Shown here piece after piece: positions 1-64,000 of a stretch of 64,000 bases of DNA (positions within the stretch are counted from its first letter, which is position 1; each line of letters starts with the position of its first letter). Source of the stretch: Paraburkholderia agricolaris (lineage in GTDB: Bacteria > Pseudomonadota > Gammaproteobacteria > Burkholderiales > Burkholderiaceae). The position numbers and the translations under genes were made by a program. The notes under the pieces are model-generated. The model was not told the origin of the DNA, made no database searches, and saw only the letters and a program-made list of their open reading frames with translations. Location of the stretch: the NCBI RefSeq assembly GCF_009455635.1, contig NZ_QPER01000001.1, positions 2,232,001 through 2,296,000 on the forward strand. The letters are read 5' to 3'.

Positions 1-362
1 CTTGCCTGAAGAGTCTTGACTCATGATGGATTCCATCAGATTGAGGATGATCCTTGCCATAGAACTACTGCATCCGGCGCATATGATATCGCCGGTTGCA
101 ACACGTGATTGGGCCGCGTGCTCTATGGGCCATCGGCACCGGCGTCGCGCTACCCGCTCGCGAGAGGTGGGTCGATTCGGACGCATGTTCCACAAGGGGC
201 GACTACGGAAATTCGTTGTGGGACGGGGACCGGCCAGAAACCGGCGTTTGCGAGTGACAGGCTCCTGGTTGCCGAAGTATTGATGGACGCTGTCTTACGT
301 CTATGATAAATACCGGCACGAGGTGGCATCGCGTTTTCGCACATTCATTGAAGGGTAGAGTC
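1..362. other. Left edge, no gene assigned
   Basis: No convincing gene is seen. Short open frames exist on both strands, but their translations are rich in Arg and lack recognisable domains or good ribosome binding sites. A minus-strand ATG near position 24 could open a gene leaving the window to the left, but only a few codons are visible. Confidence 0.4.
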
Positions 363-791
363 ATGACCAGAATGATTTTTGTGAATTTGCCAGTCGCAAA
401 TCTGGCGGCATCAAGGCGTTTCTACGAAGCGCTTGGCTTCACGAACAACCCGCTATTCAGTGACGACACGGCTGCCTGCATGGTATGGAGCGAGTCGATA
501 AACGTCATGCTGCTCACCCATGCCAAGTGGAGCACGTTCACGACTCGTCCCATTGCGCCCAGCACCTCAAGCGAGGTGATGCTTGCTGTCTCCTGCGACA
601 GTCGCGAGGCGGTCGACGCGATGAATACGGCTGCAGCGGCTAACGGCGGGACAGCTGATATCAACCCGATGCAGGATCTTGGTTTTATGTACAACCGAAA
701 CGTGGCGGATCCCGACGGCCACGTCTGGGAAGCGGTCTGGATGAACCCAACGGCCATTAGTGCCGGCGAGCACAAAGCGCCGGCAGAATAA
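363..791 (+). CDS. VOC family protein (glyoxalase-like)
   Basis: A 142-residue single-module protein of the vicinal oxygen chelate superfamily. It begins with the usual first strand (MIFVNLPVANLAASRRFYE), followed by the helix with FYEALGF and ends in DPDGHVWEAVWM, the typical last strand with a metal-ligand Glu. The ATG at 363 is chosen because a GAAGGG-type ribosome site lies just upstream and the family fold starts there; an upstream in-frame ATG at 303 would add 20 unrelated residues. The substrate cannot be told from sequence. It lies upstream of a second VOC gene, so the pair may be co-transcribed. Confidence 0.85.
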   Translation: MTRMIFVNLPVANLAASRRFYEALGFTNNPLFSDDTAACMVWSESINVMLLTHAKWSTFTTRPIAPSTSSEVMLAVSCDSREAVDAMNTAAAANGGTADINPMQDLGFMYNRNVADPDGHVWEAVWMNPTAISAGEHKAPAE

Positions 792-904
792 CCGGCGGCT
801 TGTCTTCGATTGCCGAGCGGATTGCCGATCCGGTCTTCGGGAAGAAGGGATTGAAGGGAAAGATTCTTAACCCGCTCGAAAGAAACAGAGAGAAGGAGAG
901 CATC

Positions 905-1333
905 ATGTCCACTCCCGCCAGAAGCGTAAAAGCAACCATTATTCCCTGCCTTCGGTACCGAAACGCTCCTGCTGCGATTGACTGGCTGTGTTCGGCATTT
1001 GGCTTCGAGAAGCATGCCGTCTATCCGAATCCGGACGGTACGATCGCCCATGCTCAACTGACGTTTGGCAACGGCATGATCATGCTCAGCTCGGTTCTTG
1101 AAACGGAGTCTGAATGGACGCGGCTGATCAAACAACCCGATGAGATCGGTGGCGCCGAAACGCAGAGCGCATGCGTGATCGTCTCCGATGCAGACGCAAT
1201 CCATGCCCGGGCGAAATCTGCTGGAGCCGAAATGCTGCTGGACATTAAAGATGCAGACTATGGTGGCCGCGGCTTTACATGCCGAGATCCCGAGGGGCAT
1301 ATCTGGAACTTTGGGACCTACAATCCATGGTGA
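905..1333 (+). CDS. VOC family protein (PhnB-like)
   Basis: A 142-residue VOC protein of the PhnB/bleomycin-resistance-like type. It shows the PCLRYRNAPAAIDWL start, the AFGFEKHAVYPNPDGTI segment and the RDPEGHIWNFGTY ending that carries the C-terminal ligand Glu and aromatic motif. The ATG at 905 follows an AGAAGGAG ribosome site. It is not closely similar to the VOC protein upstream, so this is not a recent tandem duplication. Its TGA stop overlaps the start of the acetyltransferase gene, which points to translational coupling. Function beyond the fold is unknown. Confidence 0.85.
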   Translation: MSTPARSVKATIIPCLRYRNAPAAIDWLCSAFGFEKHAVYPNPDGTIAHAQLTFGNGMIMLSSVLETESEWTRLIKQPDEIGGAETQSACVIVSDADAIHARAKSAGAEMLLDIKDADYGGRGFTCRDPEGHIWNFGTYNPW

Positions 1334-2040
1334 TACCCAGGCGTCCCTTGCAAAAATCACTGGCTGTTCATCGAGTCGATCCTTTGATCGTCGAGGCGTG
1401 GGTAATGGGCTGGGCGCTCTCGCGAAGAACGCCCGCTCCGACGGCATTGCCCATTGGTTTTCGGGTCGACGTCGGATTGCCTCAACAAAAAGCACGCTAC
1501 GTGCTGCCGGAATTCCAACCCGAAGTCGTTGCGGATCTGGCTTCCCGCATTCATACCCCATGGACGTTCATCAAGGTTTGCACCGAGCCGCGAGCCATAG
1601 CTAAGATCCTTCCGCAGACCTGGACCGTGCAAGCGCCGGTATTCCTGATGACTGCCGCTCTCGCCGGCAACGAATGTTCGCGAGGCGAGCCGGTCCTGTC
1701 CAAAGAGTATGCCGTGCGCGTCTTTGACGAGGGGCCGATTATCCGGGTACAGGTCGAGGATGCGGCGGGTGATATAGCCGCAAGTGGTCAGTGCGCTCTG
1801 GACGGAGAATCGTGCATATTCGACCAGATCATCACGCATGAGTCACACCGAAGACGCGGCCTGGGAAGCGCAGTCATGACGCTACTGAGCGGCGAGGCCG
1901 TGGCGCGGGGAAAGACGCAAGGCATTCTGGTGGCGACGACCGATGGCCTCGCGCTGTACAGTGCGATCGGATGGACTGTCCATTCACCTGTCACCTCGGC
2001 CGTGATCATTCCCGCGGGGGAGAGCGCAGCCGGGCAATAG
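1327..2040 (+). CDS. GNAT family N-acetyltransferase
   Basis: A 237-residue protein whose C-terminal half is a GNAT domain. The acetyl-CoA binding motif A reads THESHRRRGLGSAVMTLL, and the following segment ends in LALYSAIGWTVHS, the usual GNAT tail. The N-terminal 100 residues are less conserved. The ATG at 1327 overlaps the TGA of the VOC gene, so coupled translation is likely; the open frame begins at 1279 inside that gene and its extra residues look like a shadow. Substrate unknown. Confidence 0.75.
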   Translation: MVIPRRPLQKSLAVHRVDPLIVEAWVMGWALSRRTPAPTALPIGFRVDVGLPQQKARYVLPEFQPEVVADLASRIHTPWTFIKVCTEPRAIAKILPQTWTVQAPVFLMTAALAGNECSRGEPVLSKEYAVRVFDEGPIIRVQVEDAAGDIAASGQCALDGESCIFDQIITHESHRRRGLGSAVMTLLSGEAVARGKTQGILVATTDGLALYSAIGWTVHSPVTSAVIIPAGESAAGQ

Positions 2041-2155
2041 CTCTCTGGTAGCGGCCGCGAAATCTTCCACGCCGTTTAAAGGACATGACCTGTTACCTTG
2101 CGCGGGGCTCATCTCACTCCCGGCAGGTCGACAAGGCCGTACCTAAGAATTCCTA

Positions 2156-2184
2156 TTGACAACCGTTTTTTTGGCGCTTTAACC
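2156..2184 (+). promoter_or_regulatory. Predicted sigma-70 promoter of the amidase operon
   Basis: A perfect TTGACA box (2156-2161) is followed after 17 bases by TTAACC, or after 18 by TAACCT. Transcription would start near 2190, just before the structured leader. The -10 box is weak, which suits an operon controlled mainly after initiation. Inferred by eye. Confidence 0.5.
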
Positions 2185-2206
2185 TAGCGCTACGCAATTA
2201 CATTTC

Positions 2207-2251
2207 GTACCCGTCGCCAACATTGCCGACGAGGTACAAGGCAAAAATGCC
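2207..2251 (+). promoter_or_regulatory. Candidate ANTAR-responsive dual-hairpin leader
   Basis: Two hairpins lie in tandem. Hairpin 1 (2207-2237) pairs GTACC/GGTAC and CGTCG/CGACG and closes with C-G around a six-base loop AACATT. Hairpin 2 (2240-2251) pairs GGC/GCC around a six-base loop AAAAAT. Two stem-loops with hexanucleotide loops are the known target of ANTAR antiterminators such as AmiR, which is encoded at the end of this operon. The 3' arm of hairpin 2 is also the 5' arm of the terminator, so the two structures exclude each other. Both loops have A at position 1 but A rather than the usual G at position 4, so assignment is tentative. Confidence 0.6.
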
Positions 2252-2290
2252 CTGTGCAGACGCTCACCCGTCTGCCCGGGGCTTTTTTTT
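2249..2290 (+). terminator. Intrinsic terminator in amidase leader
   Basis: GCAGACG (2256-2262) pairs with CGTCTGC (2269-2275) across the loop CTCACC. An outer GCCC/GGGC stem extends it, and eight T residues follow (2283-2290). It lies 130 bases before the first gene of the operon, where a terminator makes sense only as an attenuator relieved by AmiR. Confidence 0.85.
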
Positions 2291-2420
2291 GTCCATTGTT
2301 CCTGCAACGTCTCTAACTTGCAGTCGAAAACCCGCTGTTTGCCTGACCTCGCCCGACGCCGGATTCGCCGGCGCCGCGGCTCGTGCACGCCCGCTCAACC
2401 TATAACGGGGAGATAGGAGT

Positions 2421-3611
2421 ATGACCAGTATCAATCGCCGACGTTTTCTGCAACTGGGCGGAACCGCCGTTGCCGCGACCGCATTGCCTTCTGCCACGCT
2501 CTGGTCCGGTCGCGCTTTTGCTGCCGAGCCGGTCAAGCTTGGGTTGCTGCATTCGCTGACCGGCACGATCGCGATTGCCGAGGCGGCACTCGTGGATGCC
2601 GAGAAGCTCGCTGTCGATGAGATCAACGCAGCAGGCGGCGTGCTGGGCCGGCCTATCCAGCCAATTGTCGAAGACGGTGCGAGCGACTGGCCGACCTTTG
2701 CAGAGAAAACCCGCAAGCTGCTGCAACGCGATCGGGTTGCGGCCATCGTCGGCTGCTATACGTCGGCTTCGCGCAAGGCGGTGTTGCCCATTCTCAACCA
2801 GCATCACGGCCTGCTGTACTACCCGACCTACTACGAAGGCCAGGAGCAGGACTCCCAGGTGATCTACACGTCGCAGGAAGCGACCCAGTCGGTGATCGCT
2901 GCCATCCAGTGGATGGCCACGCAGCAAGGCAAGACGTTCTTCCTTGTTGGCTCCGACTATATCTATCCGCGCACCTGCAACAAGATCGCACGACCAACCA
3001 TCGCCCGTGTCGGGGGCACCGTGGTGGGCGAGGAGTATGCGCCGCTTGGCAACACCGAGTTCTCGTCGATCATCAACAAGATCAAGGCCGCCAAACCCGA
3101 CTGGATTTACTCGACGGTGGTAGGCGGCAGTAATGTCGCGTTCTACAAGCAGTTGAAAGCGGCGGGACTCGACGGACAGCAGCAGAAGCTGCTGTCCACC
3201 GTGGTTTCGGAGAACGAGATCGACGGTATCGGCCGCGAGAACGCCGTGGGCTACTACGCGTGCATGGGGTATTTCCAGAGCCTGCAGAATCCGCGCAATG
3301 CCGCCTTCGTCAAGGCGCTCAAAGCGCGGTACGGCCAGAACCGGGTGGTGGGTGACCCGATGGAATGCGCCTACAACTCGGTGTACTTCTGGAAGAAGGC
3401 CGCGGAGAAGGCCCAGTCGTTCGATGTCGACAAGGTGATTGCCGCCTCGTCCGGACTACCACTCGATGCGCCCGAAGGGCAGATCCACATCAACGTCAGC
3501 AATCACCACGTGGCCAAACGCGTGCGTGTCGGCAGGGCGCGTGCGGATGGCCAGTTCGACATCGTCTACGAGTCCGGTCTGATCGAGCCGAATCCGTTCC
3601 CCAAACTGTGA
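2421..3611 (+). CDS. Amide/urea ABC transporter substrate-binding protein
   Basis: A 396-residue periplasmic binding protein of the branched-chain amino acid/urea type (Peripla_BP_5; UrtA/FmdD/AmiC family). The N-terminus carries a twin-arginine signal (NRRRFLQLGG) with a likely cleavage after SGRAFA. Recognisable blocks are LLHSLTGTIAIAE, the AIVGCYTSASRKAVLP loop, YYPTYYEGQE and VGSDYIYP, all shared with UrtA and with AmiC further down this operon. It should capture short amides or urea for the two permeases and two ATPases that follow. AGGAG precedes the ATG at 2421. It is the first gene after the attenuator, so AmiR probably controls the transporter as well as the amidase. Confidence 0.9.
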   Translation: MTSINRRRFLQLGGTAVAATALPSATLWSGRAFAAEPVKLGLLHSLTGTIAIAEAALVDAEKLAVDEINAAGGVLGRPIQPIVEDGASDWPTFAEKTRKLLQRDRVAAIVGCYTSASRKAVLPILNQHHGLLYYPTYYEGQEQDSQVIYTSQEATQSVIAAIQWMATQQGKTFFLVGSDYIYPRTCNKIARPTIARVGGTVVGEEYAPLGNTEFSSIINKIKAAKPDWIYSTVVGGSNVAFYKQLKAAGLDGQQQKLLSTVVSENEIDGIGRENAVGYYACMGYFQSLQNPRNAAFVKALKARYGQNRVVGDPMECAYNSVYFWKKAAEKAQSFDVDKVIAASSGLPLDAPEGQIHINVSNHHVAKRVRVGRARADGQFDIVYESGLIEPNPFPKL

Positions 3612-3631
3612 CGTCCGGAAGCGAGCGACGC

Positions 3632-4537
3632 ATGACACCCGACATCTTCGCAATGCAGCTCTTCAACGGGCTCAGCAGCTTCACCATCCTGTTGCTGATG
3701 GCGCTGGGTCTGGCGATCGTATTCGGCCTGATGGGCGTGATCAACATGGCCCATGGCGAGCTGATGGCGCTCGGCGCGTATATGACTTACCTGACGGCGC
3801 GCTTTTTCGAGCTTTATTTGCCCGGTCTGATGGGCATCTACCTGTTCGTTGCCATTGTCGTGGCGTTCTGTTCGACGTTCGCCTTCGGCTACCTGCTCGA
3901 ACGTCTGTTTATCCGTCACTTCTACGACCGGCCGCTCGACACACTGCTTGCGACCTGGGGGCTGAGCCTGATCCTGCAGCAGGCCTATCGCTCGATTTTC
4001 GGCGCCCAGGAAGTGTCGAGTCCGCTGACCGCCTGGTTGAGCGGTGCCTGGGAACCGGTGCCGGGGATCCAGTTACCGCTCAACCGGATCTTCATCATCG
4101 GTCTCACCGCGGTGGTTGCATTGTCTGTGTGGGCGATTCTGTACCGCACGCGCTGGGGTCTGAGGGCTCGTGCCGTGACGCAGAACCGCAAGATGAGTTC
4201 GGCGGTCGGTATCGACATTCATCGAGTCGACGCGCTGACGTTTGCACTCGGCTCGGGTCTGGCCGGTATCGCGGGCGCGGCGTTCACGATGATCGGTTCG
4301 ACCAACCCGGGCACCGGCCAGCTCTACATTGTCGACTCGTTCATTGTGGTCGTCTTCGGCGGAATCAGCAGCCTGCTCGGCACCGCTGCATCGGGCTTCG
4401 TGATCGCGCAATCGCAGACCACACTCGAATACCTGATGAGTGGTTCGATGGCGAAGGTGTCGATCATGCTGCTGCTGATCGTGGTGTTGTATTTCCGGCC
4501 GAACGGGTTATTTGTTTCAAAGGTACGGACATCGTGA
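3632..4537 (+). CDS. UrtB/LivH-type ABC permease
   Basis: A 301-residue inner-membrane permease of the branched-chain amino acid/urea importer family. It has about eight hydrophobic segments and the conserved early motif FGLMGVINMAHGELMALGAY. The C-terminal block with VDSFIVVVFGGISSLLGT is also typical. The ATG at 3632 lies 20 bases after the binding-protein stop; the longer open frame from 3365 is out-of-frame overlap. Its TGA overlaps the GTG of the next gene. Confidence 0.9.
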   Translation: MTPDIFAMQLFNGLSSFTILLLMALGLAIVFGLMGVINMAHGELMALGAYMTYLTARFFELYLPGLMGIYLFVAIVVAFCSTFAFGYLLERLFIRHFYDRPLDTLLATWGLSLILQQAYRSIFGAQEVSSPLTAWLSGAWEPVPGIQLPLNRIFIIGLTAVVALSVWAILYRTRWGLRARAVTQNRKMSSAVGIDIHRVDALTFALGSGLAGIAGAAFTMIGSTNPGTGQLYIVDSFIVVVFGGISSLLGTAASGFVIAQSQTTLEYLMSGSMAKVSIMLLLIVVLYFRPNGLFVSKVRTS

Positions 4538-5571
4538 AACTAACCTCGAAAACTCTCTCATGGAGCGCCTGGTTCATCACTGCAGTGGTGCTTCTGCTGG
4601 CGTTTCCGCTATTACTCGAACCGTTCTGGATCGGCGAGTTCGGCAAGTATCTGGCATTCGCGCTGGTGGCGATCGGCATTGTCCTGAGCTGGGGCTACTG
4701 CGGCATCCTGAGCCTTGGACAAGGTATTTTTTTCGGCATTGGTGGCTATGCGATGGCGATGTTCCTGAAGCTGGAAGCGTCCGCGCCGGCGCTGCCCGAT
4801 TTCATGGTGTGGAGCAGCGTCGACAAGCTGCCGTGGTGGTGGGTGCCGTTTGCCCACTTTCCGGTCGCCGTCCTCGCGATCGTGCTGGTGCCCGTGATGG
4901 TCGCGTTTCCCCTTTCGTACGCGCTCTTCATGAAACGCGTGAGCGGCGTCTACTTTGCAATCGTCACGCTGGCCCTTGCCTTGACGATGACGGTGCTGAT
5001 TGTGGGGCAGCAGGGCGACACGGGCGGCGCGAACGGCATCACGGACTTCAAGACCCTGCTTGGCGCCGACGTCATCAGCGATCCGGCCAAGCTGCACATC
5101 TACCTGGTGGAGGCCGTTCTGGTCCTGATCGCCATGGCCTTCGGCAACTGGCTGATCGGTACGCGCTTCGGCAAGATCCTTATCGCCGTGCGTGACCGCG
5201 AAGACCGTGTGCGCTTCTCCGGATACGACACGGCGATGATCAAGGCGTTCGTGTTTGCGGTATCGGCGGTACTGTCGTCGATCGGCGGCGCGCTTTTCAC
5301 GGTGCAGGTCGGACTCGTGAGTCCGAATTCTATCGGGGCGGTTGCCTCGGTGGAGATGGTGATCTACGCAGCGGTTGGTGGACGTCTGTCGGTGTCGGGC
5401 GCGGTGACGGGCGCTGTGGTGGTGGGGTTCATGAAATCGTACCTGTCCGAACGCTTTCCCGAAGCATGGCTGTTCTTCCTCGGCGCCATGTTCATTCTGG
5501 TCGTCGCGGCGATGCCCAGAGGCGTGGCGGGTCTTGCAGAGCGCTTGCTCCACAAGGGGGACGCCGCATGA
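4534..5571 (+). CDS. UrtC/LivM-type ABC permease
   Basis: A 345-residue second permease, LivM/UrtC type. It contains multiple membrane segments, the block ILSWGYCGILSLGQGIFFGIGGYAMAM (residues about 50-75) and the cytoplasmic coupling segment GTRFGKILIAVRDREDRVRFSGYD that contacts the ATPases. The start is a GTG at 4534 overlapping the upstream TGA by four bases, a strong sign of translational coupling. The long frame upstream of this GTG is a shadow of the first permease. Confidence 0.88.
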   Translation: MKLTSKTLSWSAWFITAVVLLLAFPLLLEPFWIGEFGKYLAFALVAIGIVLSWGYCGILSLGQGIFFGIGGYAMAMFLKLEASAPALPDFMVWSSVDKLPWWWVPFAHFPVAVLAIVLVPVMVAFPLSYALFMKRVSGVYFAIVTLALALTMTVLIVGQQGDTGGANGITDFKTLLGADVISDPAKLHIYLVEAVLVLIAMAFGNWLIGTRFGKILIAVRDREDRVRFSGYDTAMIKAFVFAVSAVLSSIGGALFTVQVGLVSPNSIGAVASVEMVIYAAVGGRLSVSGAVTGAVVVGFMKSYLSERFPEAWLFFLGAMFILVVAAMPRGVAGLAERLLHKGDAA

Positions 5572-6371
5572 ACCAGCCTTTACAGGTTGCTGTGCCGCCA
5601 AACAGTCTCGCGGGTAGCGGCACGGTTTCAATGACACACGACAGCATGCTCGACATTGACAACGTGACGGTCTCATTCGACGGCTTCAAGGCGGTCGATT
5701 CGCTATCGCTTCGCATCGACGAACGGGAATTGCGCGTCGTGATTGGGCCGAACGGCGCGGGCAAGACCACCTTGCTCGATCTGATCTGCGGCAAGACGCG
5801 CGCGAGCGCCGGCAGCGTGCGGTTTCGCGGCGTCGAGCTGACCCGCTTGCCGGAATTCCAGATCGTGCGCGCCGGGGTGGGGCGAAAATTCCAGAATCCA
5901 TCGATCTACGAAGACCTGAGCGTTCAGGAAAACCTGGAGATTTCGATTCCGCAGGCACACAGCATCCGCCGCTCGTTGTTCTTTCGCCGCACGCCGGCCG
6001 TTCGTGAGCAGATCGAAGTGGTGGCCGAGCAGATCCGTCTGACGGCACACCTGCGCATGAAGGCCGGACGCCTCTCGCATGGACAGAAGCAGTGGCTCGA
6101 GATCGGCATGCTGCTGGTGCAGAACCCGGCGCTGCTGCTGCTCGACGAACCGGTGGCCGGCATGTCGCCGAAGGAGCGCGAACAGACCGCTGAGTTGCTG
6201 CGCACCATTGCGCTCGGCAAGTCGCTGGTGGTGATCGAACACGACATGGACTTTGTCCGGTCGATCGCGCAGCGTGTCACCGTGCTGCATCAGGGGCGCG
6301 TGCTGGCGGAGGGGGGCATCGACCAGATCCAGGCCGACCCGCGCGTGATTGAAGTGTACCTGGGCCAATGA
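5568..6371 (+). CDS. UrtD/LivG-type ABC ATPase
   Basis: A 267-residue ATP-binding subunit. Walker A is GPNGAGKTT, the signature is LSHGQKQWLE (a usual UrtD variant of LSGGQ), Walker B is LLLLDEP, and the switch His lies in VVIEHDMDFV. The block SIYEDLSVQENLEIS fits the LivG/UrtD group. A 30-residue N-terminal extension precedes the domain; an alternative start is the internal Met at about residue 22. ATG at 5568 overlaps the permease stop. Confidence 0.9.
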   Translation: MNQPLQVAVPPNSLAGSGTVSMTHDSMLDIDNVTVSFDGFKAVDSLSLRIDERELRVVIGPNGAGKTTLLDLICGKTRASAGSVRFRGVELTRLPEFQIVRAGVGRKFQNPSIYEDLSVQENLEISIPQAHSIRRSLFFRRTPAVREQIEVVAEQIRLTAHLRMKAGRLSHGQKQWLEIGMLLVQNPALLLLDEPVAGMSPKEREQTAELLRTIALGKSLVVIEHDMDFVRSIAQRVTVLHQGRVLAEGGIDQIQADPRVIEVYLGQ

Positions 6372-6384
6372 GCGGGGAACGGTC

Positions 6385-7074
6385 ATGTTGAACGTAGCGA
6401 ATCTCAATGTGTACTACGGCGAAAGCCAGGTGATTCATGACGTGTCGCTAAACGTCGGGACAGGGCGTTCACTGGCCCTCGTAGGGCGCAATGGCATGGG
6501 TAAAAGCACCTTGCTCAAAGCGATGATCGGCATGATCGATGCGCGTTCGGGCTCCATCACGCTCGACGGGGTCGAACTCGCGCGCCAGCCGAGCTATCGG
6601 CGCGTCCGCGCGGGTCTCGCGTTCGTGCCGCAGGGCCGGATGATTTTCCCGCAACTGACGGTTGAAGAAAACCTGCTGACCGGTCTCGAAACGGGCCGCT
6701 ACGAAAAAATCCCCGACTTCATTTACGACTTCTTCCCTGTGCTCGCCGAGATGCGCGAGCGCAGGGGCGGCAATCTGTCCGGCGGTCAACAGCAGCAGAT
6801 TGCGATTGCCCGCGCGCTGGTGTCGAAGCCGAGTGTGCTGATCCTCGACGAGCCGACCGAAGGCATCCAGCCTTCGATCGTCAAGGAGATTGCCCGCTCG
6901 CTTACGGCGCTCCGGCGCGAACTGGGCATCGCACTCCTGGTGTCCGAACAGGTTTTGAGTTTTGCGCTCGAACTGGCCGATCGTCTTCTCGTGATCGACG
7001 GCGGACGGATCGTGCGCGAAGCGGATCGCGAAGAGGTGGACCTCGACGAGGTTCGCTCCTTCCTTACGGTGTAA
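6385..7074 (+). CDS. UrtE/LivF-type ABC ATPase
   Basis: A 229-residue second ATP-binding subunit. Walker [10 protein letters not shown], signature LSGGQQQQ and Walker [16 protein letters not shown] are diagnostic of the UrtE branch, where the EGIQPS run is a hallmark. With the upstream UrtD-like protein it would form the heterodimeric motor of the importer. The start at 6385 is 13 bases after the upstream stop with a GGGGAAC ribosome site. It is followed within 30 bases by amiE. Confidence 0.9.
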
Positions 7075-7103
7075 CACCGGCAATCAACGTTGGAGAGACA
7101 GTA

Positions 7104-8141
7104 ATGCGACACGGCGATATTTCGAGCAGCAAGGATTGCGTTGGCGTAGCGGTAGTCAACTACAAGATGCCGAGACTGCACACCAAGGCCGAAGTGCTGG
7201 CAAATGCACGCAAGATTGCGGAGATGGTTACCGGCATGAAGCAGGGGCTGCCGGGCATGGATCTGGTGATTTTTCCGGAGTATTCAACGCACGGCATCAT
7301 GTACGACTCGAAGGAAATGTACGAGACCGCGGCGACCGTCCCCGGCGAGGAAACCGAAATTTTCGCGGCGGCATGCCGCAAGGCCAATGTCTGGGGTGTG
7401 TTCTCCCTCACCGGCGAGCGTCATGAGGAGCATCCGAACAAGGCGCCGTACAACACGCTGATCCTGATGAACAACCAGGGTGAGATCGTGCAGAAGTACC
7501 GCAAGATCATGCCATGGGTGCCGGTCGAAGGCTGGTATCCGGGCGACTGTACCTACGTGTCGGACGGTCCGAAGGGCATGAAGATCAGCCTGATCATTTG
7601 CGACGATGGCAACTATCCGGAGATCTGGCGCGATTGTGCGATGCGTGGGGCTGAGCTGATCGTGCGCTGCCAGGGCTATATGTATCCGGCCAAGGAGCAA
7701 CAGGTGATGGTCGCCAAGACCATGGCATGGATGAACAACACCTACGTTGCGGTGGCCAATGCAACCGGCTGGGACGGCGTCTACTCGTACTTCGGACATT
7801 CGGCGATTGTCGGTTTCGATGGCCGTACGCTCGGGGAGTGTGGCGAAGAGGAGATGGGCGTGCAGTACGCGGAACTGTCGGTGAGCCTGCTTCGCGATGC
7901 ACGCCGCAACATGCAGTCGCAGAACCATCTGTACAAGCTCTTGCACCGCGGTTACACGGGCACGATCAATTCGGGCGAAAACGTGAACGGGGTGGCGGTA
8001 TGCCCATTCAAGTTCTACGGCGACTGGATTCAGGACCCCGAGGGCACCCGCAAGGCGGTCGAAGCAATCACGCGTTCAGCGCCAGGTACGCCTGAATGTC
8101 CGATCGAGGGCATCCCGACAGAAGTCCCGTCTCATCGCTAA
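7104..8141 (+). CDS. amiE: Aliphatic amidase
   Basis: A 345-residue nitrilase-superfamily amidase, almost the same length as Pseudomonas aeruginosa AmiE (346). It hydrolyses short aliphatic amides such as acetamide to the acid and ammonia in the cytoplasm. The catalytic triad of the family is present: Glu59 in FPEYSTHG, the Lys in KYRKIMPW (about 134) and the Cys in [11 protein letters not shown] (about 166). The start ATGCGACACGGCGAT matches the conserved [10 protein letters not shown]-terminus and follows a GGAGAGAC ribosome site. It lies directly behind the importer genes and ahead of an AAA/VWA pair, with its regulators amiC and amiR at the operon end. Confidence 0.97.
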
Positions 8142-8163
8142 CCTTGCGGTACGAAGCCACGCT

Positions 8164-8973
8164 ATGGATGAACGTATCAAACCCTATCTGATTGCGAGCG
8201 AGCCGTACTACCGGCCTGCCGGGCGCGAGGTCGAGTTGTTCGAGGCGGCCTATGCGCGCCGTATGCCGATCATTCTCAAGGGGCCAACAGGCTGCGGCAA
8301 GACGCGTTTCATCGAGTATATGGCGTGGCGACTGCGCAAACCGCTGATCGCGATTGCCTGTAACGAGGATCTGAGCGCATCGGATCTGGTGGGCCGCTTT
8401 CTGCTGGACGCAAACGGCACAGTCTGGCACGACGGTCCCCTGACTACCGCGGTGCGCTGCGGCGCGATCTGCTATCTCGACGAGGTGGTGGAAGCACGTG
8501 CCGACACGACCGTGGTGATCCATCCGCTGGCGGATCACCGCCGCGCGTTGCCGCTCGACCGGCGCGGCGAACTGGTGCTCGCGCATGCGGACTTTCAACT
8601 GGTGATGTCGTATAACCCAGGCTATCAGAGCAGCGCGAAAGACCTGAAGATGTCCACCCGGCAGCGCTTCGGCGCACTCGATTTTCACTATCCGCATAAG
8701 GAAATCGAAACCGAGATCGTGATGCGGGAGGGGGCGGTCGATAGCGATACGGCGACTCGTCTCGTCGGGATTGCCCGGCAGTCGCGCGAACTGCGCGGCC
8801 GTGCGCTGGACGAGGGCATCTCCACGCGCATGCTGATTCATGCCGCCGGGCTGATCAGCCAGGGTATCGATCCGCACGCTGCCTGCCGGATCGCGATGAC
8901 GCGTCCCATCAGTGACGAGGAGGACGTGCTGCACGCGCTGGACGGTTTTGTGGAGGCGCACTTTGGAACGTGA
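8164..8973 (+). CDS. MoxR-type AAA+ ATPase (CbbQ/NorQ-like)
   Basis: A 269-residue AAA+ ATPase of the MoxR group, close in layout to CbbQ/NirQ/NorQ. Walker A is GPTGCGKT (residues 40-47), Walker B is ICYLDEV, and the later LVMSYNPGYQ and STRQRF blocks carry sensor 1 and the arginine finger region typical of NorQ. Such ATPases work with a VWA partner to remodel or activate a metalloenzyme or membrane complex. The partner overlaps this gene's end. In the P. aeruginosa ami operon the equivalent slot holds AmiB, a Clp-like ATPase, so this is either a replacement for AmiB or a separate activase. Target unknown. Confidence 0.88.
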   Translation: MDERIKPYLIASEPYYRPAGREVELFEAAYARRMPIILKGPTGCGKTRFIEYMAWRLRKPLIAIACNEDLSASDLVGRFLLDANGTVWHDGPLTTAVRCGAICYLDEVVEARADTTVVIHPLADHRRALPLDRRGELVLAHADFQLVMSYNPGYQSSAKDLKMSTRQRFGALDFHYPHKEIETEIVMREGAVDSDTATRLVGIARQSRELRGRALDEGISTRMLIHAAGLISQGIDPHAACRIAMTRPISDEEDVLHALDGFVEAHFGT

Positions 8974-10690
8974 CGTGGGCGTGTCCGGGGAAGGGTGGGT
9001 GTGTGCATTGCCGCATGGCGCGCCCGACGGTGCCGGTGTGTCGATCGAGGCGTTGGCGTTGTACGCGCGCGGCTTTGGCCTGGGCAGCATCAACGTCGAT
9101 ACGTTTGCAGAAGACGACAAGGGAACGCATGGTCCCGTTCGCGCGGCGCTCACACGGACCTCGATCATCCTGCCGCCGTCCACGCTTGACAGCGATGCAC
9201 GCGGCCTCGCCAACGCAACGCTTGCGCATGCGTTCGGTCATCTTCGTTATTCGACCTCAGACCGTCCTGTTGAGAAGCGCAAGCCGTTGCTGGTGGCGAT
9301 GCTTTCGCTGATCGAGGATGCACGTGTCGAGTGCCTGATGATGCGCGACTACCCCGGTCTGCGAGTGCTATGGGGCCGGTTTCATCGTGCGAGCGCTGTG
9401 CGATACGCAGAGGGGCTGAGTTTTTCAGCGCTGGCCGCGCGTCTTGGCTGGGCGTTGCATGAACCCGCGTACATTGATCCGCATCACTGGGTCAACAAGG
9501 GCCGCGAGTTGTTCTACGCGGCATGCCGTGACCTTCATGAAGTTGTCCATTTTGAAGAGGCTGCCGCGATTCTCGCGAACGACCTCGGCCAGATGCGCGT
9601 GCGCCTCGACGCGTCGTCCTATCAGGTCGAGCCGCCGTATCGTGATGACAACAGCTTCCTGTGGCGGTTCGACGAGACGGAACCGGTCAATGTCGCGCGC
9701 ACCGAAAGCGGGGAGCTGTGTGGCGGGGCGGAACTCGGCACGAGCGACGAAGCCGACTTGCGTAACTCCGGCGCGACCGTGCAACAGGAGGTCGTGACTC
9801 GCCTGTATCCGGAATGGAACTACCGCACTGAGACGCTGCGTGAAGACTGGGTCACCGTCGTGGAAGGCGCGGCGCCGCTGGAGTCGCCGGCGTGCGCCGG
9901 GCAGCAGCATACTCTCCGGCCGTCGTCCGGCCCGAGTCAGCGGCTCCAGCCGAGGTGGCGGCAGACTTTCAGCGCACGGCGTCTGAGACGTCAGATCGAT
10001 GGTGACGATTTTGATCTGGACGCGTTGATCGAGCATATGAGCGCGCGGCGCGGCAAGCGGGAGCCGGATGGCCGCGTTTATACCCGCGCGGGCCGTGAAC
10101 CGCGTCCCGCCTCGGTGCTCCTGCTGCTGGATCTGTCGATGTCCACCGGGCGGCAGGTCGACGCCTCGGCGTTGAGCCTGCTGGATCGCGAGAAGATTGC
10201 AGCCGAGCGCATCGCTTCGGCGTTCGATGGTGCCCGCCACCGCATTGCCCTGCATGGTTTTGCGTCGAACGGCCGGTCCGCGGTACGTTATGTGAAGCTG
10301 AAGGAATTCGGCACACCGTATGCCGCGCCACAGCGCCAGCGCTTGCACGCGCTGCGTCCGGCATGGTCGACGCGTATCGGTGCTGCACTGCGTCATGCGG
10401 GGCATTGCCTTGCACGTGAAACCAATGCGTCAAAGAGCATTCTGCTCGTCACAGATGGCGAGCCCTCGGACATCGACGTGTTCGATCCGCGCTATCTGCT
10501 CGAGGACGCCCGTCACGCCGTGCAGATGCTGGACGCGCAAGGCATCCGGACGCATTGCATCAGCCTCGATGACGAGGCGCATGCGGCGGTCGCATCGATT
10601 TTCGGGCATGGCAACTGTGCGACTCTGCCGCACGGCAGTGGTTTGAGCGCCGCCCTTGAGCGCGTGCTGGCGAAGGTTGCGGGGCGATGA
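8963..10690 (+). CDS. VWA-domain protein (NorD/CobT-like)
   Basis: A protein of about 575 residues whose C-terminal third is a von Willebrand factor A domain. The MIDAS motif is LLLDLSMST with the later LLVTDGEPSD block, as in NorD, CbbO and CobT, the usual partners of NorQ/CbbQ ATPases. The N-terminal part is helical, with GLANATLAHAFGHLRYS resembling NorD. The start is uncertain: TTG at 8963 has a GGAGG six bases upstream; a GTG at 8975 is an alternative. Either way it overlaps the ATPase gene, so the two are translated together. It probably recruits the substrate for the ATPase. Confidence 0.85.
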   Translation: MERDVGVSGEGWVCALPHGAPDGAGVSIEALALYARGFGLGSINVDTFAEDDKGTHGPVRAALTRTSIILPPSTLDSDARGLANATLAHAFGHLRYSTSDRPVEKRKPLLVAMLSLIEDARVECLMMRDYPGLRVLWGRFHRASAVRYAEGLSFSALAARLGWALHEPAYIDPHHWVNKGRELFYAACRDLHEVVHFEEAAAILANDLGQMRVRLDASSYQVEPPYRDDNSFLWRFDETEPVNVARTESGELCGGAELGTSDEADLRNSGATVQQEVVTRLYPEWNYRTETLREDWVTVVEGAAPLESPACAGQQHTLRPSSGPSQRLQPRWRQTFSARRLRRQIDGDDFDLDALIEHMSARRGKREPDGRVYTRAGREPRPASVLLLLDLSMSTGRQVDASALSLLDREKIAAERIASAFDGARHRIALHGFASNGRSAVRYVKLKEFGTPYAAPQRQRLHALRPAWSTRIGAALRHAGHCLARETNASKSILLVTDGEPSDIDVFDPRYLLEDARHAVQMLDAQGIRTHCISLDDEAHAAVASIFGHGNCATLPHGSGLSAALERVLAKVAGR

Positions 10691-10745
10691 AATCGGCCGC
10701 GGGTTTCTTTCTGCGCGTGGCTTTGCGTTACGATAGCTTGCGAAG

Positions 10746-10760
10746 CCGGCTAGCAGCCGG
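10746..10760 (+). promoter_or_regulatory. Small hairpin before amiC
   Basis: CCGGC and GCCGG flank TAGCA just upstream of the amiC ribosome site. There is no T tract, so it is not an intrinsic terminator; it may stabilise or modulate the amiC message. Seen directly; role inferred. Confidence 0.3.
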
Positions 10761-10786
10761 TCCTAACGAGCTGAGGATTTAACATC

Positions 10787-11941
10787 GTGGCACACACTGA
10801 CCCTGTCAAAGTGGGCGTGCTGTACTCAGAGACCGGCGTGACGTCGTCGATCGAATCGTCGCAGTTGTTCGGCACGCTATTCGCTATCGATCAGATCAAC
10901 CACGCCGGCGGCATCAATGGACGCGAGATCGTGCCAGTGCGCTACGATCCTCGCTCCGAGCCACGCGTCTATAGCCAGCTAGCCGAGCGCCTGATTACCA
11001 GCGACAACGTCAAGGTAATCTTTGGGTGCTATATGTCCAGCACCCGCAAGGCGGTCATTCCGGTCGTCGAGCGCTGGAACCGCCTGTTGTTCTATTCGAC
11101 TCTGTACGAGGGGTTCGAATTTTCCGAGCACCTGATCTACACGGGCGCGGCGCCGAACCAGAATAGCGTGCAACTCGCCGAGTTCATGACGTCGTCGTTC
11201 GGACCGCGCGTCTATCTGGTCGGCTCCGACTATATCTATCCCTACGAGTCGAACCGCATCATGGCAGACCTCGTGAGCCAGCATCCTGGTGGTGAGAAGG
11301 TCGGTGAGCGCTATGTGCCGCTTAACGCATCCGAGGAGGATTTTGCTGACGTGCTAGCCGATATCCGCATTGTGAAGCCCGACTTCATTTTCTCTACCGT
11401 GGTCGGCAATGCGACGCAAAACTTTTATCGCGCGTATGCGCGGGCGGGCTTTGATCCGGACAGGTTGCCTATCGGCAGCCTCACTACCACCGAAGTCGAG
11501 ATCGCGCAGATGGGCGGAGAAATCGCGGCCGGACACTACACCTCGGCGCCATATTTCCAATCGATCGACAGCGACCTCAATCGTGCCTGCCTCGCACGCT
11601 TTCGCGAGGGATTCGGTGAGCAGATCGCACCGAATGCGTGTTGGGAAGCCGCCTACTTCCAGGTCCACCTGTTTGCCAACGCCATGCGTGCGAGCGGCAG
11701 CGACGATATCGATGCGCTGATGCCCGCTTTGCTAGGGGCGAGTATCGACGCGCCGCAAGGACAGGTCCGCATCGAACCGTCGAACCATCACGCGTCTCTG
11801 TATCCGCGTATCGGCCAGGCCAATGCAAACGGACAATTCACGATCCTGCGCGAAACGCGCAACGCTGTGTATCCGGACCCGTATCTCGTCGCGCATTCGC
11901 TAGGCGACTGGACGCTCCGTATGACCCCGGTGGAGAATTGA
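10787..11941 (+). CDS. amiC: AmiC amide sensor, negative regulator of AmiR
   Basis: A 384-residue cytoplasmic ligand-binding protein without a signal peptide (P. aeruginosa AmiC is 385). AmiC holds the antiterminator AmiR inactive and releases it when an amide binds. The fold is that of periplasmic binding proteins: VGVLYSETGVTSSIE, the GCYMSSTRKAVIP loop, FYSTLYEGFE and VGSDYIYPYESNRI all parallel the transport binding protein at the front of this operon, so the two are paralogues. Start is GTG at 10787 with GAGGATT upstream. The TGA stop is directly followed by the amiR ATG. Confidence 0.93.
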   Translation: MAHTDPVKVGVLYSETGVTSSIESSQLFGTLFAIDQINHAGGINGREIVPVRYDPRSEPRVYSQLAERLITSDNVKVIFGCYMSSTRKAVIPVVERWNRLLFYSTLYEGFEFSEHLIYTGAAPNQNSVQLAEFMTSSFGPRVYLVGSDYIYPYESNRIMADLVSQHPGGEKVGERYVPLNASEEDFADVLADIRIVKPDFIFSTVVGNATQNFYRAYARAGFDPDRLPIGSLTTTEVEIAQMGGEIAAGHYTSAPYFQSIDSDLNRACLARFREGFGEQIAPNACWEAAYFQVHLFANAMRASGSDDIDALMPALLGASIDAPQGQVRIEPSNHHASLYPRIGQANANGQFTILRETRNAVYPDPYLVAHSLGDWTLRMTPVEN

Positions 11942-12595
11942 ATGCGCACCAACGATGAAGGTGTCCGCGGCGGTACCGACGCGATATCCTCGTCGACTCG
12001 TGCCGGCTCGCAGGTTCTGAGGGATCTGCGTTCGCTGCATGTGTGCGTATTTCATCCGCACGATCGCGACGGCGAATTGCTGATGCAACAGTTGCAGCGA
12101 ATCGGTTGCCAGGTACATTGTTTCTGGCCGCCGCTCGATACACCCGTGCCGGGCAGCGATCTGGTGTTCATTGGCTTGTATCCCGATACCATCACCTACG
12201 ATTTCGCGTGGTGCGATGCCGACGATGCTCCCTCGGTGGTCGCCGTGGTCAATTACGAGAATCCGACCATTATCGACGCCGTGCTGCGAGTCGGCGCGAA
12301 GGCGATCGTCGCGGCACCTGTACGTTCATTCGGTGTATTGAGTGCGCTTGTGCTGGCCCGCCAGATATCGGGCGATCTGAAGAAGCTCAACAAACGTATC
12401 GCGCGGCTTGAAGAGCGGGTTTATGGCGCTCGCAAGATCGCTGAAGCGCAGGAAATCCTGATGCGGCAGCATGGCATCAGCAAGCCGGAGGCGTACAAAG
12501 CCATTCGCGATCAGGCGATGGGCAAACGCGTGTCGGTCGAAGAGATCGCGTCTGCGATCGTCGCGGCTGACGAGATACTCTCAATTGGGCGTTAG
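11942..12595 (+). CDS. amiR: AmiR ANTAR-domain antiterminator
   Basis: A 217-residue RNA-binding antiterminator. It has an N-terminal pseudo-receiver domain (LHVCVFHPHDRDGELLMQQL onward), a coiled coil (about residues 140-165) and a C-terminal ANTAR three-helix domain with AQEILMRQHGISKPEAYKAI and the conserved Ala/aromatic positions. It should bind the dual-hairpin leader of this operon and prevent termination at 2249-2290 when amides free it from AmiC. The first 20 residues extend beyond the P. aeruginosa protein (196). The gene starts at the base after the amiC stop. Confidence 0.93.
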   Translation: MRTNDEGVRGGTDAISSSTRAGSQVLRDLRSLHVCVFHPHDRDGELLMQQLQRIGCQVHCFWPPLDTPVPGSDLVFIGLYPDTITYDFAWCDADDAPSVVAVVNYENPTIIDAVLRVGAKAIVAAPVRSFGVLSALVLARQISGDLKKLNKRIARLEERVYGARKIAEAQEILMRQHGISKPEAYKAIRDQAMGKRVSVEEIASAIVAADEILSIGR

Positions 12596-13027
12596 ACGCG
12601 GTTTGATGGGGTTAGGCGCGGTCTGACGTGGGTGTCGCGCTGATTGTGCGACTACATCGGGCTACTGTTTTTTCCTCGCTTGCCTTCATGTGCTGCTGAC
12701 ACTCGTTTGGTTCAGCGTCTTGATTGCCGCTACGGTTCCGTTGAGCAGATTCTTGCGGCGGCCGGCTGCCGTGAAGACGCTAGATCGTCTGACGGGTGAT
12801 GTCTTTGTCGCATTTGGCATCAGGCTCGCCGGGTCGACTTCTCACTGAAATAACGGACGGCAGCGCCATATTTTCTGTTTCTCCCTCAAAAACGAAGCTG
12901 TCCAGCACGTAGCAGTTCTTCAAAAATCGACTCGCTATATAAGCCGTTGGTCTCCACTATCAACGGCTGACCCTTCATTTCCTACGGGAAACCGACCTCC
13001 AGATTTCGTTGCTTTTGCCGATTGCCT
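12596..13027. other. Intergenic, nothing assigned
   Basis: About 430 bases between amiR and the tetR-type operator. No gene with a plausible ribosome site and no terminator with a T tract was found. A near-repeat (GACGCGGTTTGATGGGG / GGCGCGGTCTGACGTGGG) sits directly after amiR. Confidence 0.4.
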
Positions 13028-13057
13028 GACCTACTATCAAGCAATAGTAAACTGGTC
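13028..13057. promoter_or_regulatory. Palindromic operator upstream of TetR gene
   Basis: Nested inverted repeats: GACC (13028-13031) with GGTC (13054-13057) around a perfect TACTAT (13032-13037) / ATAGTA (13044-13049). It ends nine bases before the tetR-family ATG, as expected for an autoregulatory operator. Seen directly; binding inferred. Confidence 0.55.
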
Positions 13058-13065
13058 TACTGGCG

Positions 13066-13653
13066 ATGAGCAAAGCGAATCACGACACACGGGCGAAACT
13101 TGTCGCCGAGGGGCTTAAGTCCATGATTGTCAATGGGTATGACGGGATTGGCCTGAACGCCATTCTCGATGCCGCGGCCGTTCCCAAGGGCTCGTTCTAC
13201 TACTTCTTCAAGAGCAAGGAGGAATTTGCCGCTGCAGTACTGGAGGCATATGAGCGGCACTACGTCGAACTGCGGGACGTCATCCTCAACGATGTGTCGG
13301 TGAGTCCGCTACAACGGCTAAGAAATTATTTCGATGAGGTCGAGCGCATTCATCTCGCGGAAACGCCACTGGGTGGATGTCTGTATGGCGTACTTGGACA
13401 GACAGCACGCGCGCGCACGCCGCAGTTCCGCGCAAAGCTTGCCGCCGTGTTTTCAAGCTGGGAAAAGCAGCTTCAAGGTTTGCTCAAACAGGCGCAGCTC
13501 GCGGGTGAGATTGATCCATCTATAAACCCAAAAGACGCCGCAGCCTTTCTGATCGACGCGTACGAGGGAATGCTGATTCGCACCAAGGTCGACGGCAACA
13601 AAAAGGCGTTCAACAGATTCAAGACCTTTGCTATCGACTCGCTTTCCCGTTGA
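13066..13653 (+). CDS. TetR/AcrR family transcriptional regulator
   Basis: A 195-residue repressor. The N-terminal helix-turn-helix reads GYDGIGLNAILDAAAVPKGSFYYFFKSKEEFAAAVLEAY, the standard TetR pattern. The C-terminal ligand domain resembles the AcuR/NemR-like group (GGCLYGVLGQTARARTP). The ATG at 13066 follows a palindrome at 13028-13057. It faces the MFS gene convergently, and that pump may be its target, although another locus is possible. Ligand unknown. Confidence 0.88.
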   Translation: MSKANHDTRAKLVAEGLKSMIVNGYDGIGLNAILDAAAVPKGSFYYFFKSKEEFAAAVLEAYERHYVELRDVILNDVSVSPLQRLRNYFDEVERIHLAETPLGGCLYGVLGQTARARTPQFRAKLAAVFSSWEKQLQGLLKQAQLAGEIDPSINPKDAAAFLIDAYEGMLIRTKVDGNKKAFNRFKTFAIDSLSR

Positions 13654-13775
13654 CGTCTATCGACAGGACTGTTTACACCAGCTAACGAATAGAACTGCTT
13701 AACAGGAGTTTGTCGGACGCATGGAGGGTATTGCTGCGGCGCGCACCGTCTGCCTGGTGACAGGACGGCGGCAAG

Positions 13776-14957
13776 CTATTCGCCTGCCTTCACATGGTGC
13801 GGCGGTTCACCAAAGCTTGCCGAGCGCGTCCTCGTCGAGGTCCAGGCGAGGCATAGAGCGATCGCAACCACAGCGCAGCCTGCCCACGGTGTGCTGAGCA
13901 ACGCACCATTGTCCACCAGAAGCCCCCCGAGGCCCGCGCCCAAGGCCACGCCAAGATGCATTGCGGAAACGTTGATGCCGATGCTGACGTCGGCCTGAGC
14001 CGGCGCGCTGCGTATCAGGTAGTTCTGGACGATCGGCGAAATGGACCAGCTCAGGCATCCCCACAGCATCATGGCGGGCAGGAAGAGCAGGGGCGTGCGG
14101 CTAGTCGCAGGGAGTATGGCCATGGTCAACAAAAAGACCGCAGGGCAACAGGTCAGCGCACGCGCCGCGCCTGCCCGATCGGAAAACCAGCCCCCCAGCC
14201 ACGCGCCTATGACGCCCGCCACGCCGAAGGCGACATACAGCAGAGTCAACGTGGCCGCGCCAGGCGAATACAGGGCCTGCACATACGGTGTCAGATAGGC
14301 GAACAGCGTAAAGTGCCCGCCGATCATCGCAACAGAGACCAGTTGCCCGGTAAGCATTCGCGGATGCGTGAGCTGGGTCCAACAGGTTCGAACGGAGATT
14401 GATTTGCGCGACGCGGACCGCGGCAGCCGGCACGCGAGATAGCCGGCGAGCGGCAATGCCAGAATAGCGATGCAGCCGAATACCGCACGCCAGCCGGCCC
14501 AGTTGTTGATGACCATGCCTACTGGAACACCGAGCACCAGCGAGCCGCTGATGCCCATGAAAATAATCCCGATAGCCCGTCCGTGACGGGCGGCGGGTGT
14601 GAGTTCGGTGGCAAGCGTTGTGGCCAGCAGGATCACCGTTGCGCAACTGGCGGCCATCAAGATTCGTGCCGCGAACAGAACGACGTAATCGGGAGAGAGG
14701 GCTGCCAGCAGATTGCTGAACGCGAAAGCGCCCAAGGCGTACAGCAGCAGGCGTTTGCGTTCCCGATGCGATAGCCACGCCGACACGCAGAACGCGGTCA
14801 GTGCGAAGGTGCAGGAAAAGATGGTGGTCAGTTGCCCAGCAGACGCAAGCGAGACATGAAGGTCCGTTGCGATTGACGGCAGAATGCCGATGCAGATGTT
14901 TTCGTCGATGCCGGCCAGAAAGACTGTGGCTGCCAGCAGGTACACGCGCGTGTCCAT
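13776..14957 (-). CDS. MFS transporter, DHA1-type efflux
   Basis: A 393-residue major facilitator with 12 predicted membrane segments. The first loop motif appears as WLSHRERKRLLLYALG and the motif C-like glycine run as GISGSLVLGVPVGMVINNWAGWRAVF, typical of AraJ/Bcr-type drug or sugar efflux proteins. The start at 14957 leaves a region of about 300 bases shared divergently with oleate hydratase. Substrate cannot be inferred from sequence. Confidence 0.85.
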   Translation of the reverse strand: MDTRVYLLAATVFLAGIDENICIGILPSIATDLHVSLASAGQLTTIFSCTFALTAFCVSAWLSHRERKRLLLYALGAFAFSNLLAALSPDYVVLFAARILMAASCATVILLATTLATELTPAARHGRAIGIIFMGISGSLVLGVPVGMVINNWAGWRAVFGCIAILALPLAGYLACRLPRSASRKSISVRTCWTQLTHPRMLTGQLVSVAMIGGHFTLFAYLTPYVQALYSPGAATLTLLYVAFGVAGVIGAWLGGWFSDRAGAARALTCCPAVFLLTMAILPATSRTPLLFLPAMMLWGCLSWSISPIVQNYLIRSAPAQADVSIGINVSAMHLGVALGAGLGGLLVDNGALLSTPWAGCAVVAIALCLAWTSTRTRSASFGEPPHHVKAGE

Positions 14958-15256
14958 GAAATCCCGTCCGATGTGAGGGATGACGCGGCGAACAGGCCGG
15001 GTGCGTCATCGTCAGTCAGTTGGGTTTCGAGGTGCGACCTTCGGTTATCCCTGAAGACTGGACATTACCGAAATTGACGGAAGGCTGCAACTGCAGGGCT
15101 TTTGTCGATATGTATTCCTGTGACATTCAAACCTCACAAATATGCGAAAGGCGCGTATGGCGGTGCCAGGGAATGTCAGTCGCTCATCCGGTTAGCATCC
15201 GCTTGCCTTCAGGTAGCGGTCGCGCGCAGAATTCCGATTCATCTGAGAGAGGTGTC

Positions 15257-17230
15257 ATGAGCACAACTGAACCCGTCAACGAGCCCGGAAAGGTCTTCAC
15301 CGTTGAGGCCGACGCCTCGACCGCCTACTGGCATAACAGCCCGGCTAACGCGCTTCCACCACCGGACATGATGGGCGCCTACATGCGCAATCGGCCGGTG
15401 CCAGGTCAGGCAGTGGAGGGGCGCAAGGCATGGATTATCGGCAGCGGCATCGCCGGTCTTGCCGCAGCGTTCTACATGATCCGCGACGGCGGCATGGCGG
15501 GTGCGGATATCACCATACTGGACGCGCTGCAGGTCGAGGGCGGCTCGCTCGATGGCGCGGGCAATCCTGAGGAGGGCTATATCATCCGCGGTGGCCGCGA
15601 GATGAACTGGAACTATGACAATCTCTGGGATCTGTTCCAGGATATTCAGGCGCTCGAACTACCTGAAGGGTATAGCGTGCTTGACGAGTATCGGCTCGTC
15701 AATGACAACGATCCCAATTATTCCAAGGCCCGGCTCATGCACAAGCAGGGCCAGGTTCGCGATTTTTCCACGTTCGGCCTGTCGAAATCGCAGCAATGGG
15801 AACTAATCCGCCTGCTGCTGAAGCGCAAGGAAGATCTGGACGACATCACCATCGAGCAATATTTCAGCCCGGGTTTCCTCGAGACCAACTTCTGGTATTT
15901 CTGGCGTTCGATGTTCGCATTCGAGAACTGGCAGAGTCTGCTCGAGATGAAGCTTTACATGCATCGTTTCCTCGACGCGATCGATGGGCTGGCGGATATG
16001 TCGGCACTGGTGTTCCCGAAATACAACCAGTTCGACAGCCTGGTCCGCCCACTCGTCAACCACCTCACGCAACGCGGCGTGAAGGTGCAGTTCGGCACGC
16101 GTGCCTATGACCTTGATATGAGCGTCGATGGTGAAGCCCATACGGTGACGGGAATCCGGGCCCGGGTCAGCGGCGTCGACACTGTCATTCCCGTCGGCCC
16201 GAAAGACGTGGTGTTCGCACTGACCGGCTCGATGACCGAGGGCACGGCGTATGGCGACATGGATCATGCACCGGTGCTCGAACGCAGCAGACACGATCCC
16301 GGTGACGAGAGTGACTGGGCGTTGTGGAAGAACCTTGCCACGAAATCGCCGGTCTTCGGCAAGCCCGAAAAATTCTACGGCGATACCGACCGGTCGATGT
16401 GGGAATCGGTCACGCTCACCTGCCAGCCGTCGCCGCTGGTCGAGCGACTCAAGGAGCTTTCGGTCAACGACCCCTATTCGGGCAAGACGGTAACCGGCGG
16501 AATTATCACCTTCACCGATTCCAACTGGGTGCTGAGCGTGACCTGCAACCGTCAGCCTCATTTCCCCGATCAGCCGAAGGACGTGCTGGTACTGTGGGCC
16601 TATGCGTTATTGATGGACAAGGACGGTAACCACGTTAAAAAGCCGATGCCGGCCTGCACGGGGCACGAGATTCTGGCCGAACTTTGCTATCACCTCGGCA
16701 TTGCGGATCAGATCGATGCGGTGGTCGCGAACACCAAAGTTCGTCTGGCGCTGATGCCGTACATCACGGCGATGTTCATGCCGCGCGCGGCAGGCGACCG
16801 GCCGCACGTGGTGCCTCGCGGGTGCACCAATCTCGGTTTGATGGGGCAGTTCGTGGAAACGTCGAACGACATCATCTTTACGATGGACAGCTCGATCCGT
16901 ACCGCGCGTATCGCTGTTTATACGCTGCTCGGCCTGCGCAAGCAGGTGCCGGACATCAGTCCGACGCAGTACGATATCCGCTCGATACTGAAGGCCGCGC
17001 GGGCGCTGAACAACAATGAACCTTTCCCCGGCGAACGGCTACTGCATCGGGTGCTGGGCAAGACCTACTATGCCCATATCCTGCCGCCGCTTCCGGATCA
17101 TGAGGGTTCCACGCGCGAAACAGTGGAAGACGAACTGGGGCGTCTACTCGGCAAGGGTGGTCAGGCGCTTGGTGCAATCGGAGGTTGGCTGGAACAGATC
17201 AGGGAGAGCTTCTCTTCTCGCAGGAGTTAG
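15257..17230 (+). CDS. ohyA: Oleate hydratase
   Basis: A 657-residue FAD-dependent fatty-acid hydratase (the myosin-cross-reactive-antigen family), full length for the group. It adds water across the cis-9 double bond of unsaturated fatty acids, giving 10-hydroxy acids. The FAD-binding site is [20 protein letters not shown] (residues about 57-76). The family blocks [14 protein letters not shown] [17 protein letters not shown] and [16 protein letters not shown] follow, the first holding a catalytic Glu. ATG at 15257 is preceded by GAGAGGTG. An upstream in-frame extension to 15020 is not family-like. The enzyme may detoxify host or plant fatty acids. Confidence 0.93.
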
Positions 17231-17341
17231 CGCTGCGGCGTGTGCCGGCTTGCGGCGCGCAGCCTTGATGTGATGCGCGAAGCGCGAAGCCGGCGCCGAA
17301 CTTGTCGCCCCGGCGCCGGATCGTGTCGTAACTCACGAGCG

Positions 17342-18211
17342 TCACCCATCCAGCGCCTCAAGCTTGCCCGGGATACGTTCGCAAAGAAACTGCCAGACCG
17401 CGTTCTGTGGCGTCTGCCGGGCAACATCCGCGGGTGCCACGAGCCACAGTGCGATGTAGTGATCAAGAGTGCTGGGTAGTCTTCGCAAACGTGGGTCGTT
17501 CCCGGCTAGCATGCACCACAGCGGCGCCACGCCTGACCCCGCAAGTGCAACCCGCTTGAGCGCGTCCCACGTGTTGACACGGGCGCTGATCGTCGCGTTG
17601 TGGCCAATACTCTCGTGAACCCAATCGAGAAACGGACGTGGCGCAAAATCGCTCCAACCCACCCATGACGCAGAGCGTTGCGACGGGTCACCTTCGGCCG
17701 AGCCGTAGAGCGCAACTTCGAGATTCCCCAGCAACGCGCAATCGAACTTCTCGGGGCGGTCATAACGTTCGGCAATGCCCAAATCCGCCTCACGGTCGTC
17801 GACAAGTCGCATCGGATCTGCGACGCATACCAACTCGATGCGGATGCCGGGATGCCGATCCTGCACGGCGACAATATCGTCGATAAATGCATCGCCGAGG
17901 CCAAGCGACACGGCAATTCTCACTGTCCCCTCTATTTCTTGCCCTCGCCCCTGCAGGGTCGCCTCCAATGCTTCGATCGTGGTGCTTACCTGTTGAGACG
18001 CGGCTAACACCGCCCGGCCCGTATCCGTCACGCGAATCACGCTCCCGTCTTGCGTAAGCAATCGCTTGCCCACCACCCGCTCAAGTGCCTCGATTCTCCG
18101 CGCAACAGTCGTGCGATCCACCCGAAGCCTTTTGCTAGCCCCCGAATACGATCCAGCCTGAGCCGTTGCGAGAAAAAATCGTAAATCGTCCCATTTTATC
18201 AAGGTGTGCAT
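17342..18211 (-). CDS. LysR family transcriptional regulator
   Basis: A 289-residue LTTR. The winged helix is at the N-terminus (WDDLRFFLATAQAGSYSGASKRLRVDRTTVARRIEALERVVG), followed by a linker helix and a LysR substrate domain beginning GTVRIAVSLGLGDAF. It is divergent from the Rieske oxygenase gene, with an ATTTC-N7-GAAAT palindrome just before its start, so it probably controls that cluster and itself. Inducer unknown. Confidence 0.9.
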   Translation of the reverse strand: MHTLIKWDDLRFFLATAQAGSYSGASKRLRVDRTTVARRIEALERVVGKRLLTQDGSVIRVTDTGRAVLAASQQVSTTIEALEATLQGRGQEIEGTVRIAVSLGLGDAFIDDIVAVQDRHPGIRIELVCVADPMRLVDDREADLGIAERYDRPEKFDCALLGNLEVALYGSAEGDPSQRSASWVGWSDFAPRPFLDWVHESIGHNATISARVNTWDALKRVALAGSGVAPLWCMLAGNDPRLRRLPSTLDHYIALWLVAPADVARQTPQNAVWQFLCERIPGKLEALDG

Positions 18212-18217
18212 TTTTGC

Positions 18218-18234
18218 ATTTCACGTTGCGAAAT
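18218..18234. promoter_or_regulatory. Candidate LysR binding box
   Basis: ATTTC (18218-18222) and GAAAT (18230-18234) form a perfect inverted repeat with a seven-base gap that contains the T-N11-A pattern of LTTR boxes. It lies in the AT-rich gap between lysR and the first Rieske gene. Seen directly; role inferred. Confidence 0.5.
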
Positions 18235-18357
18235 AACTCATGTCGGCATTATGTCGATGTTTTTATACTACCAATTCAACTCGGCATCCGGAAGCGCGAG
18301 GCCATAAAAGTATGACTACTGCATAAGTATTAACTTTAATTAAATCGAGGTACGGAA

Positions 18358-19566
18358 ATGGATCGACTGATTTCGCAACCGAGACATGCAAAAATCAATA
18401 ACACGGACAGTCGACGTAAGCGCTTGTACGATCTGCTGCAGGAAAATCCGCACGTGGATCCTTATCCTGAAGGATGGTTTGTTATTGCTTTTTCCGAAAA
18501 AGTCAGTACCGACCGACTTATGTCCAGGAAATTTTTTGGCGAAGATGTCGTGATTTACCGCCATCCGGAAACGCGGAAAGTTATTGTTACCCAAGCGCAC
18601 TGCCCACATCTGGGGGCGCACTTCGACAGTTACCGAAACGGCGGTTGCCTGGAAAATGGCGTTATTACCTGCCCATATCATCACCTGAAGTTCGATCCCC
18701 AAAGACAGGCGGATCGCTGCGCCGAACATCCGCCGGGGCGCTTCGATCTGAAAATTTACCCGACGATCGAATACCACGGCTTCGTGCTCGCTCTGCGGCA
18801 GCGCGACGGCGCAACGGCTCCATTGCCCGTGCCGGATCTCGCGTTTGCGGAGGTAGACGAAGATGCATTCCTCTACGACGTCCAATCAGTCGGGGTCTTT
18901 CAGGGCGACATGCTCGTTCCGTTAATGGCGAATTCGGATTACATGCACTTCCAGACCGTGCATGGCACCCCGGAGCCCGTCAGCGACCACGACTTCAAGG
19001 TGGCCGATGACGGTCAGTCGTGTTTCTTCAGTTTTGAGATTCCGTTGCGCAATGTCGGGAAGGTGGACCCTCAATATCCGCGCGCCGGCAACTGGCGCCG
19101 GTTGCGCCGGTTTCTTGCCCAACCGTCTGTCACCAGGAAGTTGCCCGAGGTGCTCACGCACGTTACTGCGGCAGGGATTGGCCCCGGGCTCGCCAAGAGT
19201 CGCTGGTGGGAGCCGCAGTTCGGGATCGATCTCCTTTCCTGGCTATACGTCACGCCCATTGACCCCTACACCTATGAACTCTTCATGTGCCATGGGGCAC
19301 GCACAATCAAAACGTTCAATTCACGGCCGGTGCAGACCATTCTCAACGCGCTTGGCTTGCAGGCGCACATGCTGGCCAATCATCTGTACGTAGGGCAGGA
19401 GGATCCGCCGTTCTATACGGCGGACAAGATCCGCTTGTTCAATCCGGCGCTGCGGGGCAAAGACAAACTCGTCGAGCGCTATACCGGCTGGTGGAAGTCG
19501 ACGTTCTTTACACCAGGGTACCAGGCGATGGTCGACGGCTACGACCTGGATTTCACCCGCCCGTGA
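18358..19566 (+). CDS. Rieske non-heme iron oxygenase, alpha-type
   Basis: A 402-residue oxygenase. The Rieske 2Fe-2S ligands are in HCPHLGAHFDS and, about 17 residues on, CPYHHLKF. The catalytic iron site is DYMHFQTVH, fitting the D-x2-H-x4-H facial triad. The CPHLGA form is closer to KshA/Neverland-type steroid oxygenases than to ring-hydroxylating dioxygenases. The C-terminal third includes membrane-peripheral aromatic segments. No reductase or ferredoxin is encoded nearby, so electrons must come from elsewhere. First gene of the cluster opposite lysR; its stop is 37 bases before the flavoprotein gene. Confidence 0.88.
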   Translation: MDRLISQPRHAKINNTDSRRKRLYDLLQENPHVDPYPEGWFVIAFSEKVSTDRLMSRKFFGEDVVIYRHPETRKVIVTQAHCPHLGAHFDSYRNGGCLENGVITCPYHHLKFDPQRQADRCAEHPPGRFDLKIYPTIEYHGFVLALRQRDGATAPLPVPDLAFAEVDEDAFLYDVQSVGVFQGDMLVPLMANSDYMHFQTVHGTPEPVSDHDFKVADDGQSCFFSFEIPLRNVGKVDPQYPRAGNWRRLRRFLAQPSVTRKLPEVLTHVTAAGIGPGLAKSRWWEPQFGIDLLSWLYVTPIDPYTYELFMCHGARTIKTFNSRPVQTILNALGLQAHMLANHLYVGQEDPPFYTADKIRLFNPALRGKDKLVERYTGWWKSTFFTPGYQAMVDGYDLDFTRP

Positions 19567-19603
19567 AACGGCAACACATACGCGTATGACGAGGGGAAAA
19601 CAC

Positions 19604-21310
19604 ATGAATTGGACCGAAAGCCACGATGTGGTTGTTGTCGGCTCGGGAAATGGCGGTCTGACTGCCGCACTCTGCCTGTACGAGATGGGGATCAAGGACG
19701 TGCTGGTCATCGAATCGTCCGATCAGGTGGGAGGCACCAGCGCACTGAGCGGCGGTGGCGTCTGGGTTCCAGGTAATCCGTATGCCGAGGCCGAAGGGAT
19801 TAAGGACAGCTACGACGATGCGCGTGCGTACGTGCTGGCAACGGACCCGGACGGTGTCGTACCGGTCGAGATGATCGAAACCTACCTGCGAAACGCGCCG
19901 AAGATGCTACGTTTTCTGCATGCCCGTACGCGTGTCCGGTATCGCTCTCTCGCGCATTACCCCGACTATTTCTCTACGCTGCCCGGTTCACGTCCTGGGC
20001 ATCGATCGATTGAGCCGGAGCCGATGAACATATCCGTGCTCCGCGGCGGTGGGCGATATTTGCGGGACCATCATCCGATCCTGAAGATGCTGGGCCGCGT
20101 GCCGATGACGCAGACCGAGGCGCACGTATTCAACGTTCAGACGCCAGGTTGGCGCTGGCTTGCCGCGAAGCTTCTGGCACAGTACTTTTTCGATCTTCCG
20201 CAACGATTGCGAACTCACCGCTCGCGACGGGCCACATGTGGGAGCGCGGGCGTGGCGCGCCTTCTCTGGTCGATGGACGAGCGTGGTATGTCTCTTGACC
20301 GAAACACAGAGATGGTCGATCTGGTGACCGAGAAGGGTACGGTGCAGGGCATTGTCGTCAATACGAACGGCCGTCAACGGGCCATTCAATGCCGGCGCGG
20401 CATCATCCTGGCGTCGGGGGGCTTCGAACAGAACCAGCGCATGCGGGAAACTTACCTTCCTGCACCCACGCACGCGAGCTGGACGACGACGCATAAAGGC
20501 AACCACGGCAAGCCGATTGAGATTGCGCAGCGCCATGGTGCGCGCCTGACCCGCATGAGCGGAGCATGGTGGGTACCGACATTTCGTGTTCCTGGGATTC
20601 CTTATCCTTATCCATCGATCATGGAGAAGTCGTATCCGGGCAGCATCGTCGTGGACAAGCGCGGCAAGCGCGTCGCTAACGAATCGATGAACTACCAGAT
20701 GTACGTACGGGAATGCCACCGTCTTCATCAGTCGGGGATCGACACCAGCGACCTGTGGATCATCTTCGATGCCGATTTCCGCAGAAAGTACATCGTCAGC
20801 CCAATTCTGACCTCGAAGCTCATGCCGGATCGGCGCATACCGAAGGCCTATTTCGACGAAACCTTCCTCACGAAGGCGGATACGCTGGATGCACTCGCGC
20901 GTAAGGTCGGCATCGATATCTCAGGACTGTCGGATACCGTCGAACGCTTCAACCGCTTTGCGTCCAACGGCAAAGACGAGGAGTTTGGCCGGGGCGACAG
21001 CGAATACGACCGCTACTACGCGGATCCGTCGGTCAAGCCCAATCCGTGTCTCGCGCCGATCCATCAGGGTCCGTTCTATGCGGTGAGGATCTACCTGGGC
21101 GAGTTCGGAACCAACGGCGGTCTGGATATCGACCCCAATGGGCAGGTACGGGACGAACAGGGCCATCCCATACCGGGTCTCTATGCGACAGGCAACTGCG
21201 CTGCTGCGATCCTGCCCGCGTATCCGGGACCGGGTTCAACGCTGGGGCCGGCCATGACGTTCGCGTATCAGGCGGCGAAACACCTTTCGGGCACGACGCT
21301 CGTCGAATGA
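19604..21310 (+). CDS. FAD-dependent oxidoreductase, 3-ketosteroid dehydrogenase-like
   Basis: A 568-residue flavoprotein of the fumarate reductase/3-ketosteroid-delta1-dehydrogenase group. The N-terminal dinucleotide site is VVVVGSGNGGLTAALCLYEMG and the KstD-like SSDQVGGTSALSGGGVWVPGN block follows. The C-terminus has GLYATGNCAAAILPAYPGPGSTLGPAMTFAY, the typical cap and second FAD segment of this family. It would desaturate a cyclic ketone or a related ring. ATG at 19604 has GAGGGG upstream; the next gene is a second Rieske enzyme. Confidence 0.85.
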   Translation: MNWTESHDVVVVGSGNGGLTAALCLYEMGIKDVLVIESSDQVGGTSALSGGGVWVPGNPYAEAEGIKDSYDDARAYVLATDPDGVVPVEMIETYLRNAPKMLRFLHARTRVRYRSLAHYPDYFSTLPGSRPGHRSIEPEPMNISVLRGGGRYLRDHHPILKMLGRVPMTQTEAHVFNVQTPGWRWLAAKLLAQYFFDLPQRLRTHRSRRATCGSAGVARLLWSMDERGMSLDRNTEMVDLVTEKGTVQGIVVNTNGRQRAIQCRRGIILASGGFEQNQRMRETYLPAPTHASWTTTHKGNHGKPIEIAQRHGARLTRMSGAWWVPTFRVPGIPYPYPSIMEKSYPGSIVVDKRGKRVANESMNYQMYVRECHRLHQSGIDTSDLWIIFDADFRRKYIVSPILTSKLMPDRRIPKAYFDETFLTKADTLDALARKVGIDISGLSDTVERFNRFASNGKDEEFGRGDSEYDRYYADPSVKPNPCLAPIHQGPFYAVRIYLGEFGTNGGLDIDPNGQVRDEQGHPIPGLYATGNCAAAILPAYPGPGSTLGPAMTFAYQAAKHLSGTTLVE

Positions 21311-21437
21311 CTGGACCAATTGCTAATGAAAAAGGACAGGGTATTCGTGCGGATTTCCTGCACGGGTCACGACGGGGCTGCACAGATTACGACAACCCAT
21401 AGCGTATTAAATAAGCAAAGCTTGAGCGAGGTAATTG

Positions 21438-22469
21438 ATGGCGTTGGCGAATGAATGTCAGGGTACCGGGAACAACACCGAACTTCAAACGCATCGGTCT
21501 AGATATGGCCTTGCGGTGCCCTATGGCTGGTTTTGCGTGCTGCTGTCGGAGGAGCTGGAGAACGGAACCGTCACTTCGGTGCGCCGCTTCGGACGCGAGT
21601 GGGTAATTTTCCGGGACGATGAGGGCAACGTCGGCATGTTTGAACCACATTGCCCACATCTCGGTGCTCATCTGGCAATTGGCGGCAAGATAGAAGGCGG
21701 GTTGCTCCGTTGTCCATTCCACAATTGGGGCTTTGACCATCAAGGTTACTGCCGCAATATCCCTTATGCGAGTGCGCTGCCCGGTAAGCTCATACGTGAG
21801 CCGGCCTTGAAAGGATTGCCGGTCGTGGAAATGAACCGGATGATATGGGCCTGGTATCACCCGAACGGCGACCGTCCATTGTGGGAAATCACGTCGGTTC
21901 CAGAGGCGATTGATGACAACTGGCGCTCAAGACACAGTCAGTTGTTCGAGATCAGGACCGTCCCACAGGAGATCGCAGAGAACAGCGTGGATACCGTTCA
22001 CCTGAAATATGTGCACGGACAAGCGGCATCGTTGGATATCAACTCGACGTACGACGGCCAGCTTCGTACGACGGCTATCGAGGGGCCGATGACACTGACC
22101 GATGCGAACGGTGACAAGGTCGATTGCCTCTTCTCTGTGCATTTCGAACAGATAGGCCCTGGATTACAGGTTGTTCGCATGGAGCGTCACGTGAAATTGA
22201 TTATGTTAATCACGATCACCCCTGCGGAAGCCGAAATGACGCGATTACGCTTTACGTTCCTCCATCCGGATTACCAGCACGACACCGTTCGGCAGGCGAT
22301 GCTCGAGGATCTCATCGAGGAACAGATTGGATGGTGCGGTCCGTATGCCGGTGTACTGGCCGACCTGCCAATCTGGGATAACAAAATCTATTTGCGCACG
22401 CCTCTTTTATGCGACGGCGACGGGAAGATCATGGAATTCCGTCGTTGGTTCGCGCAATTCTACGCCTGA
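21438..22469 (+). CDS. Rieske non-heme iron oxygenase, KshA/Neverland-like
   Basis: A 343-residue oxygenase with Rieske ligands in HCPHLGAHLAIGG and CPFHNWGF, and a facial triad in DTVHLKYVH. The motif CPHLGA(H/N)LAxGG with CPFHxW is characteristic of the Neverland/DAF-36 (cholesterol desaturase) and KshA (9-alpha-hydroxylase) branches. It is shorter than the first Rieske protein here and not a recent duplicate. ATG at 21438 is used; TTG at 21435 is just upstream. Last gene of the cluster. Steroid or triterpenoid substrates are inferred only. Confidence 0.85.
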   Translation: MALANECQGTGNNTELQTHRSRYGLAVPYGWFCVLLSEELENGTVTSVRRFGREWVIFRDDEGNVGMFEPHCPHLGAHLAIGGKIEGGLLRCPFHNWGFDHQGYCRNIPYASALPGKLIREPALKGLPVVEMNRMIWAWYHPNGDRPLWEITSVPEAIDDNWRSRHSQLFEIRTVPQEIAENSVDTVHLKYVHGQAASLDINSTYDGQLRTTAIEGPMTLTDANGDKVDCLFSVHFEQIGPGLQVVRMERHVKLIMLITITPAEAEMTRLRFTFLHPDYQHDTVRQAMLEDLIEEQIGWCGPYAGVLADLPIWDNKIYLRTPLLCDGDGKIMEFRRWFAQFYA

Positions 22470-22603
22470 CGATCCTTTCGCTGGAGTGCGGATGTGTAGC
22501 CGTGACCGGGTACTGACCTTGAAGTGTTGACCTACCATCGGCCCAGGTTGACATCCGTGCCTGGTTGGACGGCCGATGAAAATCGCAGGTGCTTTTGTGT
22601 GCT

Positions 22604-24410
22604 TCATTTGTGCTCCCTGGCGAGCCATGCTCGCCAGCCGCCAAACTCCGTGATATCGGCCCCGGATTCCAGTCCATATGACTCGCACACGAACCCTGTC
22701 ACCCACTCGCCATTTGATAGTTCAATCTTCCCCAGCGCAAGCGGAGAAGGAATGGTCGTGATGAACGAACCTAATTCCAGGCTGGGCATTTCCCAGACCT
22801 CAATCGCGATCGCCGTGCCGCCGTCTGACACTCGCCGCATTCCAGGGCGTCTTGTGCTATCCGGTGCGGCCGCCAGCGCAGACAACCGATAATGCGGCGC
22901 AGTTTGCGTGGCCTCCACGAGGCGTGCGCCACGGCATACCAGGTCACGATTGAGCGGCAAACCCTGCATATGCGCGCCGCACACCGCGACCTTCACGCGA
23001 TCGTTATTCGCCTGATGCCTATCGTTCGTATCGGATTTGCCACCGCCGACACATTCAATTCCGCTCATTCGTTGCAACGTGTCCGCCACGCTTAGCAGAT
23101 ATTGATCCGTGAACGCGCGGCCGAACACCGTGACGCCCCATGGCAGACCATTCGCCATGAACGCGGTCGGCGTCGCGACGGCGGCATAGTCGAGCAGATT
23201 CATGAAGTTCGTGTAGTAGCCGAGTAACGAGTTTGGCCGGATCGGATCGCGTTCAAGCTCCGCCAGCGTAACGGAGCCGCGGATACGTCGGCGTGAGAAC
23301 AAAGTCGAGTGGTTCAAGCGCCGCGTCGCAGATCGCCTTCAATGCCTGCAGGCGATATTGCGCACGAAAGAGTTCGACGGCGGTGGACCCCGGCGCCTTC
23401 GCCAGCACGTCGCGAATAACCGGCAATACGGCCTCCGGGTTCGCTTCCAGCAACTCGTCCACGACGCTGTAGCGCTCCGCGACCCAAGGGCCTTCGTAAA
23501 GCAGGTTTGCCGCTTCGACGAACGGCGCGAAGTCGATTTCGACGGCTTCGCCGCCCGCCGCTTCGAGCATCGCACGAGCCTTCGCAAACAACGCCGGGCT
23601 TTCCGCGCAGCCCGCGAATTCGAGTTGCGACGGCACGCCGAACCGGAATGTAGCGAGCCTGCCGAACGCGCGTGCGTCGTTCCATTGCGGGTTCTTGCGG
23701 CTGTATGCATCGCGGGGATCGACTTGGGCGGTCAGTGCGAGCAGTTCGCTGGCTTCTCGCGCGGTTGCGGTGAAGTACGTCGCGCAATCGAGCGTGCGGC
23801 AGGCCGGCACTACACCGGCGGTCGATAGCAGGCCTTTGCTCGCCTTGAGTCCAACGAGGTTGTTCAAGCCTGCCGGCACACGGCCCGAACCTGCGGTATC
23901 GGTGCCGAGCGCGAAGCTCGCGACGCCCAGTGCGACGGCTAGCGACGACCCCGCACTCGAGCCGCCCGATGGATAGTCAGGGTGCACGCTGTTACGGCAC
24001 TTGCCGTACGGTGAACGCGTGCCGTTCAGACCGGTGGCGAACTGATCGAGATTGGTCTTGCCGAGCGGCACGGCGCCTAGCGCGATCAACCGGGCGACGA
24101 GTGTCGCCGACTCGGCCGGCGTATAGGCGAAGGCGGGGCACGCGGCCGTTGTCGGAACGCCGGCCAGATCGATGTTGTCCTTGATCGCGAACGGAACGCC
24201 ATAAAGCGGCAATGCTTCAATATCCTGTGTTTCGAGCCAATCCAGATACGGCGCGACTTCGGCTTCGCTCAGAAGGTGGATGAACAGATGAAACTCGGGA
24301 TTCAGTGCGGCGGCTTTCGTCAGCAACTCGCCGATCAGCTTGCGCGGCGTATGCGTCCCGGTGCGGTAAGAGGTGCGCAGCGTGGACAGGCGCAGATCGA
24401 ATGAAGACAT
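22604..24410 (-). pseudogene. atzF: Allophanate hydrolase, frameshifted
   Basis: The reading frame of an approximately 600-residue allophanate hydrolase is split. The upstream part (24410 to about 23265) is a full amidase-signature domain with the catalytic Lys in IKDNIDLAGVP and the SGGSSAGSS serine region. The downstream part (about 23270 to 22604) holds ERDPIRPNSLLGYYTNFMNLLD and the C-terminal domain ending in GGWRAWL. The break is at CGTTACG near 23270 (minus strand); removing one T restores RLRTLAELERDPIR. The enzyme would convert allophanate to ammonia and CO2 at the end of the guanidine/urea route. Could be a real mutation or a sequencing error. Confidence 0.85.
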
Positions 24411-24429
24411 CCGTGTTTTCTCCGAATAG

Positions 24430-27400
24430 TCAAAGACGTTTGATGACGGCAACGCGCTGCCCGGCGCGCACCGGCGAACCGGGCGCCACGTGAATCTCGC
24501 TGACCATTCCCGCATACGGTGCGCACACGGAGATCTCCATTTTCATCGACTCGATGATAAGCAGCACGTCGCCTGCTTCGACCCTATCGCCGGGCGACAC
24601 CCGCACTTGCCAGAGGCTGCCGGCAATCTCGCTGTCCACCGCAATTTCACCGTCTTGCAGCGGTGCCAATTCCGCGCTCTCAACGACTGGCGCGTCGAAA
24701 CTCTCATCCGTGGTTCCCCCTTCGCGCCAGCGCTCACGTTCAGCTTGAAACGCGGCTTGCTGGCGCGCGCGGAATTGCTGGATGCCGGCAGATTCACGCG
24801 TGAGAAACGTTTGATAGTCGGTCAGCGACAACTCGGTCTCATCGATCTTCAACGGATAGCGCCCGAGCGGGAAGTCCGCACGGATGCGCAGCAACTCATC
24901 GGCAGGGACTTCATAGAAACGGATCTGATCGAAGAAGCGTAACAGGTACGGCCGCCCCTCGAAATCCGCGACTTCGCGATAGCGATTCCACATCTGCAAT
25001 GTGCGGCCGACGAACTGATAACCGCCTGGCCCCTCCATCCCGTACACGCATAGATACGCGCCGCCGATACCGACCGAGTTCTCCGCCGTCCACGTGCGCG
25101 CCGGGTTGTACTTGGTTGTCACCAGCCGGTGACGAGGATCGAGCGGCGTCGCGACCGGCGCGCCGAGATACACGTCGCCGAGCCCCATCACGAGATAGCT
25201 GGCATCGAAGACGATCTGTTTGACCGCATCGATCGAATCGAGGTCGTTGATGCGGCGGATAAACTCGAGATTGCTCGGACACCAGGGGGCGTCCTTGCGT
25301 ACCGTGGTCATGTATTTGTCGATCGCGAGACGGCACGCGGGATCGTCCCACGACAGCGGCAAATGCACGATCCGCGACGGTACACGCAAGTTCTTCTGCA
25401 ACAGAACGTCCTGCCATGCGCGCTCGACGATCGCGAGCAACTGCGAAAGCGGCAGGCTTTCTGGCTGATAGTGAATCTGCAGCGAGCGGATGCCGGGTGT
25501 CAGATCGATCACGCCGGCAAGCGCCATCGCTTCGAGCGACTGCATCAGCGCGTGACCCCGGAAACGCAAGGCGAGATCGAGCTCCGTCGGGCCGATTTCG
25601 AGCAGCAGATGCGTATCGCCGGAAACCCGCGCGACGAGCCGTTCGCGATCCGCACCGGTTTCGAGGACGATAGGCGAGGTGAGCGCTGCGGTCTTCGTGA
25701 ATGCCGCTTGCGGCTCGAATTCGAGCGTTTGCAATTCACGCAGACGTTGGCGTGCAGCCTCACGCGCGGCGTCGATCTGCACCGGCACGAAGCGCACCTT
25801 GTCGCCGGCCTTCAACTGGCCGATTTGCCAGAGATCTGCCTCGATGATCGTCACCGGACAGACGAAACCGCCAAGGCTCGGACCATCGGGGCCGAGAATC
25901 ACAGGCATGTCGCCGGTGAAATCGACCGCACCGACCGCATAGGGGTTGTCGTGGATGTTCGATGGATGCAGCCCCGCCTCGCCGCCGTCCTCGCGCGACC
26001 ACTCGGGCTTCGGTCCGATCAGACGCACGCCGGTGCGGCTGGAGTTGAAATGGATCTCCCATTCGGTGTCGAAAAACTGCTCGACATAACGCGGGCTGAA
26101 GTACTCCGGCGCGCCATGCGGACCATAGATCACCCGCAGCGTGCGCACGGTTTCCAGCGCGGGAAGGTTAGCGAGTACCGCGCCCGCATGCCCGTCCTGC
26201 AACGGATGAAGATGCAGCACATCGCCCGCACGCAGCGCTCGTCCGCCATGCCCGCCGAACTGGCCTAGCGTGAAGGTGCTGCGGCTGCCGAGATACACCG
26301 CGACGTCGAAGCCGCCGCGCACGCACAGATAGGCCCGAGCGCCCGCGCCGCGAATGGTGCCGAGCGCGAGCGTCGAACCGGCGGCAACCAGGAGGGTCGT
26401 GTTCAACGGCTGTTCGATATCGTCGAGCAGCACGGGCAAATTCGCACCCGTCACGACGACGACCGCGTCCGTGTTAAACCGCAAGGTCGGCCCACTCATC
26501 GTAATTTCGAGCGCGGCAGCGTCGGCGCCGTTGCCAAGCAGACGGTTGCCGAGCCGCAGCGCACGGTCGTCCATCGGACCGGATGGCGGAATGCCGACCG
26601 CCCAATAGCCGAGACGGCCGGGATGATCCTGCACGGTTGTCTGCGTGCCGGCGCTGATGACTTCGAGCGTGCTCGCCCGATACTTCAGACCTTCGAGGCA
26701 GCGCGTCCACGGCTCGCCGGACGCAAACGGATGATCGTCGAGGATCTGCCGCAGATAGTCGCGGTTCGTCTCCACGCCATAGAGGCGCGTCTTCTGCAAC
26801 GCGTCAGCGAGCGCGAGGCGTGCCGCGTCGCGCGTTGGCGACCACGCAATCACCTTGGCAAGCATCGGGTCGAAGTAGGGCGGTACTTCGCAGCCGGCCT
26901 CGATCCACGTATCGATGCGCAGCGCGCGGCCGTCGGCGGGCGGAAACGCGACATCGGTCAGCAAGCCCGGGCTCGGCTTGAAGTCACGGCCCGGGTCCTC
27001 GGCATAGAGCCGTGCCTGAATCGCGTGCCCCTGTGGCTTCAAACCCGCGGCGAGTTCCTCCAACGGCGCGAGCGTGCCCGCCGCCAGTTCGATCATCCAG
27101 CGCACCAGATCCACGCCCCAGACCTGCTCGGTGACGCCGTGTTCGACTTGCAGACGCGTGTTCACCTCGAGGAAATAAAACTGCTGCGCGGCGCTGTCGT
27201 AGACGAATTCGACCGTGCCGGCGGAACGGTAACTGACCGCTTTCGCGAGCTTCACCGCGGCGTCGCACAAGGCGGCCGACATGCCGTCCGGCAGATTAGG
27301 CGCGGGCGTTTCTTCGAGCACCTTCTGGTTGCGCCGTTGCACCGAACAGTCGCGCACGCCGAGGGCGATCGCGTCGCCGCGGCCGTCGCCGAATACCTGC

Positions 27401-28029
27401 ACTTCCAGATGCCGCGCCCGTTCGATGTACTTTTCGAGGAACACGCCTGCATCGCTGAAGTTGTTCTGGCCAAGGCGCTTGACTACCTCGAAATACGCAC
27501 GCAGTTCGTCGACGTTCCAGCACACCCGCATGCCGATGCCGCCGCCGCCCGCCGTGCTTTTCAGCATCACGGGGTAGCCGATCGCCGCGGCCGCTGCCAG
27601 TGCGGCGGCGAGATCGTCCAGCAAGCCCGTGCCATTGAGCATCGGCACACCCTGGTCCGCGGCGATCCCACGGGCCGTGTGCTTCAGGCCAAACGCCCGC
27701 AACTGGTCTGGCGTCGGTCCGATGAACTCGATGCCCGCCGCCTGGCACGCTTCGCCAAAGGCCGCATTCTCGGACAGGAACCCGTAGCCCGGATGGATTG
27801 CCTGGACGTTTTCGCGGCGGGCGATCTCGAGGATCTTTCCCGTGTCGAGGTAGGTGGCGGAGGCCGGACCGTCGCCGAGACCGTGCGCGATAGGCGCCTC
27901 GCTCACATGGAGGCTCGCACGATCCGCTTCCGCGTAGACGGCGACGCCTGTTACATCGAGTTCACGCAGCGTTCTGAGGATGCGGCACGCAATGGCACCA
28001 CGATTGGCGATCAGGATTTTCTCGAACAT
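24430..28029 (-). CDS. Urea/guanidine carboxylase, biotin-dependent
   Basis: A 1199-residue multidomain carboxylase. In order: biotin carboxylase (KILIANRGAIACRILRTLRELD; ATP-grasp GGGGIGMRV), the KipA/KipI-like carboxyltransferase halves (IVGIPP-type GYWAVGIPPSGPMDD; GDVYLGAPVATPLDPRHRL) and a C-terminal biotinyl domain with ESMKMEI, the biotin Lys near 1163. It carboxylates urea or guanidine. Enzymes under a guanidine riboswitch with DUF1989 partners, as here, have been shown to prefer guanidine, so the urea name is probably historical. Start ATG at 28029. The gene is followed 20 bases later by the allophanate hydrolase. Confidence 0.93.
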   Translation of the reverse strand: MFEKILIANRGAIACRILRTLRELDVTGVAVYAEADRASLHVSEAPIAHGLGDGPASATYLDTGKILEIARRENVQAIHPGYGFLSENAAFGEACQAAGIEFIGPTPDQLRAFGLKHTARGIAADQGVPMLNGTGLLDDLAAALAAAAAIGYPVMLKSTAGGGGIGMRVCWNVDELRAYFEVVKRLGQNNFSDAGVFLEKYIERARHLEVQVFGDGRGDAIALGVRDCSVQRRNQKVLEETPAPNLPDGMSAALCDAAVKLAKAVSYRSAGTVEFVYDSAAQQFYFLEVNTRLQVEHGVTEQVWGVDLVRWMIELAAGTLAPLEELAAGLKPQGHAIQARLYAEDPGRDFKPSPGLLTDVAFPPADGRALRIDTWIEAGCEVPPYFDPMLAKVIAWSPTRDAARLALADALQKTRLYGVETNRDYLRQILDDHPFASGEPWTRCLEGLKYRASTLEVISAGTQTTVQDHPGRLGYWAVGIPPSGPMDDRALRLGNRLLGNGADAAALEITMSGPTLRFNTDAVVVVTGANLPVLLDDIEQPLNTTLLVAAGSTLALGTIRGAGARAYLCVRGGFDVAVYLGSRSTFTLGQFGGHGGRALRAGDVLHLHPLQDGHAGAVLANLPALETVRTLRVIYGPHGAPEYFSPRYVEQFFDTEWEIHFNSSRTGVRLIGPKPEWSREDGGEAGLHPSNIHDNPYAVGAVDFTGDMPVILGPDGPSLGGFVCPVTIIEADLWQIGQLKAGDKVRFVPVQIDAAREAARQRLRELQTLEFEPQAAFTKTAALTSPIVLETGADRERLVARVSGDTHLLLEIGPTELDLALRFRGHALMQSLEAMALAGVIDLTPGIRSLQIHYQPESLPLSQLLAIVERAWQDVLLQKNLRVPSRIVHLPLSWDDPACRLAIDKYMTTVRKDAPWCPSNLEFIRRINDLDSIDAVKQIVFDASYLVMGLGDVYLGAPVATPLDPRHRLVTTKYNPARTWTAENSVGIGGAYLCVYGMEGPGGYQFVGRTLQMWNRYREVADFEGRPYLLRFFDQIRFYEVPADELLRIRADFPLGRYPLKIDETELSLTDYQTFLTRESAGIQQFRARQQAAFQAERERWREGGTTDESFDAPVVESAELAPLQDGEIAVDSEIAGSLWQVRVSPGDRVEAGDVLLIIESMKMEISVCAPYAGMVSEIHVAPGSPVRAGQRVAVIKRL

Positions 28030-28204
28030 GAGAGGGGACTGGATTCATGGGCGGGTCGTCCCGCCACGTGGGAATTGCATGCCGCGGTCGTCCGCGGCAG
28101 AGGCCCATGTCAGCGATTTGCGTGGGTCAGTTGTTCGCGCGTGCGGGTGCCATGTCGTCCGGCGCGAACCAGCATGACGAAATAAAGCCAGTTGCGGATA
28201 CGCT

Positions 28205-28846
28205 TCAGTTCCATATCAGCAACTCCGCGGGTGTCGGGTTATAGGCGTTGCACGGATTGTTCAACTGCGGGCAGTTGGAGATCAGCACGATCACGTCCAT
28301 TTCCGCGCGCAATTCGACATACTTGCCCGGCGCCGAGATGCCGTCTTCGAATGTAAGACCGCCTTCGGACGTCACGGGCACGTTCATGAAGAAGTTGATA
28401 TTCGCGCCGATATCGCGCTTCGACAAACGTCCGTCGTGCGCGCAGGCACGCAGGTAATTGTCGCGGCAGCTATGCATGTAGCGCTTTTCCAGTGCGTAGC
28501 GAACCGTGTTGCTTTCCTGTGCGCAGGCGCCGCCGAGCGTATCGTGGCGGCCGCAGGTGTCGGCGACGATCGTCAGCATCGGATTGCCAAGGTTCGAATA
28601 CAGCACGGTCCCGGTCGTCAGATACAGGTTTTTCTGCCGGCGCAGCGTGCGTTGCGGGTCGAAACGCTCGCGCGGATCTGCAAGACTGTAGAACAGCGTA
28701 TCGACGGCCTGATTGCCTTCCAGGTCGAGAATGCGCAGCGTCTGCCCGGTTTTCAGTTCGTGAAGCCACGGTTCACCGGCCGCGAGTGTCTCGCGAAAGA
28801 CCGCATGTTCGGGGCGTTTGTCGCTGACGGTAAGCGTTGTTGTCAT
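28205..28846 (-). CDS. DUF1989 protein, carboxyguanidine deiminase subunit
   Basis: A 213-residue DUF1989 protein, formerly urea-amidolyase-associated protein 2. The metal-site motif is [17 protein letters not shown] and a further conserved block is [23 protein letters not shown]. Together with the neighbouring paralogue it matches the heteromeric carboxyguanidine deiminase that turns carboxyguanidine into allophanate and ammonia. Its start lies 16 bases after the stop of the paralogue. The 175-base gap after it holds no gene. Confidence 0.9.
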
Positions 28847-28861
28847 GGTGTCAGGCTCCGC

Positions 28862-29566
28862 TCAAAGAAAGAAACGATCGGTGTTGAGAAAGCCGCGCAC
28901 GTTTTCCTCGCATGAGGTTCGGCAAAGTTCGGCGACGTCGCGCTCCGAGTGGCTCAACGCAAGCTTGACCGGCCTGGGCGCGTATTCCGGGTTCGGATCG
29001 AGCGGATGCTGGATCGAGGTCAGCACGACGAGCGTGTTCATCGGGGCATACAGCTCGACATAGTCGCCGGCCTTCGAGTTGCCGGGCACGAAGTTCAAGG
29101 CGCCGGCGTCGGTGACGTCGACGCGGCTAAAGAGATTGAGTGTCATCAGCAGGTCCGGGATACCCAGCCCCCACTTGCCCATTTCGACCAGCAGGTTGTC
29201 CGTGCCGTTGCGATAGAACGCATTGCGCAGTTCCTGATAACGACCCGCGCCGTAACGTTCGTACACTTCTTCTGCATTCGAGACACCGCCGATACTGTCG
29301 TGCCAGCCGCAGGTATCCGTAACGATCGCGGCGAGCACACGGCCCATATCGGAGTACAGACAATGACCGGCCGTCAGTTTCGCCGTGTGCTGACATTTCA
29401 GCGTATCGGGGAGATTGAGCCGTTCGCTCCTCTCGGTTGCGTTGATCAGCAGGACGCTGGCGTTCGCGCCGCCGTGCAGGTCGGTGATGCGCAACGACTG
29501 GCCGCGCTTGACGATCAGCGAGGTATGGCCGCCGCCGGGGACGGTTTCTTCGAGTAGCAAATCCAT
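28862..29566 (-). CDS. DUF1989 protein, carboxyguanidine deiminase subunit
   Basis: A 234-residue DUF1989 protein (urea-amidolyase-associated protein 1). The shared motif is VTDTCGWHDSIGG, with the later GTDNLLVEMGKWGLGIPDLLMTLNLFSRV block. It is paralogous to the downstream gene and should form the other half of the deiminase. ATG at 29566 gives the family-like start MDLLLEETVPGGGHTS; a GTG at 29605, overlapping the upstream ATPase stop, is an alternative start. Confidence 0.9.
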   Translation of the reverse strand: MDLLLEETVPGGGHTSLIVKRGQSLRITDLHGGANASVLLINATERSERLNLPDTLKCQHTAKLTAGHCLYSDMGRVLAAIVTDTCGWHDSIGGVSNAEEVYERYGAGRYQELRNAFYRNGTDNLLVEMGKWGLGIPDLLMTLNLFSRVDVTDAGALNFVPGNSKAGDYVELYAPMNTLVVLTSIQHPLDPNPEYAPRPVKLALSHSERDVAELCRTSCEENVRGFLNTDRFFL

Positions 29567-29588
29567 GGGGTTAAGATTCCCGTTAGGC

Positions 29589-30374
29589 TCAGACCGTTTC
29601 GACACGCGATGCGCCTTCCACCACGGCTTGAGCCATATGAATGGAGGACGCGGAATCGCGGCTGTGGTCGAGCGGAATGTTGTAGGTGATGCGCGCGCCG
29701 TAGGCGCCGGGCGCTTGAGGGTCGACGCGGACCTTGTCGAACACCAGCACGCGGCTGCCGAGCGTGAAGCCTTCCTTCAGGTCATGGGTGACCATGAAAA
29801 TCGTCAGCTTCGATTCGCGCCACAAGCCCAGCAGCAAGTCGTGCATGTCCTTGCGGATGCCGGGATCGAGCGCGCCGAATGGTTCATCGAGCAGCAACAC
29901 GCGTGGTTTCATCATCAGCGCCTGGGCAATCGCGAGACGTTGTTGCATGCCGCCCGATAGCTGCTGCGGAAACTTATCCAACGCGGCGCCGAGGCCGACG
30001 CGTTTGAGCATCGCGACGGCTTCATCGCGCGCGGCGCGTCGCTGTGCACCGAATAGACGGCCGGTGAATTTCGCGCGGCGCAATTCGAGTCCCAGCATCA
30101 CATTGCGAACCACACTGAGATGATCGAATACCGAATAGCGCTGAAACACCACGCCGCGATGCTCATCGGGTTCAGCCGGGAAGGGTGCGCCATCGAGCAG
30201 AATTTCGCCACGCGTCGCGCGCTCCTGACCGAGCAATAGCCTCAGGAATGTGGACTTGCCACAGCCCGATGCGCCGACCATCGAACAGAATTCGCCTTCT
30301 TCGACACGCAGATTTAGCCGTTCGAGCACGACCTGATCCCCGTATTCCTTCCAGACGTTACGAACTTCGATCAT
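29589..30374 (-). CDS. ABC transporter ATPase, guanidine importer
   Basis: A 261-residue ATP-binding subunit of the nitrate/taurine type. Walker A is GASGCGKST, signature LSGGMQQRL, Walker B LLLDEPFGALDP and the switch His is in VTHDLKEGF. The ATG at 30374 overlaps the permease stop by four bases. With its permease and binding protein it makes a three-gene importer under the guanidine riboswitch. Confidence 0.92.
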   Translation of the reverse strand: MIEVRNVWKEYGDQVVLERLNLRVEEGEFCSMVGASGCGKSTFLRLLLGQERATRGEILLDGAPFPAEPDEHRGVVFQRYSVFDHLSVVRNVMLGLELRRAKFTGRLFGAQRRAARDEAVAMLKRVGLGAALDKFPQQLSGGMQQRLAIAQALMMKPRVLLLDEPFGALDPGIRKDMHDLLLGLWRESKLTIFMVTHDLKEGFTLGSRVLVFDKVRVDPQAPGAYGARITYNIPLDHSRDSASSIHMAQAVVEGASRVETV

Positions 30375-31186
30375 CGTGCGCCTCCGCCGTACCAGGGGAA
30401 CGACCATTGCGTGAGGCGGCGCAGCAGCTCGTCGATGAGCCACGCGAGCAGCGTGATCCACGCGACGTAAGGCAGGATCACGTCCATTGCCAGGTAGCGC
30501 CGCATGAGAAAGATGCGGTAACCGAGGCCATCAGTCGAAGCGATCGCTTCCGCTGCGATAAGAAACAGCCACGCCGAACCCAGCGCGAGACGCATTGCCA
30601 CCAGTAAGCGTGGCAGCAGTTGCGGCAGCACGAGGCGCAGAACCAGGGTCCAGCTGCTTGCACCGAGCGTCTGTGCCTTGACCCACAACTCGGTCGGAAT
30701 CTCGCGAGCCCGCGCATGCAGATCGCGGACGATCATCGGCGTAATGCCGACCACAATCAGCACCACCTTCGACAACTCGTCGAGCCCGAACACGATGAAC
30801 AGGATGGGCAGCACCGCGAGCGGCGGAATCATCGAGATCACCGTGATGAACGGTGAGAACGTCGCGCCCACCAGCGGAAACGAGCCGGTCGCGATGGCCG
30901 CGACCAAGGCAATTACGGCGCTCACAACGAGGCCGATGCCGAGCCGTCTCAAACTCGATACCGTGTCGGCCCACAGCAGATACTCGCCCGTGCGCTTGTC
31001 TTCGTTGAAGGCGACTTCCTTGATGGCGTCGCTCATTTGCGTCGCGCTCGGCAGCAGCTTGTCATCGGGATTGAGCTTGAGCCGCATCGACGACCCGGTG
31101 AAATAGACCGCTATCAGCACGATGAACGGCAGCAACAGCAGCATCAAGGCGCCGCTTCGGCTGGGGTGTCGATTGATGAGTCTCAT
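30371..31186 (-). CDS. ABC transporter permease, guanidine importer
   Basis: A 271-residue inner-membrane permease of the BPD family with about six hydrophobic segments. The EAA coupling loop reads ELWVKAQTLGASSWTLVLRLVLPQLLP. The periplasmic segment between the first and second helices carries a charged 50-residue loop (SMRLKLNPDDKLLPS onward). It overlaps the ATPase start and follows the binding-protein stop by 34 bases. Confidence 0.9.
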   Translation of the reverse strand: MRLINRHPSRSGALMLLLLPFIVLIAVYFTGSSMRLKLNPDDKLLPSATQMSDAIKEVAFNEDKRTGEYLLWADTVSSLRRLGIGLVVSAVIALVAAIATGSFPLVGATFSPFITVISMIPPLAVLPILFIVFGLDELSKVVLIVVGITPMIVRDLHARAREIPTELWVKAQTLGASSWTLVLRLVLPQLLPRLLVAMRLALGSAWLFLIAAEAIASTDGLGYRIFLMRRYLAMDVILPYVAWITLLAWLIDELLRRLTQWSFPWYGGGAR

Positions 31187-31220
31187 GGGTGCCTGCCGGA
31201 TGAAATACGTGTTGTTTGAC

Positions 31221-32291
31221 TCAGAGCTTGCCGGCCGCGGCCATTTCCACGTAGGTCGGATCGAAGCGCAACTTGACGTTGCCCTTGTTGCCGATCACGA
31301 CACCCTTGTCGAACGCCATGCCGACCACGTCCGCGCTTTTCGCGTCCTGCCCGAGCAGACCGTGATCGAACGAGAACTTCGCGACGCGCGTCATGATCTT
31401 CGGCAGGTTGGGGCTGGTGACAAAATCGACTGCGGCCTGCGGCGTATAGAACAGCGCGGTGGTCGACAGTTGCCCCTTGAAGCCCGCGAGATCGGTGCCC
31501 GATGCCTTCGCCATCGCGGTGAGCGCGGCGGTACTGTCGGCGTTATTGGCCCGCATCAACGCGACCATCTCGAACCATGCGCCCGTCAACGCCTTGCCGA
31601 GCGCCGGATTGTCGTTCAGGGTCTTCGTGTTGACGACCATCATGTCCATGATTTCACCGGGAATCTTGCTCGAGTCGAAGACTTCGGTGACGTTCGGCTG
31701 CGCCTTCAGTTCGGCAAGCATCGGGTTCCACGTCACTGCGTTGTGGACGGTGGGCGTGGCGAATGCACCGGAGATGTCGGCGTCGGAAGTGTTGACTACC
31801 TTGAGGTCGCGCTCGCTCATATGCGCACTCTCGAGGGCGCGTGCAAGCAGGTAGTGCGATACCGAGAACTGGACCAGATTGATCTGCTGGCCCTTCAGGT
31901 CGGCAATCTGTTTGCCTTTGCCCTTGACGAGCACGCCATCGTTGCCGTTCGAATAGTCGCTGACGATTAGCGCCGTCGAATCCACGCCGCCTGAGGCTGG
32001 GATGGTCAACGCGTCCATGTTGGTCATCGCGCAACCGTCGAACTTGCCGGCGGTGTACTGATTGATGGATTCGACGTAGTCGTTCAGTTGCACGACATCG
32101 ACATTGATGCCGTATTTCCTGGCCCATTTGGAGACGATGCCCTGGGTTTTCGCCTGACCCCACGGCATCCAGCCCGCGTAGATGGTCCAGCAGACCTTGA
32201 AGTCGGTGCGTCCGGCGGCAAACGAAGGAGTGGAGGTGAAAGCGGCGAGAGAGACCGCGGCGATGCTGAGAAAGCGAACGAACTTGCGCAT
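31221..32291 (-). CDS. ABC transporter substrate-binding protein, guanidine importer
   Basis: A 356-residue periplasmic protein of the NMT1/TauA-like group with a signal peptide (SIAAVSLAAFTSTPSFA). The mature part starts GRTDFKVCWTIYAGWMPWG. Such proteins are regularly found with urea carboxylase operons and were called urea binding proteins, but the riboswitch indicates guanidine. ATG at 32291 is chosen because the signal peptide starts there; the 40 upstream in-frame residues come from the riboswitch leader. Confidence 0.9.
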   Translation of the reverse strand: MRKFVRFLSIAAVSLAAFTSTPSFAAGRTDFKVCWTIYAGWMPWGQAKTQGIVSKWARKYGINVDVVQLNDYVESINQYTAGKFDGCAMTNMDALTIPASGGVDSTALIVSDYSNGNDGVLVKGKGKQIADLKGQQINLVQFSVSHYLLARALESAHMSERDLKVVNTSDADISGAFATPTVHNAVTWNPMLAELKAQPNVTEVFDSSKIPGEIMDMMVVNTKTLNDNPALGKALTGAWFEMVALMRANNADSTAALTAMAKASGTDLAGFKGQLSTTALFYTPQAAVDFVTSPNLPKIMTRVAKFSFDHGLLGQDAKSADVVGMAFDKGVVIGNKGNVKLRFDPTYVEMAAAGKL

Positions 32292-32346
32292 GAGGTTGAC
32301 CTCGGAAGGGACAGTTAGCGACGGCAGGGAGCAGCGCAAACATCGC

Positions 32347-32450
32347 GTTCTCTCCCGGGCTTTTGTCCCGCCGTGTAACCTCACCGAGGTCGACAGCTCT
32401 CGGACCAGCACCTGCTTGAAGCAGGCCGGAACCCTAGCCGTCCATTTCCA
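32347..32450 (-). promoter_or_regulatory. Guanidine-I (ykkC) riboswitch
   Basis: Read on the minus strand, the leader contains CTAGGGTTCCGG, then CTGGTCCGAGAG, then ACACGGCGGGACAAAAG followed by CCCGGGAGA. These are the conserved blocks of the ykkC guanidine-I aptamer in order and at the expected spacing. It ends about 55 bases before the transporter gene. It turns the whole operon on when guanidine binds. Confidence 0.93.
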
Positions 32451-32632
32451 GATTGTGTGTTAAACCGGATCATGCGCCGGCTCCTTGCACTCCCTTGTTA
32501 GCGAGAAGCGTGCCAAACGAAAATCAGCGCATTCCGGCACGGCGCAGCGGATTTTTGCACCGCTCCGGTGACGGCGTGCATCCGTGCGTACCGGACTCGC
32601 ACCTTGTTCGTGCATTGATTGCCGGGTCTTGA

Positions 32633-32890
32633 ATTCAGCCCGATGAAGCCCGCCTTGCCATTGCAATCGATTGGCTGAAGGCCGAATTCCCGAAAACCTG
32701 TGAGTTGTACTGTGAGGTCTGTGCGCTGCTGTCCGCAATATCGAATGTCGCTGCCGGCGCGGCTCTGAACGACGGGAGTATCGCGGGCTCATGCCTCACA
32801 CCCGGCCGATCCTCACTCAGAAAGGAGGTGGCTCGGCGCGAACCCTGGGAAGCTATCGCAACATTCGACAAGGTCCTTGATAAAGATTGA
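32633..32890 (+). other. Possible remnant of a small unknown gene
   Basis: An open frame beginning after a stop at 32630 encodes DEARLAIAIDWLKAEFPK and ends WEAIATFDKVLDKD. Composition is protein-like, but no ATG or ribosome site precedes it in frame, so it is probably a truncated hypothetical gene. The rest of 32451-33054 shows nothing else. Confidence 0.3.
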
Positions 32891-33054
32891 GGCATGGATG
32901 CCGTTAACTATTGTTGGATGCAGATTCCCTATTCGAAGCAGGTTCGTGCAATTCGCATAATCGGCCGATTGACTGGCGTGGGACGGAAATGAGCAGAGTT
33001 CGCTGTGTCCAATTGATTGAATTACCCGACAACACATTAAGAAGAAGTTAGGAC

Positions 33055-33597
33055 ATGCGGAAGGGAAAAAAGAGTTTTTTTCGGGTTGCGGCGATGCTTG
33101 TCCTCTCCACACTCGTAGCGAGTTGCGCGATCGACCCGTCTTCTCCGGTGTTATCAGGCCAGAACTTTGCGCCCGAGATGACCGGCGCATTCGATGTGGT
33201 GGAAATGAGTGATAGCAGAGCGGGATTTTCACGTCTGACCACCTCTTTCAGCCCGGACGGAACAACCGGCTCGCTTGTGTACAACTACGCCAACGGGCAT
33301 CGCATGGATGTCGATCTCACTGGTTGTGCATCGTACACTCGACACATTCTCCCTGGCGTAATGCATGACAACGCCACGGTTGAACAGGACGTCCATGAGG
33401 TCCGTTGTCGATCCACCGGGTCTATCTGGCGTGTCGCGATTTTTCGGAAAGGTACGCCTGAAACCGGCATCACTGCGTCATTGAAGGCGGCGACGGGCTA
33501 CGAATTTTCCTTTGACGTCCCCTTCAGATCCACGGTTGCGGTGAGGGCCGCCCGGAGCGTGAGTCGATCCGTCGAGGGGCCGGTTGATAAGAGCTGA
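33055..33597 (+). CDS. Predicted lipoprotein, unknown function
   Basis: A 180-residue protein with a charged N-terminus (MRKGKKSFFR), a hydrophobic stretch and a lipobox LVASC, so Cys24 is probably lipidated. The mature part is small and beta-rich, with three Cys (CASYTRH, VRCRS). ATG at 33055 follows an AAGAAG-type ribosome site. No family is recognised. It stands alone between the guanidine operon and an insertion-sequence remnant. Confidence 0.7.
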   Translation: MRKGKKSFFRVAAMLVLSTLVASCAIDPSSPVLSGQNFAPEMTGAFDVVEMSDSRAGFSRLTTSFSPDGTTGSLVYNYANGHRMDVDLTGCASYTRHILPGVMHDNATVEQDVHEVRCRSTGSIWRVAIFRKGTPETGITASLKAATGYEFSFDVPFRSTVAVRAARSVSRSVEGPVDKS

Positions 33598-33600
33598 CCG

Positions 33601-33693
33601 ATGGGCGAGACGCGCATCCACGTCAAGGGGGAATGGCGGTATTTCCACCGGACCATCGACAAAGCGGCGTCAATCGTGACGCGCTTGAAGTGA
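33601..33693 (+). mobile_element. IS6-family transposase remnant
   Basis: About 30 codons read MGETRIHVKGEWRYFHRTIDKA, which parallels the W-R-x-DET-x-VKG-x-W-x-Y-x-YRAVDK catalytic block of IS6-type transposases. The frame ends at TGA 33691. Only this fragment remains, with the Asp of DET changed to Gly. Confidence 0.45.
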
Positions 33694-34194
33694 CCAGCGC
33701 TCAGCGAGAAACACCTATAAGGATCCGCCAGTCCAACTATCTCAACAACCTCGCAATCCAGGCGGCATTTCCTATATCGATTTCACTCACCATTTAATCC
33801 TTACCGCGACAAAACCAAAACCAGTTTCGGTGAAATTAAATCCCATTATATGTATCTATCATTCCCGTATTGGAGTTTCCAAAATGGCCGCTCTACAATC
33901 CAGCCCAACACGGGCTGCGAGCCAGAAGTATAGGTGCGAACGTGACGGCGAATAACCGGAGACAAAGCGCCATACCCAATGGTCAGGGGTAGCTTCTCCA
34001 TGCTTGCCGCCCAGCCGGCAGTAGCCAACAGGCGCGCAACATAAAGCAAGGTGAGCAGCAAGCATGAGTAACAACGGGTATTTAAAGCGGGTACTCAGAT
34101 TTCACCGGGCGACGAACTGGCGCGTGTGTCACTACCAGTGCAAGGAGACGCAGCTGATACCTTCTAGTTATCAATTAGCCAGGGGACAAGCATC
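33694..34194. other. Intergenic, AT-richer, nothing assigned
   Basis: About 500 bases with lower GC than the surroundings. Two overlapping minus-strand frames (33846-34074) are hydrophobic but have no ribosome site or known motif. This may be debris from an insertion-sequence event beside the IS6 fragment. Confidence 0.4.
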
Positions 34195-34404
34195 ATGAAG
34201 CGAAGTATTTTCCTTTTCCTGACCGCAGCCGCGGCGGGAGTGTTCTCGGGTGAGAAGGTGATGAGCACAATCGGCAGCCTGTCGGCTCAGAACGCACAAG
34301 GCTTTGTGATTTGTGCGCCTGACATCAAGCTCGGACCGGGCTTCGTCGACAAGGCGAAGGCTGACGCCTGGCTGCGGAAATCAAGAGCAGTGGCTGGGAT
34401 ATGA
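34195..34404 (+). CDS. Small secreted protein, possibly frameshifted
   Basis: A 69-residue product with a signal-like start (MKRSIFLFLTAAAAGVFSG) after an AGGGGAC ribosome site. The tail KAKADAWLRK then stops early. In the next frame the sequence continues AEIKSSGWDMKDVGTIDISYN, which looks like the natural continuation, so a one-base frameshift near 34375 is likely. No family recognised. Confidence 0.4.
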   Translation: MKRSIFLFLTAAAAGVFSGEKVMSTIGSLSAQNAQGFVICAPDIKLGPGFVDKAKADAWLRKSRAVAGI

Positions 34405-34630
34405 AAGATGTCGGCACGATCGACATAAGCTACAACCAGTTGTGCAATCGCCGAAGTACAAATGAAGTACTCTCGTCGAATTCATCTTTCTGTCATCAAT
34501 CAATTCCTAGAACTTTCAAAATAAGCGCTACTTTGCATATCGATCAACGTTACTCCGCGAGCTGTACTGCGACAAAACCCGACATGCGCTGTACCGCGCT
34601 TTGTTCTCTACAACGATGTCTGAAACCGAT

Positions 34631-34873
34631 TCATTTTGCCGGGATCTGATCGAGCTTAAGCACGGCGGATGTTGAAGAAGCTCCGTCGGCCGCAGTTTGC
34701 TGTGACTCATTGAGTCCAGACAACGTTGTTGCTTGTGCTGCCGGGCTATTTGTCGAAGAGGGAACAGTTTGCGAAGAATCGTCTCCGCCACAGGCAGATA
34801 AAAGGAGCGCGAGACAGGTAGCGCCGCATACAGCAGCGACTTGTCGATTCGCAAAAGGACCGGACTTGAGCAT
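34631..34873 (-). CDS. Small predicted lipoprotein or truncated enzyme N-terminus
   Basis: Eighty residues from ATG at 34873 with a lipobox LALLLSACGG followed by a Ser/Thr/Ala/Gln-rich linker. This looks like the N-terminus of a surface-anchored enzyme whose catalytic part is lost; the GH79 protein at 49323 has a comparable start (CVLSACGGSNS). It lies 61 bases downstream of the GH16 stop in the same direction. Confidence 0.45.
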   Translation of the reverse strand: MLKSGPFANRQVAAVCGATCLALLLSACGGDDSSQTVPSSTNSPAAQATTLSGLNESQQTAADGASSTSAVLKLDQIPAK

Positions 34874-34934
34874 GATTGGATAGATTAAACGGCTGATAGG
34901 CCTGAGGCCGTCTGCAGTGGCCTCAGGGCGGTCG

Positions 34935-36203
34935 TCAGTTGGCCCGGACGAACTTGACGTTTTCGGCACGTGCGCAACCGCTGCCGCTTGACGTCAGAGT
35001 CACGGTCGTGGCCTTGCCTGCAGGTACGGCGATCGGCGCTGCTGTCAGTTGTACCCAGCCGGTGGTGCCGGTGGTGCCATTGACCATGGTGGTCTGCCCG
35101 GCGACATTGAGACTCATGTTGGAATCGCTGTTGGCATTCACGATGTTGTAGTAATAGACGTTGTAGTTGCCGGCGTTCAGGATCGTCGGGGTCCAGGTGG
35201 CCACGTTGCCGGCTACGTTGCAAGTCGCGTTGCGCGACACGTAGCCCTTCGTCCAACCCGGGAGGCTGGAGGTGTACCAGGTTCCCGTGACTTCCGCGTA
35301 TCCCGTGCCCGCGTTGTTGTAGTCGACGTAGTAATCCTTCTGCCAATAGCTGGCATAGGCCCACTTGATCTGGTCTGTAGCCGCTGTAGGCCACTGCGTT
35401 GCGACGTCGCTCAGCCAGATATTGACCGGATCGTGAGTGTCCGATCCTGGCTCATATGTGAGGGTTTTCATCAAATTGCCGTCGACGTAATAACTGACCG
35501 AATCTTCTTCCCAGTCAATGCCGTACGTGTGATAGCCCGTCGAAAAGTTTGCTCCGCCAGTGAAGTTTGGATACTGGTAGACGCCGGAAGTCAGCTCTGG
35601 GGTGCTTTTGAAAGGGGGGTACCACTCGATGATGTTGTGCCGGATGTCGGTCAACGCAGCGGAGTCGATTTCGAAGCCATCGATCTCGGTACGCCGGGCT
35701 GTCGTGTACGTGTTCGAACCGTCGCCCGCCTGTAGCCAGAAGGAACTATGCCAGCCGGGAGTGGAATTGATTTGCGCGGAGGTTTCGTAGTAGCCGTAGC
35801 GGAAAGCCTGCTTGCTGACAATGCCACCACCGGTGTAATGCTGAGTGGTCGTCCCATTTGACGTTTGCACGTTAGGGGTGGCTTGCTTGAGAAGTGTAAT
35901 GATCAGACCGTTGTTCACGCTGACATTCGCCGGCGTCTGCACGCTCTTCATGTGTGGCTTCCACTGATCGGTGCGGTAGTTCCACTTTGTTGTGTCGAGG
36001 GCCGTGCCGCTGAAGTTGTCGGTGAACACAGGATTGGCGGCGACGTCAGCAGTCCACCCGTTGGTTCCCACCGGCGGCCCCGAGGCCTCGGCGATCGGAA
36101 CGACCAGGCTCAGAAGGCCCGCAGCGGTGATAGCCAGGGCGGCAGGGTGAATCAAGGGGATCGATATCAATGGCGCGCGCAGGCGCGAAACCTTCTGTCT
36201 CAT
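34935..36203 (-). CDS. Glycoside hydrolase family 16 with C-terminal carbohydrate-binding module
   Basis: A 422-residue secreted enzyme. A signal peptide is followed by a GH16 beta-jelly-roll: FTDNFSGTALDTTKWNYR at the start, GYYETSAQINSTPGWHSSFWLQ, and the catalytic ExDxxE motif as EIDGFEID. The last 130 residues (YYVDYNNAGTGYAEVTGTW onward) form a CBM6-like domain. GH16 enzymes cleave beta-1,3 or beta-1,4 glucans and galactans. Two palindromes similar to those in front of the sugar-acid cluster precede it, so it probably supplies that pathway. Confidence 0.88.
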   Translation of the reverse strand: MRQKVSRLRAPLISIPLIHPAALAITAAGLLSLVVPIAEASGPPVGTNGWTADVAANPVFTDNFSGTALDTTKWNYRTDQWKPHMKSVQTPANVSVNNGLIITLLKQATPNVQTSNGTTTQHYTGGGIVSKQAFRYGYYETSAQINSTPGWHSSFWLQAGDGSNTYTTARRTEIDGFEIDSAALTDIRHNIIEWYPPFKSTPELTSGVYQYPNFTGGANFSTGYHTYGIDWEEDSVSYYVDGNLMKTLTYEPGSDTHDPVNIWLSDVATQWPTAATDQIKWAYASYWQKDYYVDYNNAGTGYAEVTGTWYTSSLPGWTKGYVSRNATCNVAGNVATWTPTILNAGNYNVYYYNIVNANSDSNMSLNVAGQTTMVNGTTGTTGWVQLTAAPIAVPAGKATTVTLTSSGSGCARAENVKFVRAN

Positions 36204-36235
36204 GGTGTTCCTGTCTGATGAGTTTTATATGTTAG

Positions 36236-36250
36236 TTCCGTTAATTGGAA
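36236..36250. promoter_or_regulatory. Palindromic operator upstream of GH16 gene
   Basis: TTCCGTTAATTGGAA inside a longer perfect inverted repeat TTAGTTCC (36232-36239) / GGAACTAA (36247-36254). It sits about 30 bases before the GH16 start and matches the porin-proximal site TTCCGTTCAATGGAA at 12 or 13 of 15 positions. Confidence 0.6.
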
Positions 36251-36305
36251 CTAAGCGAAGATTACCCCCGGAATGTCCCTGCACGGTATTGGGGTTAATG
36301 CCGAA

Positions 36306-36358
36306 AAATCCCATTCATCAGAAAAATTAACATCCTTGTTGTCCGTTTAATGGGATTT
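36306..36358. promoter_or_regulatory. Inverted repeat with second operator-like copy
   Basis: AAATCCCATT (36306-36315) and AATGGGATTT (36349-36358) form a perfect 10-base inverted repeat around an AT-rich 33-base spacer. Within the right arm GTCCGTTTAATGGGA (36341-36355) resembles the other TTCC-N7-GGAA operators here. It may be a second regulator site or a hairpin. Confidence 0.45.
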
Positions 36359-36667
36359 CGACGATGGTCTCGCGGACCGCCGCTGCATGCTTGGCACCGG
36401 TCGAGCACAGGGGAAGTTGTGGAACGCGTGCCGGTACGGCGGGCGCGTTGTGGGCGATCGGGAGGATGATTGAAGGACAGATGGGCAGGCGTTCGGCAAA
36501 CGTGTCGCACCCAAAGCTGGCTGAAGCGCCAGGTGCCGTGGTGTCAGCGTGAGCACCTTCGCCACACTTTGCTCTTGCGAACACCTGCCTCGCGCGCAGC
36601 ACCATTACCCCGTTTTCGTCAGAGCCCCGGCTGGACGCGAGCAGAGAAACGCGTCAGCTGATTCCAT
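36359..36667. other. Intergenic, nothing assigned
   Basis: About 310 bases between the operator region and the IclR-SMP30 stop codon. Short open frames on both strands lack ribosome sites and known motifs. No terminator found. Confidence 0.4.
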
Positions 36668-38443
36668 TCAACCCGCAAAAGTTGTCTCGGGTATGCCGCG
36701 TACACCGGGAACCTGAATGGCAAAGAGCGAGCCCGAAAGCGGCGCGCTTTTGAGCACGTCCTGCGTGAGCCGCACACGCGCGCTCGTGACATACAGGATG
36801 TCGAGATTGGGGCCGCCGAAGCAGCAACTGGTCGGGCGCGGCACCGGCAGGCGGACGCGCGTCATTTCACGGCCCTCGGGATCGAAACGCGCGATGCACC
36901 ACTCGTCCCACATCGCGATCCAGAGGCAACCCTCTGCGTCGACGGTAAGCCCGTCGGGCGAGCCCGCCGACGCGTCGAACGAGATCAGCGGCTGGCGATT
37001 TTCGATCGTGCCGTTGATGAAATCGAAGTCGTACTGGAACACGAGCTTGCGATGCGAATCGGTGAAATACATGCGCGTATTGTCAGGGCTCCAACCTAGA
37101 CCGTTCGCCACCGTAAAGCCCGTGTCCATCTTGAACCATGAGCCGTCGGGGTCGACCTTGAACAGGTTGCCGCGATTCGGTGCGGCACCCATGTCCATCG
37201 TGCCGACCCACAAGCGACCCATGCGGTCGCACTTGCCGTCGTTGTAGCGATTGCCGGGCCGGTCTGCCTCGGGGTGGGACAGACGCGTCAGCGTGCTGCT
37301 GTCGTCGAGGGTCATCAGTCCCTTGGGCGTCGCGATCAGCAGTCCGCCCGTTGCCTTCGGAATGACGAGACTCACCATCGAGCCGAGCTTCGTTTCGGTA
37401 TCCTTGCCCGTCGCCACGTCGAAGCGGTGAATCGCGGGGGTAAGGATGTCGACCCAGTACAACACTTCGTCACGGGGCGACCAGAGCGGGCCTTCGCCGA
37501 GCAGCGACGGAATCTGACTGACGCAGCGAACCTCGGCGTTCGAATGCATTTCCGGCTGGCCCTTGGCCGTGATCGACATTGAGCGGCCACCTGCGTTGTG
37601 TGAAATCTTGCGGGCTGCGCCAATGACGGCGGCTGACAGACTATGCGCACGCGCCTCATCCAACTGCGCGAAGGTCCCGGAGATCGCGAGCGCGCCGATG
37701 GGCCGCTCTTCGAAATCGAAGATGGGCGCAGCCAATGCGACGGTATCCGCGGAGCTTTCGCAGATGGCCAATGCATAGCCACGCGCGCGCGTCAGATCAA
37801 GTTCGCTCCTCAGCGCGCCGATCGACGTAATGGTGCGCGGACCGAGCGACGGCAATCCGATCGAGTCCAGCAGTTGCTGTTGCTGGCTCGGATCCAGCCA
37901 GGCCATCACCGCCTTGCCCACCGCGCTCGCGTGCAACGCGAGACGCTCACCAACGCCAGGCGAGAGCCGCGCTGACTGGCGCGCCTGCTCGCCGGCGATC
38001 ACGACGGCGCTATGTCCTTCGAGCACGACCAGATGTACGGCCTCGCCAACCTGATCGCGTAACAGAAGCAGTTCGTCCTGAGCGGCAACCCGCAAGTCGA
38101 AGTCGCTCCACACCTCATGCGCCAGTTCGAGAAAACGCAGACCGAGGCGAAAGGTTTTGCCCCCCACGTCGTGCTGGAGCAGTCCTTCACGTTGCAACGT
38201 CGCGAGAATGCGATGCAGCGTGGTGCGCGGCATACCGCACGCATGCAGGAGCTGGGCGAAGGTCATCGGCGCTGGCGCCTTCGACACGATGTTCAGGAGC
38301 GTCATCGCCTTCTCCAGTACACCGATCCCGCCAGCGCTTTTGTCGGCGGCAACAACGGCAGATGCTGCGGCATCTGCCCGTTTCGGGGCCGCTTGTGTGG
38401 CCGGGCGGGGCGTGGCCGGCAGTTTTTCTCTCACAGTGTTCAA
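36668..38443 (-). CDS. IclR regulator fused to SMP-30/gluconolactonase domain
   Basis: A 591-residue fusion. Residues about 40-280 are an IclR regulator: helix-turn-helix MTFAQLLHACGMPRTTLHRILATL, then the ligand domain with HASAVGKAVMAWL and GYALAICESSADTVALAAPIF. After a short linker (RSMSITAKGQPEMHSNAE) residues about 305-590 are an SMP-30/lactonase beta-propeller: LLGEGPLWSPRDEVLYWVDI, NRYNDGKCDRMGRLWVGTMD and GSPDGLTVDAEGCLWIAMW, holding the metal-binding Glu, Asn and Asp. One frame covers both with no stop. It probably senses and hydrolyses a sugar lactone and controls the divergent porin/ABC cluster. Confidence 0.9.
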   Translation of the reverse strand: MNTVREKLPATPRPATQAAPKRADAAASAVVAADKSAGGIGVLEKAMTLLNIVSKAPAPMTFAQLLHACGMPRTTLHRILATLQREGLLQHDVGGKTFRLGLRFLELAHEVWSDFDLRVAAQDELLLLRDQVGEAVHLVVLEGHSAVVIAGEQARQSARLSPGVGERLALHASAVGKAVMAWLDPSQQQQLLDSIGLPSLGPRTITSIGALRSELDLTRARGYALAICESSADTVALAAPIFDFEERPIGALAISGTFAQLDEARAHSLSAAVIGAARKISHNAGGRSMSITAKGQPEMHSNAEVRCVSQIPSLLGEGPLWSPRDEVLYWVDILTPAIHRFDVATGKDTETKLGSMVSLVIPKATGGLLIATPKGLMTLDDSSTLTRLSHPEADRPGNRYNDGKCDRMGRLWVGTMDMGAAPNRGNLFKVDPDGSWFKMDTGFTVANGLGWSPDNTRMYFTDSHRKLVFQYDFDFINGTIENRQPLISFDASAGSPDGLTVDAEGCLWIAMWDEWCIARFDPEGREMTRVRLPVPRPTSCCFGGPNLDILYVTSARVRLTQDVLKSAPLSGSLFAIQVPGVRGIPETTFAG

Positions 38444-38522
38444 GGTGTCGGATCTGCTCGAAATGGAATGCTCTGCGCCGGCATTGTACGCCGAAAGCCT
38501 GTTTACACAGGGTGGGTGTTCT

Positions 38523-38548
38523 ATTGGTTGGGCTTATGACCAACCAAT
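38523..38548. promoter_or_regulatory. Perfect inverted repeat, divergent region
   Basis: ATTGGTTGG (38523-38531) and CCAACCAAT (38540-38548) form nine-base arms around GCTTATGA. It lies 80 bases upstream of the IclR-SMP30 start. This differs in sequence from the TTCC-type sites and could be an autoregulatory operator or another regulator's site. Confidence 0.5.
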
Positions 38549-38600
38549 CGGGCGGATAGCTGACATAAAAAAGCTCTCTTTCCCTACCGTGTCGGTCAAG

Positions 38601-38622
38601 AAATTCCATTGATCGGGAATTT
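38601..38622. promoter_or_regulatory. TTCC-type palindromic operator
   Basis: AAATTCC (38601-38607) and GGAATTT (38616-38622) are perfect arms with an eight-base spacer. The core TTCCATTGATCGGGAA shares TTCCATTGA with the complement of the porin-proximal site. Likely IclR binding site. Confidence 0.55.
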
Positions 38623-38820
38623 CGAATCCAAAATTTTTCACAAATCTGAACGTTTCGCCGCGGCGCAGGCTGCCGTCAATGCACATAAAAACCGCGCCAG
38701 ATACTGGGTTCGCTTCAAATTCCGCCGTAGCCGGCGGGGTTTTGAGCCGGTATACGGGACACCCCTGGGCAAGTTCTCCTTTATTTTTTTCCATCTAATG
38801 GTAGCATTCGCCGCATGTTG

Positions 38821-38835
38821 TTCCGTTCAATGGAA
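38821..38835. promoter_or_regulatory. TTCC-type palindromic operator before porin
   Basis: TTCCGTTCAATGGAA, 25 bases before the porin ATG and overlapping the expected promoter/leader. It is nearly identical to the site in front of GH16, which ties the two transcription units to one regulator. Confidence 0.6.
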
Positions 38836-38860
38836 AATACAGCCGGGGAGACCAGCCCGA

Positions 38861-39886
38861 ATGAAAGTAAAAAAACAGTTGTTCGTCTTGACGATGGCAG
38901 CTTTGGGGGCGTCGCCAGCAATGGCGCAATCGAGTCTGACCATGTACGGCATCGTCGACCTGGAGGTCGGCAAGTACGACGGGAGCACTGCGATTCGTGA
39001 GAACACCGGGGCGACGAGCCGCTGGGGTTTGAAGGGTACGGAAGACCTCGGCGGTGGATACCGCGCTGTTTTCTGGCTGGAGCAGCAGTTCAATCCGAAT
39101 AACGGCACGCTCTACAACTCCACTTCGTTCTTCAGCGGGCGATCGACGGTCGGCCTCGAGGGGTGGTTCGGTCACTTCGTGGTGGGGCGCGACGTGAACG
39201 CGAGCCACTACGTGGAATCGAGCGCCGATCCGTTTGGTCAGGACGGCGTCGCTGCCGGTTATGGCGCGCGAGGCGGTATCTCGCAGGCAAACGGAGGGCC
39301 TGGCCAGATCGATACCGTGCGGACCAACAATTCGGCCAATTACGTCTACACATGGGCCAACCTGACACTGCGCGCGACGGTGGCCGCGCGTGACAGCGCC
39401 ATCCAGGGAGGCGACGGCAGCATTCCGTATTCGGCGTCGCTCGTCTACGAGGACAAGCGTCTGAAGTTGGGCGCGTCGTGGATTCGTCCGCAAAACTACA
39501 ACGCGCACTGGGGCTACACGGCGGGTCAGTACGATTTCGGCTTTGCGCGGCTCTATGCCGGCTATGGCTTCGGTCAGAACACCTATCAGCAAATCATGCA
39601 CAACCAGATGGTGGGTATCGCGATCCCGACTGGGGCGTACGGCATGGTCCGTGGCACGTACTCGCACACCACCGCTTATGGGCACACGATCCAGAGCCGT
39701 AGTGTGCTGGGCTACGTGTACTTCCTTTCGAAGCGCACTTCGGTCTACGCCGATGCCCTCTATGACGCCAATGCGGGCAAATATGCGTACCGCACCGCTA
39801 GCACGACCGGCGTCAATGGCTGGCAGCCGACCGGCACGTCGTCGAGCGGAACGGGCTTTACGGTGGGCCTGAAGCAGGCATTTTGA
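38861..39886 (+). CDS. Gram-negative porin, trimeric type
   Basis: A 341-residue outer-membrane porin with a signal peptide ending SPAMAQ and a mature start SSLTMYGIVDLEVGKYDG typical of Burkholderiales OmpC-like porins. RWGLKGTEDLGGGYRAVFWLEQ is the conserved second-strand block, and the C-terminus FTVGLKQAF ends in Phe for outer-membrane assembly. ATG at 38861 starts the signal peptide; the longer frame from 38609 crosses operator DNA. First gene of the sugar-acid cluster, divergent from IclR-SMP30; probably specific for the cluster's substrate. Confidence 0.92.
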   Translation: MKVKKQLFVLTMAALGASPAMAQSSLTMYGIVDLEVGKYDGSTAIRENTGATSRWGLKGTEDLGGGYRAVFWLEQQFNPNNGTLYNSTSFFSGRSTVGLEGWFGHFVVGRDVNASHYVESSADPFGQDGVAAGYGARGGISQANGGPGQIDTVRTNNSANYVYTWANLTLRATVAARDSAIQGGDGSIPYSASLVYEDKRLKLGASWIRPQNYNAHWGYTAGQYDFGFARLYAGYGFGQNTYQQIMHNQMVGIAIPTGAYGMVRGTYSHTTAYGHTIQSRSVLGYVYFLSKRTSVYADALYDANAGKYAYRTASTTGVNGWQPTGTSSSGTGFTVGLKQAF

Positions 39887-39959
39887 CCGGACGCGTGGCG
39901 CGGCGCGTGTCAGGGATTCCCGATGCCGACATCCCACGAACTCATGTTCAGGAGGCAAA

Positions 39960-41240
39960 TTGATTTCACGCAGACATTTCATCGGCGCGGTGGCGGTCGC
40001 GTCCGGATTGACGGCAGCGGGGGCGAAGGCGCAAAGCCGCGGGATCACGTACGTCGGCTGGTCGCAGGAAGAGGCGGCCAGCAAGCCGACGCTTGCCGCG
40101 CTGTTCAACGGCTATCGTCAGAGCGCGGGCGTATCGCTCGATACGGTCGGTTATCCATGGGCGCAGATGCAGCAAAACGTGCTGCTTCGTTTGCGCTCGG
40201 GCCAGCCCATGGACGTCGTGCAACTGAACGAACGCTGGGTGCCGCAATTCGCGGCAACGAACCGGCTTGTCGATATCGATACTGTGTTTGGCGCGGCGCA
40301 GTTGCGCAATCGCATCAGCAAAGGCGTGCTGGAACTCGGAAGTTACCACGGCAAACAGATGGGACTGCCATGGTCGGCCGGGTCGATCGGCATGGTGGCG
40401 AACGCGAAAGTGCTGCAGGGCGCGGGCGTTGCAAAGCCGCCTGCAACAGTGGATGAATTCCTGAGTGCACTCAAGGCAATCAGGAAAGCGAATCCGGATG
40501 CCGTGCCGTACGCGATGGCCACGAAGAACAACAATGCGTTGAGCCCCGACTTCCAGGTATGGCTATGGACGTTCGGCGGCCACCTGTTCGACAGCAACGG
40601 CAAGGTTGCGGTGGGTAGCCCGGCAGGCGTGAAAACGCTCAGTTTCATGGCGAGTCTCGTCAAGGACGGACTGGCAACGAAAGACGTCGACCGGCCGGAC
40701 GCACGCCGGATGTTCGCGCAGTATCAGACGGGTTTCTATAACGACGCGCCACTCGCACGTGGCTTTGCCCGCAGCAATTCGAGTATCGGTGACAAATTCG
40801 ACGCGCTCGTGATTGCGATGCCGACGCCGGTGATGCGCGCGGGTGATGTACCGCGCTCGCTTGCGCGGGGGCATCTGCTTAGCATTTTCAGCGACGGCAC
40901 GCAGAAGATCGATGCGAACTCGCCGCAAGCGAAGCTGCTCGCATATCTCGCGCTCAACGACGATTCGCAGTTGCGCATTTTCAAGGACATTGGACTCTTT
41001 CCCGTCACGAACAGCGCGCTCGAGAAGCTGGCTACCGACCCGTACGTATCGGTCTGGTCGACGGCGGCACGCCGCGCAACGCGTGACGAGACGTCGTTCT
41101 GGCCGAATGCTGCCGCGCTCACCACGGTGATCGGCGAAGAAGTGCAGGCCGCATTGCTGGCACAGAAGTCACCACAGGAAGCCATTGACAGCATGAGCAA
41201 GCGCTTGCAGGAACAGACAGCGGGTATTTCGAGGTTCTGA
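39960..41240 (+). CDS. ABC sugar transporter substrate-binding protein
   Basis: A 426-residue family-1 extracellular solute-binding protein. It starts with a Tat-like signal (ISRRHFIGAVAVASG; cleavage near AGAKA). The mature part carries GITYVGWSQEEAASKPTL and the QLNERWVPQFAATNRLVDID hinge region of carbohydrate binders. The start is TTG at 39960, chosen because AGGAGG lies four bases upstream and the signal begins there. Followed within one base by the first permease. Confidence 0.88.
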   Translation: MISRRHFIGAVAVASGLTAAGAKAQSRGITYVGWSQEEAASKPTLAALFNGYRQSAGVSLDTVGYPWAQMQQNVLLRLRSGQPMDVVQLNERWVPQFAATNRLVDIDTVFGAAQLRNRISKGVLELGSYHGKQMGLPWSAGSIGMVANAKVLQGAGVAKPPATVDEFLSALKAIRKANPDAVPYAMATKNNNALSPDFQVWLWTFGGHLFDSNGKVAVGSPAGVKTLSFMASLVKDGLATKDVDRPDARRMFAQYQTGFYNDAPLARGFARSNSSIGDKFDALVIAMPTPVMRAGDVPRSLARGHLLSIFSDGTQKIDANSPQAKLLAYLALNDDSQLRIFKDIGLFPVTNSALEKLATDPYVSVWSTAARRATRDETSFWPNAAALTTVIGEEVQAALLAQKSPQEAIDSMSKRLQEQTAGISRF

Positions 41241-41241
41241 T

Positions 41242-42174
41242 ATGAGTGATGCATCCATCGCGTCCGCGGATCCGCCGCGCGAAGTGCGCCGCCATTCGAC
41301 GCTCAAGCAGCACGAGCGCCGGGTCGGTGTGGCGCTTGCGCTCCCCGCGCTGGCAGCGTTCGTCGTCGTCATTCTGACTCCGTTTGTGAAGTCCCTGAAG
41401 CTGTCGCTGTTCAAATACACGATCGATACGCCGGAGCCGCAATTCGTCGGGTTCGAGAACTTCGCCAGACTGTTTCGCGACCCGGTCATCGTCAACGTGT
41501 GCCTGAATACGGTGGTGTTCGTGGTCAGCGCGACGTGCGTGACGTTGGTGATAGCACTTGCGTGGGCGCTAATGATGAATCAGGCCTTCAAGGGACGGGC
41601 GTTGGTGCGCGCGGCGTCGCTGCTGCCATGGGTATTGCCGTCTACGGTGACGGCTTTCCTCGCGGCGTGGATCTTCAACGGTCAGTACGGTGTACTCAAT
41701 GCCATCATGCTTTCGACGGGACTGATATCGGAGCCGGTTATCTGGCTGGCGGAGCGTCACGGCGCGATGGCATGTGTCATCGTCACGAAAGTTTGGCTTT
41801 CCGTGCCACTTTTCATGGCGTTTTTTCTCGCCGGCTTGCAAAGCGTTTCGCAGGACCAGGTCGATGCCGCGCGCGTGGATGGCTGTGAGAATTTTGGTGT
41901 CTTGAGGCACGTGGTACTGCCGCATCTCGCGCCCACCATCATCATCGTGATGATTCTCGGCGCGATGGGAAACCTGCAGGCGTTCGACGTAATTTACGCG
42001 TTGACCCAGGGCGGACCAGTCGGTGCAACCACGATGCTCTCCGTGGAGGTTTACAAGCAGGCGTTCGAGAGCTGGGACATGGGCATGGCATGCGCGATCG
42101 GCGTGTTGTGGTTCGTACTGATTGCCGTACCTACGGTGTTCTATCTGCGTGCGCTGTTCAGGCGGGAGTTGTAA
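41242..42174 (+). CDS. ABC sugar transporter permease (MalF/UgpA type)
   Basis: A 310-residue permease with six membrane helices. The cytoplasmic coupling loop reads DAARVDGCENFGVLRHVVLPHLAPT, a standard EAA motif. The first 30 residues are a polar extension. The ATG is one base after the binding-protein stop and its TAA overlaps the start of the second permease. Confidence 0.9.
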   Translation: MSDASIASADPPREVRRHSTLKQHERRVGVALALPALAAFVVVILTPFVKSLKLSLFKYTIDTPEPQFVGFENFARLFRDPVIVNVCLNTVVFVVSATCVTLVIALAWALMMNQAFKGRALVRAASLLPWVLPSTVTAFLAAWIFNGQYGVLNAIMLSTGLISEPVIWLAERHGAMACVIVTKVWLSVPLFMAFFLAGLQSVSQDQVDAARVDGCENFGVLRHVVLPHLAPTIIIVMILGAMGNLQAFDVIYALTQGGPVGATTMLSVEVYKQAFESWDMGMACAIGVLWFVLIAVPTVFYLRALFRREL

Positions 42175-43016
42175 TGCTGCTCAATCTTCGAACCAGACTG
42201 GCCAGAACGACATTCGTAGCGGCATTCGTGGCTATTGCGGCGTTCCTTTTCCTGCCGATCATGTGGATGGTTATGACGTCGATCAAGCCGCAAGGCGAAG
42301 TCTTCGTACGATTTCCGTCGTTCTGGCCACATGTGCCGACTTTTGAAAATTATCGGAACCTCTTCGCACAAGGCGAGATGGTGGGCTATCTGCGCAACAG
42401 TCTGCTCACGGCGGGCGGCGGCGCGCTGCTCACGGTCACGCTGGCCACCTATGCGGCCTACAGTTTCGCGAAGTTCCGTTATCGCGGACGCAAAACGCTG
42501 ATGGTGCTGATGCTCTCGGCACAGATGTTTCCGTTCGCGATGCTGCTGATTAGCCTCTATCCGATTCTGCAAACTCTCGGTTTGCTCAATACGCGCATTG
42601 GCCTGATCATCGCGTATATCGTGCTGGCGTTGCCGAGCGGCACGTATATGTTGTACAGCTACTTCGTCAACATTCCGAACGAAATCATTGAAGCGGCACG
42701 CACCGATGGCGCGAGCGAACTCTACATCCTGCATCGCATCGTACTGCCTCTGGCGATGCCTGCGCTCGTCACCGTGGGACTGTATTCGTTCATGTGGGCA
42801 TGGAACGATCTGCTGTTTTCACTGACGTTGATCACGTCGCCCGAGCTGCGTACGGTCGGCCCAGGCCTGCTGCTCGGTTACATGGGCGAGGGCAAGAGCG
42901 ATTGGGCCGGCGCGATGGCGGCCTCGGTTGTGAGCTCGTTGCCTGTAGTGACCGGCTTCGCGTTTCTTCAACGCTTCTTCATTCAGGGACTCACGGCCGG
43001 AGCTGTCAAGTCATGA
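42174..43016 (+). CDS. ABC sugar transporter permease (MalG/UgpE type)
   Basis: A 280-residue partner permease. It has the first helix with FLFLPIMWMVMTSIKPQGE and the EAA loop EAARTDGASELYILHRIVLPLAMP. The ATG at 42174 overlaps the TAA of the previous gene. Immediately downstream the expected ATPase gene is present only as a stub, so these permeases need an ATPase encoded elsewhere. Confidence 0.9.
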   Translation: MLLNLRTRLARTTFVAAFVAIAAFLFLPIMWMVMTSIKPQGEVFVRFPSFWPHVPTFENYRNLFAQGEMVGYLRNSLLTAGGGALLTVTLATYAAYSFAKFRYRGRKTLMVLMLSAQMFPFAMLLISLYPILQTLGLLNTRIGLIIAYIVLALPSGTYMLYSYFVNIPNEIIEAARTDGASELYILHRIVLPLAMPALVTVGLYSFMWAWNDLLFSLTLITSPELRTVGPGLLLGYMGEGKSDWAGAMAASVVSSLPVVTGFAFLQRFFIQGLTAGAVKS

Positions 43017-43039
43017 GATTCTTAGACGAGGTTGTGATC

Positions 43040-43340
43040 ATGACGGATACGGCGCAGGGCAGAGGCGGAGCATTGCTGCGGCGATCACTGAGCAAGCAGA
43101 TCGCGATCGAGTACTGCACGCAGAGTATTCGCGGCAATGCCGTTTCGCTCGCGTCGATCGCAACTGAAAGCGCAATACAAGCCGTCAACGAACGCGACAT
43201 GCGCTTAACCGCGAGTGCGGCCCAGTCGGCGCGGATGCGCGACTCCGCGACATGGCCAATACCGTGCTGTTTCTTGCGCCGGATGAAACGTCGTTCGTGG
43301 CGGACGTGGATATCCCCATCTATGGCGACCTGACCTCGCT
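43040..43340 (+). pseudogene. Short-chain dehydrogenase remnant
   Basis: The central and C-terminal parts of an SDR can be read in two frames: SLSKQIAIEYCTQSIRGNAV (the segment after the catalytic Tyr/Lys) then SIATESAIQAVNERDMR, and, in another frame from 43252, MANTVLFLAPDETSFVADVDIP. The N-terminal cofactor domain is missing. A frameshift near 43210-43250 separates the two parts. Probably once oxidised the cluster's sugar. Confidence 0.75.
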
Positions 43341-43423
43341 CGCCGAGCGCGCCACCGGACGCATGACGCGGCTATTGCCGCGAAGCGTTCCAACGAGGAC
43401 AACCCTTATAAAGGAGAAGACAA

Positions 43424-43510
43424 ATGGCTCAAGTTGAGCTGAAAGGAATATGCAGGAGCTTTGGCTCAGTGACCGTGATTCATGGCAACCACCTGCAGTG
43501 TGCCGAACAC
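43424..43510 (+). pseudogene. ABC sugar ATPase, N-terminal stub
   Basis: After an AAGGAGAAG ribosome site the frame MAQVELKGICRSFGSVTVIHG gives the first 20-25 residues of a MalK/UgpC-type ATPase. The Walker A site and everything after it are gone; the sequence jumps straight into the end of an enolase-type gene. The site is where the ATPase of the upstream importer should be. Confidence 0.8.
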
Positions 43511-43661
43511 GAAGCACGGCGTGTTTTCACTCCCCGACGGTCCTGGCGTTGGCAATCAGCCGGATATCGACAAGCTTGATCATTACAAGGTCGATCACAT
43601 CCGCGGCGCGTATCTCGCTGCATATCAGCCCGGATGGATTTCGACCAGGCCTGCATATTGA
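43502..43661 (+). pseudogene. Enolase-superfamily dehydratase, C-terminal remnant
   Basis: In a second frame the sequence reads VFSLPDGPGVGNQPDIDKLDHYKVD and stops at 43659-43661. This corresponds to the end of a mandelate racemase/sugar-acid dehydratase, compare FQLPQGPGLGVEPSDEVW in the intact gene at 44610. It is fused to the ATPase stub by a deletion. Not a recent copy of the intact gene. Confidence 0.65.
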
Positions 43662-43677
43662 GCGTGGAGATCAATCA

Positions 43678-44598
43678 ATGACGAAAAACGACAACGTTGC
43701 ACCCATCCTGGGTGTGTTCCCTGTTTTGCCAACGCCGTTCGATGAACATGGCAAGCCTGATGTCGACAGTATGCGCAGACTCGTGCGCTATCTGATCGAA
43801 GCGGGTGTTGACGGCATGACATATCCGGGTGTCGCGAGCGAGTTCAATCAGCTGACGACGGAGGAGCGGCTGGCTTTGACGAATATTGTACTTGGCGAAC
43901 TCGATGGCCGCCTGCCGTTGGTAGTAGGTGTATCGAGCACCGACATCGAGCAGACCGTTCAGCTCGCACGGGCGGCGGACGAGCATGGTGCGGGCGCGTT
44001 GATGATCGCCGTGCCGCCCGACCGCAAGACGGCCGAAGCGCAGATTGAGTTTTTTTCAGCGGTGACGCGCGCCGTGCCCCGCATGCCAATCGTTTTGCAG
44101 AACGTGCCGGCGCCCGTGGGCGCGGGTCTCGATCCGGACGTGCTGGTGGCCATCCTGAACGCGGTGCCGGGAATTCATTACGTGAAGGAGGAAACGTTGC
44201 CGAGTGGACAGCGGCTCACATCGATCCGGCGCTCGGCACCCCAAACGCTACTCGGCGTCCTGGGTGGCGCGGGCGGCCGTTATATCACCGACGAACTGCG
44301 GCGCGGCGCATGCGGCACGATGCCCGCCATTGAACTGGCGGAAATTCATGTCGCGTTGTTTGCCGCGCATCGTGCGGGTGAGATTGAGCGTGTGCGACAA
44401 CTTTTCACGCGCATGCTGCCGATTCTGAACGTGCAGGCAGTATTTCGCTGGTCGTTGACGAAATATGTGTTGCATCGCCGGGGGCTGATTGCCTGCCGCC
44501 TGCAACGTGCGGCTGGCCCATTGCTCGATAACGAAGATGCCGCCGACGTGGATGCTTTCCTGCACGATATCGAGGATCTCCTCGCACCGAGCCGATAA
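43678..44598 (+). CDS. DapA-family lyase/aldolase
   Basis: A 306-residue TIM-barrel enzyme of the dihydrodipicolinate synthase family. The Schiff-base Lys is in HYVKEETLPSG and the start is GVFPVLPTPFDEHGKPD. The Tyr of the family's YNVP motif is replaced: VLQNVPAPVG. Members outside lysine synthesis act on 2-keto-3-deoxy sugar acids, as aldolases or dehydratases, which fits the neighbouring dehydratase and kinase. ATG at 43678 follows GGAGATCA. It begins 16 bases after the enolase remnant. Confidence 0.85.
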   Translation: MTKNDNVAPILGVFPVLPTPFDEHGKPDVDSMRRLVRYLIEAGVDGMTYPGVASEFNQLTTEERLALTNIVLGELDGRLPLVVGVSSTDIEQTVQLARAADEHGAGALMIAVPPDRKTAEAQIEFFSAVTRAVPRMPIVLQNVPAPVGAGLDPDVLVAILNAVPGIHYVKEETLPSGQRLTSIRRSAPQTLLGVLGGAGGRYITDELRRGACGTMPAIELAEIHVALFAAHRAGEIERVRQLFTRMLPILNVQAVFRWSLTKYVLHRRGLIACRLQRAAGPLLDNEDAADVDAFLHDIEDLLAPSR

Positions 44599-44609
44599 GG
44601 ACACAAGCC

Positions 44610-45797
44610 ATGCAGACACACATCGCCAGAATAGCCCAGGTCGAATCGTTCGTCATATCGATTCCGCGCGACGAACCGTACCTCGGCGGACTCGGCAAAG
44701 ACGAGCAGATCAACTCTCGAGGCTATCTGATCCGCAAAGGCAATAAAACGATCTATCCGACTGCGGACATGTCGGTGCTGATCAAGGTGACAGCCGAGGA
44801 TGGCACCGTAGGTTGGGGTGAGACTTACGGCATTGTCGCGCCGGAAGCCGTGACAGCCATCATCGACGACGTGCTTGGGCCCGCCGTTGTCGGTCGCGAT
44901 CCGCGCGACGTCGTCGTGATCCAGGAAGATCTGTACGACATGATGCGCGTGCGAGGGTTCTTCGGTGGGTTCTATGTCGATGCCATCGCGGGTGTGGATA
45001 TCGCGATCTGGGATCTGTTCGGCAAGCTCGTGCGGCAGCCCGTGGTTAAGCTGATCGGCGGGCAGCGTCTGAATGAGATTCCCGCATACCTGTCGGGGCT
45101 GCCGGGCCCCACACTCGACGACCGTGTGGCTCTCGCGCGCTCGTTCGTGAAGAAAGGGTTCAACTCGATCAAGTATCACTCTGCGGTATCGTTCGACGGG
45201 ATCGTCGAGGAGATGCGTGCATTGCGTGAAGGGCTTGGCGACAGCGTCGAGTTGATGGTCGATCTGCACTGGAAGTTCACAGCTCAGGAAGCAATTCAAC
45301 TGGTAGACCGGTTGACGCCGTATCGTCCGTATTTCATCGAGGCGCCGTGTGCCCCCGAAGACATGGAAGGGCAGGCCCGCGTGGGCGAACAGATTCGCGT
45401 ACCGCTTGCGCTGGGCGAGGAATGGCGCACGGTCTACGAATACCGCCCGCGCCTGGAAAAGCGCTCAATGTCGATCATTCAGCCGGAGATGGGACATACG
45501 GGTATCAGCCAGTTCATGCAGATTGCGCGAATGGCGAACGCCTTTCACGTGAAGGTCATCCCCCATGCGACCATTGGGATCGGCATTTTTCAGGCGGCGA
45601 GCCTGCATGCGGCGGCGGCGCTGCCCAACGTACCGATGCACGAGTATCAGCATTCCGTGTTCGATCGCAACCTTCGGTATGTGAAGACTGCGATGCACTG
45701 CGCGAATGGTGCATTCCAATTGCCACAGGGGCCTGGCCTCGGCGTCGAGCCGAGCGACGAAGTCTGGCAGCATGTGCGAAAGAGAGCGATAAGCTGA
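44610..45797 (+). CDS. Enolase-superfamily sugar-acid dehydratase (galactonate dehydratase-like)
   Basis: A 395-residue mandelate racemase/muconate lactonising family enzyme. Metal ligands are visible as MVDLHWKF (Asp, with a His two residues on as in DgoD), FIEAPCAPED (Glu) and LALGEEW (Glu); the general base region is PHATIGIGI. The N-terminal capping domain starts RIAQVESFVISIPRDEPY. The His-for-Lys pattern in D-x-H groups it with D-galactonate and related dehydratases that make 2-keto-3-deoxy acids. The substrate is not settled. Start 44610, 11 bases after the DapA-family stop. Confidence 0.85.
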   Translation: MQTHIARIAQVESFVISIPRDEPYLGGLGKDEQINSRGYLIRKGNKTIYPTADMSVLIKVTAEDGTVGWGETYGIVAPEAVTAIIDDVLGPAVVGRDPRDVVVIQEDLYDMMRVRGFFGGFYVDAIAGVDIAIWDLFGKLVRQPVVKLIGGQRLNEIPAYLSGLPGPTLDDRVALARSFVKKGFNSIKYHSAVSFDGIVEEMRALREGLGDSVELMVDLHWKFTAQEAIQLVDRLTPYRPYFIEAPCAPEDMEGQARVGEQIRVPLALGEEWRTVYEYRPRLEKRSMSIIQPEMGHTGISQFMQIARMANAFHVKVIPHATIGIGIFQAASLHAAAALPNVPMHEYQHSVFDRNLRYVKTAMHCANGAFQLPQGPGLGVEPSDEVWQHVRKRAIS

Positions 45798-45871
45798 GAT
45801 CCACAGGCCGGGAATAAGGCCAACGAATGCCTGTTCCCGGAGTGCTAAACATAAATATAGGATACCGTACT

Positions 45872-46843
45872 ATGAATCCATCTTTTATCAGTCTCGATTG
45901 GGGTACGTCGAGTTTGAGAGCGGCGCTGGTCTCGGCTGATGGTGAGATCATGGAAAGCCGAAGTGCTCCTGGCGGTGTCATGACCGTGAAGGACAGGGAT
46001 TTTCATACGCCGTTGAACGCGATCTGTAAGGCCTGGATCGATACTCACGGCTGCCCGATCGTGGCAAGCGGCATGATTGGCAGCCGGCAAGGTTGGGTCG
46101 AAGCGCCTTATCTGGCGTGTCCCGCGACGCCAGCAGCGGCCGCAGTGGCATTTACCACGCTCTCCGTAGCCGACAAGGTCGACATGCACATCATTCCCGG
46201 TGTGCGTTGTGGCGGCATTGACTCCATCCACGACGTGATGCGCGGCGAAGAGACACAGATCTGGGGGGCGGGCGTCGACTCCGAATGTCTTTGCGTCTTG
46301 CCGGGCACACACAGTAAGTGGGTATTTGTCGGCGCAGGCGCAATGATCACCCACTTTGCGACCTACATCACGGGCGAACTGTATGGTTTGCTGACCAGGC
46401 ATGGCATTCTCGGACGGCTCATGGAGTTCGGTTCGCGCGACGACGATGCGTTTCAAGCGGGTGTGTCACTCGGGCTGAGACATCCGAACCAGGCGACGCA
46501 TGTCGTGTTTGCCGCACGCACGACGCGTCTGATGAATGAGTTGCCTTCGACAGCATTACCGGACTACCTTTCGGGGATTCTGATCGGCGTGGAGGTGGCG
46601 AGCGCGATGGCGTCTTATACACTGAATGAGACACGGTTAGTGGTATTGATCGGCGATAGTGACTTGTGCAGGCGCTATCAGTTTGCATTAGAGGCGGCTG
46701 GTTTGCGGGTGGAGCGGACCATTGAAGAGGCGACAGTTCAAGGTCATGTGAGAATAGCTCGCGAAGCAGGGATCGTCGGGCCACGCAGCTTGAGTGGGTA
46801 CACCCCGGTTCTTTCTCACGCCGCTCAATTGGCGGGTTTCTGA
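45872..46843 (+). CDS. dgoK: 2-dehydro-3-deoxygalactonokinase-like sugar kinase
   Basis: A 323-residue protein of the DgoK family. Typical blocks are FISLDWGTSSLRAAL at the N-terminus (phosphate loop of the ASKHA fold), SGMIGSRQGWVEAPY and CVLPGTHSKWVFV. It phosphorylates 2-dehydro-3-deoxygalactonate at position 6. ATG at 45872 begins the domain directly. Placement after a dehydratase supports the De Ley-Doudoroff route. The matching aldolase (DgoA) is not in the window unless the DapA-family protein replaces it. Confidence 0.88.
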   Translation: MNPSFISLDWGTSSLRAALVSADGEIMESRSAPGGVMTVKDRDFHTPLNAICKAWIDTHGCPIVASGMIGSRQGWVEAPYLACPATPAAAAVAFTTLSVADKVDMHIIPGVRCGGIDSIHDVMRGEETQIWGAGVDSECLCVLPGTHSKWVFVGAGAMITHFATYITGELYGLLTRHGILGRLMEFGSRDDDAFQAGVSLGLRHPNQATHVVFAARTTRLMNELPSTALPDYLSGILIGVEVASAMASYTLNETRLVVLIGDSDLCRRYQFALEAAGLRVERTIEEATVQGHVRIAREAGIVGPRSLSGYTPVLSHAAQLAGF

Positions 46844-46844
46844 C

Positions 46845-48164
46845 ATGAACGTCAATCGCACACGGGCCTTCGATTACCGCATCGGAAAAACCCTGTTTTC
46901 GCGACTGCGCCAATTGACTGCGAGGCACATTCGTTATGAGGTGATCGGCCTGATATTCATTGTCATGACGGTCAATCTTGCGGATCGCGCGGCGATGTCA
47001 ATTGCGGGCGCGCCTATGTCCGCTGAGTTACACCTGAATCACCTTCAGTTAGGGTGGATTTTCTCGTCGTTTGCATGGGCCTACACGCTCTTCCAGTTGG
47101 CGGGCGGGTGGGCGTTGGATCGGTTCGGGGCCAAGCGCACTTATACCGGGGCCGTTTTCCTGTGGTCGTTCTGTACTGCGGGTGTAGGTTTCGCGCCGCT
47201 CTTTGGGCAACATGCAGCGAGCGTACTGATTTTTGGTTTGATCTTCATGATCGGTGTGGCTGCGGCGCCGTGCTATCCCGCTAACGCCAAGATCGTTTCG
47301 GCCTGGTTTCCGGCAACCGAACGCGGGACGGCATCGGCTATCTTCAACGCCACGCAGTACTTCGCTGCCGCGGCGTTTACGCCTGCGCTTGCTTTGCTAG
47401 CCGCAAACTTCGGATGGCGCTCCGTCTTCTTTGCGATGGGCGCCATCGGCGTCGCGGCTGGTGTGCTATTCGCACTCAGGCTGAAAGGGCCGCTGGATCA
47501 CCCGCGGGTCACGCGCGAGGAACGCGAGTTAATCGAAGCTGGCGGCGGGACGCTTGATATGGACGGCGGCGATAGTGGCCGAGCGAGTGCACGCGCCATG
47601 CAGAGCATGTCGGCGCGACGACGGATCAGCTTCGGCACGTTTCGCCGGCTGCTGCAAAACCGCTTACTGTTGGGGATTTCAATTGCGCAATACTGCATCA
47701 GCACCCTGAGTTTTTTTTTCATCATGTGGGTTCCGGTCTATCTTGTGCAGGAAAGACATATTCCGTTGCTACGCGCCGGCATTCTCGCGTCTGTGCCAGC
47801 CATTTGCGGATTTTCTGGCGGAATTCTGGGCGGCGTGCTTTCTGATTTGCTATTGCGGCGCGGTCGGACACTGACGGTTGCACGCAAGGTGCCCATTTGC
47901 ATGGGCATGCTAATGGCTTCCAGCATCATGGTATGCAATTACGTCAGCGCGGACTGGCTGGTCGTGACGATCATGGCACTGGCTTTCTTTGGGAAGGGCT
48001 TCGGCGCACTAGGATGGGCGGTCATCGCTGATACCTCGCCGGTGAATGCGGTGTGCGCTCATATTCGTCGGGGCTCACGCTTTACTCGCTATTGCGAGCT
48101 ATATGTTTATCGTCGGCACTATCAGGCGTGTCGATCCGTTTTAGGGTGCGGGCCGGGTGACTGA
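46845..48164 (+). pseudogene. MFS sugar-acid permease (GudP/ExuT-like) with internal deletion
   Basis: The first 400 residues are a normal hexuronate/glucarate-type MFS permease: MTVNLADRAAMSIAG, SSFAWAYTLFQLAGGWALDRFGAKRTY, and WAVIADTSPVN near residue 400. There the frame shifts. The family's last segment follows in another frame from 48055 as ALIFVGAHALLAIASYMFIVGTI, ending at 48142-48144. The roughly 45 residues normally between these blocks are absent, so the last two helices are lost or scrambled. The translated tail HIRRGSRFTRYC is nonsense. Probably non-functional. Confidence 0.8.
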
Positions 48165-48333
48165 TCGTTGGGATCTTCGGGAATTCGAAATTATTTATCA
48201 CACGATCTTACGCATCGCATGGGCACTGTGACAAAGTCCATTGATGTCCTGCTAACGTTACTCGACATCGTAGTATGCATTCAATGGCGTATTTCTCAGT
48301 ACATAGCGATCGTCTTAACACGATAAAACATGG

Positions 48334-48840
48334 ATGGCCAATCAAGCGGAGGTGGGCGTGTGTCCTCTCGATCAACTCGAAGCTGACGAATTCACCCTGG
48401 GCGTAGATATTGAACGACGCGATACTGCACGCGAGAGGGTGGAGTTCGCAGAGGACATGTTGCATGCAGCCCTGCTGACGGGCCAGCCTCGTTCACTGGA
48501 ACAGATCATTGCCGCGAACGCGCAACTGCGCGATCCCATTGGACGGGTGGTCGGAAAAACGGAAACCATTCGCTGCTTCAACGAGGGGTGCTTTCGTGTG
48601 GATCTGCGCATTCTGAAGAACCGCAGGATTGCCGTGGTCGGCACGTGCGCCCTGACGATCAGTGTTGTGCATCTGAGATGGCAGCGTGAGATGTTCCAAT
48701 ACGAAACCGATATTTGCGAGGTACGGCTCTGGAAAGTGGACGAATCAGGGGCAACGCTGGTGCGCTACGAGTGGCGGCCTACCCGCCGGTGTTCCTCTCA
48801 GGGGGAGGGGGCATTTGATGAGGAAAACCGACAGCGTCGC
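48334..48840 (+). CDS. NTF2-like (SnoaL/DUF4440) protein
   Basis: From ATG 48334 the first 150 residues read like a nuclear-transport-factor-2-like domain: FAEDMLHAALLTGQPRSLEQIIAANAQLRDPIG, RVDLRILKNRRIAVVG and ICEVRLWKVDESGATLVRYEW. The frame stays open to 49188 without a stop, but beyond about residue 165 it is low-complexity and runs under another gene, so the native end is unclear. Function unknown. Confidence 0.55.
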
Positions 48841-49188
48841 ATTGATTGTCGACTTCTTCTCGGTGATTGGGCGCGGCAGCGAGATCGGCTTGTTCATTCA
48901 CTTGACCCCGCAGGGTGTACGCGTGGTGATCACCGCGGCGAAGTTCAAGCGTGCCATGCATCGATACGTGAACTGCTGGTCGCCGAGCAGGCCGCCGGAA
49001 ACCGTATCGCTATGGACTATTCCGGGTGGCCGAAAGAAGCGAGTGTTTACTACCGAATGGAGAAGCCTCTGCAGCGAGCGCAGCTCGCGACACAAACCAT
49101 TAGGTACCGCAGCGTTCGGACGTCCCGTGGATTCAAGGAGGAGTATGAGGATCTCGTGACCGGCGATGTCATGGCGTTTATCGAGTAA
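48818..49188 (+). pseudogene. Unknown protein, frameshifted
   Basis: ATG 48818 follows a strong GGGGGAGGGGG ribosome site and encodes MRKTDSVALIVDFFSVIGR. Near 48970 the coherent sequence moves to the next frame (RELLVAEQAAGNRIAMDYSG, then SRGFKEEYEDLVTGDVMAF, stop 49188). One base change would restore about 123 residues. No family recognised. Confidence 0.45.
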
Positions 49189-49322
49189 GACCGATCGATG
49201 TGAAGGAAACTGCTCCCATGACCAATGTTTGGGGCGATTTTTTTGGGCTTCCGGCAGACCCAAAATGCAACGTTGGATAGCTGCCTAACGTAATTACACT
49301 TCCGAAGAAAAATGGAGCTTAT

Positions 49323-50828
49323 ATGTCGACAAATCGAAAGAAAAATGCTCATGCTTTGTCCATCGATTTGCGACGACGCGATGCTATATGGAAGCTTGGT
49401 TTGTTAGGGGGATCGTGCGTACTGTCTGCCTGTGGCGGTAGTAATTCACCGTCAGCGTTGCCTGCATCGGCGCAGCTTGCGGCAACGTCGGCCGCGCTGC
49501 CGCAGCAAAAATTGGCCGCCGCGCAGCCTCCGCTATCTGGACCGGTAACGCAAGCGACTGTTGCAATCGACACCAGCGTCGTGGGTCAACTCCCTACCGA
49601 TGCCGTGGGCGTAAGCATCGGAAAATCAAATATCGGTAGCAAGTTCTACTCTTCTGCGAACACGCAATTGATAGCCGTGTACAAATCACTGGGTAACAGC
49701 CTGCTGCGTATTGGTGGAACCGTGGTCGACCACACCGTATGGACGCCTTCCGGGACAGGCAACACGTCAGGTCAGGTAGCGCCGCCGGACATTGATGCAC
49801 TGGCAGGTTTTCTGCAGGCAACGGGATGGTCCGTACTGTATGGCATCAATCTGATGAACTCGACTCCTGAGCTGGCTGCGCAAGAGGTTGCCTATGCGGA
49901 ACAGGCGCTGGGGAGTTCTCTGTACGGCATTGAAATTGGCAACGAACCGGCAAACGACAAGTACACGTTATTCGCCAATTTCCTCACAAAATGGCAAAGC
50001 TTTGCCACTGCCATCCGGCAGTCTTCGCCAAACGTCAGGCTGACTGGTCCCGCAGCAACCCAGGCGCACATCGTCGGATACGTTGCCCCATTTGCCCAGA
50101 AGGAAAGAGCGGTAATAGAGCTACTGACCTTTCATTACTACAAGAGCAATATAAATGCGCCGCTCACGGTGAAGGGCTTACTCTCTTACCCGGACACGGT
50201 CCTACAGGCGGACCTTGCGCAAGTGTCGCAAATCGCCGGTGGTATGCCCTTTCGCGTTGCGGAAACCAACTCAATTTCCGGCGGTGGCGTTGCTGGCGTC
50301 AGTAATAGCTACGCGTCGGCGCTTTGGGCAATTGATCACATTATGACAAGCGTAGAAGGCGGGGCCACGGGAGTAAATTTTCAAGCAGGCGGTGCCGCCT
50401 ACACGCCGTACAATGAAACCAAGGGGCCGGTGACCCATATATTCCCTGAATACTATGGAATGCTATTCGTTGCACTGGCGGGGAGCGGTAACCTGCTTGA
50501 TACAAAGATTACCGCGAATGACCTCAACGCATCCGCCTATACGGTCCGCCGTGCTGACGGCAGCCTCAGCCTGATCATCGTCAATAAAGACGCACAGAAC
50601 AATCTTGCTGCGAGTATTTCGCTGCCGGGAACTGCGAAAAGCGCAACGCTCGTCGTCATGCAGGGGCCTGCGCTGGATTCGCTTCAGAGCCCGACTATTC
50701 AGGGTGCCTCAGTGAATGCGGATGGCAGCTTTTCGTTGCCCGCGGCATATCCACTCGAGATATCGCAGCTGACCGCGAGCGCGAGCGTGCCTGCCGCAAG
50801 CGCAGTGCTGGTTCGAATAGTGTTTTGA
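49323..50828 (+). CDS. Glycoside hydrolase family 79-like lipoprotein
   Basis: A 501-residue surface lipoprotein (lipobox CVLSACGG) with a linker of about 40 residues and a TIM-barrel. The acid/base Glu is in GIEIGNEPANDKY and the nucleophile Glu in FRVAETNSISGGG, the arrangement seen in GH79 glucuronidases and heparanase. A C-terminal beta domain (about residues 395-501) follows. It should trim uronic-acid or related residues from glycans outside the cytoplasm. ATG at 49323 lies 8 bases after a weak GGAG site. It may deliver monomers to the neighbouring sugar-acid cluster. Confidence 0.8.
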   Translation: MSTNRKKNAHALSIDLRRRDAIWKLGLLGGSCVLSACGGSNSPSALPASAQLAATSAALPQQKLAAAQPPLSGPVTQATVAIDTSVVGQLPTDAVGVSIGKSNIGSKFYSSANTQLIAVYKSLGNSLLRIGGTVVDHTVWTPSGTGNTSGQVAPPDIDALAGFLQATGWSVLYGINLMNSTPELAAQEVAYAEQALGSSLYGIEIGNEPANDKYTLFANFLTKWQSFATAIRQSSPNVRLTGPAATQAHIVGYVAPFAQKERAVIELLTFHYYKSNINAPLTVKGLLSYPDTVLQADLAQVSQIAGGMPFRVAETNSISGGGVAGVSNSYASALWAIDHIMTSVEGGATGVNFQAGGAAYTPYNETKGPVTHIFPEYYGMLFVALAGSGNLLDTKITANDLNASAYTVRRADGSLSLIIVNKDAQNNLAASISLPGTAKSATLVVMQGPALDSLQSPTIQGASVNADGSFSLPAAYPLEISQLTASASVPAASAVLVRIVF

Positions 50829-51153
50829 GTTCCGAAATACGGCTCTGGCGCACACAAAGAATGAACACGTCACGGTCAAGGTGGCGGCCGGAGAACAGCC
50901 TGTCGAAACTCTTCGGCCTGCTCATCGCAGTCGCTCAAATCGATCAACTCGACTCTCTACCCGATTCGTTGGCCGCTATTTGCACCACTGCCATTGTTCC
51001 ACCTTAAGTGAGTACGAGCCATGCTGAACGGCTTCGGATCAGGGCTCGCCAAGGTGTATTCATGCGAGCGGTGTCGGAACGGGTGCTCTTCCGAACAACG
51101 TCCGCGCTGCCACGCTTCGAGTGACGCGGGCGCAGTCGCCCGCGTGCCAGGCT
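50829..51153. other. Intergenic, nothing assigned
   Basis: About 325 bases between the GH79 stop and the actP remnant. No frame has a ribosome site and a recognisable motif, and no terminator with a T tract was found. Confidence 0.4.
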
Positions 51154-51655
51154 TCAGTGGCTCGCGGATTCTGCTGCGCCGATACCGGTCTCCGAACGAA
51201 CTGTCTGCGCTCCGAAGCCGGCCTTGTCAACGCGTGCCCGCGCCGATCTGTCGGTCACTGAGAACAGCCAGATGCCTAAGAAACCTGCCGTCATCGAAAA
51301 GAGCGCGGGAGATGCATAGGGAAACGGCGCACTCGCGTAGTGGAGCACATCGACCCATACGGCCTTCGAGAGTACCGTGAGCACCACGGCCGTAAGCAAC
51401 CCGAGGAACCCGCCGAGCGCCGCGCCGCGCGTCGTGCAACCGCTCCACAGCACCGACATGAACAGGACCGGGAAGTTGGCCGATGCTGCGACCGCGAACG
51501 CGAGCGGCACCATGAACGCAATGTTTTGCTTCTCAAACGCGATGCCGGGCACAATCGCCGTCACACGTGATACTCGTAGCTCGCTCGCACTCGTCGCGTT
51601 GCTCTCTTGATCACAATGGCGTATATATCATGCGATACCGCCGATGCACCCGGTA
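51154..51655 (-). pseudogene. actP: Acetate/cation symporter ActP, C-terminal remnant
   Basis: The last 135 or so residues of the sodium:solute symporter ActP are intact from 51564: FEKQNIAFMVPLAFAVAASANFPVLF and SPALFSMTAGFLGIWLFSVTD. Just upstream, in another frame, GASAVSHDIYAIVIKR belongs to the same protein, so there is a frameshift near 51600. Homology stops at about 51655, where the insertion-sequence fragment begins. The first three quarters of the gene are missing. Confidence 0.85.
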
Positions 51656-52713
51656 CGTCAGGATCAGGTCGAGATCGTCTCAGCCCGTAACGGCCGGTGA
51701 GCATCGAACGCGCTTCTGGGTACCTTGCCGAACCGGCCGTTAAAGTCGGCGATGAAGTGGGGCGCATAGTCGTTCGCGGCTTCATGTGTATCAATCCCAC
51801 GCAGCCGCAGTTCCTTCACGAGCCGGTCCTGCAAGATCAGATTCGCCCGTTCAACCCGCCCCTTGGCCTGGCTGCTGTTCGCATACCATGACTCGATATT
51901 GAGCTCGTACAGGGCCCGCCCAAACTGCGTAAATCCCTTGCCGGCCGTCGTCGACGTCTGCGCCGAACGGAACACAGTGGCCTCGTCGCTGTAGAACGCC
52001 ACCGGTTTGCCATGCTGCCTGAGATACCCGCGTGTCGCCTCGAAGTAACTGAAAGTCGACTCGGTGGCCGTGAAGTGCAGCGCCATCAGCCGGCTGGTCG
52101 CGTCGTCGACATACACCAGCAGCGTGTACGCCGGTGCCCGTTCCTCGAACCACCGGCGATCGCTGCCGTCGATCTGTACCAGATCGCCCACGCAGGCCCG
52201 ACGACTGCGCAACTGATGGATCTTCGGCGGCCGCTGATACCGCGGGATCCACAGGCCGGCATCGGTCATCAGTCGCCTGACGGTTTCCTTGGCCAGCCGC
52301 AGTCGATGGCATTCACACAGCTTCTCGCACGCCAGCGTCGGGCTAAAGTCGGCATAGCGCTCGCGAATGATCGCCAGCGCGCGAGCCGCGGTGCCGGCAT
52401 CGAGCCGGTTGTTACTCGGCTTCGCGCATCGGCCGGACACCAGACCCGCCGGGCTATCTTCACGCAGGCGCGCAACCAGTCGCCGGATCTGCCGCGTCGT
52501 CAGGCCGAGCCGCTGCGCAGCGCGCCACGGTTTGAGCAGATTGTCCGCCACCGCCTGCATGACCTTGAACCTGTCCAGCTCACGCATCGTCATGGTGATC
52601 CTGTCCGTTGCAGCCATCGCAGCCTCCGGCGCCGGAGGATCGACGCCGGGTAAGCTTATGCCGCCCAAAAGCGGACATCTGAACCTGGCTAAAAGCGGAC
52701 ATTACAACTTAGC
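51656..52713 (-). mobile_element. Truncated ISNCY-type insertion sequence
   Basis: The transposase end nearest actP is cut. The other end shows two direct copies of AAAAGCGGACAT (52667-52678 and 52691-52702) followed by TACAACTT, a repeated terminal structure common in this IS group. No matching left end is present, so the element cannot move by itself. It separates fragments of two unrelated genes. Confidence 0.7.
51664..52617 (-). pseudogene. ISNCY family transposase, C-terminally truncated
   Basis: About 317 residues. The N-terminal helix-turn-helix reads MTMRELDRFKVMQAVADNLLKPWRAAQRLGLTTRQIRRL, and the DDE core includes LVQIDGSDRRWFEERAP (first Asp), SDEATVFRS (second) and SQAKGRVERANLILQDRLV (Glu). 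The family protein continues about 100 residues further; here it ends HRPLRAETIST. A one-base shift near 51670 would add DDLDLILT before homology ends. Confidence 0.8.
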
Positions 52714-52838
52714 CTCTACATCCAATATGTTGATAATTTATATTATGTCAAATTACTTATTCCGGTTGTTCAAATTCCACCGTTCCTCTCCAGCCGACGC
52801 AGCTTCGCCCGGTACCTTCGCGTCAGGAGCTAGGTAGC

Positions 52839-53405
52839 GTGCTCACTTTTGTGTTCGGTGCGCCAATAGTAATCGTCGACACGATGGGCGGCACCATGAC
52901 TGACTTCATCATCATGCAGGTCGTCAACATTGCTGGCTTCATTGTCACTGCGAATCTCAGCGTGCCGATCGCCGAGCGCTTTGGCACCGAAAACGTCATC
53001 TCGCTTGGCACAACATTGGCGGCTATTAGCGCGCTTGCGCTGCTCGCCTACGGCATTACAGGCGGCATGAACACGTCGATGCTGCCGGTGCTTTTCACGC
53101 CGATGGCGATCGGCTTCGGCTTGCGCGGTCCCACTGGCTTCTATCGAGGTACCTCCGCCTCAGGCAGTAATAGCGCACGTGGATCGGCGCTGATCGTCTT
53201 TTTTATCTTCACGATGACCACGCTCGGTACGGTAGTCGCGGCTCCGTTTATCACGAAGGGACTTCCTGCGCTTGCGTTGGTGGTGAGCGGGATACACATC
53301 ATGTCGATTGCGGTGCTCCTTGTTCTGCCGAAAATGCCGGAGAACGCGCCCGAACGAACGGAGCCCGATCGGAGTCCCGGACGCGCTGACGGCGGCGCGC
53401 AATGA
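52839..53405 (+). pseudogene. MFS transporter, C-terminal half
   Basis: A 188-residue open frame with five or six hydrophobic segments: LTFVFGAPIVIVDTMGG, MQVVNIAGFIVTANLSVPIAERFG, and IVFFIFTMTTLGTVVAAPF. This matches the C-terminal half of a drug-type MFS pump. The N-terminal half is missing; the coding signal starts near 52790, just after the ISNCY end. The GTG at 52839 is merely the first start codon. Probably non-functional. Confidence 0.75.
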
Positions 53406-53561
53406 GGGTTTTCGGAAAACTGACGATGCCGGGTTGTCGGCGATCCAGCCAGCTCATGGCCGGCGCGAGTCCGATGGCATAGTGCGCTGATTCAGGTGCC
53501 CTCCTCGGGCGCCACTGCTGTGACGCCCGGCGAAGGGATACATCAAAGCGTCTCCGGTGTC

Positions 53562-54020
53562 TCAGCGCACTGGTTCGATCTTGAAAGCATCGACCGCTAC
53601 ACCAAGGTCTATGCCTTCACCGCTGCCGCTCAACGCCATCGACGTCGTTCCCTTGGTCAGCACCTGCGCAGTACCGCTACTTCCTGCGCCGGCCGAAGCA
53701 CCGGCCTGCGCGTAGCTGCCGAACACATCCTTAATGCTGTAGACATGGGTGATATCGCCGTGGCCGGTGACGTGAAACTTGCCGGCCGTCAGGCCGCCGC
53801 CGTGCACGCTGATCGTGACAGCGGCCTTTTGCCCATTATCGCAAGTTACCTTGCCGCGCCCTTCCGCATGCTGATAAATCGCCGACCATCCGGACATGCT
53901 GAAGGTCAGATGGCATTTCACCGGCGCACCGCCTGCCTGAGCCGGGGTGGCGGTCAAGCCCGTCAGGGCACCCACGCACAGCAACGTGGCGGCAGTCGAT
54001 ACAAAGGCATGCTTGCTCAT
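53562..54020 (-). CDS. Secreted protein of unknown function
   Basis: A 152-residue exported protein. The signal peptide runs MSKHAFVSTAATLLCVGALTG to a cleavage near PAQAGG. The mature part is rich in Gly and Ser (GHGDITHVYSIKDVFGSYAQAGASAG) with two Cys (KCHLTF, VTCDNG) that could pair. Start at 54020 follows GGAGACTCC. No characterised family is recognised. Isolated between two mobile-element scars. Confidence 0.7.
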   Translation of the reverse strand: MSKHAFVSTAATLLCVGALTGLTATPAQAGGAPVKCHLTFSMSGWSAIYQHAEGRGKVTCDNGQKAAVTISVHGGGLTAGKFHVTGHGDITHVYSIKDVFGSYAQAGASAGAGSSGTAQVLTKGTTSMALSGSGEGIDLGVAVDAFKIEPVR

Positions 54021-54218
54021 AGGAGTCTCCTGGCACAGGAAGATAGATTATCCAGTGTAACCGTCATTCGCAATGGGTCGGCGAACGGCGACCCAATGTC
54101 CGTGCAGCAGTGCGGGCGAACGCCGATCCATGGCCAATCCGTAAATGGCTCCGGGAATCGCTCGCGAGCGCGTTGTGGATCGAAGCGGCCGATAGCAGAT
54201 TGACATTCACAGGAATGC

Positions 54219-54518
54219 TCACGATTGCGCCCCGCTCTGCAGACGCAATCTGCGCGCCTGCCTCGGAAGAACAATATAGAATGCCGCGACCGCCTGGACG
54301 GCGAGTCCCACCAGTTGGCACAGTAGAACGTTAGTTATGCCACTGATCCAGAAAATGACGAGACTGACCGGTGTCGAAGCACAGAAAGACCATCCCATCG
54401 TCGTGAGCCCCACCATAACCACCTGCCAGAACCTCGGCTTGTCGGGAACCGGCATTTTCTGCACGATGAACCCTCGGCGTACCGCGTAACCAACACACGG
54501 CACACTGATCAGAAAGCA
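54219..54518 (-). pseudogene. Membrane protein, C-terminal part split by IS30
   Basis: The downstream 99 codons (CFLISVPCVGYAVRRGF to RRLRLQSGAQS) of a gene interrupted by the IS30-family element. Removing the element and one copy of its 3-bp duplication joins this exactly in frame to the part at 55758-55958, giving a 166-residue protein with about four membrane helices. Function unknown. Confidence 0.8.
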
Positions 54519-54521
54519 GAT

Positions 54522-55757
54522 GGCGGATTCAACCGGTCATTGCAACACCTCTGTTCCAATACGGAAATGGAGTGTGGAGCACGATGGAACGACAAAGAAA
54601 ACATTGGTTGAGCGCGGAGCAGAAGAACGAGATATGGAGGATGTGGCGCGAGGGTGAGTCGTTGAGCACAATCGCGCGCATGCTCGAGCGTCAGCCGAGT
54701 GGGGTTTATCGGGTTGTTCACAAGACCGGTGGAATCTCTCCGGTCGCTCGTACACGATCTGCCCGGTCACTGACACTTGCCGAACGCGAGGAGATATCGC
54801 GGGCCTTGGGGGCAGACAGATCGTTGGGCCAGATTGCCCTGCAACTGGGGCGCTCGAAATCGACCATCAGCCGGGAGATCGGGCGCAATGGCGGTATTCA
54901 GCGATATCGGGCGCACGAGGCCGATGCGAATGCCTGGGAGCGTGCACGGCGGCCCAAGGCGTGTGCGTTGTCGGGCAACGCGCGTCTGCGCCGGCTGGTG
55001 GCAGCCAAGCTCAAATTACAATGGGCTCCTGTACAGATAGCGGGATGGCTCAGGCGCGAGTTCCGGGTCAACAAGGACATGCAGATATCTCACGAGACGA
55101 TCTACCGCAGCCTGTTCATCCAGGCGCGCGGGGTGCTTAAAAAGGAACTCGTCACCCATCTTCGTACGAACCGTACGATGCGTCAGGCGAAGAGCGCCTC
55201 GGCAAGCGGCCAGAACAGGGGCAAGATAATCGGGGCAGTGTCGATCAGCGAAAGACCCGCTGAAGTGGAGGACCGCGCGCTGCCCGGTCACTGGGAGGGC
55301 GATCTGCTGGCGGGTTCGAACAACACCTACATTGCCACACTGGTGGAGCGGCACTCGCGTTATGTGATGCTGGTCAAGGTGGCAGGCAAGGACACGGCAA
55401 GTGTGGTGTCCGCGTTGATAAAACAGGTGAACAAGCTGCCAAAAGAACTGCGTGGATCGCTGACATGGGACCGCGGCACGGAAATGGCGAGCCACCGGAA
55501 CTTCACGATTGCCACGGACGTGCAGGTGTATTTCTGCGATCCGCGAAGTCCATGGCAACGGGGCAGTAATGAAAACACGAATGGCCTGCTGCGTCAGTAC
55601 TTCCCCAAAGGCGAGCCGGTGGGCGGCTATTCGCAGTCAGAATTGAACAAGGTCGCCGCGCGCCTGAACGGTCGGCCCCGGCAAACCTTGCAATTTATGA
55701 ACCCGGCTGAAAAACTGGCAGAAACGTTGGGTGTTGCGTTGACCGGTTGAATCCGCC
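54522..55757 (+). mobile_element. Intact IS30-family insertion sequence, 1236 bp
   Basis: The ends are inverted: GGCGGATTCAACCGGTCA at the left, its complement at the right, with further matching GCAACACC after two mismatches. GAT is duplicated on both sides (54519-54521 and 55758-55760), fitting the 2-3 bp target duplication of IS30. The transposase gene is complete, so the element may still be active. Confidence 0.9.
54584..55750 (+). CDS. IS30 family transposase
   Basis: A 388-residue intact transposase. The N-terminal helix-turn-helix region (SAEQKNEIWRMWREGESLSTIARML; then LTLAEREEISRALGADRSLGQIALQLGRSKSTISREI) is the IS30 DNA-binding signature. The DDE residues are in GHWEGDLLAG, LTWDRGTEMA and SNENTNGLLRQYFPKG. 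ATG at 54584; an in-frame GTG at 54572 is possible. The gene's stop lies inside the right terminal repeat. Confidence 0.92.
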   Translation: MERQRKHWLSAEQKNEIWRMWREGESLSTIARMLERQPSGVYRVVHKTGGISPVARTRSARSLTLAEREEISRALGADRSLGQIALQLGRSKSTISREIGRNGGIQRYRAHEADANAWERARRPKACALSGNARLRRLVAAKLKLQWAPVQIAGWLRREFRVNKDMQISHETIYRSLFIQARGVLKKELVTHLRTNRTMRQAKSASASGQNRGKIIGAVSISERPAEVEDRALPGHWEGDLLAGSNNTYIATLVERHSRYVMLVKVAGKDTASVVSALIKQVNKLPKELRGSLTWDRGTEMASHRNFTIATDVQVYFCDPRSPWQRGSNENTNGLLRQYFPKGEPVGGYSQSELNKVAARLNGRPRQTLQFMNPAEKLAETLGVALTG

Positions 55758-55958
55758 GATTGATCCAAGCACACAAAACGCTTCCAGCAGGGCTACAAGC
55801 GAGGGATACACCCACTGGGCATGCATGAAACCCCATATTAAGGAAAGTCCTAGACAGAGCGCCGAGAGCGGCAAGGTGAACAGCAGTTGCCGCCATAGAC
55901 ACGACCAACATAACGCGACCCGTTGCTCCAGATTCATGGTCGGAAGCATTCTGAACAT
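55758..55958 (-). pseudogene. Membrane protein, N-terminal part split by IS30
   Basis: The first 67 codons (MFRMLPTMNLEQRVALCWS to AFCVLGSI) of the gene interrupted by IS30, with AGGAGAAG before its ATG at 55958. Helices at about residues 25-43 and 50-66. The remainder is at 54219-54518. Confidence 0.8.
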
Positions 55959-56057
55959 CTATCTTCTCCTGTGTGAAGCTATATATATCGTCCGGCGAAT
56001 CTCAACGCCAGAGGTAAAACCGCCGGGTCCAGCCAATGCGTGAAAGCACGCTGACCG

Positions 56058-57128
56058 TCACTCGGAAGCCGCTGCCGGCTCATTGCCCTGCGCAGTGCCG
56101 CACTGATGGCAATGGGGGAAAAAGAAGAAATTCCGGCCACCGCATCCGCATACATTGAAGAGCATCAATCCGCAATGCACACAGAACGTGGAGTCGTCGC
56201 CGCCGAGATTCCATTGTTTTTCGCATGACGGGCAGCGTTTTTTTCCGAGTGAACGAACGGCCTTTTCGTACCCGATCGCGCGCGCACGTTCTCCCTGGTC
56301 CTGCTGCAATTCGAGCCGCTTACGCTCGGCATAGCGCTTAAAGGCCTTCATCATGTAAAGACCGGCGAATACGGTGAGCGCAATGCCGACCAGCACCCGG
56401 ACATAGCCGCCGAAGTTCGGCAGGTACGGGACCAGTTCAATGAAAAATGCGCTCAATGCAAACAGGCCAAAGCCATACACAAAAGGCCAGTAGCGCGCCT
56501 TGCGATAGCGGATGAACAGCCAGATCGCGACCAGCAGTATCGGCAACGTTAGCGCAAGCCGCAGGCCGAACACCTGCAACTCATAATGCCGCGTCGCCTC
56601 ATTGAGGCGCCGTTCGGCCACGGCGTCCACGTCGGCGATTCGCGCGTCCAACTGAGCCTTCTGCGATGCCAGTGTCCGTTGCTGGTCGCCAATCGCATCG
56701 ATCTGATGCTGCCAGTTGATGGCCACCGCCTGGAGCGCGTCCAGCTTGCGGGTTCTGGCCAGAATGTCCGGATCCCTTTTACTGTCGCCCGTCACCGAGC
56801 GGGTTGCCAGCCAGTTACGGAAACTTTCCTTCTCGTCCGCGTACTCCTTCGCGGCGCGTCCGCGCGCCACCTCCATGGTGTCAGCCTTCTCATCGAGCGC
56901 GTCGCGTTGCAATTGCAGATCGCGCCGCGCTGAGTCCAACTGCGCCTTCGCCGGAGCATCTACGAATTGCTCGATGGTTGGCGGCCCGCCACGCGGTGCA
57001 AATGCCATATCGCGGATCACGAGACTGCCGAGCATGTTCAGAAAGATGGCGAAGACAATCGCGATCACGCATGAGGCGAGTCGCAGTAGCCGCGCTGGGC
57101 TGGTCAGGCCGTCGCTGGAAGTCATCAT
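56058..57128 (-). CDS. Membrane protein with coiled coil and zinc ribbon
   Basis: A 356-residue protein. One N-terminal helix (LASCVIAIVFAIFLNMLGSLVI), a charged coiled-coil region in the periplasm (about residues 55-185), three further helices (LALTLPILLVAIWLFI, YGFGLFALSAFFIELV, VLVGIALTVFAGLYM) and a cytoplasmic C-terminus with paired CxxC motifs: CPSCEKQWN, CVHCGLM, CGCGGRN and CHQCGTAQ, a double zinc ribbon. Conserved hypothetical in Burkholderiales as far as recalled. Function unknown. Confidence 0.75.
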   Translation of the reverse strand: MMTSSDGLTSPARLLRLASCVIAIVFAIFLNMLGSLVIRDMAFAPRGGPPTIEQFVDAPAKAQLDSARRDLQLQRDALDEKADTMEVARGRAAKEYADEKESFRNWLATRSVTGDSKRDPDILARTRKLDALQAVAINWQHQIDAIGDQQRTLASQKAQLDARIADVDAVAERRLNEATRHYELQVFGLRLALTLPILLVAIWLFIRYRKARYWPFVYGFGLFALSAFFIELVPYLPNFGGYVRVLVGIALTVFAGLYMMKAFKRYAERKRLELQQDQGERARAIGYEKAVRSLGKKRCPSCEKQWNLGGDDSTFCVHCGLMLFNVCGCGGRNFFFFPHCHQCGTAQGNEPAAASE

Positions 57129-57385
57129 TGTCGTTGCCTTTGTTATTAAAAATCTGAAAATGATATTTATCGCTTTTCTACGGATCGATTGTTAACGATC
57201 CAGGTGCCAATGTCGAATGTCGGATCGTAGCCGGTTGCTATTCGATGCGTATTGAATCAGCAGCACGCGATATTCGCGTTTCGCCTGTATGCGAACGCGA
57301 CTTCTTTATTCGGACCGCTCCCAACGACTGCAGCCTCAATAGCGCCATCGACTTTAAAATCTGTTTCGCCAGAACACCAAACCAC

Positions 57386-57772
57386 ATGCGCATAATTGAT
57401 TGGGTTCGAGACACCTATATTCTTTGGCGGCCACAGCGTTTACCGGTCCGCCGTCTGCTCAAGGCTTTAAGAGCCATGCCGGTTCTCTCATACGTGCAGC
57501 GAGCAGTGAATGGGCACGGACTCGCTACATGGCGGAGTTTCCACTTTGCAGTTGCCGGTACCAACTGGATAGTCGTTGTACACGACCAGGGATCAGGTCG
57601 AGAGCCATGGACGATCTTCATCAATAGATCGAAGGCTTACTCGTTTCAAGGGCGATTCGCGGACTTTCAGCGGTTTGTCGCGCAGTTGCCGGAGCCCTTG
57701 CAGAACGAATTCAGGGCTAATGAAGCGCTGTTTCCGAGCCCTCGTCGCAGCCGGGCTTCTAAGGTGCCGTAG
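57386..57772 (+). CDS. Hypothetical protein
   Basis: A 128-residue protein if the ATG at 57386 is used (MRIIDWVRDTYILWRPQRL); the frame opens at 57245. It contains SFHFAVAGTNWIVVVHDQGSGREPWTIFINRSKAYSF, which looks like a real beta-rich segment, but no family is known and no clear ribosome site precedes either start. Confidence 0.4.
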   Translation: MRIIDWVRDTYILWRPQRLPVRRLLKALRAMPVLSYVQRAVNGHGLATWRSFHFAVAGTNWIVVVHDQGSGREPWTIFINRSKAYSFQGRFADFQRFVAQLPEPLQNEFRANEALFPSPRRSRASKVP

Positions 57773-57781
57773 GCGGCAGGG

Positions 57782-58177
57782 TCAATCGATGACCGCGATC
57801 GCATCAACTTCGATCAGGTAGTCGGGGGACAGCGCCGTTACACCGAGCAGCACGTCCGCCGGTTTGTGATCTCCGAACAGCGCTACCCGGGCCCTTTCAA
57901 TAATCGGCAAGCATTCGTCGCGTTGGTAATTGACGACGTAGATTGTGATCCTGGTGACCTGCTCAGGCCGCGCACCGGCTGCAGCAAGTGCCCGGCCGAG
58001 ATTACCAAACACCTGGCGCGCGTGGGCCTCGAGATCACCACGTCCAACAAGCTTGCCATCGATGTCCTCGGGCTCCTGGCCTGAGACGAATACCATCTTG
58101 CTTCCCGTCGCGACGACGACCTGGGTGTACGTTTGCGGAGTTGGCAGATCCTTGGGATTGATGCATTCGAGCGTCAT
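57782..58177 (-). CDS. RidA family protein (YjgF/UK114)
   Basis: A 131-residue RidA-type protein. The family blocks are SKMVFVSGQEPEDIDGKLVG, HARQVFGNLGRALAAAG and the C-terminal LIEVDAIAVID; the conserved Arg of the archetypal active site appears as VTRITIYVVN. Such enzymes deaminate reactive imines or enamines. Start at 58177 follows AGGAGACC. Stands alone. Confidence 0.88.
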   Translation of the reverse strand: MTLECINPKDLPTPQTYTQVVVATGSKMVFVSGQEPEDIDGKLVGRGDLEAHARQVFGNLGRALAAAGARPEQVTRITIYVVNYQRDECLPIIERARVALFGDHKPADVLLGVTALSPDYLIEVDAIAVID

Positions 58178-58453
58178 TGATCAGGTCTCCTGCTACGGTT
58201 GAATTCCAACATTCCGGCGTGCAATTACCAAATTATTGTAAGACTTTGCAAGCAGAAAATATAAGCTTTGAGGTTGCCCTTTTCTCGTAGACCATGGGCA
58301 CGCATTACCGCGCACACGCGGGTCTACATCGTTTGAGAAAAGCAGGCCATGCCAGTGCGGTGGAACGTCGTAGTGCGGCCCAGTCAACCAGCCTGGTTAT
58401 AATCCGCTGCCGTACACAAGAACAAAGCTATCAGCACTCGTTTTGGGGAATCA

Positions 58454-59527
58454 ATGGCACTGGCCAAGCGCAAGGACGTCAAAAAGGGGTTGCCAGTCGG
58501 GCAAAGGCCGGCCCGCATTGAGGGATTAAGAATCCGGCCTGGAAAAAAGAAGTCCGCGCCCTCCTCGACTTTGGCTGTAATCAAACGGACCGCCCTGATG
58601 CTTCTGAGCGGCCAGCAGCTTCTGATCGCAAATGATGCGCCCCAGGAAGTCCGGAAATTGCTGTGGTATTACGACTGGGCCACTATCGGCGATTCCATCA
58701 TGGATCTGTCGCAGCGGTTCCTGATCGACCCGCGCATCTCCATCGATCTGTGCATGCCCCACGGTCCGCTAGAGCTGTTTGCCGGCGATGACCGGTTCCG
58801 GCGCGTAGTCCGTTCGCTGAACGATTGCGACGCACGATACGACATGGTGATAGTGCAAAGCCTCTCCACGAAGGCCATCCTCAAGAAGCTTCAGTACCAT
58901 CCGTTCACGCCGTGGTTTTCAATCATGGGACACCGAAGGGATGAGCATTTTTCGAGAATTCACCTCGCGTACGAACAGATTGCACGCGTGTTCAAATCGA
59001 AGCACGAATCTGGCCCGATCGAACCCACGCTGACAATGCCGAACCCGTGCGCCGCGCGGTCCGATAGATTTACGATTGCAGTCGCGGTAGGCGGCGGCGA
59101 CAAGCGTCGCAGGTTTGAAGATTGGGCCGTGCTTCTCCAACTGATTGCTTCGAACTGGCCGAAACAGGCGCCGAGCCCGCGGTTCGTCCTCCTCGGTGCC
59201 GGCAAAAGTGCGTTCGATGCCGTCAAAGCGATTCGTGACCGCGTGGATTGCCCGCATATCGACTCGCACGTCGACCTGCCAAATATCACGGCTGCGGCCG
59301 AACTGATAGAACAGAGCCGCTTTTTTGTCGGTGCGGACGGCGGCCTCATGCATATTGCCGCAGCCCTGGGGAAGCCCGGCGTGGCGATGTTCTGTCAAAT
59401 CAAGCCGGAATGGCGTCTCCATTCCCAATCGAAAATGCGGACCGTTTTCGCTGAGCAGGATATCAACAGCATCCCGACCGAAACAATCGCGAGCGAGGTG
59501 ACCGATTACTGCCGCACACTGCTGTAG
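58454..59527 (+). CDS. Glycosyltransferase family 9 (heptosyltransferase-like)
   Basis: A 357-residue GT9-type protein, acting in lipopolysaccharide or glycan assembly. The C-terminal nucleotide-sugar block is FFVGADGGLMHIAAALGKPGVAMF, the classic heptosyltransferase motif. The N-terminal 40 residues are unusually basic (RKDVKKGLPVGQRPARIEG). An intrinsic terminator follows. The GT9 group acts on heptose; acceptor unknown. Confidence 0.82.
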   Translation: MALAKRKDVKKGLPVGQRPARIEGLRIRPGKKKSAPSSTLAVIKRTALMLLSGQQLLIANDAPQEVRKLLWYYDWATIGDSIMDLSQRFLIDPRISIDLCMPHGPLELFAGDDRFRRVVRSLNDCDARYDMVIVQSLSTKAILKKLQYHPFTPWFSIMGHRRDEHFSRIHLAYEQIARVFKSKHESGPIEPTLTMPNPCAARSDRFTIAVAVGGGDKRRRFEDWAVLLQLIASNWPKQAPSPRFVLLGAGKSAFDAVKAIRDRVDCPHIDSHVDLPNITAAAELIEQSRFFVGADGGLMHIAAALGKPGVAMFCQIKPEWRLHSQSKMRTVFAEQDINSIPTETIASEVTDYCRTLL

Positions 59528-59549
59528 TTCAGCCCGCATGGCACGTAAC

Positions 59550-59577
59550 GAAAGCCCGCTCTGACGGGCTTTTTCTT
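59550..59577 (+). terminator. Intrinsic terminator after GT9 gene
   Basis: AAAGCCCG pairs with CGGGCTTT around CTCTGA, followed by TTTTCTTT. It is 25 bases past the glycosyltransferase stop, and could also serve the convergent gene on the other strand. Confidence 0.85.
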
Positions 59578-59620
59578 TGATACGGATCGCAAGAGAGGCA
59601 GGCGGTTCAGGCGGTTTGGG

Positions 59621-60223
59621 TTATGAATCGGCCCGACGGCTCTTGCCTGCTTTCTCCCGCCCCGCCCTCGCCGCCTGGCGCAGTTTTCTTGCTTTAGCCG
59701 ACTTCACCGCGGCTTCTCTTCCCGGCCATAGCGCCACGCCGACAGCGATCAAAAGCAGGCCAGCGAGGCTGAACCCCAGCCCCATCCCCAGATCCATCTT
59801 CCATTCGCCGGTCTCGACTGCTTCGCTTCGCCACGCTAACGAGGGATGATCGGCCGACACCCGTAGTCCTTCCGCAGCGGCTCGGGCGCAAAACTTTCTG
59901 GCGAGGGCTTCCTCCTCGCTCGGGTTCACGACAGGATCCGGCCCACGGCTATACCTCGGCGAATCCGGGGGCGTCCAGGTTTCCTGGTAATGCTGCTCGA
60001 AACCGTTCCCGTAACTAAACGCAGCCGTGACTTCCCACCACGAATCGCGCTTGCCATAGCGCCTGTCCAACGAACATTGATCGACGCGCGCCGTGACCGC
60101 GGGCCAGTTGCGTGCCTGCCAGAGTGTGGCGGCATCGCAAAGCCCTTTTATGGCAGCAATCAGAACCACCAGTCCGACCAGAATGAGGACAATCGAACGG
60201 ATAGTGGAAAAAAAGATTTTCAT
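59621..60223 (-). CDS. Membrane protein, DUF3592-like
   Basis: A 200-residue protein with an N-terminal helix (TIRSIVLILVGLVVLIAAI), a beta-rich outer domain (WPAVTARVDQCSLDRRYGKR, then VTAAFSYGNG) and a second helix (LGFSLAGLLLIAVGVALW), followed by a basic cytoplasmic tail. The layout matches DUF3592. ATG at 60223 begins MKIFFS; an upstream in-frame start at 60265 is less likely. Confidence 0.7.
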   Translation of the reverse strand: MKIFFSTIRSIVLILVGLVVLIAAIKGLCDAATLWQARNWPAVTARVDQCSLDRRYGKRDSWWEVTAAFSYGNGFEQHYQETWTPPDSPRYSRGPDPVVNPSEEEALARKFCARAAAEGLRVSADHPSLAWRSEAVETGEWKMDLGMGLGFSLAGLLLIAVGVALWPGREAAVKSAKARKLRQAARAGREKAGKSRRADS

Positions 60224-60319
60224 TGGATATAGCGCTTCAATGGACGTGCACGCACGAATAATCACGACGACGCGGGATTTTATTATGATGTCGCGCTATG
60301 GTATTTCATTGATCTGGCA

Positions 60320-61516
60320 ATGGCCGAAAATACAAACGATTCAACTGAACGGCCGCACGCGAGTAAGTGGCACATGCTCGCCGAATTCGCGGTCATTGTT
60401 CTGGTGACATGGGCGAGCGCAAAGCTACCGCTGCAATGGGGTCTCGCGGGCTGGCTTTCTATCGCGCTGTTCGAATGGCTGCAGAGTCGATTTACCGTTC
60501 TCCGCACCCATTGGCTCTCGCTCGTCAAGCTGTGCTGGCCGATTGGACTCGGCATCCGCACGGCCCTCGAGGTGCCTCATCTCGTGCTCGGAATACCGGC
60601 TGGCATTGGTGTTTGGGCGATTTCCGTGCTGGCGCTGGAGGCATTCGAACGGCGCATTGGACTGAGGCCGCGCACGGTCGAATCTGAGCCAGCCGGGCAG
60701 AATGCTGAGCGTCCTGCGCGCGCCGTTCACGACGGCCCACGTGGCGGCAGCGCCTGGGGCGGTGACGAGCCTGTCCAGACACCCGAAAACGAGCCAGTCC
60801 GCGTGATCTGTGCGGAAGAGATTGCCATGGGCGGCCCGGTCGTCTGCGACTTTCTGCTCCCCGACGGCATCGTGCTGCTCAATGGCGGCGCATCGGCTCG
60901 CTTTTCCCGCGATGGACGCTACTTCGTGTCCCCCATGCCAAGTCGCGGCGCATGGGGGCTGTACGTATTCGACCGTCGGGAGCGCGTTCTGTACCACTGC
61001 CGCGAGTCGCGCTTCTGGGAACTTGACGAGGTCACCGAGACAGACGTCAAGGGGCGGGTCAGTCCGCTTACGCACGATCAACCCTCGGTGGTGCCGCTCG
61101 CAGAATTGATCGCCACAGGCAGGCCTGAGCGCTTCGTCGCCGTGCAGGACCTCTGGCTACAGGAGTCGCTCGTCGAAGACCTCGCAAAACGGCATGCGCA
61201 CGAGGAGCCGCCGCCGGGGCCGCCGGGATCGCCGGTTGTCGAATGCCGTCATTGGCTGCCCGAGTCTTTGCGCACGCTCGACGATCCGCTTGCCCTGCTC
61301 CGGCGACCGCAAGGCGACATATTTGTCGATGGCGTGGCCACCGGGTTAAAGGTGTTCTCGAAAACACTGACCATCGACTGGTGCGGCGGCGGCCCCACCT
61401 TTATCTGCACCGCGATGGCGGCCGACGACTACGCGACGCGTCGCCGTCAATGGAGCGCCGAGCATGGATTCACGCTGATCGACGACACGGCGTCGCCCGT
61501 TTCCCCGCACCCCTAG
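60320..61516 (+). CDS. Hypothetical membrane protein
   Basis: A 398-residue protein with two or three N-terminal helices (LAEFAVIVLVTWASAKLP; WPIGLGIRTALEV; LVLGIPAGIGVWAISVLA), a disordered Pro/Gly-rich linker and a C-terminal domain with repeated short beta segments (ARFSRDGRYFVSPMPSRGAW) that look like part of a propeller. Its stop overlaps the stop of the convergent lipoprotein gene. Function unknown. Confidence 0.65.
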   Translation: MAENTNDSTERPHASKWHMLAEFAVIVLVTWASAKLPLQWGLAGWLSIALFEWLQSRFTVLRTHWLSLVKLCWPIGLGIRTALEVPHLVLGIPAGIGVWAISVLALEAFERRIGLRPRTVESEPAGQNAERPARAVHDGPRGGSAWGGDEPVQTPENEPVRVICAEEIAMGGPVVCDFLLPDGIVLLNGGASARFSRDGRYFVSPMPSRGAWGLYVFDRRERVLYHCRESRFWELDEVTETDVKGRVSPLTHDQPSVVPLAELIATGRPERFVAVQDLWLQESLVEDLAKRHAHEEPPPGPPGSPVVECRHWLPESLRTLDDPLALLRRPQGDIFVDGVATGLKVFSKTLTIDWCGGGPTFICTAMAADDYATRRRQWSAEHGFTLIDDTASPVSPHP

Positions 61517-61893
61517 AACTTCGGATGGCATTCGAAATTCACCGACGATGCGTGCTCGGTCATCATCTCCACGCCGCTCACCGTTTCAGTCGTGACACTG
61601 CTTTGCATGCCGCGACGTTCGCAGAAATCGCGCGCCTCGCTTACCGCGTGTTCATGCGCCCGAGCCCAGGCCATCCGGCCGCCGGTTGCGCTCGCCGCAA
61701 CGGTGTAAGTGCCGGGTTTGTCGGTAGCGACAACATCGGTCGACGATGCACATCCCACAAGGCTCGCGCACGTGGCGATCGCCGCGAGAAGCAGGCGCGC
61801 CCGGGTGGCCAGCTGGTTTTGGCGCTGCGACGCTGCGGGTGCCCGCTCCTCACCGGATGTGTGATCTGAAAAAATAGGGTTGAAGCTGCTCAT
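61513..61893 (-). CDS. Predicted lipoprotein
   Basis: A 126-residue protein with lipobox ASLVGCASS near residue 48, preceded by a basic 30-residue region that may indicate a downstream true start at about residue 30. The mature part has FCERRGMQSSVTTETVSGVEMM, a recurring form in small Burkholderiales lipoproteins. It converges on the membrane-protein gene with four bases shared. Confidence 0.6.
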   Translation of the reverse strand: MSSFNPIFSDHTSGEERAPAASQRQNQLATRARLLLAAIATCASLVGCASSTDVVATDKPGTYTVAASATGGRMAWARAHEHAVSEARDFCERRGMQSSVTTETVSGVEMMTEHASSVNFECHPKF

Positions 61894-62260
61894 CTACATT
61901 TATTAACTGTTTTTCCAATCCCGAAATTATCCGCAATCAGGCGCGCCAGATCAGCCTCCTCTACTGAAAACACTGTTGCATGCGCTTGAACAATCGCCGC
62001 CAGGTGCCGCCGGGACGGGACTTCGCCAAGCCTCGGCCGGCTGGACGACTCAGGCGATTGCGCCGGCCTGAGCCGCGCTTCTCCGGTCTTTTCCTGCCAT
62101 GCAGTATCTGCACTCTTCTCATAAAAACAATGCACTGGCTTTATCCCGCCAGTTGACTTGAAATTAGCACGGTCATTCCATTTTGCCGCGACCGGTCGGG
62201 GTCGCCAGGGTCGAAGAATTCGGACCCCACGCGCTCCCGCATAAAGACAGTGCAATCAAG
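61894..62260. other. Intergenic, one doubtful frame
   Basis: A minus-strand frame at 61890-62255 (121 codons, ending DNFGIGKTVNKCR) overlaps the start of the lipoprotein gene by four bases, but its Arg/Pro-rich middle and missing ribosome site make it doubtful. Confidence 0.3.
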
Positions 62261-62275
62261 TCCGCTACAAGCGGA
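62260..62275. promoter_or_regulatory. Short palindrome before porin
   Basis: TCCGC and GCGGA around TACAA lie just before the porin ribosome site. May be a hairpin or an operator. Confidence 0.3.
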
Positions 62276-62295
62276 TATAAAAAGAGGAGACATGC

Positions 62296-63414
62296 ATGCG
62301 TTTTATCAATCATGGCGTTTGCGGAGCGACGCTGATTCTTGCCGCCGGTGGCGCCGCGGCCGCCGAGTCAAGTGTGACCTTGTATGGCGTCGTCGATGCG
62401 AACATTCAGTATCTGGATAACGGCGGCGTCCATTCGTATGCAGAGAAAAGCGGCGGCTCGACCGGTTCCCTGTTCGGCCTGAAGGGTACGGAAGACCTGG
62501 GCGGCGGCCTGAAGGCGCAGTTCAACGTCGAAACGGGTTTTAACGTGAACAACGGCGGGCTGTTCGCCGACACCTCCGCGCTCTTCTATCGCCAGGCCTG
62601 GGTCGGTCTGAGCGACGACAAATACGGTTCGTTGACCATGGGACGGCAGTACGAACCCAGCTTCCGGGTCATCTATCCGTCCGATCCGTTTCGCGCGAAC
62701 GAGGTGCTGTCGCCGTTTTCGGCCACGGTCCTCGCGGTGGACCGGAACACGCTCTCGACGCAATACGATTCCGGCCGCGCCAGCAATTCGGTCATGTATC
62801 AATCGCCGAATCTCAAAGGCCTGCAGTTCTACGGCATGTATGCGTTCGCCGCCACGGTGACGCAGCCTGTGCCGGCCACGACAGGCAACATGCTGAACGT
62901 CGCGGCCAACTACTCCGGCTACGGTTTCTACGCCGGCGTTGCGTACGTCAACCAGCACTCCGGGCGGGAAACCATTGCCGGCTTGCCTGCCGCGCTGAGC
63001 CTGTTGGGCACCGAGCACTTCATTGGCGCGCTCGCTTACCGGATCGGCATCGTGAACTTCCAGTTCAACTATTCCTATAACCGTGCGCAAGACCCGGCGC
63101 CAGGGTCGCTGGCCGCTCATCTGGGCACCGGGCACTCGCTGAGCATTGCGGAGTTGGGCGCCACGATTCAGGCCACGCCAGTCGACGTGATCGAGATTGC
63201 CGGAGTTCAGCGCAATGTGCGCGGCACGCATGACAACACGCCAGGCATCGAGCTGGGTGTCGATCACTCGATATCTCAACGCACGAGCCTGTACATGCGG
63301 GCGGGCTACATGAAGAACAACGGCACGGCTACGGTGAGCTGGCCGGGTGTGACCGTGACCGCACCTGGAACGAAGCAGATTCTTGCGACGGTGGGCATGA
63401 CGCACCGGTTCTAA
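62296..63414 (+). CDS. Gram-negative porin
   Basis: A 372-residue outer-membrane porin. The signal peptide ends GGAAAAE and the mature start is SSVTLYGVVDANIQYL. The second strand block reads SLFGLKGTEDLGGGLKAQFNVETGFNVN, and it ends GMTHRF with terminal Phe. ATG at 62296 follows AGAGGAGA. Only moderately similar to the porin at 38861; no operon partner nearby. Confidence 0.93.
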   Translation: MRFINHGVCGATLILAAGGAAAAESSVTLYGVVDANIQYLDNGGVHSYAEKSGGSTGSLFGLKGTEDLGGGLKAQFNVETGFNVNNGGLFADTSALFYRQAWVGLSDDKYGSLTMGRQYEPSFRVIYPSDPFRANEVLSPFSATVLAVDRNTLSTQYDSGRASNSVMYQSPNLKGLQFYGMYAFAATVTQPVPATTGNMLNVAANYSGYGFYAGVAYVNQHSGRETIAGLPAALSLLGTEHFIGALAYRIGIVNFQFNYSYNRAQDPAPGSLAAHLGTGHSLSIAELGATIQATPVDVIEIAGVQRNVRGTHDNTPGIELGVDHSISQRTSLYMRAGYMKNNGTATVSWPGVTVTAPGTKQILATVGMTHRF

Positions 63415-63572
63415 CGCGAACCGCCGCGGCAGCGTGGCACGGAAGCCTCGTTGCCCGACGGCGGGTGCGCCTGAAGCAGCCCGCGCGAATCATGGTTTGC
63501 CGCGTTCCTGTCGAGCGGCGGCAGGCACGGCGAAGGCGGCGAGGTCCTGACGGCGGAACGCTCGTGAAGCCC

Positions 63573-64000
63573 TCACGGCGCTGCGCTCGCGCTGGCCGGT
63601 GCGCTCGGCAGTGAGTGGGCCGCGCTGCCGCCTGCGTCCGGCGGAGCGATGTCGTCCGGCGTGGGCGTCGGCGCCAAAGCCGGCTCGCCGCTGCCATGCG
63701 CCTCACCGTCGACGGAGCCGTTCGCTGCACCATTCACCGCCCCACTCGCCGGCCCAGGCGCTTGAAGAAGCGGCGGCTGCGCGGCCAACGGTTTCGGTTC
63801 GACATCCACAGCGGACGCCGGCGCAGGCGTCGGTGCAGGCGCGGTGGCGGCAGGCACGTGTCGTGTCGTATTGCGCTTGACGACCGGCGCTTCAGTCTTC
63901 GTGGACTGCGCCGTGAACAGATGCTGGAACCACTCGCGCAACCTGCCCGAGCGTTCCGCAAACCAGCCCGGCTGCTGATCGGTCGCGAATCTGACCCGGC
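63573..64000 (-). CDS. Partial protein, C-terminus only
   Basis: The frame enters from the right edge (FATDQQPGWFAERSGRLREW) and ends at 63573. The last 110 residues are a Pro/Ala-rich disordered tail (APAPTPAPASAVDVEPKP). No domain is visible in this portion. The frame stays open to the edge, so the gene starts outside the window. Confidence 0.6.
   Translation of the reverse strand, partial: RVRFATDQQPGWFAERSGRLREWFQHLFTAQSTKTEAPVVKRNTTRHVPAATAPAPTPAPASAVDVEPKPLAAQPPLLQAPGPASGAVNGAANGSVDGEAHGSGEPALAPTPTPDDIAPPDAGGSAAHSLPSAPASASAAP

What the first reader, a model, noticed from the sequence alone, without database searches (positions are those of the whole stretch)
8164..10690. MoxR-type AAA ATPase and VWA partner inside an aliphatic-amidase operon
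NorQ/NorD and CbbQ/CbbO pairs activate metalloenzymes or Rubisco. Here a pair of that type, overlapping and co-translated, sits between amiE and amiC, where Pseudomonas has the Clp-like AmiB. AmiE needs no known activase, so the target could be the amidase, the importer or an unlinked enzyme. This function appears undescribed to my knowledge.
Basis: partly seen in the sequence, partly recalled or inferred. Interest (0 to 1): 0.72.

Follow-up and report, generated by a model that had tools for sequence, protein, structure and literature searches.

The report
Rubisco-activase-like machine for an amidase
A bacterial amide-digesting enzyme appears to be serviced by an ATP-driven protein machine closely related to one that repairs the carbon-fixing enzyme Rubisco, and it carries the same two-residue tag at its tail end that the Rubisco machine reads.

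Summary
Confirmed: window 8164-8973 encodes a CbbQ/NorQ-type AAA+ ATPase and 8963-10690 a NorD/CbbO-type VWA protein, in a urt-amiE-AAA-VWA-amiC-amiR operon. Of the 80 best relatives of the VWA gene, 73 share a locus with amiE and the AAA. Among 80 amiE loci sampled from genomes, Clp-like AmiB never co-occurs with the pair. New here: AmiE's tail tracks the partner. Partner-linked AmiEs have penultimate His in 129 of 129 and end H-R/K in 124 of 129; the others in 4 and 3 of 52. Of 13 independent tree contrasts, 11 agree, 0 oppose, 2 tie. A set fetched later split 15/15 against 0/13. The same C-terminal HK/R motif is the published tag of Rubiscos activated by CbbQO (PMC4660213); there too the last residue is replaceable and the penultimate His hardly. 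None of 828 proteins of 12 neighbouring families ends so. AmiE itself, not importer or urease, is therefore very probably the client of a CbbQO-type machine. Binding, and what is repaired (inhibited active site or assembly), are inferred. One 2026 paper mentions such a pair without mechanism.

The parts
2156..2290 (+). Operon leader: TTGACA -35-like box at 2156 and an intrinsic-terminator-like hairpin 2249-2282 followed by eight T, upstream of urtA; candidate AmiR antitermination target
   Evidence: hairpin -22.8 kcal/mol; the ANTAR hexaloop pattern that I tried was not found; role inferred
2421..3611 (+). UrtA-like substrate-binding protein of a urea/amide ABC importer
   Evidence: TIGR03407 500 bits, cut-off 492.75
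3509..4537 (+). UrtB permease (start uncertain)
   Evidence: TIGR03409 386 bits
4540..5571 (+). UrtC permease (start uncertain)
   Evidence: TIGR03408 405 bits
5565..6371 (+). UrtD ATP-binding protein (start uncertain)
   Evidence: TIGR03411 370 bits
6385..7074 (+). UrtE ATP-binding protein
   Evidence: TIGR03410 321 bits
7104..8141 (+). AmiE aliphatic amidase, the proposed client; E59, K134 and C166 (the E-K-C triad, as recalled) are invariant in 24 aligned AmiEs; ends ...VPSHR
8133..8138 (+). Last two codons of amiE: C-terminal His344-Arg345, the proposed recognition tag
   Evidence: matches the HK/R motif of PMC4660213
8164..8973 (+). CbbQ/NorQ-type AAA+ ATPase: Walker A GPTGCGKT at 8281, GRxLLxxxxT motif at 8392, Walker B AICYLDE at 8464
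8963..10690 (+). NorD/CbbO-type adaptor: helical N-terminal domain, low-confidence linker, beta hairpin, C-terminal VWA domain with MIDAS (DLSMS at 10130, T of WSTR at 10364, D of TDGEPSD at 10451)
   Evidence: start
10787..11941 (+). AmiC-like amide sensor (Peripla_BP_5)
11942..12595 (+). AmiR antiterminator (AmiR_N + ANTAR)

Best explanation
The AAA and VWA proteins form a CbbQO/NorQD-type ATP-driven remodelling complex whose client is the neighbouring amidase AmiE. The VWA protein is the adaptor: it recognises AmiE through the free C-terminal His-Arg/Lys dipeptide and, by analogy, through a MIDAS contact to an acidic surface residue. The AAA hexamer turns ATP hydrolysis into a pull or twist on AmiE that restores or completes its active form: an 'amidase activase'. 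Shown: conserved linkage, mutual exclusion with AmiB, and coupling of the AmiE C-terminal tag to the partner. Inferred: physical binding, the MIDAS contact, ATP use and the benefit. The benefit I think most likely is release of a dead-end ligand from the active site; urea or another non-hydrolysed amide analogue is a guess, since the operons import urea-like compounds. Assembly of the AmiE oligomer is the alternative. The confidence is for AmiE being the client of a remodelling machine that reads the tag.
For: Linkage: 73 of the 80 best loci of the VWA scan hold AmiE, AAA and VWA. Tag: penultimate His in 129 of 129 partner-linked AmiEs (one of them, L125, with only the AAA before a contig end) against 4 of 52 others; H-R/K in 124 of 129 against 3 of 52; 13 edge-disjoint contrasts on a tree built without the C-terminal end gave 11 in the predicted direction, 0 against, 2 ties. 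A set fetched after the tag was seen gave 15 of 15 against 0 of 13 (Fisher 2.7e-8). Published rule for CbbQO: the Rubisco large subunit ends HK/R; removing one or two residues or adding one Ala abolishes activation; the last residue is replaceable, the penultimate His only in part (PMC4660213, passages); form IA Rubiscos without cbbQO lack the motif and generally end earlier (PMC8718961 section 7). All five departures from H-R/K among partner-linked AmiEs are changes of the last residue only (HQ, HA, HA, HH, HS). Of ten CbbL in loci with a VWA match, 7 end H-K/R and 3 end NR. Specificity: 0 of 828 proteins of 12 other families in VWA+ loci end H-R/K. Adaptor role of the VWA protein: 9 sampled loci have VWA (8 of them 27-325 nt after amiE) without a linked AAA; all 9 genomes carry a strong CbbQ_C gene elsewhere, against 16 of 39 AmiE genomes of the none and AmiB types.
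Against: 26 of 79 typed AmiE loci have no linked partner of either kind, so the enzyme class does not need one. P. aeruginosa amidase is active when made alone in E. coli (recalled). No acidic residue specific to partner-linked AmiEs was found that could be the MIDAS ligand. G650 has an H-R AmiE but neither VWA nor CbbQ_C in a 95%-complete genome; G036 and G080 have H-R AmiEs without a linked pair. Those two do carry VWA genes elsewhere, but so do 15 other genomes of the 39 without linked pair, whose AmiEs lack H-R/K, so a VWA gene elsewhere does not predict the tag. L156 and L157 are close relatives of the pair in genomes without AmiE at E<=1e-100. No complex was modelled, and the AmiE model is poor (pLDDT 69).
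Confidence: 0.72

Rival explanations
1. AmiE is the client, but the machine serves folding or oligomer assembly, or controlled inactivation, rather than reactivation of an inhibited enzyme.
For: Relatives do different jobs: NorQD inserts iron into cNOR (passages of PMC9976466 and PMC13036017), CbbQO releases inhibitors. In other loci the slot is held by AmiB, an AAA_2 + ClpB_D2-small protein (13 of 79 typed), related to unfoldases.
Against: In the passages read neither CbbQO nor NorQD is a degradation unit. No protease gene is annotated in the ten annotated plasmid stretches with the pair or VWA; most other loci were not annotated, so a protease is not excluded there. AmiE without a linked partner is common (26 of 79), which argues against a strict need in assembly.
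Confidence: 0.3
2. The client is the nickel enzyme urease, which lies in some of the same clusters.
For: In 11 of 79 typed AmiE loci the AAA lies 5.2-5.9 kb after amiE and UreC is in the locus; UreD, and in L122 also UreC, were confirmed by Pfam between them in the two checked, L120 and L122. L156 has urease plus the pair and its genome lacks AmiE at the cut used.
Against: Only 13 of the 80 VWA-scan loci hold UreC, none of them without AmiE; 60 have AmiE without UreC. 0 of 35 UreC in VWA+ loci end H-R/K. The window genome's urease is 1.5 Mb away.
Confidence: 0.07
3. The client is the Urt-type amide/urea importer or the AmiC sensor.
For: 51 of the 73 AmiE loci of the VWA scan also hold UrtB or UrtC (22 do not).
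Against: 22 of 73 lack UrtB/C, and urt genes are also usual without the pair (35 of 39 none/AmiB loci flagged by a loose rule that AmiC can trigger). 0 of 497 UrtA-E and AmiC in VWA+ loci end H-R/K.
Confidence: 0.05
4. The C-terminal tag is only a marker of descent: H-R/K AmiEs and the pair travel together in one operon without functional contact.
For: AmiE, AAA and VWA are often adjacent and occur on plasmids.
Against: 11 of 11 informative independent contrasts agree (sign test 0.001). The tag is kept where urease genes separate amiE from the pair and where the AAA is not linked. Neighbouring operon proteins show no such tail. The motif equals an experimentally supported CbbQO tag on an unrelated fold.
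Confidence: 0.1

Closest known systems
CbbQ-CbbO Rubisco activase (Tsai et al. 2015, PMC4660213)
   Same: AAA+ of the same family (379 bits to 5c3c), VWA adaptor with MIDAS, client with C-terminal H-K/R, penultimate His more constrained than the last residue; CbbQ and CbbO branch among AmiE-linked proteins in my trees
   Different: Client is a nitrilase-superfamily amidase; no Rubisco gene linked (0 of 80 VWA-scan loci hold CbbL); window VWA protein is about 575 aa against about 770 aa for CbbO
NorQ-NorD of nitric oxide reductase (PMC9976466, PMC13036017)
   Same: AAA with the GRxLLxxxxT motif, VWA with MIDAS; NorD chains are the six best Foldseek hits of the VWA model
   Different: NorQD inserts iron into a membrane metalloenzyme; AmiE is a thiol enzyme with no known metal (recalled; the review PMC10781810 says the H. 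pylori amidases hold no metal). The sequence match to NorD covers only the C-terminal half
AmiB of Pseudomonas-type ami operons (recalled: Wilson et al. 1995; the name amiEBCRS is in an abstract listed)
   Same: AAA+ ATPase directly downstream of amiE (0-122 nt in 13 of 13 sampled)
   Different: AAA_2 + ClpB_D2-small, not AAA_5 + CbbQ_C (three checked); no VWA partner in the 13 loci; its AmiEs have other tails
P. veronii Yu15 plasmid ami operon (PMC13209695, 2026)
   Same: amiE, amiC, amiR plus CbbQ/NorQ- and NorD-like genes; assembly or activation of the amidase suggested
   Different: In the passages read: one locus with betaproteobacterial homologues noted, no survey, no tag, no mechanism

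Membership tests
CbbQO-type MoxR/VWA machine | AAA+ with AAA_5 and CbbQ_C domains, intact Walker A/B | tested here: met
CbbQO-type MoxR/VWA machine | Adjacent VWA protein with complete MIDAS | tested here: met
   D393, S395, S397, T473, D501 invariant in 40 aligned sequences
CbbQO-type MoxR/VWA machine | Client ending in H-K/R with penultimate His conserved | tested here: met
   AmiE; motif from PMC4660213
CbbQO-type MoxR/VWA machine | Acidic surface residue of the client that binds the MIDAS | tested here: inconclusive
   no D/E column specific to partner-linked AmiEs; generally conserved acidic residues were not examined
CbbQO-type MoxR/VWA machine | ATP-dependent restoration of client activity | not testable with these tools
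   needs purified proteins
Rubisco activase proper (CbbQO) | Linked to Rubisco genes | tested here: not met
   CbbL in 0 of 80 VWA-scan loci; amiE in 73. Rubisco elsewhere in the window's genome was not searched
NorQD | NorQ GRxLL/IxxxxT helix-2-insert motif and NorD-like VWA | tested here: met
NorQD | Linked nitric oxide reductase norCB as client | not tested
   none of the ten operon proteins annotated is a NorB/NorC; neither the rest of the window nor the genome was searched for norB
AmiB | AAA_2 with ClpB_D2-small domain | tested here: not met

The most novel reading that the evidence does not exclude
CbbQO-type machines are a general enzyme-repair system that reads a portable C-terminal tag with a penultimate His on unrelated folds: Rubisco (H-K/R), aliphatic amidase (H-R/K) and, in a third gene cluster with cobalt genes, a tubulin-like protein ending -KAHA. 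Rooted on NorQD, the Rubisco branch lies inside the amidase-linked radiation, so the Rubisco activase may descend from an amidase-associated machine.
Probability: 0.35. Interest if true: 0.92.

Novelty: new variant of a known kind. Interest (0 to 1): 0.78.

Why it matters
It gives the MoxR/VWA family a client that is unrelated to Rubisco, has no known metal and is cheap to assay, and a simple rule (free C-terminal His-Lys/Arg) by which further clients can be looked for. It makes two open questions testable with purified proteins: what the AAA+ partners of aliphatic amidase do (unknown for AmiB too, as far as I recall), and how CbbQO/NorQD-type machines recognise and remodel clients where neither metal insertion nor sugar phosphates are involved.

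Tried and rejected
Urease as client: attractive because urease genes lie between amiE and the pair in several genera, but UreC tails and the counts speak against it. Importer or sensor as client: no tag, and urt genes are also usual without the pair. A MIDAS-binding acidic residue specific to partner-linked AmiEs: none found. Apparent absence of AAA in some loci (L015, L192, L193) in the ORF maps was an artefact of my overlap filter; tblastn finds it. An unlabelled ORF family (33 loci) vanished when amiE was given priority and is apparently antisense to amiE. The ANTAR hexaloop search upstream of urtA found nothing with the pattern used. Urea as amidase inhibitor: two paper searches and the passages gave only that urea inhibits two formamidases (PMC10781810 citing others); slow urea inhibition of P. 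aeruginosa amidase (Gregoriou and Brown 1979) is recalled, not seen. Penultimate His alone is less specific than H-R/K: it also occurs in 19 of 92 UrtD, 3 of 140 AAA and 1 of 34 UreG of VWA+ loci. The AmiE model has too low confidence to place the tail.
Full report
What is there. The window carries, on the plus strand, an operon-like run urtA-urtB-urtC-urtD-urtE-amiE-AAA-VWA-amiC-amiR (2421-12595). Family searches name the importer genes as urea ABC transporter UrtA-E, amiE as aliphatic amidase (715 bits, cut-off 427), the AAA protein as AAA_5 + CbbQ_C, the VWA protein as VWA_2, and the last two as an AmiC-like binding protein and AmiR. The AAA protein is closest in the PDB to CbbQ (379 and 367 bits) and then NorQ (297 and 293 bits). 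The profile of the VWA family finds only two NorD sequences at E<=0.001, and NorD chains are the first six Foldseek hits of its model (pLDDT 77). Walker A, Walker B, the NorQ-type GRxLLxxxxT motif and the MIDAS residues are present. The VWA start is best placed at TTG 8963, overlapping the AAA gene by 11 nt with a GGAGG just upstream. A leader with a -35-like box and a strong terminator-like hairpin lies before urtA, which fits AmiR antitermination, though this was not tested.

Linkage. In 73 of these 80 the locus also encodes AmiE and the AAA protein. Ten of the 73 have amiE on the other strand, two of them right beside the pair and eight about 5.2-5.4 kb away. Of the seven without AmiE, four belong to a different cluster with tubulin-like genes or CobW, and two of the other three (L029, L055) are on contigs under 8 kb. 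More remote relatives include Rubisco-linked CbbO-like proteins, so the claim is about this branch, not about all NorD-like proteins.

The slot. To avoid starting from the VWA gene, I sampled genomes by AmiE at E<=1e-100: 39 of 300 in the window's order, 15 of 370 in its class, 34 of 397 in its phylum, own genome included in each and some genomes shared. All 80 non-own AmiE places were fetched and typed by tblastn with fixed thresholds. Of 79 typed, 30 have AAA and VWA, 9 VWA only, 1 AAA only before a contig end (L125; its genome has a VWA match on another contig), 13 AmiB, and 26 neither. L135, whose amiE lies in two ORFs and fell below the cut, has the pair too. AmiB (AAA_2 + ClpB_D2-small in the three checked) is 0-122 nt downstream of amiE in all 13 and never occurs with AAA or VWA (Fisher 2.6e-5 with L135 counted; relatedness not corrected). 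In 11 of the pair loci the AAA lies 5.2-5.9 kb after amiE with urease genes in the locus.

VWA without AAA. All 9 VWA-only genomes carry a strong CbbQ_C gene elsewhere. Among 39 AmiE genomes of the none and AmiB types, 16 do above 80 bits (11 of 26 and 5 of 13), and 23 do at the looser E<=0.001. This suggests that the VWA protein is the client-specific part and the motor can be borrowed.

The tag. Comparing AmiE columns between groups, the clearest difference that follows the VWA gene is at the C-terminus. Partner-linked AmiEs end in His followed by Arg or Lys; AmiEs without a partner mostly end earlier or in other letters, often -NY; AmiEs with AmiB have another tail. I then fetched loci not used so far: 25 plasmid loci chosen for diversity from 60 listed hits and 7 alphaproteobacterial loci. 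The listing showed how far each match reached, so I could see a hint of the tail but not the partner when choosing. Of 28 AmiEs above 400 bits, 15 are VWA+ and all end H-R/K; 13 are VWA- and none does; four remote homologues (53-55% identity) also do not. Same-genus contrasts: Azospirillum brasilense against an A. oryzae plasmid, Agrobacterium tumefaciens MWF001 against Yub001, Burkholderia arboris against B. cenocepacia and B. vietnamiensis. Over all 181 AmiEs (73 from the VWA scan, 79 sampled, 28 later, the window): penultimate His 129 of 129 partner-linked (L125 counted here) and 4 of 52 others; H-R/K 124 of 129 and 3 of 52. On a tree built without the C-terminal end, 13 edge-disjoint contrasts gave 11 in the expected direction, none against and 2 ties.

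What the tag means. Tsai et al. (PMC4660213; passages) found that Rubisco large subunits associated with cbbQ and cbbO share a C-terminal HK/R motif absent from other form I and II sequences. Deleting one or two residues or adding one Ala abolished activation and ATPase stimulation; the last residue was replaceable, the penultimate His only in part by aromatic residues. PMC8718961 (section 7 read) adds that carboxysomal form IA Rubiscos without cbbQO in the operon lack the motif and generally end earlier. The amidase data repeat these points: same motif, exceptions only at the last residue, and shorter tails in several AmiEs without the partner. In my own VWA-bearing loci 7 of 10 CbbL end H-K/R and 3 end NR. 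In VWA+ loci 0 of 828 proteins of 12 other families end H-R/K; penultimate His alone also occurs in 23 of them, 19 being UrtD. That AmiE is a client read by a CbbQO-like machine is therefore the best explanation; binding itself is not shown.

Mechanism. From CbbQO and NorQD (passages): an AAA hexamer carries one VWA protein; the NorD finger sits in the pore, the MIDAS is thought to bind an acidic residue of the client, and ATP-driven movement strains the client. For AmiE I infer that this opens the active site or its oligomer interface. Why an amidase would need this is not known. The importer, urease and formamidase genes around it suggest exposure to urea and similar compounds; urea inhibits two formamidases (PMC10781810, passage), and slow inhibition of P. 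aeruginosa amidase by urea is recalled. This last step is a guess.

Phylogeny. In trees of AAA (130 tips) and VWA (93 tips; further VWA ORFs were lost to the motif filter) rooted on NorQ and NorD, CbbQ and CbbO branch among AmiE-linked proteins. VWA tree: Rubisco-linked clade 0.994, joined by two AmiE-linked VWA-only proteins at 0.915, then within larger groups at 0.979 and 0.967. AAA tree: the CbbQ-bearing group of 17 with AmiE-linked members has 0.767, the enclosing 31 have 0.917, inner nodes are weak (0.04-0.69 in part). Sampling started from an amidase-linked query, so the direction of descent is tentative.

Against. 26 of 79 typed AmiE loci have no partner. G650 has an H-R AmiE and no VWA or CbbQ_C. 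G036 and G080 have H-R AmiEs with VWA genes only elsewhere; but 17 of the 39 none/AmiB genomes have a VWA match somewhere and only these two of them carry the tag, so the tag follows linkage, not mere presence. L156 and L157 hold close relatives of the pair in genomes without AmiE at the cut used. No acidic residue specific to partner-linked AmiEs was found.

Prior work. One 2026 paper (PMC13209695; passages) notes the pair in a plasmid ami operon and suggests assembly or activation. Searches for amidase with NorQ/NorD, MoxR, CbbQ or CbbO showed me no other description; the library holds only open-licence papers and one search listed 25 of 2,901.

Noticed in passing
L012:960-12803, L018:3015-15850, L024:5067-11617, L010:1-3884, L236:1-6982: A different cluster with a related AAA-VWA pair: tubulin-like proteins in L012, L018, L024 and L236, CobW in L010, L012 and L018, nickel/cobalt transport genes in L018. 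One tubulin-like protein ends -KAHA in L012, L018, L024 and L236 (penultimate His), so it may be the client there. A Rhodococcus plasmid (L247) has tubulin-like and cobalt transporter genes beside amiE.
   Followed up: partly
L150, L153, L177, L179, L181, L182, L183, L186: amiE followed at 27-325 nt by a VWA gene with no AAA gene in the locus; these AmiEs still have a penultimate His.
   Followed up: yes
L187-L189, L209-L218, L244, L247-L249: AmiEs with a neighbouring AmiB gene have their own tail: 16 of 17 contain E-K or E-R near the end; possibly a tag for AmiB, but the 13 sampled ones form one clade. In L247 the AmiB gene is divergent from amiE.
   Followed up: partly
L237:10141-11931: On an Acidithiobacillus caldus plasmid the VWA gene after amiE is annotated as two reading frames near IS elements, apparently decayed or split; AmiE ends -HK.
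   Followed up: no
L233:13199-15154, L234:13205-15154: An acetate-CoA ligase gene (acs) follows the pair in Shinella and Rhizobium etli plasmids, which fits acetamide as natural substrate.
   Followed up: no
L235:9001-18298, L240:9001-19025: amiE, urease genes and the AAA-VWA pair side by side on Ancylobacter and Shinella plasmids.
   Followed up: partly
G000 C2:1817684-1817926 (outside the window, L005): A second, much weaker CbbQ_C match (34 bits) elsewhere in the window's genome; neighbours not examined.
   Followed up: no
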